A stretch of 44,131 bases of DNA from Actinomycetota bacterium. GTDB lineage: Bacteria > Actinomycetota > Acidimicrobiia > Acidimicrobiales > Ilumatobacteraceae. The notes beneath the pieces are model-generated. The model was not told the origin of the DNA, did not search any database, and saw only the letters and a program-made list of their open reading frames with translations. The DNA lies in contig VGAK01000015.1 of the NCBI GenBank assembly GCA_016870775.1, positions 1 through 44,131 on the forward strand. The letters are read 5' to 3'. Position numbers and translations under genes: made by a program. This document shows, piece by piece, positions 1 to 44,131 of this stretch. Each line of letters starts with the position of its first letter. Position 1 is the stretch's first letter.

Positions 1-1775
1 AGCTGCGCATAGTGGCCACCGAGCGCGACGAGCTCGTCGTGGGTTCCCGACTCCGTGATCCGCGCGTCGGCGACGACAGCGATCCGGTCGGCGCGCTTCA
101 CCGTCGTGAGTCGGTGCGCCACCACGATCACGCTCCGCCCGGCCATCAGGCGCTCGAGTGCCGCCTCGATCAACATCTCGGTGCCGGGGTCGAGGTTCGA
201 GGTCGCCTCGTCGAGCACGAGAACCGCCGGATTCACCAGCGCCGCGCGCGATAGGGCGACCAACTGGCGCTCACCGGCCGAGAGCCGTGATCCCCGCTCG
301 CGCACCTCCGTGTCGAGGCCCTCGCTGAAGGACTCGAAGCGCTCCAACACACCGAGCGAGGCAAGCGCCCCGCGGACCTCATCCTCGGTCGCATCCGGAC
401 GCGCGATGAGCAGGTTGTCCCGGATCGTGCCCCCGAAGAGAAAGCCCTCCTGGGGGATGACGACGATGCGATCGCGCAAATCGGCCGTGGAGGCACGACG
501 CAGATCGACACCCCCGAAGGTGGCGCGACCCGCCGAAGGGTCGTACAGCCTCGCCATCAACTTGGCGAGTGTCGACTTCCCCGCGCCCGTGGGCCCGACG
601 AGGGCGAGTCGCGTGCCGGCTCGCAGCACGAGCGAGACATCGTCGAGGGCCGGCCTCGCTCCCCCTGCGTAGGTGAAGGTGACGCCGTCGACGACGAGGT
701 CGCCCCGTGCCGGCAGTGGGACGGGGTCGAGCGCCTCGGCGACATCGGGCTCGGCATCGAGGATCCCGAACAACTTGTGCAACGATGCCGCCGCCGACTG
801 GAGAGTGTTGTAGAGCTGCGAGAGCTGCTGCACCGGATCGAAGAGGTTCGCGAGCAGCAGCACGAAAGCCACCACGGTGCCGAGCGACACCGACCCTCGG
901 TGCACCAACCAGCCCCCGATACCCACGATCAGTGCCTGCGAGGCGATGCCGGCGTACTCGATCAACCCGAAGTACCAGGTGCTCACCTTCACCGAGTGCA
1001 GGTGGCTGCGGTAGAGCGCGCGGTTCGACTCCTCGAACCGGCGGATCTGCTCGTCCTCTCGTGCGTACGCCTGAATGACGCGAACCCCCGCGATCCCCTC
1101 CTGCAGGGCCGAGAGGTTCGCACCCACCTTCTCGCGCACCTCGAGGTAGGCCTTGTTCGAGTCGCGCTGGAACTTCACGGATGCCGCGATGATGAATGGA
1201 AAGACGATCAAGGTGATCAAGGTCAGTTCCCAGGACAGGGTGAACAGAAGGAAGAACGCGAAGAAGAGCAACAGGAACGCCGACAGGAACTGCATCAGTC
1301 CCCACTGCACGAGCTCGGCCATCGACTCGATGTCGGCGGTCATGCGTGCCACCAGCACACCGGCCTTCTCGCGGTCGAAGAAGGCCAACGACTGGCTCTG
1401 CATCCGCTCGAAGACCCGCAGGCGCAACAGGCGCAGGAAGCCCTCGCCCGCCTGGTTCAGCGCGACGTACTGGAGCCGGCCCACCACGTAGGCCACGGCC
1501 ACGACCACCAGGTAGGCGGCCACGCTCCAGTTGAGGGTCGCGGTGTCGGACTTCTTGATGCCCGCGTCGATCCCGTGGCGCACGATGACCGGCCCCGCGA
1601 GCGTGCAGAACACCGTGACCACCACGTAGGCCATCGCCTGGGCGGCCTTGCGGCGGAACTCCCCGGCCATCTTGACGCTGCGCGCGAGCACCACGCGCGT
1701 CTGGGTGCGGTCGAGCCTGTCGTCCTCCTCGATCACACCGGGGCCGCGCCCGCGCCCGCCACCACCGGCCCACAT
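1..1775 (-). CDS. ABC exporter subunit, permease-ATPase half, consensus-site partner (3' end outside window)
   Basis: The frame is open at the left edge; 591 codons are visible from an ATG at 1773-1775. The first 330 residues carry the hydrophobic exporter membrane domain. The nucleotide-binding domain follows, with Walker A GPTGAGKST (394-402), a Q-loop in IPQE (about 442), signature LSAGE (498-502) in place of LSGGQ, Walker B LVLDE (519-523) with the catalytic Glu present, and an AHR H-loop (about 553). The start lies one base after the stop of the upstream ABC gene, so the two are probably translationally coupled. The degenerate signature here matches the degenerate Walker B of the partner, as in heterodimeric exporters with one consensus and one degenerate ATP site (TM287/288 and BmrCD type). 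Substrate is unknown; lipid or drug export is family-level inference. Only the last few residues should be missing. Confidence 0.93.
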   Translation of the reverse strand, partial: MWAGGGGRGRGPGVIEEDDRLDRTQTRVVLARSVKMAGEFRRKAAQAMAYVVVTVFCTLAGPVIVRHGIDAGIKKSDTATLNWSVAAYLVVVAVAYVVGRLQYVALNQAGEGFLRLLRLRVFERMQSQSLAFFDREKAGVLVARMTADIESMAELVQWGLMQFLSAFLLLFFAFFLLFTLSWELTLITLIVFPFIIAASVKFQRDSNKAYLEVREKVGANLSALQEGIAGVRVIQAYAREDEQIRRFEESNRALYRSHLHSVKVSTWYFGLIEYAGIASQALIVGIGGWLVHRGSVSLGTVVAFVLLLANLFDPVQQLSQLYNTLQSAAASLHKLFGILDAEPDVAEALDPVPLPARGDLVVDGVTFTYAGGARPALDDVSLVLRAGTRLALVGPTGAGKSTLAKLMARLYDPSAGRATFGGVDLRRASTADLRDRIVVIPQEGFLFGGTIRDNLLIARPDATEDEVRGALASLGVLERFESFSEGLDTEVRERGSRLSAGERQLVALSRAALVNPAVLVLDEATSNLDPGTEMLIEAALERLMAGRSVIVVAHRLTTVKRADRIAVVADARITESGTHDELVALGGHYAQ

Positions 1776-1776
1776 G

Positions 1777-3585
1777 TCAGGACCCTCCCGCCACGGGCAT
1801 CGCGCCGCGCTCCAGTGCGGCCAGCACCTCGCGGTACCGGTCATTCGACTCGAGCAGCTCGCGATGGGTGCCTGTCGCGGCGATCATGCCGCCGTCGAGC
1901 AGCACCGCGCGGTCGGCGAGTTCGATCGTGGCGGGTCGATGCGCGATCACGAGGGTGGTGCGGTTGCGCATCACCGTGGCGAGGGCGTCACGGATCTCGT
2001 GCTCCTTGGTCGGGTCCACCGCCGAAGTCGCGTCGTCGAGCACCAACACACGGGGATCAGCCACGATCGCACGTGCGATCGCGATCCGCTGGCGCTGACC
2101 ACCCGAGAGCGAGTACCCGCGCTCCCCCAGGGCCGTGTCGTAGCCGTGCGGCAACTGCATGATGAAGTCGTGAGCGCCGGCGAGCCGCGCCGCCCGCACG
2201 ACGACGTCGGCGTCGATGCCCGGCTTGGCGAAGGCGATGTTCGCCGAGACAGTGTCGTGGAAGAGCAGGGTGTCCTCGAACACCACGCCGACTGCCCGAC
2301 GCAGATCGGCGAGGCGAAGGTCGCGCAGGTCGACCCCATCGAGCCTCACGACCCCGGATTGCGGGTCGTAGAAGCGCAGCAACAGGCGCGCGATCGTCGA
2401 CTTGCCCGAGCCGGTCGCGCCCACGATCGCCACCGACTCCCCCGGCGCGATGTCGAGTGTCAGGCCCTCCAGAACTCCCACCTTGGTGTGGCCGATGTCG
2501 TAGGCGAAGCGCACCGCGCCGAAACGGACCGCACCCACCGGCTGGGCCAGTCCCGCCGCCGGCAACGACCGTGGCCTGGGAGGGTCGGCGATCGCGGGCT
2601 CCTCGGAGAGCACCTCGTTCACGCGCAGCAGGGCGGCCGCCGCGCGCTGGGCGAAGGCCACCGTCATGCCGATGTTGCGCATCGGCCAGATGAGCATCGT
2701 GAGATAGGTGTTGAACGCGACCAGTCCGCCGAGCGTCATGTCGCCGTTGATCACCCTGTGCCCGCCGAGACCGAGCACCGCCACGAGGCCGAGCGAGGGC
2801 AGCAGGTCGATGGCCGGCAGGAAGCGACTGCGTATGCGCGCAGCGACCATCGACTCGCGCCGGATGTCGTCGGCCTCGCGCTCGAGTCGCCGCTGCTGCA
2901 CCGACTCCGCGCCGAATCCCTTCACCACGCGGATTCCCGACACGCTCTCCTCGACGATGTTGGCGAGTTGGGCCTGCTCCTGCTGGACCGCGATCACCAC
3001 GGGATGGATGCGATGGGAGAAACGGCGCGCCGACACGTTGATGAATGGCAGTGGAGCGAGCGACACGAGAGCCAGGATCGGATCCGACAGCATCAGGATG
3101 ACCACGACGCCGAGCACCATCGTGATCTGGGAGACGAAGATCGGGATGTTCACGACGAAGCCCTGAACCTGCTGGAGGTCACTCGAGGACCGGCTCATCA
3201 GTTGGCCCGTCTGGGCACGGTCGTGGAAGCCGACGTGCAGGCCCTGGATGTGGGAGAACAGACGCTCGCGCAGCATCGTCTCGGTGAGCCTGCTCTCGCG
3301 GAAGGCGATGTAGCGCCGCCATGCCGCGAACACCCCCGCCACGATGGCGGCACCCATGATCAGGAGCGTCCAGAAGACGAGCGATCCGTTCTTCTCGATG
3401 CCGCGGTCGATTGCGAGCCGCGTGAGCTGGGGCACCGACACCTTGCCGAGTGTCCACGCCAGACCCACCCCGGCGCCGACGAGCAGCGCGCGCTCCTGCA
3501 CGCGCAGGGTGCGCAGAAGAAGCAGCCATCCCTCGCGGGTGACACCACCCGTGGCGGGGGCCGGTGCGCTCGCGGGGGCGGTCAT
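1777..3585 (-). CDS. ABC exporter subunit, permease-ATPase half with degenerate catalytic site
   Basis: A 602-residue half-transporter: membrane domain about 30-320, then an ATPase domain with Walker A GATGSGKST (389-397), signature LSGGQ (493-497), Walker B LVLDD (514-518) and H-loop AHR (548-550). The residue after the Walker B Asp is Asp518 rather than the catalytic Glu, and the Q-loop reads FED instead of PQD, so this subunit carries the degenerate hydrolysis site. Its own signature is intact and would complete the active site of the partner encoded at 1-1775. An alanine/proline-rich N-terminus precedes the first membrane helix. The start ATG overlaps the stop of the oxidoreductase gene upstream (ATGA), so the pair is expressed in an operon with that gene and a thioesterase. 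Substrate cannot be told from sequence. Confidence 0.95.
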   Translation of the reverse strand: MTAPASAPAPATGGVTREGWLLLLRTLRVQERALLVGAGVGLAWTLGKVSVPQLTRLAIDRGIEKNGSLVFWTLLIMGAAIVAGVFAAWRRYIAFRESRLTETMLRERLFSHIQGLHVGFHDRAQTGQLMSRSSSDLQQVQGFVVNIPIFVSQITMVLGVVVILMLSDPILALVSLAPLPFINVSARRFSHRIHPVVIAVQQEQAQLANIVEESVSGIRVVKGFGAESVQQRRLEREADDIRRESMVAARIRSRFLPAIDLLPSLGLVAVLGLGGHRVINGDMTLGGLVAFNTYLTMLIWPMRNIGMTVAFAQRAAAALLRVNEVLSEEPAIADPPRPRSLPAAGLAQPVGAVRFGAVRFAYDIGHTKVGVLEGLTLDIAPGESVAIVGATGSGKSTIARLLLRFYDPQSGVVRLDGVDLRDLRLADLRRAVGVVFEDTLLFHDTVSANIAFAKPGIDADVVVRAARLAGAHDFIMQLPHGYDTALGERGYSLSGGQRQRIAIARAIVADPRVLVLDDATSAVDPTKEHEIRDALATVMRNRTTLVIAHRPATIELADRAVLLDGGMIAATGTHRELLESNDRYREVLAALERGAMPVAGGS

Positions 3586-4589
3586 GCGTTCGGGGCGAGC
3601 GCCCGCACGGCGTCCCAGTGCTTCAACTGCGGGTCGAAGGGCATGATCGCGAGCGACGAGGTGGTCACTCCGTTGTCGAAGTACCGCTTGATCTTCTCAC
3701 GGCACTCGGCGGGCGACCCGTGCACGATGAGATCGTCGACGACCGAGTCGGGGATCGCAGCGAGTGCCGCCTTGCGCTCACCCGTCTTCCATGCGTCCCA
3801 CATTCCCTTCAACTCATCCGATCTCCCGAGCCATGCGTGGAACGCGGCATAGACGGGCACGTTCAGGTAGGCCGCGATCGCGAACCTCGCACCCTGGCGC
3901 ACCACTTCTGCATTCTCCGATGGACACACGAAAATGCGCGCGACGATCTCCTTGGGCACTCCCCCGGCGGCATCGCGCACCACCTGGGCGACGCGGGTGA
4001 CGTCGTCGGGGCTCAGCCAGTTGATGATCGTGCCGTCGGCCTCGCGCGCGGCGAGGCGGAGCATCCCCTCGCGCAGGGCCGCCACCAGGATCGCAGGCTT
4101 GTGCTCGGGCTTGATGCCGAGCCGGAAGCCGTCGACCTTGAAGGTGTCATAGGTGCCCACCACCTTCTCGCCCGAGAGAGCATCGTTCAGGAAACGCACC
4201 ACGTCGCGCACCTTCTTGTAGGGCTCCTCGAACGGAACACCGTTCCAGCGCTCGACGATCACATTGCTCGACGATCCGATGCCGATCGCGAACCTGCCGG
4301 GAGCCGCGTCGGCGAGCGATGCCACCGACTGGGCGAGGCACGCGGGGCTGCGGGTGTAGGCCGGCACTATCGCCGTGCCGAGACGCAGTCGCGGCTCCCA
4401 CGCGGCGGCCAGTGCGAGCGGTGTGAACGCATCGGCACCGTCGGCCTCCGCCGACCAGATGTCGGTGTAGCCCAGGTCGGCGAGCTCGCCGAGCTTCTCG
4501 CGGTGCGAGTGCAACGGCCCCGGCAGGGGCACGGTCATTCCCGGTCGCACCGTTGTCCCGTGCTGTGGCGCGGCGCCGTAGGCGTTCAT
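3582..4589 (-). CDS. LLM-class F420-dependent oxidoreductase (Rv3520c-like)
   Basis: A 335-residue luciferase-like TIM-barrel protein. The N-terminal part has the strand/loop order of the F420-dependent family, including IWSAEADGADAF near residue 44 and RLRLGTAIVPAYTRSP near 69, followed by FAIGIGSSS near 102, a phosphate-binding region typical of LLM flavin/F420 enzymes. Family knowledge: these enzymes use coenzyme F420 or FMN to reduce or oxidise diverse small molecules; the Rv3520c subgroup has no firm substrate. The gene overlaps its neighbours by four bases on both sides (thioesterase upstream, ABC subunit downstream), so it belongs to one transcript with an acyl-thioesterase and an exporter. 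That context hints at processing of a lipid or acyl compound, which is inference. Confidence 0.88.
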   Translation of the reverse strand: MNAYGAAPQHGTTVRPGMTVPLPGPLHSHREKLGELADLGYTDIWSAEADGADAFTPLALAAAWEPRLRLGTAIVPAYTRSPACLAQSVASLADAAPGRFAIGIGSSSNVIVERWNGVPFEEPYKKVRDVVRFLNDALSGEKVVGTYDTFKVDGFRLGIKPEHKPAILVAALREGMLRLAAREADGTIINWLSPDDVTRVAQVVRDAAGGVPKEIVARIFVCPSENAEVVRQGARFAIAAYLNVPVYAAFHAWLGRSDELKGMWDAWKTGERKAALAAIPDSVVDDLIVHGSPAECREKIKRYFDNGVTTSSLAIMPFDPQLKHWDAVRALAPNA

Positions 4590-5437
4590 GCTGTCCTCCC
4601 CGACATCGTGCTCCGTCGGCCATCGGCGGTCTCGTCGCGATCGCGGTGGATGCGCGCGATGCAGCTCTGGCTCGCCGTCGCCATCAGGGTCCCGTCCTCG
4701 GCGTACATGTGCACCAGTCCGTGGCCGAACCCGCGCGCCAGACCGTGCACTTTGATGTCGATCAGCACCCAGGTGGTCGGCACGAGGTTCATCACCCTGA
4801 GTGTGTTGTCGAGACTGTTGCCCCCACCGCGGATGCCGAGGGCCTGACCGACCCCGCGCGGCACGAAGTCACCGAGGACGCCGAGTGTGGCGGCGTCGAC
4901 ACCCTCGATCACCTGGGGCAGGCGCGTCCACATCACGGTGTGGCCGTCGTTGACGGTGCCGTCGAGTTCTGCCTCGCTGCGCACGCTGACGATGCGTTCG
5001 TCCATGTAGTCGTGGATGGTGCCCCCGTGCGGGTGACGGTGCCGGTAGTCGGGGCACTCGTCGGGGTGTGGTGCCCGGGGGGCAGTCTCCCACTGACCCT
5101 GGAGGGCGAAGTCCCTGTCACCGAGGGCTGCGTTGACCACCAGGATCTCGCGCTCGCCGACGTGCGCAACGACGCGCGCCTGGGTGATCGTGTGCCCAGT
5201 CACGGGCACGATCACATCGATGTCCATCACCTCGCCCGGTCGGGCGTAGCTGAGGTACTGGGCGCTCGACCAGACCAGGTGGCGCCCCGTGGTGCCCTCC
5301 AGGGCCGAGATCGCGGCCCCGAGGCCTGCTCCCCCGTACAGGAATTTCCCGCCCGTGCACAGGCGTGTCTCGACGGGGAGGTGCCAGCGGTACGGGTTAT
5401 GCGTCTCCACGAGTCCGAGGAAGGCACGACTGTCCAT
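4586..5437 (-). CDS. Acyl-CoA thioesterase family protein, double hotdog fold
   Basis: A 283-residue protein with a first hotdog repeat at roughly 10-120 (GGAGLGAAISALEGTTG near 35-51 is the usual central-helix motif) and a second at roughly 160-275. Length and layout match the two-domain TesB-like thioesterases that hydrolyse acyl-CoA. A His-rich loop (HRHPHGG, near 132-138) sits between the repeats. It is the first gene of the minus-strand operon running to the left edge, and its stop overlaps the next ATG (ATGA). The 77-base gap to the divergent amidase gene contains the control regions of both. I see no TANNNT box close to this start. Substrate chain length cannot be inferred. Confidence 0.8.
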   Translation of the reverse strand: MDSRAFLGLVETHNPYRWHLPVETRLCTGGKFLYGGAGLGAAISALEGTTGRHLVWSSAQYLSYARPGEVMDIDVIVPVTGHTITQARVVAHVGEREILVVNAALGDRDFALQGQWETAPRAPHPDECPDYRHRHPHGGTIHDYMDERIVSVRSEAELDGTVNDGHTVMWTRLPQVIEGVDAATLGVLGDFVPRGVGQALGIRGGGNSLDNTLRVMNLVPTTWVLIDIKVHGLARGFGHGLVHMYAEDGTLMATASQSCIARIHRDRDETADGRRSTMSGRTA

Positions 5438-5501
5438 AGCGCACTTGCGACCTTAGTTGCGGTGCCTCCCGACGGCGGGATCGTGCGCCGCACAACTGGA
5501 C

Positions 5502-5507
5502 TAGCGT
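5502..5507 (+). promoter_or_regulatory. Putative -10 box of a leaderless promoter for the amidase
   Basis: TAGCGT lies exactly 7 bases before the amidase ATG at 5515, and there is no Shine-Dalgarno. This spacing is what leaderless actinobacterial transcripts show. Confidence 0.5.
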
Positions 5508-5514
5508 CGCGCGC

Positions 5515-6909
5515 ATGGCCGATACACCTTGGTTGGGCGATGCGTGCTCGCTCGTCGAGGAATTCAGGACGGGGCGCCGGTCGCCCCGAGAGGAGATGCA
5601 AGCGACGCTCGACGCGACCGCGGCGAGTTCGCTGAATGCGGTCTCGTTCGTGGATCCCGAGCGCGCGCTCGCCGGGGCCGAGAAGGCCGACGTCTCGCTC
5701 CCCTTCGGCGGTGTTCCGCTCGGCGTCAAGGAGCTCGACATGGTCAGCGGGTGGCCCGACACCGGAGCCTCCCTCGTGTTCGCCGGCGACATCGCGACGG
5801 AGACCTCGATTCCGGTCGAGCGAATCGTCGGACGTGGTGGAGTCGTGCCGTTCGGTCTCACCACGGCCAGTGAGTTCGGTGGAGTGAACCTCACGCGCAC
5901 CCACCTGAACGGTGCAACCTCGAACCCGTGGAACCTCGCGCGCACCCCGGGCGGATCCTCGGGGGGCAGCGCGGCCGGTGTCGCCGGCGGGCTCTTCACC
6001 CTCGCCACCGGCGGCGATGGTGGCGGATCCATCCGCATCCCGGCCGGGTTCACCGGTCTCGTCGGGCTCAAGTCGACGTACGGCCGCATCCCGCGGGGAC
6101 CGAACGCGCAGTACGGCAACCTCACCGTCACGGTCGGGTGTCTCAGCCGGAGCGTGCGCGACACGGCGCGATGGTTCGACGCGGCCAACGGCCACGACGC
6201 GCGCGATCCGCTCTCGCTACCACGCGTCGAGGGATGGGAGGCGGCGCTCGGCTCGGTCCCCGTGCGGGGACTGAGAGTCGCGGTCGTCGACGACTGGGGT
6301 GGCGCGACGGTGTCTCCGGCGATGTGGCACGTGCTGCTCGGGGCCGCGGAGCACTTGGTGCGCGCGGCGGGGCTCGTGCGCATCGACGGTGTCGACACGA
6401 CCCTGCCGCGAATGGGCGCCGCATGGGCGATCAGCGGCAACCTCGGTCTGTCGGCTCTGCTCGGAGACAAGTGGCCCGCGTGCGCCGATCAACTGACCCC
6501 CGAGATGCGGGCGGGAATGGAGATGGCCGAGGGCCTCTACAACGCCGAGGCGCGCGGTCGTCTCGAGGAGAGGCGTGCACGTTTCAACGCACGCATGGCC
6601 GAGATATTCGACCAGGTCGATCTGGTGATCACGGCCTCTAATCCCGATGTCGCCTTCTCCGCCGAGGGACCGTTGCCATCGGAGTTCGGCGGCATCAAGG
6701 CGGGCGCGCGCAACAATGGTGTCCTCACGTTCCCCTGCAACCTCCACGGCAACCCAGGCATCTCCGTTCCCGCCGGCACCGTCGATGGCCTGCCGGTGGG
6801 CCTCCAGATCTTGGGGCCGCATTTCTCCGAGCAGATCCTCCTCGAGTTGGCCCTCGTGCTGGAGCGCGAGTGCCCGTGGCCGCTCGTGGCGCCGGGGGCC
6901 CCCGCGTGA
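5515..6909 (+). CDS. Amidase signature family hydrolase
   Basis: A 464-residue amidase-signature enzyme with the complete Ser-cisSer-Lys triad: Lys72 in GVPLGVKEL, the cis-Ser region GGSSGGS (146-152) and the nucleophile Ser172 in GGGSIRIP. Family members hydrolyse C-N bonds of amides or act as transamidase subunits; GatA is unlikely because no gatB or gatC lies beside it and the C-terminal half differs from GatA. The start is fixed by a TAGCGT box 7 bases upstream. The stop codon overlaps the GTG of the CoA-transferase gene (GTGA), so the two form an operon, suggesting stepwise catabolism: amide hydrolysis followed by CoA activation of the released acid. That link is inference. Confidence 0.92.
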   Translation: MADTPWLGDACSLVEEFRTGRRSPREEMQATLDATAASSLNAVSFVDPERALAGAEKADVSLPFGGVPLGVKELDMVSGWPDTGASLVFAGDIATETSIPVERIVGRGGVVPFGLTTASEFGGVNLTRTHLNGATSNPWNLARTPGGSSGGSAAGVAGGLFTLATGGDGGGSIRIPAGFTGLVGLKSTYGRIPRGPNAQYGNLTVTVGCLSRSVRDTARWFDAANGHDARDPLSLPRVEGWEAALGSVPVRGLRVAVVDDWGGATVSPAMWHVLLGAAEHLVRAAGLVRIDGVDTTLPRMGAAWAISGNLGLSALLGDKWPACADQLTPEMRAGMEMAEGLYNAEARGRLEERRARFNARMAEIFDQVDLVITASNPDVAFSAEGPLPSEFGGIKAGARNNGVLTFPCNLHGNPGISVPAGTVDGLPVGLQILGPHFSEQILLELALVLERECPWPLVAPGAPA

Positions 6910-8087
6910 CGTCGTCCGGCCCGCTCTCGGGCGTGAAGGTCGTGGACATGTCGGTGATGATCTCGGGACCGCTCTCGGCGATGATGCTCGCCGACCAGGG
7001 TGCCGATGTCGTCAAGGTGGAGTCCCCCGGAATCGGCGACATGATGCGGTTCCTCGGCAGTTCCAAGGGTGGAATGACGGGGATCTTCGCGCTCAACAAC
7101 CGCGGGAAGCGCTCGATCGGGATCAACCTGAAGTCCGACCGCGGCGGCGAGATCCTGCGAGCGCTCCTGTCCGATGCCGACGTGCTGATCCAGAACTTCC
7201 GGCCCGGCGCACTCGACAAGCTCGGCTTCGGCTACGAGAGCGTGCGCGCGATGAACCCGGGCATCGTCTACGTCTCGATCAGTGGCTTCGGCCAAGACGG
7301 GCCGCGCAGCGGACAACGTGTCTACGACAACATCATCCAGGCCGCGTCCGGACTCGCATCCGTGCAGACGGACCGCGCCACGAGTCGACCGCAGATCTTC
7401 CGCACCCTCGTCTGCGACAAGGTCACCTCGTACACAGTCGCCCAGGCCGTGACCGCCGCGCTGTTCGCGCGGGAGCGCGGTGCGGGTGGTCAACACGTCG
7501 AGGTCGCCATGCTGGATGCCGCGATCTCGTTCATGTGGCCCGACACGGCGATGGACGTGGCACTTCTCGACGATGACGTCACGCGCACGCCCACGATCGG
7601 CGAGAACTATGCCGCGCTCGAGCTGAGGGATGGTTTCGTTGCCGTGTCGGCGGTGTCCCAGCCCGAGTTCGAGGGCTACATGCGCGCCCTCAACGGGAGC
7701 CATCTGCTCGACGATCCTCGCTTCGCCGATGCCGGGGCCCGGTCGGTGAACGTTGCCGACCTGCGCACCGAGGTCAAGAAGCTCACCGATGCGATCACCG
7801 TCGAGGAGTTCCTCGCCAATGCCCTGGTCCACGATGTGCCCGCGAGCAGCATCAACACCCTCGTCTCGGCACCCGATGAACCCCAGGTGGTGCACAACGC
7901 GAGCTTCTTCAAGCGCGAGCACCCCGTGGCGGGTCGCATCCGCGAGGCACGTCATGCACCCCGTTTCCACGGCACTCCGACGGGTGTTGTGTCCCATGCA
8001 CCGATGCGTGGCGAGCACACCGACGAGATTCTCGCGGGTCTCGGCCTGGACCCCGCCGAGATCCGCGCCACCGACGCCGTCTTCTGA
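6906..8087 (+). CDS. Class III CoA-transferase (CaiB/BaiF family)
   Basis: A 393-residue protein beginning at GTG 6906, which overlaps the amidase stop. It shows the family III architecture: N-terminal GVKVVDMS...GPLSAMMLADQGADVVKVE, NNRGKRSIGINLK near 64-76, VLIQNFRPG near 93-101, the SISGFGQDGP loop near 124-133, and YD141 at the position expected for the catalytic Asp that forms the acyl-aspartyl anhydride. A frame upstream of 6906 is open but lies wholly inside the amidase gene. Family members transfer CoA between carboxylic acids (formyl-CoA/oxalate, carnitine, bile acid, mesaconyl substrates). Its partner amidase suggests the acceptor acid comes from an amide. Confidence 0.92.
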   Translation: MTSSGPLSGVKVVDMSVMISGPLSAMMLADQGADVVKVESPGIGDMMRFLGSSKGGMTGIFALNNRGKRSIGINLKSDRGGEILRALLSDADVLIQNFRPGALDKLGFGYESVRAMNPGIVYVSISGFGQDGPRSGQRVYDNIIQAASGLASVQTDRATSRPQIFRTLVCDKVTSYTVAQAVTAALFARERGAGGQHVEVAMLDAAISFMWPDTAMDVALLDDDVTRTPTIGENYAALELRDGFVAVSAVSQPEFEGYMRALNGSHLLDDPRFADAGARSVNVADLRTEVKKLTDAITVEEFLANALVHDVPASSINTLVSAPDEPQVVHNASFFKREHPVAGRIREARHAPRFHGTPTGVVSHAPMRGEHTDEILAGLGLDPAEIRATDAVF

Positions 8088-8314
8088 CACCGCTGCTGCG
8101 ACGGGGCTCTCCGCCGCGTGGGCGAGAGTTCGGCGGGGTCCGGACGTCGGCCCCCGCACACGGCAACCCGCCGCACCCGTCCACGTCGGCGCGTGCGACC
8201 CGCGACCCGGTACTGTCGGGCCGGGCGGTCACCCGATCGCAAACCGGGACGGTTCGACGACTTTCACCGGGACGATCACCGGGATGCCCGGCCTCGAGGA
8301 GAAACGGGAGAACC

Positions 8315-8752
8315 ATGGGCGCACTGTCGATGACCACGCATGAGCGGGAGCAGTTCCTCGCCGATCTCCACGTGGGGATCCTCGGGATCGAGCGGGCCGA
8401 TGGACCACCGTTGACCGTTCCCGTCTGGTACGAGTACGAACCGGGCGGCGAGTTGTGGTTCCTCACCTCGCTCGACTCGGTGAAGGGACGACTCCTCCGG
8501 CGGTCGATGCGATTCAGCCTGTGCGCACAGAACGAGTCCCTGCCGTACAAATACGTGTCGATCGAGGGACCCGCCACGATCTCTCCCGCCGACACCGAAC
8601 TCCATAGTCGGCCGATGGCACACCGATATCTAGGCGTGAGGGGTGGCGACCGCTACGTCGAGGGTGGCTCGGGGGACGCCGACGGGGAGTCGGTTCGCGT
8701 GTCGACCGTGCCCGAGCGCTGGTTCACCGTCGACTACTCCAAGGTCACGTGA
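8315..8752 (+). CDS. Pyridoxamine 5'-phosphate oxidase-fold protein (FMN or F420 binding)
   Basis: A 145-residue split-barrel protein. The segment LADLHVGILGIERADGPPLTVPVWY (residues about 15-39) is the typical opening of actinobacterial PPOX-class proteins, where the first strands bind flavin phosphate or F420. The chosen ATG at 8315 has a GGGAG Shine-Dalgarno a few bases upstream; an internal ATG five codons later is possible. Rv1155-type relatives bind F420, but the sequence alone does not separate FMN from F420 users. It stands alone on the plus strand, convergent with the membrane protein gene that ends 12 bases away. The 227 bases upstream (8088-8314) hold no recognisable gene. Confidence 0.75.
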   Translation: MGALSMTTHEREQFLADLHVGILGIERADGPPLTVPVWYEYEPGGELWFLTSLDSVKGRLLRRSMRFSLCAQNESLPYKYVSIEGPATISPADTELHSRPMAHRYLGVRGGDRYVEGGSGDADGESVRVSTVPERWFTVDYSKVT

Positions 8753-8764
8753 CCAACGCGGTGC

Positions 8765-9502
8765 TCAGGCGAGCACCGCTCGTGACACGAGATCCGTGCC
8801 GAAAGCGGAGAGGATCGCCAGGTACAGCAGTCCCGTGGCCGCCATCACCGCCGAATAGCTCTTCTCGCGCAGCGCGACTCGGGTCACCTCCACCAGCACG
8901 ACGGTGGTGACCGCGCAGGCCGCCCAGAACCACCCGAGGGTGCCGTCCCAGCCGTCGTCGACCGCACCGGTGAACACGCTCACCATCCCGGTGGGCAGCA
9001 GCATCACCACGATCTCAACGGGTGCGACCACGCGCATGACCGAGACCAGTTCGTTCAGGGTCGACCGCGGAAGACCCGGCTGCACGAGATACCAGTGGCC
9101 GAGGAGCATCGCATCGCTCACCGCCCCGAGGAACACCGTGCCGACTGCGACGCGCACGAGGCTCACCGCGATGTCACCGACGGCGTTCGCCGCATCGACG
9201 GCGGCAGCGAGCACCCCCACCGCACCGAGCACCGGTGCCACGAGATCCCATCGCGGGTTCGTCCGCCGGAGAGTCGCGAGCGACACGACAACGACAGCGG
9301 CAGCGGTTGCCTCGCGCACGAGGATCACCCCGTCGGTGGCGACCGCGGCGGCGATTCCCCCCGCGGCGAGCACCGAGTAGATGCCCCGGAGGAGCCACCC
9401 GTATCCGGCACCGATCGCATGACGGCGCGTGGTCCACCACAGGAAGAACAAGCCGCCGGTCGCCCACTGGAGCAGGACGGTGGCCGCGTCCAGTCGGATC
9501 AC
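8765..9502 (-). CDS. Uncharacterised polytopic membrane protein
   Basis: A 245-residue, strongly hydrophobic protein with about seven likely membrane helices and short loops. A conserved-looking segment GHWYLVQPGLPRSTL sits near residues 134-148 after the fourth hydrophobic stretch; I have seen similar GHWYLV motifs in unnamed membrane proteins but cannot name a family. No signal peptide apart from the first helix. It starts 7 bases after the Xaa-Pro peptidase stop and is the last gene of the lpdA-E2-lipBA-peptidase operon. Function unknown; the operon position suggests no more than co-expression with lipoate metabolism. Confidence 0.75.
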   Translation of the reverse strand: MIRLDAATVLLQWATGGLFFLWWTTRRHAIGAGYGWLLRGIYSVLAAGGIAAAVATDGVILVREATAAAVVVVSLATLRRTNPRWDLVAPVLGAVGVLAAAVDAANAVGDIAVSLVRVAVGTVFLGAVSDAMLLGHWYLVQPGLPRSTLNELVSVMRVVAPVEIVVMLLPTGMVSVFTGAVDDGWDGTLGWFWAACAVTTVVLVEVTRVALREKSYSAVMAATGLLYLAILSAFGTDLVSRAVLA

Positions 9503-9509
9503 GTCGGCG

Positions 9510-10622
9510 TCAGCCCGCGACGACCACGAGATCGTGGTTCGCCGCGTTCAGGGCTCGTGGTCCATCGGTGGTCGCCACCACGATGTCCTCGAGTCGCATG
9601 CCCCACTTGCCCGGGATGTAGATGCCGGGCTCGACGCTGTAGGCATGGCCCGGCTCGATCGGCGTCGCGTTGCCCCTGACCATGTAGGGATCCTCGTGCT
9701 CCTCCATGCCGATGCCGTGGCCGGTGCGGTGCACGAACCACTCGCCGTACCCGGCGGCGTCGATCACCGAACGAGCGGCGGCGTCGACCCCCTCGCATGG
9801 CGTGCCGATCGTGCCGGCACGCACGCCCGCTGACTGTGCCTCGTGGAGAACGGCGTAGGCCTCGGCGATGTCGGCGGGCACCTCGCCGATGTGCACGCAC
9901 CGGGTGATGTCGCTGCAGTAGCCATCCATCGTCCCACCGAAGTCGCAGAGCACGATCTCTCCCCCACGGATCACCCTGCTCCCCGCGTGGTGGTGCGGGC
10001 TCGCCGCGTTCTCGCCGGCGGCAACGATCGCAAAGTTCACCTTGTCGTGGCCCTCGGCGATCAACCGCGCACCGATGTCGGCCGAGACGTCGGCTTCGGT
10101 GCGACCCACCAACCTGATCTCGCCGCTGTGGAGCTGCGCCGCGACACGGTCCGCTGCGGCGCCAGCGGCGGCCAGCACCGCGATCTCGGCGGCGTCCTTC
10201 CGCGAGCGCAACGGCTCCATCACCGTCACCGACCTTGCCCACACGGTGGAGGGCCGGTGCGCGATCAGATCGACCAGGAACCGCGACCACATCCGGTCGC
10301 CGACCGCGACTGTGGTGGCCGACCCGAGCACCCGGTGCGCGATCGCGATGGGGTCGTCCGTCTCGTTCCACGGCAGCAAGGAGAACACCGACGGCATCTC
10401 GACGACGCGCGGTGCCTCGAGTCGCGGGATCAGCATCGTGGCATCACCCTCGCGCGGCACGACCAGCAGTGTGAGCCGCTCGAGCGGCATGGCCTGGTAT
10501 CCCGTGAGATACGGCAGGTCGTGGCCGACCGACAGGATCAGTGAATCCACCCCCCTCGCCGACATCTCCTTGCGCACCCGGGCGAGACGATCCACATACA
10601 CGCTCTCGGCAGCCAACTTCAT
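9510..10622 (-). CDS. Xaa-Pro aminopeptidase / M24 metallopeptidase
   Basis: A 370-residue M24 'pita-bread' peptidase. N-terminal creatinase-like domain about 8-135, catalytic domain about 140-365. The five metal ligands are all present: Asp227 and Asp238 (CDFGG...SDITR), His302 (HRTGHGIG), Glu331 (SVEPGIY) and Glu345 (RLEDIV). The enzyme is expected to release N-terminal residues preceding proline, or to be a dipeptidase (PepQ-like), in the cytosol. Its ATG overlaps the stop of the LipB-LipA gene by four bases (ATGA), so translation is coupled. Placement of a proline peptidase directly behind lipoate genes is probably only operon hitch-hiking. Confidence 0.92.
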   Translation of the reverse strand: MKLAAESVYVDRLARVRKEMSARGVDSLILSVGHDLPYLTGYQAMPLERLTLLVVPREGDATMLIPRLEAPRVVEMPSVFSLLPWNETDDPIAIAHRVLGSATTVAVGDRMWSRFLVDLIAHRPSTVWARSVTVMEPLRSRKDAAEIAVLAAAGAAADRVAAQLHSGEIRLVGRTEADVSADIGARLIAEGHDKVNFAIVAAGENAASPHHHAGSRVIRGGEIVLCDFGGTMDGYCSDITRCVHIGEVPADIAEAYAVLHEAQSAGVRAGTIGTPCEGVDAAARSVIDAAGYGEWFVHRTGHGIGMEEHEDPYMVRGNATPIEPGHAYSVEPGIYIPGKWGMRLEDIVVATTDGPRALNAANHDLVVVAG

Positions 10623-12313
10623 CGTTCTCCTCCTCGTGGACCGCCCAGTGTGGCAGGAACGGCGCCAATTGTGACTGGCACGGCGCGCTCAGCCGCCTCG
10701 CGGGCGTGGTAACTCGACCGGGTCAGCGGACTCGACTCGACGTGGGCGATGCCCATCGCCTCACCCCTGTCCTTGTACATCTCGAACACCGACGGCTCGA
10801 CCCACCGCGCCACGGGCAGGTGGTTGGTGGTCGGTCGCAGGTACTGGCCGATGGTCACGATCTCGCACCCGAGGGCCGCGAGATCCGCGAGTGTTCCCAG
10901 CACCTCGTCGTCGGTCTCGCCCATCCCCACGATGATGCCCGATTTGACGGTCAGGCCCGCGCGCTTCGCGCGGGCGAGCACCGAGAGACTGCGTGCGTAT
11001 CCCGCCGACGGCCGCACCGCGCGTTGCAAGCGCGCCACCGTCTCGATGTTGTGGTTGAAGACATCGGGTCGCGCCCCGATCAACAGATCGAGGCCTTCCC
11101 CGCCCTTGGCATCCGAGACCAACGTCTCGACCCTGATCGCGGGGTCGAGGTCGCGGATCGCCGCCACGCACCCTGCGACATGTGCCATTCCACCGTCGAG
11201 GAGATCGTCGCGCGCCACCATGGTGAGCACGACGTGGGCGAGTCCCATCCTTCGCACTGCCTCGGCCACGCGCACCGGCTCATCGGAGTCTGGAGCGCCG
11301 GGCTTGCGCGTGTCCACGAGGCAGAACCCGCACGCCCGCGTGCAGCGCTCGCCGAGCACCATGAACGTGGCCGTGCCGTCGCTCCAGCACTCCGAGATGT
11401 TGGGACAACCCGCCTCCTCGCAGACCGTGACCAACGACAACTCCGACAATGTCCGCTTGAGTGCCATCACTTCCTCGCCGTGGCGGACCCTCGGCCTGAT
11501 CCAGTCGGGTTTGCGCTCCGACAACGGGATGGCACCCTCGACGCCTGCGCGCGCGAGTCGGCCAAGCAGACGCACCGGCTCGCCCGGTCCGGCCCCGCGC
11601 GAGAAAGCCGAGAGGTCGTCGGGTGACGCGCGCCATGCGACGTCCTGGCGCTCGAACGCCCCCGAGGTCCACTCACGTGCCGCGCGCTCCACCACAACGT
11701 CGACGACCTGCCTCATCGCCACGTCGATCCCCTCCTCGGCGAGCGATGTGACGGGGTGCTCGGCGATTCCGCAGGGCACGATGTGGTCGCGCATGTAGGT
11801 GAGGTCGGTCGAGACGTTCAGTGCGAAGCCGTGCATCGTGCGACCCCGGCCGACACGCACCCCGATGGCCGCGATCTTGCGCGGTCTCGTCGCCGCATCG
11901 AGCCACACGCCCGGGTACCCCTCGAGGCGCCCCGCATGCGGCAGGCCGAGCGCGGCGAGCACCCCGATGATCACGTCCTCGAGCGAGCGCACGTATCCGG
12001 GTGAGTCAACCGGACCAGTCCCGCCGTGTGTGCCGTCGAGTGCGAGCAACGGATAGCCGACGAGTTGACCGGGACCGTGGTAGGTCACGTCGCCGCCGCG
12101 CATGACGGGCACGAGCCGCGCGCCGACCGTCGCCGGGTCGCACCTCAGGTTCGTGGCGAGATCGGCCGACGGGCCGTGAGTGAACACGTGCGGATGCTCG
12201 AGCAACAACAGATGGTTTCCGGTGCCGTTGTGGAAGACCGCCTCCTGCACGGCGAGTGCCTCCTCGTAGGGAACGGTTCCGAGCCACCGTGCCCGCAGCA
12301 ACCGGTCGTCCAT
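10619..12313 (-). CDS. LipB-LipA fusion: octanoyltransferase joined to lipoyl synthase
   Basis: One uninterrupted 564-residue reading frame. Residues about 1-228 are octanoyl-ACP:protein transferase (LipB) with RGGDVTYHGPGQLVGYPL (72-89), Lys146 in PRKIAAIGV and catalytic Cys181 in VPCGI. A short linker (about 229-262) leads into lipoyl synthase (LipA), which keeps its usual start ERKPDWIRP (266-274), the auxiliary-cluster cysteines 298/303/309, the radical-SAM cysteines 324/328/331 (CTRACGFC) and the C-terminal RSSY (532-535). So both steps of endogenous lipoylation, octanoyl transfer and sulfur insertion, lie in one polypeptide. Start: ATG 12313, 5 bases after the E2 stop with GGAGG upstream. 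A GTG at 11575 could let LipA be made separately. Downstream overlap (ATGA) couples the peptidase gene. Confidence 0.95.
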   Translation of the reverse strand: MDDRLLRARWLGTVPYEEALAVQEAVFHNGTGNHLLLLEHPHVFTHGPSADLATNLRCDPATVGARLVPVMRGGDVTYHGPGQLVGYPLLALDGTHGGTGPVDSPGYVRSLEDVIIGVLAALGLPHAGRLEGYPGVWLDAATRPRKIAAIGVRVGRGRTMHGFALNVSTDLTYMRDHIVPCGIAEHPVTSLAEEGIDVAMRQVVDVVVERAAREWTSGAFERQDVAWRASPDDLSAFSRGAGPGEPVRLLGRLARAGVEGAIPLSERKPDWIRPRVRHGEEVMALKRTLSELSLVTVCEEAGCPNISECWSDGTATFMVLGERCTRACGFCLVDTRKPGAPDSDEPVRVAEAVRRMGLAHVVLTMVARDDLLDGGMAHVAGCVAAIRDLDPAIRVETLVSDAKGGEGLDLLIGARPDVFNHNIETVARLQRAVRPSAGYARSLSVLARAKRAGLTVKSGIIVGMGETDDEVLGTLADLAALGCEIVTIGQYLRPTTNHLPVARWVEPSVFEMYKDRGEAMGIAHVESSPLTRSSYHAREAAERAVPVTIGAVPATLGGPRGGER

Positions 12314-12318
12314 CGCGA

Positions 12319-13668
12319 TCAGACCTCCGATGACCAGTCCCTGGTCTCGAGGATGTCCCTCACCTTGACGAGGAACCCGGCCGCATACGCGCCGTCGAAG
12401 GCGCGATGGTCCCACGACATGGCCAGATTGCCGACCGGATGGATCGCGATCGACTCACCCGCGGGGGTCTGGACCACGACCGGCTTCTTCGTGATCGCAT
12501 CCGTCGACAGGATGGCGACCTGGGGTTGGTTGATGATCGGCACCGTCAGCACCGATCCCGCGGAGCCGTTGTTGGAGATCGTGAAGGTGCCGCCTGCGAT
12601 CTCATCGGGCGAGAGGCGCTTGGCGCGCGCGCGACCAGCGAGGTCGTTTATCTCGCGGGCGATCGCGCGCAGGCGCTTGCCCTCGGCTTCGCGCACCACC
12701 GGCACGAGCAGACCCCGGAAGTCGAGATCGACCGCGATGCCCAAGTCCACGAACCTGTGCACGATCAATTCGTTGTCACCCATCGAGGCGTTCATGTGGG
12801 GGAACTCCGCGATCGCATCGACGACAGCGCGTGCGATGAAGGGCAGGTACGTCAGCGAGAAACCCTCCGCCGCACGGAACTCATCCTTGATGCGACCACG
12901 CACACTGTCGACATTGGTGTAGTCGACCTCGACAACGCTCAAAGCGTGCGGGCTGGTGGCCTTGCTCGTGACCATGTGGGAGCCGGTGGCCTGACGAATA
13001 CGTGAGAGCGCGACAACTTCGTCGCGTCCGCCGGGCACCGCCTTGGGCGCAGCGGGTTGCGGAGCTCTCGGAGCAGGCGCCGGAGCAGGCGCGGCCGCCG
13101 GAGCAGCCACAGGCGCAGGCGCAGACACAGGAGCAGCCGGTACTGCGACCGAACGACCGCCACCGCGCTCGAGAACGGCGAGCACGTCATCGCGTGTGAT
13201 GCGTCCGCCGGGGCCGGTGCCGGTGATCGACGCGGGATCAAGTCCGTTCTCGGCGATCATCTTGCGCACGAGGGGTGACAACACAACCGATGCGCCGGGA
13301 GTCGAGGCGACCGGCGCCGGAACAGCCGCCGGAGCAGGGGCGGGCGCAGGTGCGGGAGCCGCCACAGGGGCGGGCGCAGGTGCGGGAGCCGCCACAGGGG
13401 CGGGGGGTGCAACAGGTGCCGCGGCAGGAGCTGCTCCCTCACCGACAACAGCGATCACGGCCCCCACCGGGACGGTGTCGCCCTCTTGGGCGCGGATCTC
13501 GAGGAGGATTCCCGCGATGGGCGACGGGACTTCGGTGTCGACTTTGTCGGTCGACACCTCGAACAACGGCTCGTCGACTCCGACCTTTTCCCCCACCCTC
13601 TTGAACCAGCGCGTGATCGTTCCCTCAGTGACCGTCTCGCCGAGTTGGGGAAGGGTGATCTCTGCCAT
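12319..13668 (-). CDS. Dihydrolipoamide acyltransferase, E2 component of 2-oxoacid dehydrogenase
   Basis: A 449-residue E2 core protein. One lipoyl domain (1-78) with the lipoylated Lys42 in STDKVDTEV; a long Ala-Pro linker (80-126); a peripheral subunit-binding domain (about 130-167) that binds E1/E3; a second Ala-Pro linker (175-212); and the trimer-forming catalytic domain (215-449) with active-site His421 and Asp425 in DHRAFDG. It accepts the acyl group from E1 and passes it to CoA. Start is ATG 13668, which gives the standard MAEITLPQLGE N-terminus; the frame is open far upstream but that part lies in lpdA. Neighbours lpdA (38 bases upstream) and lipBA (5 bases downstream) supply E3 and lipoylation. 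The homodimeric E1 at 23.4 kb is a plausible partner; actinobacterial E2 may also serve 2-oxoglutarate dehydrogenase. Confidence 0.95.
   Translation of the reverse strand: MAEITLPQLGETVTEGTITRWFKRVGEKVGVDEPLFEVSTDKVDTEVPSPIAGILLEIRAQEGDTVPVGAVIAVVGEGAAPAAAPVAPPAPVAAPAPAPAPVAAPAPAPAPAPAAVPAPVASTPGASVVLSPLVRKMIAENGLDPASITGTGPGGRITRDDVLAVLERGGGRSVAVPAAPVSAPAPVAAPAAAPAPAPAPRAPQPAAPKAVPGGRDEVVALSRIRQATGSHMVTSKATSPHALSVVEVDYTNVDSVRGRIKDEFRAAEGFSLTYLPFIARAVVDAIAEFPHMNASMGDNELIVHRFVDLGIAVDLDFRGLLVPVVREAEGKRLRAIAREINDLAGRARAKRLSPDEIAGGTFTISNNGSAGSVLTVPIINQPQVAILSTDAITKKPVVVQTPAGESIAIHPVGNLAMSWDHRAFDGAYAAGFLVKVRDILETRDWSSEV
13341..13400 (-). repeat. Two perfect 30-base tandem repeats in the E2 linker
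   Basis: Bases 13341-13370 are repeated exactly at 13371-13400. Each unit encodes ten residues of the Ala/Pro/Val linker between the lipoyl and subunit-binding domains. Identity at the DNA level suggests recent slippage, so linker length may vary between strains. Confidence 0.95.
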
Positions 13669-13706
13669 GTGTCCGTCGTCCTTGTGTGCTGTGGCCCGCT
13701 TCGACC

Positions 13707-15107
13707 CTAGGCGTTGATGCTCCGGCCGGTCAGTGACATCACTGTCTCGCCGAACAATTCGGTGAGGCTCGGGTGCGGCTGGATGAAGTGGGCGATCTCG
13801 TCCACGGTGGCCTCCCAGTTCACGGCCAGGTATCCGCCAGAGAGCTGTTCTGTCACCCACGGCCCGACCATGTGGACGCCCAGCACCTGCCCGGCGGAAC
13901 CGTCGGCGTTCTTTTTCGCGATGATCTTCACCAGCCCGTCGATCTCGCCGAGGATCTGGGCGCGGCTGTTCGCGCGGAACTGGTGCTTGGCCACGACCAC
14001 GTCGTTGCCCGCGGCCTTGGCTGCTTCCTCGCCCGGTCCGGCCCACGCGACCTCGGGGCTGCAGTAGATGGCCCACGGCACGCGGTCGTAGTCCACGGGC
14101 ACCGCCGATTCACCGAGGATCTGTCGCACCACCAGTATCGCCTCGGCATAGGCGACGTGGGCCAATTGGGGCGTGTTGATGAGGTCGCCGATCGCCCAGA
14201 CACCGGCGACCGAAGTGCGGCACAGAGCGTCGACATCGATGAAACCACGGTCGCTGACGGCGACCTTGGTGGCCGCCAGGCCGAGCTGGTCGGGGAACGG
14301 GCGCCGCCCGACCGACACGATGACCGCATCGACCTCGAGCGACTCGCCGTCACCGAAGCAGACCACAGTCGAGCCCTTGCCCGTCGGGTTGTGCCCAGTC
14401 ACCGAGACGCCGGTCTTGATCGCGATTTTCTTCTTCTGGAACGAGCGCACGACGACGCCGGCGACGTCGGCGTCGAGCCCGGGGAGGATCTTGGGCAATC
14501 CCTCGAGGATCGTCACTTCCGCGCCGAGGTCGGCGAACGCCGAGGCGAACTCGCACCCGATCGCGCCACCCCCGATGACCGCGATGCGCGCCGGAATGCG
14601 GTCGAGCATCAGCACCTCGTCGCTCGTCATGATCGGCCCACCCGGCTCGAAACCGGGCACCGTGCGCGGCACGCTGCCGGCTGCCAGCAGGACGTTCGTG
14701 CCCCGCACCTGCGAGATCGCACCGTCCATCGCTGTGACGGTCACCGAGTTGTCGGGATTCAGCGACCCGACTCCCAGCATGTAGGTGACCTTCTTGGCCT
14801 TGGTGAGGCCGGTGAGACCCTTCACGAGGCCGTCGACGATCTTCTGCTTGCGCGCCTGGGCAACCGAGAACTCGATCGGCCCGAGTGTCACCGAGATACC
14901 GAAGTCCCCCGCGTGCTCGGCGTGACGACGGGCCGCTGCCGTCTCGAGGAATGCCTTGGCGGGGATGCAACCCCGGTTCAGGCAGGTGCCACCGAGGGTG
15001 TCCTTCTCGATGAGTGCCACCCTCAAACCGGCGGATGCCCCGTAGAAGGCAGCCGCATACCCGCCGGGGCCCCCACCAATGACGACGAGATCGAAATCAT
15101 CGGCCAT
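13707..15107 (-). CDS. lpdA: Dihydrolipoyl dehydrogenase, E3
   Basis: A 466-residue FAD/NAD disulfide oxidoreductase. FAD-binding GGGPGG (11-16), redox disulfide Cys42-Cys47 in GGTCLNRGCIP, NAD-binding GGGAIG near 178-183, FAD-binding AIGD near 310, and the catalytic dyad His445-Glu450 in HPSLTE. It reoxidises the dihydrolipoyl group of E2 with NAD+. First gene of the operon lpdA-E2-lipBA-peptidase-membrane protein, with AGGAG about 8 bases before the ATG. Length and all active-site residues are normal. Confidence 0.97.
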   Translation of the reverse strand: MADDFDLVVIGGGPGGYAAAFYGASAGLRVALIEKDTLGGTCLNRGCIPAKAFLETAAARRHAEHAGDFGISVTLGPIEFSVAQARKQKIVDGLVKGLTGLTKAKKVTYMLGVGSLNPDNSVTVTAMDGAISQVRGTNVLLAAGSVPRTVPGFEPGGPIMTSDEVLMLDRIPARIAVIGGGAIGCEFASAFADLGAEVTILEGLPKILPGLDADVAGVVVRSFQKKKIAIKTGVSVTGHNPTGKGSTVVCFGDGESLEVDAVIVSVGRRPFPDQLGLAATKVAVSDRGFIDVDALCRTSVAGVWAIGDLINTPQLAHVAYAEAILVVRQILGESAVPVDYDRVPWAIYCSPEVAWAGPGEEAAKAAGNDVVVAKHQFRANSRAQILGEIDGLVKIIAKKNADGSAGQVLGVHMVGPWVTEQLSGGYLAVNWEATVDEIAHFIQPHPSLTELFGETVMSLTGRSINA

Positions 15108-15234
15108 GGACGGGTTCTCCTTGATGCTGTGCGGGGTGTCTCGTGGGGGTCACAACGACGATCTCAACGGTACCCGTTCGCCTCTGCGAGCCCACGCCGA
15201 CGGCGCCCAGCCGACCCGCCACGAGCAATCGATC

Positions 15235-15660
15235 TCAGGGGGCCCACTGCGACTGAGTGCCGGCGCGCAGGTAGGCCACCGTGACGGAGCCCTCCGACGG
15301 AGCGAACCCGATCGTGCAGGTGACGGGCGTCGACGCGCGGGTGGTCGCACACGTGGTCTCGTACCCCGGCGAATCGGACGGCAACGCACCAGTCACCTCG
15401 CCGTTCACGAGAAGGCGCCAGCCCTCGACAGCGTCGGCTCCCTCGACCCCCGACATGGTCACCGTGACAACCGTCGCATCGGAGTCCTGTGCGAGGGATT
15501 CGACCGCCACCGTCATGTCGCCGAGTGTCGCGGGGGTCCCGAACGCCAGCACCTCCGCACGCACATCGTCGCGGGCCACTTGGAGCAACTTGAAGCCACC
15601 GGCCAGCATGATCGCGAGACCGCACACCAGTGCCGTCAGGATGAGTTTGCGGGTGCTCAT
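15235..15660 (-). CDS. Small secreted or membrane-anchored protein of unknown function
   Basis: A 141-residue protein with a positively charged start (STRK) and a hydrophobic segment at about 5-22 that fits an uncleaved signal anchor or signal peptide. The remainder (about 30-141) is polar, beta-rich in appearance, and contains two cysteines (near 104 and 115, the second in VTCTI) that could form a disulfide outside the cell. I recognise no family. It lies alone between lpdA and the divergent epimerase gene; 127 bases separate it from lpdA. Confidence 0.6.
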   Translation of the reverse strand: MSTRKLILTALVCGLAIMLAGGFKLLQVARDDVRAEVLAFGTPATLGDMTVAVESLAQDSDATVVTVTMSGVEGADAVEGWRLLVNGEVTGALPSDSPGYETTCATTRASTPVTCTIGFAPSEGSVTVAYLRAGTQSQWAP

Positions 15661-15775
15661 CGGATCGGCTCCACCGATGTCATCGTCACCGGGCCAAGGC
15701 TAGGTGCGGGAATCGATGCGGAAACGCGACGAGTGGCACGGAACAGAACCAACCGCGGGTGTGTTGACTCCTCGC

Positions 15776-16672
15776 ATGAAGATCCTCGTCACAGGCGCCT
15801 CCGGCCTCATCGGCTCCGCTCTCGTTCCCGCCCTCGAGACGAGGGGACACTCGGTCGTGCGCACCGTGCGCCGCACCCCGGCATCGGGCTCCGAGATCGC
15901 GTGGGATCCCGCGGCGGGCACGATCGCCCCGGGTGCGCTCGAGGGCGTCGATGCGGTCATCCATCTGGCCGGCGCCGGGATCGGCGACAAGCGTTGGACC
16001 GACTCCTACAAGCGCGAGATTCTCGAGAGCCGCACGCGCAGCACCGCCCTCCTCGCAGAGGCCATGGCGTCTGCGGCCGTCGCGCCGCGCGTGTTCCTCT
16101 CGGGGTCGGCGATCGGCATCTACGGACCGCGTGGCGACGAGACGCTCGACGAATCGGCGACCCAGGGCCAGGGATTCCTCGCCGATGTCTGTCGCGCGTG
16201 GGAGGACGCCGCCGCACCCGCTGTCGGTGCGGGCGTCCGCACCGTGTTCCTGCGCACCGGGATCGTTCTCTCCCCCGCCGGCGGCGCGCTGAAGAAGCAG
16301 TTGCCCCTGTTCCGACTCGGACTCGGTGGCAAGTTCGGCAGCGGACGCCAGTGGCAGAGCTGGATCTCGATGGACGACGAGGTCGCCGCGATCATCCATC
16401 TCCTCGACTGCGATGCACGCGGTGCCGTGAACCTCACAGCACCCGAGCCGGTCACCAACGCCGAGTTCACCAGGGTGCTCGCCACGGTGTTGTCCCGCCC
16501 TGCCGTGCTCCCGATCCCCTCGTTCGGACCCAGGGCGCTGCTCGGAGGCGAACTGGCCGACGCCCTGTTGTTCACCGGTCAGCGCGTCCTGCCCGCCGCT
16601 CTCACCGCCGACGGCTACGTGTTCCGCCACCCCACCCTCGAGAGCGCATTGCGCTCGCTGCTCGGCAAGTGA
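15776..16672 (+). CDS. TIGR01777-type NAD-dependent epimerase (SDR39U1/YfcH-like)
   Basis: A 298-residue extended short-chain dehydrogenase. N-terminal Rossmann motif GASGLIG (7-13), followed by the family's GVDAVIHLAGAGIGDKRW block, a GSAIGIYG segment replacing the usual catalytic Tyr region, and a C-terminal DUF1731 tail (FGPRALLGGELADALLFTGQRV and on). Members are widespread but their substrates are unknown. Start ATG 15776 gives the conserved MKILVTGASG; an open frame upstream is not needed. Its stop overlaps the GTG of the FAD oxidoreductase (GTGA), giving an operon with that gene and the SRPBCC protein. Confidence 0.92.
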   Translation: MKILVTGASGLIGSALVPALETRGHSVVRTVRRTPASGSEIAWDPAAGTIAPGALEGVDAVIHLAGAGIGDKRWTDSYKREILESRTRSTALLAEAMASAAVAPRVFLSGSAIGIYGPRGDETLDESATQGQGFLADVCRAWEDAAAPAVGAGVRTVFLRTGIVLSPAGGALKKQLPLFRLGLGGKFGSGRQWQSWISMDDEVAAIIHLLDCDARGAVNLTAPEPVTNAEFTRVLATVLSRPAVLPIPSFGPRALLGGELADALLFTGQRVLPAALTADGYVFRHPTLESALRSLLGK

Positions 16673-17946
16673 CCGTTCCGCACCCTGTGGCACTGCCCAC
16701 CTCGACCGACGTGGTCGTGGTGGGGGCGGGTCTCGCTGGGCTCGTCGCATCCCGCATCATGGAGCGCGCCGGGCTCTCCGTGACAGTCGTCGAATCCTCC
16801 GACGGCGTCGGTGGGCGCGTGCGATCCGACACCGTCGACGGGTTCACGCTCGATCGCGGCTTCCAGGTCCTGCTCACCGGATATCCCGAGCTCGCCGCAC
16901 ATCTCGACATCGACGCACTCGACCTGCGACGCTTCGAACCCGGTGCGATCGTGTGGAGGAAGGGTCGACGCAGCATCGTGAGTGATCCCTTCCGGCGCCC
17001 GCTGACCCTCGCCTCGACCGCACTGGCCCCCGTCGGATCCCCCCTCGACAAGATCCGCATCGCTCTGCTGCGCAAGCGCCTCTTGTCGAGCGACCCCCGC
17101 GCGTTGCTGCGCGGTGCCGACACCAGCACCGTCACCGCGTTGCTGGACCGTGGATTCTCCCCGACGATGATCGAGCGCTTCTTCCGACCACTCGTCGGCG
17201 GCATCCAATTGGATCCGGATCTGTCCACCTCGGTGCGGATGTTCGATGTCATCTTCCGCACGCTCGCCGACGGTGACTCAGCCGTGCCCGCTCGCGGGAT
17301 GGGCGAGATCAGCGCCCAACTCGCCCGAGGACTCCAGCGCACCACAGTCCATCTCGGCACCCGCGTGGCACGCGTGTCACCGGGCCGCATCGACACGACC
17401 GACGGCCGCACCATCGCGGCACGCGCGGTCGTCGTCGCAACGGATGGACCCTCCGCGTCGACACTTCTGGGTCTCCCCGAGGTCGCGTCGCGACCGGCGG
17501 GGTGCGTGTGGTTCGATGCCCCGGCCGCGCCGGTGCGCACAGCACACGTCGTGCTCGACGGAACCGGCGAGGGTCCGGTGTTGAACGTCGCCGTGATGTC
17601 CACCGTCGCCCCCGAGTACGCGCCACCGGGTCGGCACCTGGTGGCAGCCGCCCTGCCGGGGATCGCCGGCGGAGATCTCGAGTCCATGGCACGCGCGCAG
17701 TTGCGAGGGTGGTGGGGACCGCAGGTCGAACAATGGCGACACCTGCGCACGGATCGGATCCCCCACGGTCAGCCCGGCCAGAGCCCCCCGTTCCACCCCA
17801 AGAAGCGCATCGCCCTCGGCGAGGGGCTCTTCGTCTGCGGCGACCACCGTGACACGGGATCGATCCAGGGTGCGATGTTCTCGGGAAGAAGATGTGCAGA
17901 CTCTGTTGTTGAACACCTCGCGGTCGTCGCGCCGCACAGGGACTGA
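16669..17946 (+). CDS. FAD-dependent amine oxidase/phytoene desaturase-like oxidoreductase
   Basis: A 425-residue protein from GTG 16669. It has the FAD dinucleotide motif GAGLAG (19-24) with the following VESSDGVGGRVRSD, a substrate domain with RFFRPLVGGI near 165-174, and the C-terminal FAD contact segment VCGDHRDTGSIQGAMFSGRR near 393-412. This is the amine-oxidase superfamily layout (protoporphyrinogen oxidase, phytoene desaturase and related plant-chloroplast-type oxidoreductases). No carotenoid genes lie nearby, so carotenoid desaturation is unproven. The gene sits between an epimerase and an SRPBCC protein, starting inside the epimerase stop and ending 14 bases before the next ATG. Confidence 0.88.
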   Translation: MTVPHPVALPTSTDVVVVGAGLAGLVASRIMERAGLSVTVVESSDGVGGRVRSDTVDGFTLDRGFQVLLTGYPELAAHLDIDALDLRRFEPGAIVWRKGRRSIVSDPFRRPLTLASTALAPVGSPLDKIRIALLRKRLLSSDPRALLRGADTSTVTALLDRGFSPTMIERFFRPLVGGIQLDPDLSTSVRMFDVIFRTLADGDSAVPARGMGEISAQLARGLQRTTVHLGTRVARVSPGRIDTTDGRTIAARAVVVATDGPSASTLLGLPEVASRPAGCVWFDAPAAPVRTAHVVLDGTGEGPVLNVAVMSTVAPEYAPPGRHLVAAALPGIAGGDLESMARAQLRGWWGPQVEQWRHLRTDRIPHGQPGQSPPFHPKKRIALGEGLFVCGDHRDTGSIQGAMFSGRRCADSVVEHLAVVAPHRD

Positions 17947-17960
17947 GGACGGAGATCCAC

Positions 17961-18413
17961 ATGGCGAACATCGAGAACAGGGACCACGGACAGGTGGTCG
18001 CGCGGTCGACGATCGTTCCCGCCCCACCGGGAGAGATCTTCGAGATCCTCGCCGACCCGCGGCGTCACGGCGAGATCGACGGCTCGGGTTCGGTGAAGTC
18101 GGCCTTCGTGGACGCTCCCGAGCGGCTCTCCCTCGGCGCGAGGTTCGGGATGAAGATGAGGATCGTCGTCCCCTACTCGATCAAGAACACGGTGGTCGAG
18201 TTCGAGGAGAACCGGCGGATCGCCTGGCGCCACCTCGGCGGCCATGTGTGGCGCTACATCCTCGAACCCGTCGACGGCGGCACCCGGGTCACCGAGGAGT
18301 TCGACTGGTCGACCAACCGCGCCCCGGTGATGCTCGCGGTGATGGGCGCGAAGCAGAACAACGCCGTCGCGATCGAGAAGACCCTCGCGAACCTCGTGCG
18401 GATCTTCTCCTGA
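17961..18413 (+). CDS. SRPBCC (START/polyketide cyclase-like) family protein
   Basis: A 150-residue helix-grip protein. VVARSTIVPAPPGEIFEILADP near 12-33 is the usual first strand and helix; VVEFEENRRIAWRHLGGHVWRYILEPVDGGTRVTEEFDW (about 77-115) covers the central strands, and the long C-terminal helix ends with LANLVRIFS. Such domains bind hydrophobic ligands or act as cyclases; no catalytic residue can be assigned. GGAG precedes the ATG by 6 bases. Third gene of the epimerase/FAD oxidoreductase operon, so it may bind their product. Confidence 0.85.
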   Translation: MANIENRDHGQVVARSTIVPAPPGEIFEILADPRRHGEIDGSGSVKSAFVDAPERLSLGARFGMKMRIVVPYSIKNTVVEFEENRRIAWRHLGGHVWRYILEPVDGGTRVTEEFDWSTNRAPVMLAVMGAKQNNAVAIEKTLANLVRIFS

Positions 18414-18464
18414 TCCTGCGGCGGGGCAACCCGTCGGGCCCAATCGACCGATGCGTACGACCGG

Positions 18465-19865
18465 TCAATGCACCTCGCGTGAGATGCGTCGGCGCAGGTA
18501 TCGACCGCGCCCCCTCCGTCCGAGGAACTCACCGCCGTCGACGATCACCTCCCCGCGCGACAACACCGTGCGGGCCTTGCCCGTGACCTCGAGTCCCTCG
18601 TAGGCCGAGTGGTCGAGATCCATGTGGTGCGTGGTGGCCGACAGAACGTGCCGCTCACCCGGGTCATAGACCACGAGATCGGCGTCCATCCCCGGTGCGA
18701 TCCTGCCCTTCGAGTCGAGCCCGAAGAGCCGCGCGGGTGCGGTCGCGCAGACCTCGACCCATCGCTCGAGCGTGATCCGACCCATCACAACCCCCTGGTG
18801 GATGAGATCCATCCGGTGCTCGACGCCGCCGATCCCGTTCGGGACGAGGTTGAACGACTCACCGTGGGCGAGTTTTTGTTCGCGCAGGCAGAACGGGCAA
18901 TGGTCCGTCGCCACGACCGCGAGTTCATCTGTCGAGAGCCCCCGCCACAGGTCCTCCTGGTGTCCCTCGCTGCGCGGGCGCAACGGCGTCGAGGCGATGT
19001 AGGCCGCGCCGTCGGGCCATCCCCTCCCGAGGTGCTCCTCCAGCGACAGGTGCAGGTATTGCGGACAGGTCTCGCCGAAGATGTTCGTGCCGCGGGAGCG
19101 CGCATCGACCACCTCCCGGAGCGCGTGCGAACTCGACAGGTGCACGACGTAGAGGGGCGCATTGCCAGCCACCCGGGAGAGCACCCCCGCGCGGTGCACC
19201 GCCTCGGCCTCCAATTCGGGCGGCCTCGTGCGCGAGTGCCACTCGGGCGCGGTGCGACCGGCCGCGACTGCCTGCTCGATCAACACATCGATCGCCAGTC
19301 CGTTCTCGGCGTGCACCATTGCGGTCATCCCGGTCTCGGAACACATCTGCAGGGCACGAAGGATCTGTCCGTCATCGGAGTAGAGACGACCCGGGTATGC
19401 CATGAACAGCTTGATCGATCCCAACCCCTCACGATCAATGAGTGCGCGCGCATCGACGAGCGCCTGTGCATCGACACCACCGAGCACCTGGTGCAGTCCC
19501 CAGTCGATGACCGAGTCGGCGGCCTCGGCGAGCCGCGCCTCGAACGAGGCGGGAACCGACCCTCCCGTGCGCTGTTCCGCGAAGTCGATGATCGTCGTGG
19601 TGCCGCCGTGGGCGGCCGCGATGGTCCCCGACTCGAAGGTGTCGGACGAGACGGTGCCACCGATGTCGAGTTGCATGTGCACGTGCGGGTCGACACCCCC
19701 GGGCACCACGAGCATGCCGGTCGCATCGATCACCGTGTCGCGCTCGGTCCGGGAGACCGACCCCCACGGAACGACCGCGGAGATCCGCCCGTCCTCCACG
19801 ACGACATCGGTTTCTGATCGACCGTCGGAGTTGACGACGGTTCCGTTCACCACGAACGTGCGCAC
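18465..19865 (-). CDS. Dihydropyrimidinase/hydantoinase-like cyclic amidohydrolase
   Basis: A 466-residue amidohydrolase with the full binuclear metal site: His61 and His63 (DPHVHM), carbamylated Lys152 (SIKLFMAYPG), His185 (VHAEN), His242 (VHLSSS) and Asp321 (ATDHCPF). The order and spacing match D-hydantoinase/dihydropyrimidinase, which opens dihydrouracil or hydantoin rings. No beta-ureidopropionase, dihydropyrimidine dehydrogenase or carbamoylase gene is nearby, so the pathway is not shown here. Start is GTG 19865, with TACATT 6 bases upstream. It is divergent from the ornithine acetyltransferase-like gene with a very short shared control region. Confidence 0.92.
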   Translation of the reverse strand: MRTFVVNGTVVNSDGRSETDVVVEDGRISAVVPWGSVSRTERDTVIDATGMLVVPGGVDPHVHMQLDIGGTVSSDTFESGTIAAAHGGTTTIIDFAEQRTGGSVPASFEARLAEAADSVIDWGLHQVLGGVDAQALVDARALIDREGLGSIKLFMAYPGRLYSDDGQILRALQMCSETGMTAMVHAENGLAIDVLIEQAVAAGRTAPEWHSRTRPPELEAEAVHRAGVLSRVAGNAPLYVVHLSSSHALREVVDARSRGTNIFGETCPQYLHLSLEEHLGRGWPDGAAYIASTPLRPRSEGHQEDLWRGLSTDELAVVATDHCPFCLREQKLAHGESFNLVPNGIGGVEHRMDLIHQGVVMGRITLERWVEVCATAPARLFGLDSKGRIAPGMDADLVVYDPGERHVLSATTHHMDLDHSAYEGLEVTGKARTVLSRGEVIVDGGEFLGRRGRGRYLRRRISREVH

Positions 19866-19871
19866 TGCTCC

Positions 19872-19877
19872 AATGTA
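19872..19877 (-). promoter_or_regulatory. Putative -10 box for the dihydropyrimidinase gene
   Basis: Read on the minus strand, TACATT ends 6 bases before the GTG start at 19865. The intervening GGAGCA could also serve as a close Shine-Dalgarno, so leaderless transcription is not certain. Confidence 0.45.
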
Positions 19878-19902
19878 GGCGTACCCCCGTCGTGCGGGGT
19901 GC

Positions 19903-19908
19903 TAGACA
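19903..19908 (+). promoter_or_regulatory. Putative -10 box for the OAT2-like gene
   Basis: TAGACA lies 8 bases before GTG 19917. It favours that codon over the GTG at 19899, which would lie upstream of the box. Confidence 0.4.
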
Positions 19909-19916
19909 CATTCGTC

Positions 19917-21095
19917 GTGACCGTGACACCTCCCGAGATCCTCAATTTGCCGATGGGCTTCTCCTGCCACGTCTCCAACGTCGGCGTAAAGGACGGGTCG
20001 CGCGATTTCACCGTCGTGGCCTCGGACGCGCCCTGTTCGGCGGCCGGTGTGTTCACCAGGAGCCGCTTCGCCGGACCGAGCGTGGAGATCTCGCGGCGCC
20101 ACGTGGCTGACGGGTCGGCACGTGCGGTGGTCGTGGTGTCGAAGAATGCCAACGTCGCCAACGGCGCCCGGGGGCGCGCGGACGCCGAAGAACTGGTCAG
20201 TGGTGTCGCCCTGAGGCTCGGCGTCGCGACCCAGGAGGTGCTGCTCGCCTCCACCGGGGTCATCGGTCGGCCGTATCCGATGGACCGCATCAGGGCCGGA
20301 ATCGCGGGGTTGCCGGTGCCGCTGCCGGGCCACGACGCCATCGATGTGGCACGCGGCATCATGACCACCGACACCGTGCACAAGATCGCCGCGACCGACA
20401 TCGCTGGGTCCCGCGCCCGCATCGTCGGGGTGGCCAAGGGTGTCGGGATGATCGAACCGGACATGGCGACCCTCATCGCCCTCATCTTCACCGACGCTGC
20501 GATCGAGCCGCCCGACCTCGACGCGGTCTTCCGGCGCGTGATCGATGCGACGCTCAACTGCGTCTCGGTCGACACCGACACATCCACGAGCGACACCGCG
20601 GTGATCCTCGCGAGCGGTGCCGCGGGAACGGTCGCAATCGACGCGTTCGAGACGGCGCTGCACGGGGTGCTCCTCGACCTCACCAAGAAGATCGCCCGCG
20701 ATGGCGAGGGTGCCGAGACCCTCGTCGAGGTGCGCGTGGATCGTGCCCTCGATCGCGCACAGGCCAAGACCGTGGCCAAGGCCATCGTGAACTCTCCACT
20801 CGTGAAGACCGCCATTCACGGCGCGGACCCGAACTGGGGGCGCGTCGCGATGGCCATCGGCAAGTGCTCCGACCACGACGACATCGATCAGGACGATGTC
20901 GTGATCCGCTTCGGCGACCAGGAGGTGTACCCGAAGCAGATAGATGCCGCGGGGCTCGCCTCACTGTCGCGGTACATGGCGGGTGACGAGGTGCTGGTCC
21001 ACGTCTCGCTCGGCACCGGAGATGCCTCGGCCACGGTGTGGGGATGCGACCTCACCGACGGCTACGTGCGGATCAACGCCGACTACACGACCTGA
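19917..21095 (+). CDS. OAT2-type ornithine acetyltransferase (ArgJ family)
   Basis: A 392-residue ArgJ-family protein. Self-cleavage is expected at Ala-Thr in GMIEPDMATLIAL; the Thr nucleophile is residue 185 from this start (191 from GTG 19899). Several blocks differ from arginine-pathway ArgJ and resemble, from memory, OAT2 (ORF6) of the Streptomyces clavuligerus clavulanate cluster: FTRSRFAGPSV, a KNANVANG motif where ArgJ has NSGNAN, SVDTDTSTSDTAV, a GKCSD segment followed by DIDQD, and the ending DGYVRINADYTT. Family reaction: acetyl transfer between N-acetylornithine and glutamate. No arg genes or beta-lactam genes are beside it. Start uncertain between GTG 19899, 19917 and 19923; the promoter box favours 19917. 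Confidence 0.87.
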   Translation: MTVTPPEILNLPMGFSCHVSNVGVKDGSRDFTVVASDAPCSAAGVFTRSRFAGPSVEISRRHVADGSARAVVVVSKNANVANGARGRADAEELVSGVALRLGVATQEVLLASTGVIGRPYPMDRIRAGIAGLPVPLPGHDAIDVARGIMTTDTVHKIAATDIAGSRARIVGVAKGVGMIEPDMATLIALIFTDAAIEPPDLDAVFRRVIDATLNCVSVDTDTSTSDTAVILASGAAGTVAIDAFETALHGVLLDLTKKIARDGEGAETLVEVRVDRALDRAQAKTVAKAIVNSPLVKTAIHGADPNWGRVAMAIGKCSDHDDIDQDDVVIRFGDQEVYPKQIDAAGLASLSRYMAGDEVLVHVSLGTGDASATVWGCDLTDGYVRINADYTT

Positions 21096-21115
21096 GCACG
21101 GGTCATCGGACAGCC

Positions 21116-22015
21116 TCAGACCGCCGACAGCCAGTCCCACAGTGCGCGCCGGTACGGTGCGATGCTCTTGTATGTCGCCACGTCGTCGGGCAACTGCCGT
21201 ATCAGGTCGGCGAAGTCGTGCACGACGGTGCGGTCGCGCCGCGCAAAGTCTGCCAACGGCTCCACGTAGGTGCGGATCCCGAACAGGATCGCCCCGGTCA
21301 CGGGCAGGCGCCTCAGTGTCTGCCACTCGATGCGCAGCCACATCGCGGACAAATCCATCGCGGGGGTGTGCGGAGGCGTCTCGGGTTGGAAGAGCGCCGG
21401 ATGGTTCGAGAGGCCCCAGTTGAGCCGCCACACGGGCCTGTCAACCGACAATCGTGCGAGCATCGCGTCCACGGGTGAGGAGAGATCGGCGTCGTAGCGC
21501 GCGACCGGATCGTGGATCACCGACATCGAGCCGCCGAGTTTCTCGGCGAGGCGCCATCTGTTCGGCGAGCACAGCACCGCGGCCACGAGACGTGGTTGGC
21601 CTCCCCCGTCGAGGATGCACAGATCGTCGGCGACCGCGAGAGCGGCATCGACGAGCGCATCGATGCCGGTGCCCGACGACAGATGCACCGCGACGGAACC
21701 GAGAACTCCCGCCGACGCCTCGTCGCAGGCCTCCTCGGCTCCCGGCAACATCGCCACCACCTCACCGGGACGTTCGGCGAGGAGCCGCCTCTTCATCGTG
21801 ATGGTCGGTGCCCAGTCCTGGTCCATCGGCGAGACCCACTGCGACGCGTCGAGGGCACGTGCACCGATGCGCAGTCGTGCCGCCTGCGACGACCCGGGGA
21901 TCCACTCGTCGGGGACACGCCAGAAACGACGACTCCCCGGGCTCGTGCCCGGGGAGTCGTTCGGATCCGGTTGCCGGTCGACCGGCGTGAACGGGTCGTC
22001 GTGGAAGACGGTCAC
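21116..22015 (-). CDS. DUF3445 protein, heme-dependent oxidative N-demethylase-like
   Basis: A 299-residue protein from GTG 22015, whose GTGA overlaps the SDR stop. Family signatures: RLRIGARALDASQW near 45-58, MKRRLLAERP near 72-81, WRLNWGLSNHPALFQP near 193-208 and LRIEWQTLRRLPVTGAILFGIRTYVEPL near 224-251. DUF3445 members include the heme-binding alpha subunit of the oxidative N-demethylase that acts on dimethylamine; the partner subunits of that complex are not encoded here. Cytosolic, no signal peptide. Unusual: bases 21929-21960, inside the first 30 codons, form a perfect hairpin, so the true start could also lie just downstream, but the conserved domain begins soon after it. Confidence 0.85.
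   Translation of the reverse strand: MTVFHDDPFTPVDRQPDPNDSPGTSPGSRRFWRVPDEWIPGSSQAARLRIGARALDASQWVSPMDQDWAPTITMKRRLLAERPGEVVAMLPGAEEACDEASAGVLGSVAVHLSSGTGIDALVDAALAVADDLCILDGGGQPRLVAAVLCSPNRWRLAEKLGGSMSVIHDPVARYDADLSSPVDAMLARLSVDRPVWRLNWGLSNHPALFQPETPPHTPAMDLSAMWLRIEWQTLRRLPVTGAILFGIRTYVEPLADFARRDRTVVHDFADLIRQLPDDVATYKSIAPYRRALWDWLSAV
21929..21960 (-). promoter_or_regulatory. Perfect 14-bp stem, 4-base loop inside the DUF3445 gene
   Basis: The arms at 21929-21942 and 21947-21960 are exact reverse complements, separated by TCGT. On the transcript it lies about 55 bases after the GTG and is followed by a short U-rich stretch (GUUUCU). It resembles an intrinsic terminator or attenuator placed after the SDR gene and within the next coding region. 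Confidence 0.7.
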
Positions 22016-22797
22016 TTGGGTGGCATGCGGATGCCGCCATCGACCCTGATGGTCTCGGCGTTCATGTAGCTGTTCGTGATGCACTCGAGCACCATCGAGG
22101 CGAGCTGTTCGGGCGCGCCGAGCTTCTGCGGAAAGAGCACACCCTTCTGCAGCTGGGTCTTGAAGGCCTCGCTCGCCTCACCCTGACCGTAGATCGGAGT
22201 GTCGATGAGTCCGGGCGCGACCGTGTTCACCCGCACACCGATCGCAGCGAGATCGCGCGCGACCGGGAGCGTGAGTCCGACGACTCCGCCCTTGGAGGCC
22301 GAGTACGCGTTCTGACCGATCTGGCCGTCGAAGGCGGCGACGGAGGCAATGTTCACGATCGCTCCGCGCTCACCGTCCCCGAGGGGCTCGGTCTGGCTCA
22401 TCGCGGTGGCGGCGATGCGGATCGCATCGAAGGTGCCGACGAGATTGATGGCGATCACGCGCTTGAAAGCGTCGAGGTTCGCCGCCGAGTCGTACGAGCC
22501 ATCCTTGCCGACGGTGCGCTGTGCCCAGCCGATGCCGGCCGAGTTCACGAGCACGCGCAGCGGACCCATCGACTTGGCCATCTCTACGGCGTTGATGATG
22601 TCCTGGGTCACTGTGACGTCGACGGGACAGAAGGCGGCGTTGCCGACCTCCTTGGCCAGTGCCTCACCCATCTCCTTCTGTCGCTCGAGATCGGCGATGA
22701 CGACCCTTGCCCCGCCCTTGGCGAGGAGACGGACCGACGCCGCACCGATTCCCGATGCGCCCCCGGTGACGATTGCACTGACACCCTTGAGTTCCAT
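22012..22797 (-). CDS. Short-chain dehydrogenase, 3-hydroxyacyl-CoA dehydrogenase type II-like
   Basis: A 261-residue classical SDR: cofactor motif TGGASGIG (11-18), Asp37 after the second strand (favouring NAD over NADP), NSAG (85-88), catalytic Ser152, Tyr165 and Lys169 (YSASK), and the C-terminal VDGGIRM. The inserted stretch around 90-110 and LGAPEQLASMV near 233 resemble the HSD17B10-like bacterial 3-hydroxyacyl-CoA dehydrogenases that act in fatty acid or steroid side-chain oxidation. ATG 22797 is preferred to GTG 22803 because TAGCCT lies 6 bases before it. The stop overlaps the GTG of the DUF3445 gene; RNase HI is 43 bases upstream on the same strand. Confidence 0.92.
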   Translation of the reverse strand: MELKGVSAIVTGGASGIGAASVRLLAKGGARVVIADLERQKEMGEALAKEVGNAAFCPVDVTVTQDIINAVEMAKSMGPLRVLVNSAGIGWAQRTVGKDGSYDSAANLDAFKRVIAINLVGTFDAIRIAATAMSQTEPLGDGERGAIVNIASVAAFDGQIGQNAYSASKGGVVGLTLPVARDLAAIGVRVNTVAPGLIDTPIYGQGEASEAFKTQLQKGVLFPQKLGAPEQLASMVLECITNSYMNAETIRVDGGIRMPPK

Positions 22798-22803
22798 GCG
22801 CAC

Positions 22804-22809
22804 AGGCTA
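22804..22809 (-). promoter_or_regulatory. Putative -10 box for the SDR gene
   Basis: Minus-strand TAGCCT ends 6 bases before ATG 22797, suggesting the SDR gene has its own leaderless promoter in the 43-base gap behind rnhA. Confidence 0.5.
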
Positions 22810-22840
22810 GGCACTCGGGCGACATGGCACCCAACCAGCG

Positions 22841-23308
22841 TCAGCCGGACTGGGCCCTCGCCACCGCCATCGCGTCCACGAGGTCGTTCATGGGATCGCC
22901 GCTGTGGCCCTTGACCCACTCGAACTCGACCCGGCCGCGGGAGTTGACCAACTCGATGAGGGGCTCCCACAGGTCGCGGTTGGCCACCGGCTGGCGCTGG
23001 GAGTTGCGCCAACCCCGCGCGAGCCACCCCTTCCACCAGTTCTCGTTGAAGCACTTCACCACGTAGGTCGAGTCGGACACCACGAGGATCGTGCGCGGGT
23101 CGTCGGCGAACTCCTTGATCGCATCGAGCGCAGCGACGATCTCCATGCGTTGGTTCGTGGTGTGGCCCTCGGCGCCGCTGCGCGACGGCTCGCCCGACGG
23201 GGCCACCGCCCACGCCCAACCACCGGGTCCGGGATTGCCCGAGCAGGCACCATCGGTGTAGACCACCACGACATCGTCGCGGCCCGCATCGTCGCCGCGT
23301 TCGGTCAT
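22841..23308 (-). CDS. rnhA: Ribonuclease HI
   Basis: A 155-residue enzyme with all catalytic residues: Asp19 (YTDGACSGNPGPGG), Glu56 (MEIVAAL), Asp79 (VSDSTYV), the loop His135 (KGHSGDP) and Asp145. It cleaves the RNA strand of RNA-DNA hybrids using two metal ions. A basic handle region (WWKGWLARGWRN, 91-102) is present as in E. coli RNase HI. ATG 23308 is chosen because upstream codons lie in low-complexity Arg-rich sequence on the other side of the divergent promoter. Divergent from the E1 gene, with about 80 bases between. Confidence 0.95.
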   Translation of the reverse strand: MTERGDDAGRDDVVVVYTDGACSGNPGPGGWAWAVAPSGEPSRSGAEGHTTNQRMEIVAALDAIKEFADDPRTILVVSDSTYVVKCFNENWWKGWLARGWRNSQRQPVANRDLWEPLIELVNSRGRVEFEWVKGHSGDPMNDLVDAMAVARAQSG

Positions 23309-23388
23309 GGACCCAATTGTTCCCCACCGAACCCGCGACAGGGGGCATGGTGCCCCTCGGCGCACGAACCGTCCGGGTCGGTGGGAGA

Positions 23389-26097
<2,709 letters not shown>

Positions 26098-26138
26098 CCA
26101 ACCACGGCACACTTGAGACTCGAAAGTGAGACACCACC

Positions 26139-26810
26139 ATGAGCGGAACCCTCTACATCACCGGCAACTCCGCCGCGGACGCGTTGCTGAACTCGAACGG
26201 CACCGCACTGATGATCGGCATGCTGCTCGACCAACAGGTCCCGATGGAATGGGCCTTCAAGGGTGCGCACACCCTCAGGCAGCGCCTCGGGCACCTCGAC
26301 CCCGCGCGGATCGCTGCGATGGACCCCGAGTCCTTCCTCGCCGTGTGTCTCGACAGACCCGCGATCCACAGGTTCCCCAAGGCGATGGCCGGGCGCATAC
26401 AGGGCCTGTGCGCACTCCTCGAGGACCGCTACGAGGGCCGTGCCGAGAACATCTGGCGCGGGGTGGACGATGCCTCGGTGCTCTTCTCGCGCCTGAGGGA
26501 GTTCCCGGGCTTCGGCGAGGAGAAGGCGCAGATCTTCGTGGCACTGCTCGCCAAGCGGTTCGGTGTCAAGCCCCGCGGATGGAAGCGAGCCGCCGGGGTC
26601 TTCAGCGACTCGAAGCCGCGCACCGTCGCCGACATCACCTCACCCGCCACGCTCGCCAAGGTGCGCGCCTGGAAGAAAGCCGAGAAAGAGGCCGATCGTG
26701 ACAAGCAGTCGCGGCCCCTCGTCGGGAAAACGGCGGGGAAGCAGACCACGACCAAGAACGGGACGACGAAGAAGACCGTCGCGCGCAGGAAACCTGCGGT
26801 GGGAAAGTGA
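26139..26810 (+). CDS. HhH-GPD-type base-excision repair-like protein (TIGR03252 type)
   Basis: A 223-residue protein. Residues 1-145 match the actinobacterial HhH-GPD family: ALMIGMLLDQQVPMEWAFKGAHTLRQRLG near 23-51 and the helix-hairpin-helix LREFPGFGEEKAQIFVALLAKRFGV near 119-143. I do not see the catalytic Lys of bifunctional glycosylases, so activity is uncertain; DNA binding is likely. The C-terminal tail (about 170-223) is Lys/Thr-rich and repetitive (KKTVARRK-like), probably disordered and nucleic-acid binding. It ends 10 bases before the galE start and follows aceE by 41 bases, so the three may be co-transcribed. Confidence 0.85.
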   Translation: MSGTLYITGNSAADALLNSNGTALMIGMLLDQQVPMEWAFKGAHTLRQRLGHLDPARIAAMDPESFLAVCLDRPAIHRFPKAMAGRIQGLCALLEDRYEGRAENIWRGVDDASVLFSRLREFPGFGEEKAQIFVALLAKRFGVKPRGWKRAAGVFSDSKPRTVADITSPATLAKVRAWKKAEKEADRDKQSRPLVGKTAGKQTTTKNGTTKKTVARRKPAVGK

Positions 26811-26820
26811 GGACCGGCAC

Positions 26821-27801
26821 GTGACGGTCCTTGTCACCGGCGGAGCCGGCTACATCGGCTCGATCACGCTGCGCGCGATCCGCGCCTCGGGTCGCGCGGT
26901 CGTGGTGCTCGACACGCTCGAGAGGGGCCACCGCGCGGCGGTGGGTGATGCACCCTTCGTGCAGGGTGACATCGCCGACTCCCCGCTCGTGGAGCGTCTC
27001 TGCCGCGAACACGAGGTCGATGAGGTCGTCCACTTCGCCGCTTACAAGGCCGTCGGAGAATCGATGGAGAACCCGCACAAGTACTTCTCGAACAACGTCG
27101 CGGGCTCGCAACGGCTGCTCGAGGCGCTGCACCGCGCGGGGATCGGACGCATCGTCTTCTCCTCAACCGCGGCGGTGCACGGGACACCCGACTCGGTCCC
27201 CGTGCGCGAGTCCGACCCGATCCGCTGCGAGAGCGTCTATGCCGAGACCAAACTGATGATCGAGAGGATGCTCTCGTGGTACGGCCGCACCACGCCCATG
27301 CGCCACGTCGTCCTCAGGTACTTCAACGCCGCCGGAGCGGCGACCGACGGCACGCTCGGCGAGGACTGGCGCTTCAGCGAGAACCTCGTGCCCCACGTGA
27401 TGAAGGCCCTCATCGAAGGGACCGCCCTGCGGGTGTTCGGCGACGACTGGCCCACGCCCGACGGCACCGGCGTGCGCGACTACGTCCATGTGGAGGATCT
27501 CGCCGCCGCGCACGTCGCGGCACTCGATCACCTCGCGCGCGGTGGAGAATCGGTGACCTGCAACGTCGGAACCGGTCTGGGAACCTCGGTCCGCGAGATC
27601 ATCGCGGTGACGGAGCGCATCAGTGGCCGGCCGGTGCCGCATGGAATCGCGCCGCGCAGGGCCGGAGACCCGGTCGCGTGCTGGGCCGATGTGTCGACGG
27701 CGGCCGAGGTACTGGGGTGGACCGCGACGCGCACCATCGACGACATCATCGCGTCGGCACTCGCGTGGCACACCAGCCATCCGCACGGTCACGACAGCTG
27801 A
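26821..27801 (+). CDS. galE: UDP-glucose 4-epimerase
   Basis: A 326-residue extended SDR from GTG 26821, with GAGGA 7 bases upstream. NAD motif GGAGYIG (7-13), DTLERGH (31-37) typical of GalE, HFAAYKAVGESMENPHKYF (71-89), SSTAAVHG (114-121), catalytic Tyr140 and Lys144 (YAETK), and YFNAAGA and the VRDYVHVEDLA block near 220-230. It interconverts UDP-glucose and UDP-galactose. The frame is open upstream but that part is inside the preceding gene. It is followed by a symmetric hairpin shared with the convergent hydrolase gene. Confidence 0.93.
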   Translation: MTVLVTGGAGYIGSITLRAIRASGRAVVVLDTLERGHRAAVGDAPFVQGDIADSPLVERLCREHEVDEVVHFAAYKAVGESMENPHKYFSNNVAGSQRLLEALHRAGIGRIVFSSTAAVHGTPDSVPVRESDPIRCESVYAETKLMIERMLSWYGRTTPMRHVVLRYFNAAGAATDGTLGEDWRFSENLVPHVMKALIEGTALRVFGDDWPTPDGTGVRDYVHVEDLAAAHVAALDHLARGGESVTCNVGTGLGTSVREIIAVTERISGRPVPHGIAPRRAGDPVACWADVSTAAEVLGWTATRTIDDIIASALAWHTSHPHGHDS

Positions 27802-27811
27802 CCATCACCCA

Positions 27812-27829
27812 CGATCACCTTGGTGATCG
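27812..27829. terminator. Bidirectional hairpin between convergent galE and hydrolase genes
   Basis: CGATCACC and GGTGATCG are exact reverse complements separated by TT, lying 11 bases after the galE stop and 21 bases from the hydrolase stop on the other strand. No clear U-tract, as is common for high-GC actinobacterial terminators. Confidence 0.6.
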
Positions 27830-27849
27830 CACACGGCACGACCCCCGCG

Positions 27850-28605
27850 TCAGACGAGAAGCGCGCGCTGGCGGTCCAGCCAACCGAAGAGGATCGCGAT
27901 CGCCCTCGGGTCGTGCCGCAGCCGGTGACCAGCCCCGAGCACCACGCGCAACTCGGCCGAACCATGCGACTCCGCGAGCACACGCGAGTCCGCCACCGGG
28001 ACGCTCTCGTCATCCTCGCCGTGCATCACCAGCATCGGGCGCGGCGCGAAGCGGGCGGCGGCGTCCACCGGCCTGAACCTGCGCAACTCGCGAGACCACT
28101 CGTCGAAGGCCTTCGGGAACGACGCGGTGCGGATCGCACCGATCTCGCGCGCGTGCTCCATGAACCTGCGGGGCTGGCCGGCCCAGTCGTCGAAATCGGC
28201 GCGCGCACCCAGGAGTGCGCATCCCCGCACCCTCGGATCATCGGCCGCGACGCACAGCGCGAGCGCCCCTCCGGTGTTCGTGCCCACCAACCAGATCCCC
28301 GCCGGCGCGACCTCGGCCTCGAGGTAGTCGATGGCGGCGCGGAGATCGTCGACCCACCCCTGCATCGAGAAGTCACCCTCGCTGGCACCGCACCCCCGGA
28401 AGTTGAACGTGAGCGCCGCCCAGCCGAGGTCGTTGGCGATGCGGTCCATCAATTGCGGCAAGGTCATGGCCGACTGGCGGGCATCGAGGGGGCCGGTCGG
28501 GAATCCGTGGCACAGGACCACCCCGGGCAAGGACGAGACGCGACCGCTCGGTCGCGCGAGGTAACGCTTCAGGACGAGACCACTGGAGACGAACTCGCCG
28601 TTCAT
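27850..28605 (-). CDS. Alpha/beta hydrolase-fold protein with Asn at the nucleophile elbow
   Basis: A 251-residue alpha/beta hydrolase of the dienelactone-hydrolase/alpha-beta-hydrolase-5 sort: oxyanion region CHGFPTG (32-38), FNFRGCGASEGDF (68-80), the elbow GTNTGG (108-113), an acid segment MHGEDDESVPV (194-204) and His227 in GAGHRLRHD. The canonical G-x-S-x-G elbow has Asn110 where Ser is expected; Asp198/199 and His227 remain. So either the enzyme is inactive as a hydrolase or it uses different chemistry. ATG 28605 follows a small gene by 19 bases on the same strand. The frame is open upstream but that stretch covers the small gene. Confidence 0.85.
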   Translation of the reverse strand: MNGEFVSSGLVLKRYLARPSGRVSSLPGVVLCHGFPTGPLDARQSAMTLPQLMDRIANDLGWAALTFNFRGCGASEGDFSMQGWVDDLRAAIDYLEAEVAPAGIWLVGTNTGGALALCVAADDPRVRGCALLGARADFDDWAGQPRRFMEHAREIGAIRTASFPKAFDEWSRELRRFRPVDAAARFAPRPMLVMHGEDDESVPVADSRVLAESHGSAELRVVLGAGHRLRHDPRAIAILFGWLDRQRALLV

Positions 28606-28624
28606 CAGCGGGCCATCCCTCGTC

Positions 28625-28849
28625 TCAGGCGCGGGGCTTGCGGTGGCGGCGGCGCGCGCCGGGAGTGGCGAGGCTGTACCCGCGGTTGCGCGCCTCGGCG
28701 AGGGAGTCGGGACCGAAGCAGATGCCCACGCCCTCCTCGACGATCTCGTCGATGACCGCGGGGTCGCTCCACTCGTCGAGGTCGTAGACCAACTGGGTGC
28801 GCTTGTCGCCGAGGAATCGGGTGTGTTCGAAGCGGGCGGGGCGTTCCAT
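28625..28849 (-). CDS. Small conserved-looking protein of unknown function
   Basis: A 74-residue protein beginning MERPARFEHTRF. An acidic middle (VYDLDEWSDPAVIDEIVEEGVGICFGPD, about 18-45) is followed by LAEARNRGYSL and a very basic C-terminal tail (ARRRHRKPRA). I do not recognise a named family, but composition and clear N-terminus argue for a real gene. It precedes the alpha/beta hydrolase by 19 bases, probably in one transcript, and is divergent from the nitroreductase-like gene. Confidence 0.6.
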   Translation of the reverse strand: MERPARFEHTRFLGDKRTQLVYDLDEWSDPAVIDEIVEEGVGICFGPDSLAEARNRGYSLATPGARRRHRKPRA

Positions 28850-28913
28850 CGACCACCACGGTAGTCCCACACTCCGGATCCACCGCGGTGGCAACACCCG
28901 AAGCAGCTGGCAC

Positions 28914-28919
28914 TAGATT
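28914..28919 (+). promoter_or_regulatory. Putative -10 box of leaderless promoter
   Basis: TAGATT ends 6 bases before ATG 28926 of the Rv2466c-like gene; no Shine-Dalgarno is present. Confidence 0.5.
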
Positions 28920-28925
28920 TCGACC

Positions 28926-29618
28926 ATGGCGGATCGAGCCGGGCTCCAACCGGAACGCATCGAGTTCTACTTCGACTACATGTGCCCGTGGGCCTACCGC
29001 ACGTCGGTGTGGATCCGTGAGGTGCGCGAATCGGTGGGATTTGGAATCGACTGGCGGTTCTTCAGCCTCGAGGAGGTCAACCGCGAGGAGGGGAAGAAGC
29101 ACCCCTGGGAGCGCGACTTCGCCTACGGATGGTCCCCGATGCGGGTCGCCGCCTGGTTGCGCCGCCAGAACATGGACTGGTGCGACCGTTGGTACCTCGC
29201 CTGTGGTCGCGCCCTCCACGATGAGGGTCGCAGACCCTACGACCGTGATGTCGCGCTGCAACTGCTCACCGAGAACGACCTCCCCGAAGGTGCGTGGGAC
29301 GCGGCCCTTGCCGACCCGACCACGCACGACGACCTCCGCGCGGACCACGACTTCGCCACGCGCACACTCGCGGGTTTCGGCGTTCCGATCATCGTCGTGC
29401 CGGACGGTCGGCCGGTGTTCGGCCCCGTCGTCATCCCCGCTCCGAGGGGCGAGAGTGCCCTTGAATTGTGGGACATCACGCTCGGCTATGCCCGTTTCCC
29501 GGGGCTGTACGAATTGAAGACGCCCAAGACCGACGCCGACATGGCCGCGATCGGGGAGAGCTTCCGCACCTACCTCGAGACGCGCCAGTGGCGCACCGTG
29601 CAGAATCCCGCGCGGTGA
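28926..29618 (+). CDS. Rv2466c-like mycothiol-dependent reductase family protein with CPWA active site
   Basis: A 230-residue DsbA/GST-kappa-like thioredoxin fold. IEFYFDYMCPWAYRTSVWI (12-30) aligns with the active-site strand of the mycobacterial mycothiol-dependent nitroreductase Rv2466c, and GRPVFGPVVIPAPRGESALELWD plus the following ELKTPKTD match its C-terminal part (comparison from memory). Where Rv2466c has CPWC, this protein has Cys20-Pro-Trp-Ala23, so only the attacking cysteine remains. A monothiol mechanism with mycothiol, as in kappa GST or isomerases, is possible. It is followed 31 bases later by a mycothiol-dependent maleylpyruvate isomerase-family gene, which supports a mycothiol link. 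Confidence 0.82.
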   Translation: MADRAGLQPERIEFYFDYMCPWAYRTSVWIREVRESVGFGIDWRFFSLEEVNREEGKKHPWERDFAYGWSPMRVAAWLRRQNMDWCDRWYLACGRALHDEGRRPYDRDVALQLLTENDLPEGAWDAALADPTTHDDLRADHDFATRTLAGFGVPIIVVPDGRPVFGPVVIPAPRGESALELWDITLGYARFPGLYELKTPKTDADMAAIGESFRTYLETRQWRTVQNPAR

Positions 29619-29649
29619 CATCCGCACCACGGACTCCAGGAGCGCCCCG

Positions 29650-30447
29650 ATGATCCCCGTCGACACGATCGAAAAGCTCGAGCAGGTCTTCTCCTCCCTC
29701 AGTGCGCTCGGTGCATCGCTCACCGAGGCCCAGTGGAAGACCCCGACTCAGCTCCCGGGCTGGACGGTGCAGGACAACCTCTCGCACATGGTCGGGACCG
29801 AGCGCACCATGGAGGGCTTGGCCGCGACACCGCATCGTTCGGGCGACAGGTCCTGGATCAAGAACCCGATCGGAGCGGCGAACGAGAACGAAGTCGACGC
29901 ACGACGCACCATGCCGGGCGCCGAGGTGCTCGCCGAGTGGAACGAGATCGTGGCGCAGCGCATCGCGACCCTGCGCGGCGCCGACGACGCGTACTTCGCG
30001 GTCGAAGCGATGACCCCGACGGGGCCCGGGACTCGCGCGGACTTCCTGCACATCCGGGTGCTCGACTGCTGGATGCACGAACAGGACATGCGCCGCGCAC
30101 TCGGTCTGTTCGGTCACCAGTCGGGTCCGGCTCCCGGGCACACGGTGGACCGCTTGATCCGCACCATCCCGATCGTGGTCGGCAAGCGTGCCCAGACCCC
30201 AGAAGGGGGAACCGTCGTCATCGAGATCACCGGCCCGGTCGAGCGCCGGGTGGTCACCACGGTGGTGGAGGGACGCGCACAGATCGGTGTCGAGGGAAAC
30301 GTTCTCGCCTCGGTGCGCATGGATTCCGACACCTTCATCCAGCTGGCTGGCGGTCGCGCCACCCACACCGAGGCCACCGGGTGGACGGCCGAGGGCGACA
30401 CATCGCTCGCCGAGCGCGTGGTTGCGAACTTCAACATGATGATCTGA
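29650..30447 (+). CDS. Mycothiol-dependent maleylpyruvate isomerase (MDMPI) family protein
   Basis: A 265-residue protein with an N-terminal DinB/MDMPI helical bundle (about 5-155): LPGWTVQDNLSHMVGTE near 35-51 with candidate metal ligand His46, and LDCWMHEQDMRRAL (138-151) with His143/Glu144/Asp146. The C-terminal part (about 160-265) is an SCP2-like lipid-binding or dimer domain. Family enzymes use mycothiol as cofactor, the best known isomerising maleylpyruvate; many act on unknown substrates. AGGAG precedes the ATG. Same strand and 31 bases from the Rv2466c-like gene. Confidence 0.85.
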   Translation: MIPVDTIEKLEQVFSSLSALGASLTEAQWKTPTQLPGWTVQDNLSHMVGTERTMEGLAATPHRSGDRSWIKNPIGAANENEVDARRTMPGAEVLAEWNEIVAQRIATLRGADDAYFAVEAMTPTGPGTRADFLHIRVLDCWMHEQDMRRALGLFGHQSGPAPGHTVDRLIRTIPIVVGKRAQTPEGGTVVIEITGPVERRVVTTVVEGRAQIGVEGNVLASVRMDSDTFIQLAGGRATHTEATGWTAEGDTSLAERVVANFNMMI

Positions 30448-30498
30448 GCCAAGAGCATCCGGTGCGAGCCGGCCACAGCAGGCCGACAGGCAGTCACC

Positions 30499-30951
30499 TC
30501 ATGGTGTCTCGGCCCGCGGCCCGACCGCACCGATCGCGGCGAAGTACGCCACGTGCGCATCGACCACGTGCACCACGTCGACATCGTCGATCACATCGAT
30601 GCCGCGGCGCGCGGCCTCGGCCAGCAGGTGCGCCGCGAGCGTGACCTCATCGACCACGAGGGGCTCGGCGATGTCCTGACGGCGGTCGATGACATCGTCG
30701 GGCTGGAGACCCTTCACGTGGAGCCAGACCATGTGGGCGCGCAACAATTCGCGCAGCTCGTCCAGTGTGAGACGGGCCTGGGTCTGGTCGGGCAGGCGCT
30801 CTGCCACCCACTCGACCGCCTCCTCGAGTTCCCACACCGCCCGCGGGGCGACCGCATCGAGGCGGCGCGCCTCCCTGCCGATCACGATGGCCGCGATCAC
30901 GAACACGATGATCGCGGCCAGGATCGCGAACAGGATGGTCGATGTCGTCAC
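30499..30951 (-). CDS. Single-pass membrane protein of unknown function
   Basis: A 150-residue protein from GTG 30951 with one N-terminal helix (about 5-24, FAILAAIIVFVIAAIVI), then basic residues (GREARR), placing the rest in the cytosol. The soluble part is helical and acidic (WELEEAVEWVAERLPD; LDELRELLRAHMVWLHVKG near 63-81; VDEVTLAAHLLAEAARRGIDV near 99-119). I have no family name; similar small anchored proteins occur in actinobacteria. TAGGCT lies 7 bases before the GTG. Confidence 0.65.
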   Translation of the reverse strand: MTTSTILFAILAAIIVFVIAAIVIGREARRLDAVAPRAVWELEEAVEWVAERLPDQTQARLTLDELRELLRAHMVWLHVKGLQPDDVIDRRQDIAEPLVVDEVTLAAHLLAEAARRGIDVIDDVDVVHVVDAHVAYFAAIGAVGPRAETP

Positions 30952-30958
30952 GCTGCAA

Positions 30959-30964
30959 AGCCTA
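30959..30964 (-). promoter_or_regulatory. Putative -10 box of leaderless promoter
   Basis: Minus-strand TAGGCT ends 7 bases before GTG 30951, supporting that start. Confidence 0.5.
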
Positions 30965-30990
30965 TTGACACGGGATTGGCGGTCGCCCGC

Positions 30991-31773
30991 TCAGAAGCTC
31001 TCCATCACGAGCCACTCATCGCTCACGGTGATGACCTTGGCGAGGAAACCACTGCCATCGTGGTTCCACGAGTACTCCATGTACTGGGCGAGACCGGGGC
31101 GGTACATGAGGTCGCGCCCGCGGAACGAGAATTCGTAGGCGACCGAGGGGCACACGCACGCGAGCGTCCCGGCGAAGGGCGCCGAGTAGGTCATGTGCGC
31201 GTGCCCGCTCACCACGGCGAGCACGTTGCGGTGACCCGACACCACTGCCTCGAGCCCCTCGATGGAAGCATCGTCGAGTCGCACCCCCGACAACGCCGGC
31301 CCGCCGAGGGCGACGCACGGATGGTGCATCGCCACCAGCGTGGGGGCGCCCCTCGCCAGTTGCGAGTCGAGCCACGACAGTTGATCAGCATCGAGCGCTC
31401 CATCACCACGACCCTCGCGCGAGGAATCGAGCACCACGAGTCGTGACTCACCGACGTCAGCGACATGATCGAGCCGACCGTTGCGACCCTCGGGACCGAA
31501 GAGGGCGCGGATCTTCCGGGACTCGTCGTGGTTGCCCGCGCACAGCAGAACCGGCACTCCGCATGCCTCGAGCACACGACGCACCCCCTCGTACTCGGCG
31601 TCGGTGCCGGCGCGCGCCGCGAGATCGCCGGTGATCATGATCCGCGCGGCGCGGCCCGATGCGTGGGCGATCGCGCGTGAGAGGTTGCCGATCGGGTCGG
31701 ATCCCTCGAAGAGAACGTCGTCGGGTCCCACGATGTGCGGATCGGAGATCTGGGCGACGACGGTGCGCGGCAT
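30991..31773 (-). CDS. Calcineurin-like metallophosphoesterase (CpdA-like)
   Basis: A 260-residue class III phosphodiesterase with the full metal signature: Asp11-x-His13 (SDPH), GD in MITGDL near 48-49, GNHDE near 80-84, the HH of AMHHP near 150, and GHAH near 191-194. Such enzymes hydrolyse cyclic nucleotides or other phosphodiesters in the cytosol. ATG 31773 is chosen because TAGTGT lies 7 bases upstream and the conserved first strand begins right after; the open frame extends 23 codons further but across that promoter. A strong hairpin at 31846-31873 separates it from the acyl-CoA dehydrogenase gene upstream. Confidence 0.9.
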   Translation of the reverse strand: MPRTVVAQISDPHIVGPDDVLFEGSDPIGNLSRAIAHASGRAARIMITGDLAARAGTDAEYEGVRRVLEACGVPVLLCAGNHDESRKIRALFGPEGRNGRLDHVADVGESRLVVLDSSREGRGDGALDADQLSWLDSQLARGAPTLVAMHHPCVALGGPALSGVRLDDASIEGLEAVVSGHRNVLAVVSGHAHMTYSAPFAGTLACVCPSVAYEFSFRGRDLMYRPGLAQYMEYSWNHDGSGFLAKVITVSDEWLVMESF

Positions 31774-31780
31774 GACCGAG

Positions 31781-31786
31781 ACACTA
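31781..31786 (-). promoter_or_regulatory. Putative -10 box of leaderless promoter
   Basis: Minus-strand TAGTGT ends 7 bases before ATG 31773 of the phosphoesterase gene. Confidence 0.5.
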
Positions 31787-31845
31787 GGCAGACCGGACAC
31801 GGCGCCGAGCGGGCGACTGCTGCCGGTCCCGTGCCGGGACACGAC

Positions 31846-31873
31846 AGAGCCCGGGCCACGCGGCCCGGGCTCT
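31846..31873 (-). terminator. Strong GC-rich hairpin after the acyl-CoA dehydrogenase gene
   Basis: Arms 31846-31857 and 31862-31873 are exact 12-base reverse complements with a 4-base loop, 34 bases past the acyl-CoA dehydrogenase stop. No U-tract, but position between two genes fits a terminator. Confidence 0.75.
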
Positions 31874-31907
31874 CAGTCGCTCGCTCCGGTGTCCCGGGCG
31901 CCCCGGC

Positions 31908-33023
31908 TCAGATGCCGATGCGCTGTGCGAGCAGTTCGCGGTGATACGTCGGGTCGCCGAAGATCAGCTCGCTCGACTTGGCACGCTTGAAGTACAGGTG
32001 CGCCGGGTGCTCCCAGGTGAACCCGATTCCGCCGTGGATCTGGATGTTCTCCGCGGCCGCATGGAAGTACGCCTCGCTGCAGTAGGCCTTGGCGAGCGAG
32101 GCCACCGAAGGCAACTCCTCGTTGTCCTCGGCCGCGCACCACATTCCGTAGTAGGCAGCGGACTTCGCCGACTCCACCTCGAGCAGCATGTCGGCGCACT
32201 TGTGCTTGATCGCCTGGAACGAACCGATCGGGCGTCCGAACTGGATGCGGTCCTTGGCGTACTGCACCGCCATCTCGAGCACTCTCTGGGCACCGCCCAC
32301 CTGCTCGGCCGCCAGTGCCACCGCCGCGAGGTCCATCACCTTCGAGAGCACGTTCCAGCCGTCGCCCTCCTTGCCGATGAGCGTGGCCGGGGTGTCCGAG
32401 AACTCGAGCTTGGCCTGCTTGCGTGTCTGGTCCATGGTCGACAGCGCGGTGCGAGTCAGACCCGCAGCGCCACCCTCGACGGTGAAGAGGCTCACGCCCT
32501 TGCCGGTGCGGGCCGCCACGATGATGAGGTCGGCGATGTGGCCGTCGATCACGAAGCTCTTCGTGCCCGAAATCGTGAAGCCGCTCCCCGATCCCTTCGC
32601 CTCGACCGTGATGCCGGCCTCATCCCACCGACCCGAGGGCTCGGTGGTGGCGATGGTGGCGATGGTGGTACCGGCGGCGATGCCGGGCAGGTGCGCCTTC
32701 TTGGCCGCGTCGTCACCGGACTGGAGCAGCGTGTTCGCCGCGAGCACGACCGTGGAGAAGAACGGTGCGCACAGCAGTGCTCGGCCCATCTCCTCGAGCA
32801 CGACGCCGAGCTCGATGAGGCTGAAGCCCTGACCATCGAATTCCTCGGGGATCGCGAGGCTCTGCAGGCCCAACTGGTTGGCCATCTGCTCCCAGACGGC
32901 CGTGTCGTAACCCTTCTCCGTCTCCATCTGCTCGCGCACTGCTTCCTCGGACGACTTGTTCTCGAGGAACGACCGCACGGACTTGCGGAGTTCTTCCTGT
33001 TCTTCACTGAATGCAAAATTCAT
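31908..33023 (-). CDS. Acyl-CoA dehydrogenase family protein lacking the classical catalytic Glu
   Basis: A 371-residue flavin acyl-CoA dehydrogenase fold: N-terminal helical domain (1-115), beta domain (about 116-220, including ATTEPSGRWDE), C-terminal helical domain with DRIQFGRPIGSFQAIKH near 258-274 and IQIHGGIGFTWEHPAHLYFKRA near 324-345. After this, where MCAD-type enzymes have IYEGT with the catalytic Glu, the sequence reads LIFGDP; the alternative base position used by isovaleryl-CoA dehydrogenase reads DLAAVAL. It may be the partner subunit of a heteromeric enzyme, as in mycobacterial FadE26-FadE27 and FadE28-FadE29, but no second subunit is encoded here. Divergent from the toxin-antitoxin pair, sharing a palindrome-bearing 90-base gap. 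Confidence 0.9.
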   Translation of the reverse strand: MNFAFSEEQEELRKSVRSFLENKSSEEAVREQMETEKGYDTAVWEQMANQLGLQSLAIPEEFDGQGFSLIELGVVLEEMGRALLCAPFFSTVVLAANTLLQSGDDAAKKAHLPGIAAGTTIATIATTEPSGRWDEAGITVEAKGSGSGFTISGTKSFVIDGHIADLIIVAARTGKGVSLFTVEGGAAGLTRTALSTMDQTRKQAKLEFSDTPATLIGKEGDGWNVLSKVMDLAAVALAAEQVGGAQRVLEMAVQYAKDRIQFGRPIGSFQAIKHKCADMLLEVESAKSAAYYGMWCAAEDNEELPSVASLAKAYCSEAYFHAAAENIQIHGGIGFTWEHPAHLYFKRAKSSELIFGDPTYHRELLAQRIGI

Positions 33024-33065
33024 GGTCGAAGTCTGACCCCGGGTCGGCTGTCATCCCAAATCTGG

Positions 33066-33087
33066 GTGTGTACGCACGTGTACACAC
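33066..33087. promoter_or_regulatory. Inverted repeat between acyl-CoA dehydrogenase and toxin-antitoxin genes
   Basis: GTGTGTAC (33066-33073) and GTACACAC (33080-33087) are exact reverse complements with a 6-base spacer. It lies 29 bases before the antitoxin GTG and 42 bases before the dehydrogenase ATG, so it may be an operator for the antitoxin or for a regulator of the dehydrogenase. Confidence 0.65.
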
Positions 33088-33103
33088 TTTTCTGAGACCT
33101 TGG

Positions 33104-33109
33104 TAGCCT
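33104..33109 (+). promoter_or_regulatory. Putative -10 box of the toxin-antitoxin operon
   Basis: TAGCCT ends 7 bases before GTG 33117, matching the leaderless pattern and favouring 33117 over GTG 33111. Confidence 0.45.
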
Positions 33110-33116
33110 CGTGGTC

Positions 33117-33392
33117 GTGGCACGAGTGGGGATCAGGGAGTTCCGGGCAAATCTGGCCGTCTTCTTGCGCCGGGCCCAGGCGGGTGAGCGGGTCGTGCTG
33201 ACCGTTGATGGCTCCCCCGTGGCAGCAGTGGGCCCTGTTGCCGCCGACCCCCTCGCGCTCACGCTCGCCGATCTGGCCGCCCGCGGGGCACTCGTGCCTC
33301 CTCGGCGCCGTGGCGACTTCGTCCTGCCAGAGCCGATCGCACTGTGGTCGGGCACGCGCATCGATCGCGCGGTCAGCCAGATCCGCTCATGA
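33117..33392 (+). CDS. Type II antitoxin, Phd/YefM-like
   Basis: A 91-residue protein. The N-terminal half MARVGIREFRANLAVFLRRAQAGERVVLTVDGSPVAAVGP is the standard Phd/YefM DNA-binding and dimerisation fold found in VapBC-type modules. The C-terminal half is Ala/Leu/Arg-rich and would wrap the toxin (VPPRRRGDFVLPEPIALW near 61-78). GTG 33117 chosen from the TAGCCT box. Its stop overlaps the toxin ATG (ATGA), a hallmark of coupled TA pairs. The upstream 8-base inverted repeat is a candidate autoregulatory operator. Confidence 0.88.
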   Translation: MARVGIREFRANLAVFLRRAQAGERVVLTVDGSPVAAVGPVAADPLALTLADLAARGALVPPRRRGDFVLPEPIALWSGTRIDRAVSQIRS

Positions 33393-33793
33393 CCGTCCTG
33401 CTCGACGCATCCGCGTTGCTCGCCCTCCATGTGGAGGGAGCCGGTCGCGCGGTGGTCGCCGACGCGCTCGAGTCCGACACCGACTGGGTCGCGTGCGCCG
33501 TCGCGCTGACAGAAGCGGTCGCGGCTGCCTCGCACCTCACCGATGAGACAGTGCTCGCGAGACTCCTCGAGGATGCGGTGCGACACACCTGGGATTTCCT
33601 CCATGTGGTGCCCCTCGACCAGCATCTCCTCGACGACGCGGCGGCGTTGTGCACCGAGCAACCCGTCGGCGTCTCGACCGCCCTGCACCTGGCAGCGGCG
33701 CGGCGGCTGCCCGCGCCGGTCCGGTTCGTGACGTTCGATCCCGCCCAGATTCCGGTCGCGCTCTCGCTCGGCTTCGAGGTCGTCTCGGCCTGA
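33389..33793 (+). CDS. PIN-domain toxin, VapC-like, with one catalytic acidic residue replaced
   Basis: A 134-residue PIN domain: Asp6 in VLLDASAL, Glu42 in LTEAVAA, and Asp117 in VTFDPAQ correspond to three of the four acidic residues that hold Mg2+ in VapC ribonucleases. The remaining one normally lies in a DALHLA-like motif; here it reads TALHLAAA, with Thr97 replacing Asp. The rest of the fold looks complete and the length is normal. It pairs with the overlapping antitoxin. Activity may be lost or reduced; binding to the antitoxin should persist. Confidence 0.87.
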   Translation: MTVLLDASALLALHVEGAGRAVVADALESDTDWVACAVALTEAVAAASHLTDETVLARLLEDAVRHTWDFLHVVPLDQHLLDDAAALCTEQPVGVSTALHLAAARRLPAPVRFVTFDPAQIPVALSLGFEVVSA

Positions 33794-33851
33794 CGCGCCG
33801 ACGGTGCCGTCCGCCCGAGCGGGGTCGACGGACGTGTGGAATGCTGTGTGC

Positions 33852-34478
33852 ATGGGCGCCACGCTCGGCACGCTCCACTATTTCGATCACAACCTCGAGG
33901 TTCACAGGGTCGTCGTCGGTCCCTACGCGAACAACGTCTTCGTCGTGCGCTGCAAGCACACCGGTGACGCCGTCCTGATCGACGCGGCCAACGAGCACGA
34001 ACGCCTGCTCGATCTCTGTCGCGCACTCGGGGTGCGAAGGGTGCTCGAGACCCACGGCCACTTCGACCACATCCAGGCGATCCCGGCCATGCGCGAGGCC
34101 GGATACGAGGTTGCCGTGACGCCGGCCGATGCCGGCATGCTCGGTGATCTCGGGTACGACGTCTACATCGACGACGCACAGGTGATCGAGGTGGGTCGGC
34201 TGCGTCTGCATGCGATCCACAATCCGGGGCACACTCCCGGGTCTGTCTCGTTCAAGGTCGAGGACGCACCGCTTCTCTTCACCGGTGACACCCTCTTCCC
34301 CGGCGGCCCGGGGGCCACGCACTTCCCCGGCGGTGATTTTGCGACCATCATCGAGTCGATCGACTCGCGCCTCTTCACCTTCCCCGGCAACACCGTGGTG
34401 CTCCCCGGTCATGGCGCCGACACGGCGATCTCGGTGGAGAGACCGCATCTCGACGAATGGATCGCCCGTGGATGGTGA
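33852..34478 (+). CDS. Metallo-beta-lactamase-fold hydrolase (glyoxalase II-like)
   Basis: A 208-residue protein with the complete dinuclear metal signature: His68-x-His70-x-Asp72-His73 (THGHFDHI), His127 (NPGHTPGS), Asp146 (FTGDTLF) and His187 (LPGHG). The order matches hydroxyacylglutathione hydrolase-like or thiol-ester hydrolases of actinobacteria. ATG 33852 chosen because an upstream ATG frame crosses the gap and the conserved HYFDHN...VVGPYANNVFVV begins soon after. The next gene (desaturase) starts within about 20 bases of its stop. Confidence 0.9.
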   Translation: MGATLGTLHYFDHNLEVHRVVVGPYANNVFVVRCKHTGDAVLIDAANEHERLLDLCRALGVRRVLETHGHFDHIQAIPAMREAGYEVAVTPADAGMLGDLGYDVYIDDAQVIEVGRLRLHAIHNPGHTPGSVSFKVEDAPLLFTGDTLFPGGPGATHFPGGDFATIIESIDSRLFTFPGNTVVLPGHGADTAISVERPHLDEWIARGW

Positions 34479-34497
34479 GGGCGTGCGGCTCGGCGGA

Positions 34498-35463
34498 ATG
34501 GCCCCGGCAGCCTCGTCGCTGCCCGTGGTCCGCGACAACCCCTGGGTCGGCACCGACGGGCGGGCCCTGCCCGAGGCGCGCGCCGACCTGCGACGCATCC
34601 CGTCCCTTCGCAATGCCTGGAGCGTCGCATGGCTCTACGGACAGACGATCCTGATCCTGGCCGCCGCCACGTGGATGGACCACCTGATCGCGTGGATGGC
34701 GGTGTTCCTCCTCATGGGTCGCACGCATGCCCAGTTCGCCTCGCTCATGCACGAGGCCGCGCACCGTCTGCTGTTCTCACACAAGGGAGCGAACGACCTC
34801 GTCGGCAACTGGGTGCTCGGCTACCCTGTGATGACCTCCACGCCGGCGTACCGGCGTGTGCACATGGCGCACCACCGCCAGGAGTTCGGCCCCGACGAAC
34901 CCGATATTCCCCTCTATGCGAACTACCCGATCGCGCCGTCGAGCCTGCGACGCAAGCTGGTGCGCGACCTCACCGCCCGGACAGGGGCGAAATTGTTCGT
35001 GAATCAGATGCGCGGGTTCTCCTCGTCCGATGCGCGTGTGCGCCGCACCCTCTTGAAGATGGTGCTCGTGCAGGCGGTGGTCGTGGCGGCGTTCACCCTC
35101 CTCGGTGCATGGTGGATGTATCCGGTGATGTGGGTGCTGCCGCACCTCACCCTGTGGCGAGTGATCAATCGGCTCCGCTCGATCGCGGAACATGGTGGAT
35201 TGCGTGCCGATCGTGACCGTCGCGTCGCGACCCACTCGGTCACCCAGCACCCCCTCGCGCGCTTCTATTTCGTGCCGTACAAGATCGGCTACCACCTCGC
35301 GCACCACGTGGACGCGGGCGTCCCGTTCCGGAACCTTCCCCGGTACCACCGCATGCTCCGTGAGTCGGGGTACGTCGACGACACGTCCGAGTACCCCTCG
35401 TACCGGGCCATCTGGCGCGCACTCGCGGCTGGTCCCGAACCCGCCACGGCCGCCACCGCCTGA
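34498..35463 (+). CDS. Membrane fatty acid desaturase-family protein
   Basis: A 321-residue membrane di-iron enzyme. Histidine boxes: HEAAH (85-89), HMAHH (122-126) and HLAHH (266-270), plus His232 in EHGG. Hydrophobic stretches flank them (about 47-75, 100-115, 186-215). This layout matches fatty-acyl desaturases and related hydroxylases acting at the cytoplasmic face of the membrane. ATG 34498 is used; GTG 34483 with GAGG just before it is an alternative. It starts just after the MBL-fold gene and ends 67 bases before sufC, separated by the suf operator. A second, truncated desaturase of a different branch lies at 42.5-43.0 kb. Confidence 0.88.
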   Translation: MAPAASSLPVVRDNPWVGTDGRALPEARADLRRIPSLRNAWSVAWLYGQTILILAAATWMDHLIAWMAVFLLMGRTHAQFASLMHEAAHRLLFSHKGANDLVGNWVLGYPVMTSTPAYRRVHMAHHRQEFGPDEPDIPLYANYPIAPSSLRRKLVRDLTARTGAKLFVNQMRGFSSSDARVRRTLLKMVLVQAVVVAAFTLLGAWWMYPVMWVLPHLTLWRVINRLRSIAEHGGLRADRDRRVATHSVTQHPLARFYFVPYKIGYHLAHHVDAGVPFRNLPRYHRMLRESGYVDDTSEYPSYRAIWRALAAGPEPATAATA

Positions 35464-35477
35464 GTCGGCGTGTCCGA

Positions 35478-35503
35478 ATTAGCACTACGGGCGTAGGACT
35501 AAT
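35478..35503 (+). promoter_or_regulatory. Palindromic operator candidate before the suf genes
   Basis: Arms ATTAGCACTAC (35478-35488) and GTAGGACTAAT (35493-35503) pair at 9 of 11 positions around a 4-base centre. The 26-base size and position just upstream of the -10 box fit an Rrf2/IscR- or SufR-type iron-sulfur regulator. The AT-rich ends stand out in this GC-rich sequence. Confidence 0.6.
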
Positions 35504-35517
35504 CCAGGAAACCCCCG

Positions 35518-35523
35518 TAGGAT
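35518..35523 (+). promoter_or_regulatory. Putative -10 box of the suf operon
   Basis: TAGGAT lies 7 bases before GTG 35531 but only 1 base before ATG 35525, so the leaderless rule favours the GTG as start of sufC. Confidence 0.5.
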
Positions 35524-35530
35524 CATGTCC

Positions 35531-36295
35531 GTGAGCGCTCTGTTCCGCATCGACAACCTCCACGCGCGCCCAGTCGCCGACGACGAGGCCGACTCCCCCT
35601 CGGAGATTCTCCGGGGGGTGGATCTGGTCATCGCACCCGGCGAGGTGCACGCGATCATGGGCCCGAACGGCTGCGGCAAATCGACATTGGCGAGCACGCT
35701 GCTCGCCTCCCCCGAGTACGAGGTGACCGAGGGACGGATCGTGTTCAGGGACGAGGACATCACCGACTGGTCGACCGATGTGCGCGCAAAGGCCGGCATG
35801 TTCCTCGCCTTCCAGTACCCCCAGGAGATAGCCGGTGTCTCGGTGATCCAGTTCCTGCGCCAGGCACTCTCGGCGCGCAAGGGCGTTGATCTCTCGGTGC
35901 TCGAATTGAGGCTCGCTGCGATGGATTGGATGAAGCGCCTCGGCATGGATTCGTCCTTCGTCGATCGCTACTTGAACGAGGGCTTCTCCGGCGGTGAGAA
36001 GAAGCGCAATGAGATCATGCAGATGGCCATTCTCGAGCCCGAGTTCGCAGTCCTCGACGAGACCGACTCCGGACTCGACATCGACGCGCTGCGGATCGTC
36101 GCGAAGGGGATCCGAGAGGTCCGCACCGATCGTCCCTCGCTCGGGATCCTCCTCATCACGCACTACCAGCGCCTGCTGGACGAGCTCCGGCCCGACCACG
36201 TGCACATCATGGTCGATGGCCGCATCGTGCGCAGCGGTGGCATGGAAGTGGCGGCCGAGCTCGAGAAGAACGGCTACGAGGCGTACAGGGACTGA
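35531..36295 (+). CDS. sufC: Fe-S cluster assembly ATPase SufC
   Basis: About 254 residues. Walker A GPNGCGKST (about 44-52 from this start), Q-loop FQYPQE, the SufC-specific signature FSGGEKKRNEI, Walker B and D-loop FAVLDETDSGLDIDAL, and H-loop THYQRLL. SufC is the soluble ATPase that works with SufB and SufD to assemble Fe-S clusters. An insertion of about 13 residues (PVADDEADSPSEI) follows the first strand. Start: GTG 35531 is favoured by the TAGGAT box; ATG 35525 is two codons upstream. sufS follows after 3 bases. No sufB or sufD lies next to it, although these usually precede sufC. Confidence 0.95.
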   Translation: MSALFRIDNLHARPVADDEADSPSEILRGVDLVIAPGEVHAIMGPNGCGKSTLASTLLASPEYEVTEGRIVFRDEDITDWSTDVRAKAGMFLAFQYPQEIAGVSVIQFLRQALSARKGVDLSVLELRLAAMDWMKRLGMDSSFVDRYLNEGFSGGEKKRNEIMQMAILEPEFAVLDETDSGLDIDALRIVAKGIREVRTDRPSLGILLITHYQRLLDELRPDHVHIMVDGRIVRSGGMEVAAELEKNGYEAYRD

Positions 36296-36298
36296 CCG

Positions 36299-37531
36299 AT
36301 GGCACACGACCTCTCCTCGGTCCGTGCGGACTTCCCCGTCCTCGCGGAGTTGATCGACGGCAAGCCCCTCGTCTATCTGGACTCGGCGAACACCTCGCAG
36401 AAGCCGCATGCGGTGATCGATGCGATGTCGTGCTTCCTCGAGCACTCCTACGGACCCACCAACCGCAGCGCATACCGGCTCGCCGCAGATGCGACCGACG
36501 CCTACGAGGGCGCACGAGTAAAGGTCGCCCGTTTCGTGAACGCGGCCAAGCCCCACGAGATCGTCTTCACCAAGAACGCCACCGAGTCGTTGAACCTCGT
36601 GGCGCGAGCGTGGGGTTCGACGAACCTCTCGAGCGGTGATGCGATCGTGCTCACCCACATGGAGCACCACGCCAACATCGTGCCTTGGCAGATGATGGCT
36701 GCCGAGCGCGGCTTCGAGATCCGCTGGGTGCCCCTCACCGCCGACGGACTCCTCGACCTCACCGACCTCGACCGCCTCCTGGACGGTGCAAAGGCCCTCT
36801 CGTTCACCGCGATGTCGAACGTGCTGGGCACGATCAACCCGGTCCGGGAGCTGTGCGCCGCCGCGCACGCGCACGGCGCCATTGCCGTCGTCGACGGGTG
36901 CCAGTCGGTGCCCCACATGCCCACCGACGTGCGCGAATGGGATGCAGACTTCGTCGCCTTCTCGTCCCACAAGATGGTCGGCCCCTCGGGGATCGGTCTG
37001 TTGTGGGGTCGCGAGAGCCTGCTCGAGTCGATGCCCCCGTTCCTCGGCGGCGGCAGCATGATCTCGGATGTGCGCCTCGACGGCTTCGAGTGCGCCGAGC
37101 TGCCGGCCAAGTTCGAGGCGGGCACTCAACCCATCGTCGAGGCCGTCGGCCTCGGGGCCGCGGTCGACTATCTCTCGGCGCTCGGCATGGACAACGTGCG
37201 TGCCCACGAGGTGGCGCTCACCGTCGAGGCGCTCGACAAACTCAAGGGCAGGTTCGGCGACGACATCGAGATCCACGGGTCCCCCGACGCCTCGGTGCGC
37301 GGCGCCACGATCAGTTTCGCCTTCCGCGACGTGCACCCCCACGACGTGAGCCAGGTGCTCGATCAGCACAATGTCTGCGTGCGGGCCGGCCACCACTGCG
37401 CCAAGCCGCTGATGCGCCTGTTGGGTGCGAACGCCACGGTGCGCGCGAGCTTCTACCTCTACAACACCTCCGACGAGATCGACACCCTGTGCGACGCACT
37501 CGGCGAGACAGCCGAATTCTTCTCCGCCTGA
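36299..37531 (+). CDS. sufS: Cysteine desulfurase SufS
   Basis: A 410-residue class V aminotransferase-fold enzyme. PLP-binding Lys225 in FSSHKMVGPSG, His123 in MEHHANIVPW, and catalytic Cys367 in RAGHHCAKPLM carry the group II (SufS) pattern. It takes sulfur from cysteine and passes it to SufU. Normal length, all active residues intact. Starts 3 bases after sufC and ends 28 bases before sufU, clearly one transcript. Confidence 0.96.
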   Translation: MAHDLSSVRADFPVLAELIDGKPLVYLDSANTSQKPHAVIDAMSCFLEHSYGPTNRSAYRLAADATDAYEGARVKVARFVNAAKPHEIVFTKNATESLNLVARAWGSTNLSSGDAIVLTHMEHHANIVPWQMMAAERGFEIRWVPLTADGLLDLTDLDRLLDGAKALSFTAMSNVLGTINPVRELCAAAHAHGAIAVVDGCQSVPHMPTDVREWDADFVAFSSHKMVGPSGIGLLWGRESLLESMPPFLGGGSMISDVRLDGFECAELPAKFEAGTQPIVEAVGLGAAVDYLSALGMDNVRAHEVALTVEALDKLKGRFGDDIEIHGSPDASVRGATISFAFRDVHPHDVSQVLDQHNVCVRAGHHCAKPLMRLLGANATVRASFYLYNTSDEIDTLCDALGETAEFFSA

Positions 37532-37559
37532 CCCCGACGGACGACACGAAGGAACACCG

Positions 37560-37997
37560 ATGCCCGGACTAGAAGACCTCTACCGCGAGATCATCCTCGA
37601 TCACTACAAGAATCCCCGCAACCGCGGCCATCTCGACGCGCCCGCAGTCTCGGCCAAGGGCCACAACCCCCTGTGCGGTGACGAGATCGAGGTGTTCGTC
37701 CTCGTCGAGGACGGCCGCGTCGCCGATGTGCGCATCAGTGGCCAGGGCTGCTCGATCAGCCAGTCGTCGGCGTCGATGATGTCGGCGGCGATCAAGGGCA
37801 AGACCGTCGAGGAGGTGCGCGCGCTCGTGTCGCGCTTCCGCCACATGATGTCGATCGAGGAGGAGGGCCCCGCGCCCGACACCACCGTCGCGCTCGGGGA
37901 CCTCGAGGCCCTGCAGGGAGTCGTCAAGTTCCCGGTGCGCATCAAGTGCGCCGTGCTGGCATGGAACACCCTCACCGAGGCGCTCTCCAACACCTGA
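37560..37997 (+). CDS. sufU: Zn-dependent sulfur-transfer protein SufU
   Basis: A 145-residue IscU/SufU-fold protein. Cys39 and Asp41 (PLCGDE), Cys64 (GQGCSISQSS) and Cys130 (IKCAVLAW) form the zinc site and sulfur acceptor. The insertion between about 85 and 105 (VRALVSRFRHMMSIEEEG) separates SufU from IscU. It activates SufS and carries persulfide. AAGGA precedes ATG 37560. Last gene of the sufC-sufS-sufU transcript. Confidence 0.95.
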   Translation: MPGLEDLYREIILDHYKNPRNRGHLDAPAVSAKGHNPLCGDEIEVFVLVEDGRVADVRISGQGCSISQSSASMMSAAIKGKTVEEVRALVSRFRHMMSIEEEGPAPDTTVALGDLEALQGVVKFPVRIKCAVLAWNTLTEALSNT

Positions 37998-38056
37998 ACG
38001 GGATCGCGCGAGGGTCGTTCACCCGGACTGGCGCGTTCGTTACCCTGACTCGCACC

Positions 38057-38608
38057 ATGAGAACCCCCGCTCGTGCACTCGCCGCCGTCGTGGTGGCTCT
38101 CGCCGTCGCATCCCCGTCCGGGGTCGACGCGTCCTCGAGCGATGCGGGCCGGGATGCGGGCACCACCAAGCCCGCCTACAACGGCAGACCCCGTGCGAAT
38201 GTGCCGATCGCCCGTGCCCGCGTGGTGCTCGACGAACAGCTCACCTACGTCTACAACGGCCGCGGACGGCTCGTGGCGACGATTCCTTCCTCGACGGGGC
38301 GAAACGACTGGACGCCCACCGGCACGTTCCGGGTCTTCTCGAAATCGGCACAGACGTACTACACGCCCAATCCATCGGAGCGGATGAAGTGGATGGTGCG
38401 CTTCACGAAGGGCCGGGAGGGGGGCAACATCGGCTTCCACGGCATCCCCTACACCGTGGTCGACGGCCGCGAGGTCCCCTTCCCCACTCCCCTGGGCGAG
38501 GAGCCCTCGTCGCACGGGTGCATCCGGCTCGCGGTGACCGACGCCAAGTGGCTGTTCGAGAACATGCGGATCGGGGCCACCGTCTCGGTGGTGCGCTCGC
38601 GGGACTGA
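38057..38608 (+). CDS. L,D-transpeptidase (YkuD domain), secreted
   Basis: A 183-residue protein with a signal peptide (about 1-26, Ala/Val-rich core) and a YkuD catalytic domain (about 53-182): RVVLDEQLTYVYNGRGRLV near 55-73, His128 in GFHGIP, and the catalytic SSHGCIRL with His153 and Cys155. It should act outside the membrane on peptidoglycan, forming 3-3 crosslinks or attaching proteins. It is shorter than mycobacterial Ldts and lacks an Ig-like domain. ATG 38057 starts a clean signal peptide; the longer open frame overlaps sufU and is rejected. TACCCT lies 10 bases before the ATG. Confidence 0.92.
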   Translation: MRTPARALAAVVVALAVASPSGVDASSSDAGRDAGTTKPAYNGRPRANVPIARARVVLDEQLTYVYNGRGRLVATIPSSTGRNDWTPTGTFRVFSKSAQTYYTPNPSERMKWMVRFTKGREGGNIGFHGIPYTVVDGREVPFPTPLGEEPSSHGCIRLAVTDAKWLFENMRIGATVSVVRSRD

Positions 38609-38684
38609 CAACCTCCCGGGTGGCGATGTAGTTTCTCTGCAACCCGCTCGCCACCGCGGCCGCGGGCCAGGAGACACGACCGCC

Positions 38685-39236
38685 ATGGCGACACGAGCAA
38701 GCTTCAAGTCCTTCCAGGAGTCGACCAAGGAGGAATGGGCCGAGATCATGGTCTGCTTGCAGGAGACCCAGTCGATGGTCGCCGACCGCGTCCTCGAACA
38801 GCTCCGCTACCTCGAGGCCGACCAGGGCGGGTTCCCGGTCAACCGTCTCGAGCACTGCCTGCAGACCGCGACGCGCGCCGAGCGCGACGGTCGCGACGAC
38901 GAGTACGTGCTCTGTGCGCTCATCCACGACATCGGCGACAACCTCGCGCCGTTCAACCACCCCGACATCGCCGCCGGCATCCTGAAGCCCTTCGTGTCGG
39001 AGAAGAACTGGTGGATGACCAAGCACCACGGAATCTTCCAGGGTTACTACTTCTGGCACCACATCGGTCTCGACCGCGACACACGCGAGCAGTTCCGTGA
39101 CTCCCCATGGTTCGGACACACCGAAGAGTTCTGCGCGCTGTACGACTCGCCGGCCTTCGACAGCGAGTACCAGAGCTTCGATCTCGCGCACTTCGAGCCG
39201 CTCATCCGCGACGCCTTCCGCCCCAAGCCCCGCTGA
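38685..39236 (+). CDS. HD-domain protein, possible diiron oxygenase or phosphohydrolase
   Basis: A 183-residue protein. Metal-ligand candidates: His57 (LEHC), His81-Asp82 (LIHDIGD), His92 (FNHPD), His114/115 (TKHHG), His125/126 and Asp154 (LYDSPAFD). A Gln/aromatic-rich stretch GIFQGYYFWHHIGLD (116-130) is characteristic of a set of proteins usually labelled only as HD-domain. The number of His/Asp ligands resembles mixed-valent diiron oxygenases such as PhnZ and myo-inositol oxygenase more than plain phosphohydrolases, but ligand spacing differs from PhnZ. Start ATG 38685 has GGAG about 11 bases upstream. Substrate unknown. Confidence 0.8.
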   Translation: MATRASFKSFQESTKEEWAEIMVCLQETQSMVADRVLEQLRYLEADQGGFPVNRLEHCLQTATRAERDGRDDEYVLCALIHDIGDNLAPFNHPDIAAGILKPFVSEKNWWMTKHHGIFQGYYFWHHIGLDRDTREQFRDSPWFGHTEEFCALYDSPAFDSEYQSFDLAHFEPLIRDAFRPKPR

Positions 39237-39304
39237 CGCGGTTCACCACGATCCTGCCCGGGCGTGAACACGCTCTCCTCGTCGGTCTCCCCGACCATCG
39301 GGTC

Positions 39305-39310
39305 TAGGTT
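39305..39310 (+). promoter_or_regulatory. Putative -10 box of leaderless promoter
   Basis: TAGGTT ends 6 bases before ATG 39317 and no Shine-Dalgarno is present. Confidence 0.5.
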
Positions 39311-39316
39311 GCGGAC

Positions 39317-40159
39317 ATGAAAGTGACCCTCCTGGGCACCGGCTCTCCCCTGCCCAGCGCCACGTGTGCCGGGCCGTCCACGCTGGTGCAGGCCGGCGGG
39401 CAGAACATCCTCGTCGACGCCGGGCGAGCGGTGGTCATGCGCCTGGCCGGCGCGATGTGTCCCCCACCGCTCGTGGGCGCGGTGCTGCTCACGCACCTCC
39501 ACTCGGACCACATCTGCGATCTGAACGACGTGGTGACCACGCGCTGGGTGGCATCTCCGGCCGCCACACCCCTCGACATCTGGGGACCCGTCGGCACGAA
39601 GGCGATGGTCGAGGGGTTGTTTGCGATGCTCGCTGCCGATGTCACGTACCGACTCGACCACCACGACGATCTGCGGGCCGGCATCGGTATGGCGGTCAAC
39701 GTTGTCGAGGTGGAGCCGGGAGACTCGTTCCGGATCGGCGAGGTGTCGGTGTCGGTGCATCGCACCGACCACCGCCCGGTCGCACCCACGATCGGCTTCC
39801 GCATCGAGGCCGACGGAAAATCAGCGGCACTCGCGGGCGACACCGTCCCCTGCGCCGAACTCGACGAGATGTGCCGGGGAGCAGATCTCTATGTCCAGAC
39901 GGTCGTGCGCGAGGATCTCGTGCGCACGTTCGCGCCGCTCGTGCCGATCGGGGACCGGTTCCTCGACATCCTCGACTACCACTCGACGGTGGAACAGGCC
40001 GCCCAGACCGCCTCGCGCGCCGGGGTGGGGACCCTCGTTCTCACGCACTACGTCCCGGCGATACAACCCGGTGGCGAGGATGAATGGCGGGCACTCGCCG
40101 CCGCGCACTTCTCGGGACCGATCATCGTCGGCCCCGATCTGACCTCCGTCTCGGCCTGA
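39317..40159 (+). CDS. Metallo-beta-lactamase-fold protein, RNase Z-like
   Basis: A 280-residue protein. MKVTLLGTGSPLPSATCAGPS at the N-terminus and LTHLHSDHICDLND (59-72; His60, His62, Asp64, His65) match the RNase Z/arylsulfatase branch, followed by TDHRP near 140, LAGDTVP near 172 and LTHYVP near 240 for the remaining ligands. Actinobacterial members of this group include unproven phosphodiesterases as well as tRNA 3'-processing enzymes; this one lacks an obvious flexible exosite arm, so tRNase activity is doubtful. Alone on the plus strand; it converges with the transporter gene, where a small hairpin lies. Confidence 0.85.
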   Translation: MKVTLLGTGSPLPSATCAGPSTLVQAGGQNILVDAGRAVVMRLAGAMCPPPLVGAVLLTHLHSDHICDLNDVVTTRWVASPAATPLDIWGPVGTKAMVEGLFAMLAADVTYRLDHHDDLRAGIGMAVNVVEVEPGDSFRIGEVSVSVHRTDHRPVAPTIGFRIEADGKSAALAGDTVPCAELDEMCRGADLYVQTVVREDLVRTFAPLVPIGDRFLDILDYHSTVEQAAQTASRAGVGTLVLTHYVPAIQPGGEDEWRALAAAHFSGPIIVGPDLTSVSA

Positions 40160-40175
40160 GCGGGTCCCGCGCCTC

Positions 40176-40190
40176 GGGGTGTCTCACCCC
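40176..40190. terminator. Small hairpin at a convergent junction
   Basis: GGGGTG and CACCCC flank a 3-base loop, 16 bases after the RNase Z-like stop and overlapping the end of the transporter gene on the minus strand. Only 6 bp, so the call is tentative. Confidence 0.4.
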
Positions 40191-41050
40191 ACGGGGGCAC
40201 CGCGCGATGTGGCCAACCACACCCCGACCGTCGCCGCGGCGAACCCGACGAGCGAGAGCACGCCGAGTCGCTCGTCGAACAGCACCGATGCCTGGACCGC
40301 GCTCAATGCGGGCGTGAGGAAGAACAGACTGCTGACCGACGATGCCACCTGACGCTTCAACAACCACAGCATCGTGAGAATCGCAGCGACCGAGAGAACC
40401 CCGACTGCCCAGGCCAGACTCGCGACCGATCGCACTGTCGCGGTGAAATCGAGGCGCTCCACGCCCAGTGCGGGCACGAAGAGCACCACCGTGGTCGCCA
40501 CGTATTGCCATGCGGTCCCACCCAGGAGCGGGACATCGCCCCCCATGCGACGCTGCCACAGCGTTCCGGCCGCGATCCCGGTCACGGCGACGGCCATCCC
40601 CACGAGCGCCCCCACGGAAACCTCGTCACCGGCGTTTCCACGTTCGACGACCACCGCGACCACGCCGGCCGCACCGAGTGCGATCCCGAACGAGCGACGC
40701 GCCCCGATCGGCTCGCCCAACCACACGCGCGCACCCACCGTCGTGACCACCGGGTGGAGCGCGGCGATCAGTGCACTCACACCCGAGGGGAGTCCGAGGT
40801 CGATCGCGACGAACACCCCGCCCAGGTACATCGCATGCAGTCCGAGTCCGGCCGTCATCTGGCCACCGGCCTGTGCCCGGGACAGTCGCGTCTCGCCCGT
40901 CAACCGTGCGAGACCGAAGAGCAACAGGGCCGCGATCGCGGTGCGCAGGGCGAGGAAAGTGAGGGGCCCCGCATCACGGGTGCTGTAGCGCGCCACGATG
41001 AACCCGGTGCTCCAGAGCACCACGAAGAGCCCCGGAGCCAGCCTGCGCAC
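40184..41050 (-). CDS. DMT-family (EamA) transporter
   Basis: About 288 residues with ten likely helices in two EamA repeats (about 5-130 and 150-285); GFIVARYSTRDAGPLTFLALRTAIAALLLF in the first and SSLFFLTPALSAVQASVLFDERLG in the second are typical of the RhaT/EamA drug-metabolite transporters. Substrate unknown. Start: ATG 41095 would overlap the divergent ATG at 41094 inside CATG, leaving no room for either promoter. GTG 41050 has TACGCT 6 bases upstream and puts the first helix right at the N-terminus, so it is preferred. Confidence 0.88.
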   Translation of the reverse strand: MRRLAPGLFVVLWSTGFIVARYSTRDAGPLTFLALRTAIAALLLFGLARLTGETRLSRAQAGGQMTAGLGLHAMYLGGVFVAIDLGLPSGVSALIAALHPVVTTVGARVWLGEPIGARRSFGIALGAAGVVAVVVERGNAGDEVSVGALVGMAVAVTGIAAGTLWQRRMGGDVPLLGGTAWQYVATTVVLFVPALGVERLDFTATVRSVASLAWAVGVLSVAAILTMLWLLKRQVASSVSSLFFLTPALSAVQASVLFDERLGVLSLVGFAAATVGVWLATSRGAPVG

Positions 41051-41056
41051 CCGGTG

Positions 41057-41062
41057 AGCGTA
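41057..41062 (-). promoter_or_regulatory. Putative -10 box of the DMT transporter
   Basis: Minus-strand TACGCT ends 6 bases before GTG 41050; this decides the start over ATG 41095. Confidence 0.45.
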
Positions 41063-41079
41063 GGCGGGAGCAGCGTCGC

Positions 41080-41085
41080 TACTGT
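41080..41085 (+). promoter_or_regulatory. Putative -10 box of the SCO6745-like gene
   Basis: TACTGT ends 8 bases before ATG 41094. It lies back to back with the transporter's box at 41057-41062. Confidence 0.45.
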
Positions 41086-41093
41086 GGCCCGTC

Positions 41094-41831
41094 ATGGACA
41101 CCAAGACGCTTCTCGACTCGGCCTGCCCCCTCATCGGAGAGCTCGGCTCGGCCTTCTACTTCATTCCCGAGACCGGCGCTGTCGGCAAGGAACTCGGCCT
41201 CGGTGGCATGGAGTTCTACGTGCTGGGTCGCGGTGGCTCGATGGGCGACTGCGACGGCCGCGCCGTCGCTGCTGCATTCGGCTACTTCAACCCGGACTTC
41301 CTCGTCAAGGTGTGGGGTGATGCCGCGGCAAAGTGCCCGCCCCGCAAGGCTGGCTCGGCTCATCTCGAGTGCGCGGCGAACCTCGGTCGCGCCAAGTTCG
41401 CATCCCTCGACGGACTCGACGGACTCGTCGCCGCGCTCGACAAAGTGAGGGAAGCCACCGATCCTGACGGACTCAGCCTGTACGCGGCGATGACCACGGA
41501 GCCGCTCGCCCCGGACGCCCCCGGTCGCGCGATGCAGTTGATCGCCCTCCTGCGCGAGTTCCGCGGCAGCGCGCACCTTGTCGCATTGCGCACGGTGGGT
41601 CTGCCCTCGCCGGTGGCCCACGCCGCCAAGCGACCCGACATGTGGAAGGTCTTCGGCTACCCGGAGGAGTCCAAGCCCGAGATCACCGCGGAGATCACCG
41701 CGAAGCTCGCCGAGGCCGAGGTCATCACCGATCGGATCGTCGAACCTGCGTACGCCGTGCTGTCCGACCCCGAGCGCGAGGCGCTCGTGGCGGGGATGCG
41801 CGCCGCCAAGGACGCCCTCAAGGCCGGTTGA
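41094..41831 (+). CDS. SCO6745-like family protein, function unknown
   Basis: A 245-residue soluble, mostly helical protein. The middle segment with FGYFNPDFLVKVWGDAAAKCPP near 62-83, LVAALDKVREATDP near 109-122 and GRAMQLIALLREFRGSAHLVALRTVGL near 143-169 is the pattern of actinobacterial SCO6745-like proteins, which have no established role. Cys residues at 11, 53, 81 and 92 have no obvious spacing. The C-terminal LAEAEVITDRIVEPAYAVLSDPEREAL resembles the closing helix of regulatory proteins. Divergent from the DMT transporter, convergent with marR. Confidence 0.7.
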   Translation: MDTKTLLDSACPLIGELGSAFYFIPETGAVGKELGLGGMEFYVLGRGGSMGDCDGRAVAAAFGYFNPDFLVKVWGDAAAKCPPRKAGSAHLECAANLGRAKFASLDGLDGLVAALDKVREATDPDGLSLYAAMTTEPLAPDAPGRAMQLIALLREFRGSAHLVALRTVGLPSPVAHAAKRPDMWKVFGYPEESKPEITAEITAKLAEAEVITDRIVEPAYAVLSDPEREALVAGMRAAKDALKAG

Positions 41832-41871
41832 GCGAGCCGGTCCGACGGGTCGGCTGGACACACGGGCGAAC

Positions 41872-42324
41872 TCAGTCTGTGGCGAGGTTCGCGGCGATCT
41901 TGTCGAAGGCACTCGCGATCGCGCGGATCTCGGTCGCGCTCAAGTGATCGATCATCAGCCGACGCACGCTGCGCAGGTGGTGCGGTGCGGCCCTCTTGAG
42001 GAGGGCGAGACCCTTCGGGGTGAGGCGCGCATGCGCGACACGACGGTCGTGCGTCGACTGCTCACGGACAACCAATTTCTTGCGCACCACACCCTCCATG
42101 CGCCGCGTGAGGCCACCACGGGTCAGTCGGAGCGTGTCGGCCAGGTCGCAGAGTCGCAGTTTGCCGCCGGGGGCCTCCGAGAGCATCGCGAGCAATTGGT
42201 AGTCGCCGCGGTCGAGCCCGAAGGGCTCGAGGTCACGCTCGATGGCGCGCAACAGGTCACCGCTCGTCTCGATGTAGTGGCGCCACGCGGCCATCTCGTT
42301 GGAGTCGAGCCATCTCACTGCCAC
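41872..42324 (-). CDS. MarR-family transcriptional regulator
   Basis: A 150-residue winged-helix regulator. The recognition region LRLCDLADTLRLTRGGLTRRMEGVVRKKLVVRE (about 56-88) and the wing THDRRVAHARLTPKGLALL (about 91-109) are typical MarR; flanking helices form the dimer. Start: GTG 42324 is 6 bases after TATGAT and is preferred over GTG 42327; there is no Shine-Dalgarno. A large palindrome and a second box lie directly upstream (42341-42397), so autoregulation is likely. The ligand is unknown. Upstream on the same strand are two gene remnants. Confidence 0.9.
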   Translation of the reverse strand: MAVRWLDSNEMAAWRHYIETSGDLLRAIERDLEPFGLDRGDYQLLAMLSEAPGGKLRLCDLADTLRLTRGGLTRRMEGVVRKKLVVREQSTHDRRVAHARLTPKGLALLKRAAPHHLRSVRRLMIDHLSATEIRAIASAFDKIAANLATD

Positions 42325-42330
42325 CACGTG

Positions 42331-42336
42331 ATCATA
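42331..42336 (-). promoter_or_regulatory. Putative -10 box of marR
   Basis: Minus-strand TATGAT ends 6 bases before GTG 42324 and sits just downstream of the palindromic operator. Confidence 0.5.
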
Positions 42337-42340
42337 TAGA

Positions 42341-42382
42341 CGTGCAGTGAATTGGTTGCGTGCGCAAGCAATTCACTGCACG
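42341..42382. promoter_or_regulatory. 42-base near-perfect palindrome, MarR operator candidate
   Basis: Arms of 20 bases (42341-42360 and 42363-42382) pair at 19 positions around TG. Its core TTGCGTGCGCAA (42356-42367) is a MarR-type box, and its reverse complement occurs again at 42384-42395. Confidence 0.75.
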
Positions 42383-42383
42383 G

Positions 42384-42395
42384 TTGCGCACGCAA
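42384..42395. promoter_or_regulatory. Second copy of the MarR-type box
   Basis: TTGCGCACGCAA is the exact reverse complement of the core of the neighbouring palindrome, centred 28 bases away. Two boxes on one face of the helix suggest cooperative dimers. Confidence 0.6.
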
Positions 42396-42477
42396 CACAC
42401 CGACCCCAGGCCGATCAGAGTCTCCTGTTCGGACGCCGCGATCGGAGGCTCGGGGTGACCGTGCTCGTCGATGGTCA

Positions 42478-42978
42478 TCACCACACGACAGGCGAGATCG
42501 CACCCCTGGCCCGACCCTCGGTTCGCGCCCCGCGACCGACGAGATCTGCCGACAACTCGTTCCACATGTGACTCGCGCGGTGCGACGTGAACTCGAGTCC
42601 CGTCGGGATCGATGTGAGTCGCCCGATCATCTCCTCGAGCCACCGACCCTTCGTGGACTTGCCCATGATGTTCTTGTGGGCCGCCTCATGCATCGGCATG
42701 TAGAACGTCGATGCGAGGACAGAATTGAGAACGAGACCCAGCCACAGCGGAATGGCTCCCCTCAGACCGACCACGAGAACTCCCGTCCAACAGACTGAGA
42801 ACACAACGAAGGTCACGATGATCCGGTACTGGATTGCTCCCCAGTACTTCGCCGCGACGAGCCCCTCCGACCGAACCTGCTCGCTCCTCTGTGAGCGAGC
42901 CGTCGCCCCTGCCTCCTCGTCTGCGATGTTGTTGAGCAGTGTCTCGAGATCTTCTGGTGCTGGCGGCTCGACAACCAT
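42478..42978 (-). pseudogene. Truncated membrane fatty acid desaturase
   Basis: About 166 codons from ATG 42978 to a TGA at 42478-42480. Hydrophobic stretches near 52-70 and 76-95, then histidine box 1 HEAAH (97-101) and the beginning of box 2, HRASH (133-137). At about residue 138 the expected MRHH continuation is replaced by a non-homologous tail rich in Gly and Arg; the second half of the enzyme, including box 3, is missing in any frame. It cannot form the di-iron site and is judged a remnant. The TGA overlaps the start of the DinB remnant. The intact desaturase at 34.5 kb is a different branch, so this is not a local duplicate. Confidence 0.75.
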
Positions 42979-43118
42979 GGAAGAAACCCAACTGCGGGCC
43001 TCGCCCACTGTGACGGTCCAGCGAGAACAGCCATGCCACCGACACGGTGCTTCTCGCCCGCATCGCACTGTCGGAGTTGACCGTGCGGGCGCCCACAGGG
43101 TCGACGCGCAGGACACTC

Positions 43119-43796
43119 TCAACTGCTGCGTGTGTCCCCGTGGACATCGCGGCCCTCGAGACCAGCGACACGGGGAGGGACTCCTGCAGAGGCATCGGCG
43201 TTGTCGATCGGTGCGCCGAACACCGTCACGATCGGCACCTGGCCCGTCCAGAAGGGTTGGTCTGCATCCTCGGCCTCGTTCACGGCGGGTCCCGTGCGCA
43301 CCTTCGCCGACACCTCGTCGAGGGGCAATGCGATGACTCTCGTCGCGCGCAGTTCGGCGGCCGAGGGCGGACGCGTGGTGTCCCACGTCTCGACGATGTG
43401 CTCGGTGATCGTGTGCAGGGCCGCCACGTGCTCTCCCTCGTCGGTGACCACCCGCGCCCGTCCCCTCACCACCACGCTGCGGTAGTTCATCGAGTGGTTG
43501 AACGAGGTCTTGGCGAACACCAGGCCGTCGACGATCGTGACGGTTGCGCACACCTCGGCATCGCCACCGGCGCGCAGCAACGAGTTCGCGAGGGCACCGT
43601 GGAGATACATCGTGTCCCCCGCGATGCCGTAGACCATCGGCATGACGAGCGGGCCGTCCTCGGTGACGACCGCGACATGGGCCACGATCCCATCGGCGAG
43701 GATCCCGTGGATGTCGGCGGGGTCGTAGGTCGCCCGCTTCGCACCGCGGCGCACCGTGGTGCGCGGGCTGTGGGGCGCGTGGTCACCAGCGGGCAT
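43119..43796 (-). CDS. Flavin-nucleotide-binding PPOX-fold protein (NimA/COG3467-like)
   Basis: A 225-residue split-barrel protein. IHGILADGIVAHVAVVTEDGPLVMPMVYGIAGDTMYLHGA (about 29-68) is the flavin-binding opening of the COG3467 family; FAKTSFNHSMNYRSVVVRGRARVV near 94-117 and ITEHIVETW near 130-138 follow in the usual order. Members include 5-nitroimidazole reductase NimA and heme-binding relatives; substrate unknown. ATG 43796 has TACATT 6 bases upstream and is preferred to the GTG just before it. It is intact although its downstream neighbours are remnants; the 140 bases between 42979 and 43118 contain no gene I can support. Confidence 0.85.
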   Translation of the reverse strand: MPAGDHAPHSPRTTVRRGAKRATYDPADIHGILADGIVAHVAVVTEDGPLVMPMVYGIAGDTMYLHGALANSLLRAGGDAEVCATVTIVDGLVFAKTSFNHSMNYRSVVVRGRARVVTDEGEHVAALHTITEHIVETWDTTRPPSAAELRATRVIALPLDEVSAKVRTGPAVNEAEDADQPFWTGQVPIVTVFGAPIDNADASAGVPPRVAGLEGRDVHGDTRSS

Positions 43797-43802
43797 CACC
43801 AG

Positions 43803-43808
43803 AATGTA
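43803..43808 (-). promoter_or_regulatory. Putative -10 box of leaderless promoter
   Basis: Minus-strand TACATT ends 6 bases before ATG 43796. Confidence 0.5.
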
Positions 43809-43844
43809 GGCGAGTGCTCGCCGCCCATCAGGGTGGGATTCGGG

Positions 43845-44131
43845 TCAGAAGCCGGCGCGTGCGCGCCGAGCGACGCTGCGCACGAGCGCGCGTCGGTCAG
43901 CGATCTTGCCGATCTTGCCCTCGAGAGGGCTGTCGATCAGCAACGAGGCGAGACCGTGCGCCACGGACCACATCGTGGTCGCGAGAATCCGCACGTCGTC
44001 CACGGTGCCGATCTCGAACTGAGTACTCACGTGAAAAGGGTACTCATCCGCGCGCAATCTCATGACCAAACAATCATCGTTTCCAAAACGTCTCGGCCCC
44101 TCGTCTTGGAAGCCAAGACGCCGATAGAACG
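43845..44131 (-). pseudogene. GNAT/TetR chimeric remnant, open at right edge
   Basis: The frame is open from the window edge to a stop at 43845. Its first visible residues (FYRRLGF, then GPRR and DDCLVMRL) look like the C-terminal end of a GNAT acetyltransferase. After about residue 35 the sequence becomes TVDDVRILATTMWSVAHGLASLLIDSPL, the C-terminal ligand-binding domain of a TetR/WHG regulator, without any DNA-binding domain. So two unrelated gene ends seem joined in frame. Internal starts (ATG 44063) would yield only the TetR tail. The true extent to the right is unknown; it might be a functional gene whose beginning I cannot see. Confidence 0.5.

Follow-up and report, generated by a model that had tools for sequence, protein, structure and literature searches.

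Octanoyltransferase (LipB) and lipoyl synthase (LipA) are normally separate proteins, and a locus in which the two appear to run together therefore raises the question of whether lipoate assembly can be entrusted to a single polypeptide, or whether two ordinary genes have simply been made to look like one. The locus considered here lies in a window of 44,131 nucleotides (the whole stretch of DNA that was analysed), which belongs to a draft genome in 44 contigs that is 80% complete. The initial annotation had proposed that LipB and LipA share one stop-free frame of 564 codons, and that frame was indeed found (Table 1), with both family models above their cut-offs: TIGR00214 (lipB) scores 124.7 bits against a cut-off of 83.55, and TIGR00510 (lipA) scores 345.6 bits against 310.25 over residues 266-543. 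Pfam LplA-B_cat covers residues 16-209 with 115 bits. The LIAS N-terminal domain (PF16881) aligns over profile positions 59-96 alone, at 25.1 versus 27 bits, and the inter-domain linker occupies its place. The residues to which catalysis had been assigned (K146 and C181 in LipB, C298/303/309, C324/328/331 and RSSY 532-535 in LipA) all stand at the positions given for them, and the LipA part thus holds the CX4CX5C auxiliary-cluster cysteines, the CX3CX2C radical-SAM cysteines and the RSSY sequence. Upstream of its ATG, the open frame continues into the E2 gene as far as GTG 12415.

Table 1. Features at and around the lipB-lipA locus, in positions of the window
Feature	Position	Strand	Remarks
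M24 family peptidase	9510..10622	-	downstream of the fusion gene; its ATG overlaps the fusion stop (ATGA)
lipB-lipA fusion gene	10619..12313	-	ATG 12313 to stop TGA 10619-10621; 564 codons plus stop
LipA (lipoyl synthase, radical SAM) domain	10685..11518	-	residues 266-543; auxiliary-cluster C298/303/309, radical-SAM C324/328/331, RSSY 532-535
Inter-domain linker	11519..11686	-	residues 210-265; partly conserved segments RxDVAW, FSRG, RLxxAGV
GTG codon 247, possible internal start	11573..11575	-	start codon not conserved
LipB (octanoyltransferase) domain	11687..12268	-	residues 16-209; catalytic K146 codon 11876-11878, C181 codon 11771-11773
E2 (dihydrolipoyl acyltransferase)	12319..13668	-	449 aa; best match SucB_Actino, 413.8 bits, just under the cut-off of 423.45; one lipoyl domain (TDKVD)
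GGAGG, Shine-Dalgarno-like word	12324..12328	-	10 nt before ATG 12313, within the end of the E2 gene
E3 (dihydrolipoyl dehydrogenase)	13707..15107	-	TIGR01350, above cut-off
TIGR01777 (YfcH) oxidoreductase	15776..16672	+	

The draft state of the genome is what could make one think of an artefact, in which an assembly error or a frameshift has joined two genes. A sequencing frameshift is disfavoured because all four same-genus genomes listed (G091, G153, G295 and G358) give the same match in a single frame with no stop. Furthermore, the frame across LipB and LipA is free of stops in 157 of the 161 genomes of the class whose DNA was read, including single-contig genomes such as G002, G014 and G022, and an artefactual joint can be set aside as vanishingly improbable. 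The class is taken to be Acidimicrobiia from the lineages of 23 named relatives (L005–L027), of which 11 are Acidimicrobiia, 6 are Actinomycetes and 6 carry no class. The two-domain architecture, whose taxonomic spread had been proposed as a check, is class-wide in the genomes read. The 161 genomes were picked from the matches that the search listed, and families that looked weak or split were included deliberately, so that they are not a random sample; a search with the window protein matched 363 of 395 class genomes and gave no match in the other 32. Among the named relatives, both domains share one stop-free frame in 22 of 23, the exception (L011) having one stop, inside the LipB part. The named loci and the 161 genomes may overlap in the organisms they represent, and the two counts are kept separate rather than summed.

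The departures from the pattern are few and of several kinds. LipB and LipA lie in different frames in G215 (locus L226), G356 has an in-frame TAG within the LipB part, and in G211 and G279 the fusion is broken or cut by contig edges. Two of the 157 fusions (L144 and L220) run into a contig end, and for six the script located no start codon close to where one was expected. One genome, G052, carries a second, separate LipB/LipA pair (L224, L225) besides its fused copy; the LipA of this pair falls outside the class clade, which points to contamination or transfer. Two contigs titled Bifidobacterium breve (L005 and L008), which count among the 6 relatives given as Actinomycetes, hold fusions whose domains share 61-73% identity with those of the window protein, and their titles look mislabelled.

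Within the 157 aligned fusions, the catalytic apparatus of both halves is retained. K146, C181, the R72-G73-G74 loop, H79 and all six LipA cysteines are invariant (157/157), and RSS is present in 156, with one gap. The column of the RSSY tyrosine is looser, with Tyr in 141, His in 12, Phe in 3 and one gap. A first set of motif counts by regular expression had given lower values for four of six patterns (97, 140, 148 and 141 of 157); judged by the aligned columns, these patterns were too narrow, and the counts were discarded.

The stretch that joins the two domains is far more variable in length. Measured from the position of residue 209 to that of residue 268, the linker runs from 29 to 179 residues with a median of 61 in the 157 fusions, and the eight shortest have 29-36 residues. 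Its coding character was examined by pooled pN/pS, which came to 0.246 for LipB, 0.341 for the linker and 0.168 for LipA in the 60 closest pairs out of 142 that exceed 72% identity; these pairs share genomes, and no significance is claimed for the values. By this measure the linker evolves as protein, under purifying selection, if less constrained than the two domains that flank it. Short segments recur in it, detected by regular expression among the 157 fusions as RxDV.W in 73, F[S/T]RG in 70, RLxxAGV in 92 and an LPGEP-like sequence in 31, and the linkers of some lineages have none of the four. A stretch with F[S/T]RG followed by RLLxxG is also found in a divergent branch of the class (L120 and L122).

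These properties of the linker bear on a second alternative, that a separate LipA is made in addition to the fusion, or even in its place, from an internal start such as the GTG at 11575, which the initial annotation had entered as a caveat. The codon is in frame, and at its position in the 59 genomes where it could be located, window included, 29 have GTG and 2 have TTG. The same position reads GTT, GTC or GTA in 19 of the 59, CTG in a further 6 and other codons in 3, and even the four same-genus relatives are divided, two having GTG and two GTT. In the window, no Shine-Dalgarno-like word stands 4-17 nt ahead of the GTG. More generally, such a word together with a start codon occurs in the 60 codons that precede the LipA core in 71 of the 157 fusions, at places that are scattered from one fusion to the next; the start chosen for the whole gene has such a word in 83 of 157, and the script preferred starts of this kind. 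With these counts, the second of which is biased by the script, the Shine-Dalgarno test is weak evidence against internal starts. Codon turnover, together with the purifying selection on the linker upstream of codon 247, weighs more than that test, and some lineages have linkers of no more than about 30 residues. The GTG thus finds no support as a conserved feature, and a separate LipA from an internal start is judged improbable, even if any single species might initiate internally.

The position of the fusion gene is as regular as its frame. The locus had been described as lying behind E2 and E3 genes, and this arrangement is strongly supported and class-wide. In the window, a gap of 5 nt separates the E2 stop from ATG 12313. 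Across the class, at least 400 nt of upstream sequence are available for 155 of the 157 fusions, and 148 of these have E2 directly upstream, in the sense that its frame stops no further than 60 nt into the fusion and no more than 400 nt ahead of the fusion start. The E2 frame overlaps the fusion start in 78 of these 148, and the commonest spacing is −4. Of the seven fusions without an upstream E2, three have E3 within 154 nt and four have neither; in L116, L119 and L149 (genomes G016, G010 and G047) the nearest recognised upstream gene is E3, not E2, at 19-154 nt.

Elsewhere in the window genome, neither a second LipA nor a full-length LipB was found; because the genome is 80% complete, such a copy could be missing from the assembly. 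A second LipA-like match proved to be RimO, and a second LplA-B_cat match, on contig C3, is partial and weak and was given no name by NCBIfam at 1e-8. Biotin/lipoyl domains were searched for as well, with four matches: the E2 adjacent to the fusion, one GcvH and two others. The GcvH lies on another contig (C4) than the fusion, and its presence there makes it probable that the adjacent E2 is not the sole substrate of the enzyme. The window also encodes SufC (35525-36292, + strand) and SufS (36299-37528, + strand), at a distance of about 23 kb from the fusion gene; they are relevant to LipA as functions in Fe-S cluster assembly and sulfur supply, and the frame just upstream of SufC (34210-35460) matches a fatty acid desaturase. 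An amidase (5515-6909, + strand) and a CoA-transferase of family III (6870-8087, + strand) would share 40 nt, provided that the second begins at its listed GTG.

How the two genes came to be joined can be approached through relatives outside the class. A search of the phylum, class members included, matched 317 of 396 genomes, and among the matches listed every out-of-class row that spans both domains contains stops. No fusion was found in the 29 Actinomycetota genomes read outside the class (0/29), which were chosen for spanning matches, for long open frames or as further examples. Seven of their loci (L248–L254) have lipB and lipA as separate frames, four (L260–L263) show LipA alone in the fetched stretch, and the remaining 18 (L279–L296) are without a fusion, 9 of them having a separate lipB in the stretch; over all 29, lipB is present as a separate frame within the stretch in 16 and was not seen in the stretch in 13. 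The order of genes in some split relatives is nonetheless that of the fusion loci. L059 and L066 have E2–TIGR01777–lipB–lipA, and L248–L252 have E2–lipB–lipA, so that the neighbours and their order resemble those of the fusion whereas the genes remain separate. The arrangement in Mycobacterium tuberculosis is also E2–TIGR01777–lipB–lipA.

In trees of 86 LipA and 75 LipB domains, the 44 class fusions fall on one side of a branch, whose support is 93/97 for LipA and a weak 27/85 for LipB; L226, L034 and L046 were left out of the second tree run. The first, quick trees had placed the frame-split class member L226 among the fusions for LipA, and had required 2 changes for the fused class rows with LipA and 3 with LipB. 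In the simplest history, neighbouring genes fused once in an ancestor of the class and the joint was seldom broken afterwards: most likely, a lipB and a lipA gene that lay side by side behind E2 would have been joined in that ancestor and kept so since.

The class is not the sole place where this joint occurs. Single-frame LipB–LipA proteins were detected in at least 7 of the 247 genomes searched in Desulfobacterota (Thermodesulfobacteriota in NCBI ranks), a lower bound, as further matches have open frames of about 490-750 aa; the search gave a match in 150 of the 247. The named loci L036, L049 and L050 carry such a protein as well, so that the fusions comprise L036, L040, L049, L050 and L265-L270; L036, whose title places it under Myxococcota, groups with L040 in the tree. 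Domain order and the single frame are the same as in the class fusions, and linkers are short in the four that were inspected. These proteins form a clade of their own (support 100/88 for LipA and 100/99 for LipB), and a single clade that also takes in the class fusions can be rejected for LipA (p-AU 0.011) but not for LipB (0.17). The trees thus suggest that the Desulfobacterota fusion probably arose independently. In two gammaproteobacterial loci (L034 and L046), lipB and lipA also lie in one stop-free frame, each with an internal Met before LipA; these are possibly further fusions, or possibly read-through neighbours.

What such a protein would do is suggested by its residues. Because both catalytic sets are complete, the best reading is a bifunctional single-protein LipB–LipA enzyme for lipoate assembly, and we consider this very probable, as far as sequence comparison can carry the point. 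In the N-terminal LipB domain, Cys181 would receive octanoate from acyl carrier protein, and the octanoyl group would then pass to the lysine of the E2 lipoyl domain, and probably to that of GcvH as well; the C-terminal LipA domain would afterwards add two sulfurs to this chain while it is bound to the protein. One protein product would accordingly be expected in the cell, with catalysis by both of its domains. Proximity may bring benefits of its own: possible ones are a fixed 1:1 dosage of the two activities, translational coupling to E2 and a higher local concentration of octanoyl-E2 near LipA. A hand-off of octanoyl-E2 from one domain to the other (channelling) is plausible.

Any such benefit has to be set against a plainer account, in which the joint was fixed by chance when the lipB stop was lost in a tight operon, and the two domains act as they would if separate. 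This account concerns the benefit alone and is compatible with a bifunctional single protein. It is a quite realistic possibility: linkers of 29 to 179 residues are what would be expected of a loose tether, split relatives already have lipB and lipA adjoining behind E2, and the GcvH encoded on a different contig is probably a substrate too. Against it, separation of the domains is rare, with different frames in 1 of the 161 class genomes read, a separate fusion probably arose in Desulfobacterota, and the linker segments recur across the class, each in part of the genomes. Those segments invite a bolder version of the bifunctional reading, in which the protein is a dedicated lipoylation machine whose linker docks the swinging lipoyl domain of E2 in the interval from octanoyl transfer to sulfur insertion, so that octanoyl-E2 is passed on without release. 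The candidate docking segments are F[S/T]RGxG and, downstream of it, a sequence like RLxxAGV or RLLxxG; they are found in both main branches of the class, each in part of the 157 fusions; we regard this version as doubtful.

The bifunctional reading matters beyond this locus. Whether LipB and LipA act sequentially on a bound lipoyl domain or independently of each other is hard to test with separate enzymes, and a fusion that is class-wide and occurs in another phylum is a natural construct whose parts can be cut apart, exchanged and assayed. Annotation tools that name proteins by a single domain may list the fusion as LipA or LipB alone. A description of a LipB–LipA fusion was not found among the titles and abstract beginnings searched, and the exact phrase occurred in no paper; InterPro or UniProt may list the architecture. 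The fusions mentioned in the available part of one survey (PMC10332631) are others, and the part seen of a second paper (PMC3917532) does not mention this one.

A close counterpart among named protein families is NF053790 (NCBIfam LplA_LipA_fuse, bifunctional lipoate-protein ligase/lipoyl synthase), in which, by its name, an attachment enzyme is also fused to LipA. The window protein was rejected as a member, since its score, which comes from the LipA half alone (positions 330-605), is 328.5 against a cut-off of 800, and the cut-off was reached in 0 of 11 genomes. Unlike the LplA-LipA of that family, the window protein has an N-terminal part that is LipB by TIGR00214. As for the separate enzymes, LipB is described as having a catalytic Cys/Lys dyad (Cys176 and Lys142 in M. 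tuberculosis) plus an RGG loop, and as forming an octanoyl thioester on its Cys before transfer to the lipoyl lysine (PMC9307952); LipA is likewise described as adding two sulfurs that come from its auxiliary cluster (PMC12246082). Solved structures of separate chains, 1w66 for LipB and 5exi and 4u0o for LipA, match the two halves of the window protein separately. The fusion thus shares with separate LipB and LipA the dyad and the cluster cysteines named for them, and differs in that a linker joins the two into a single polypeptide.
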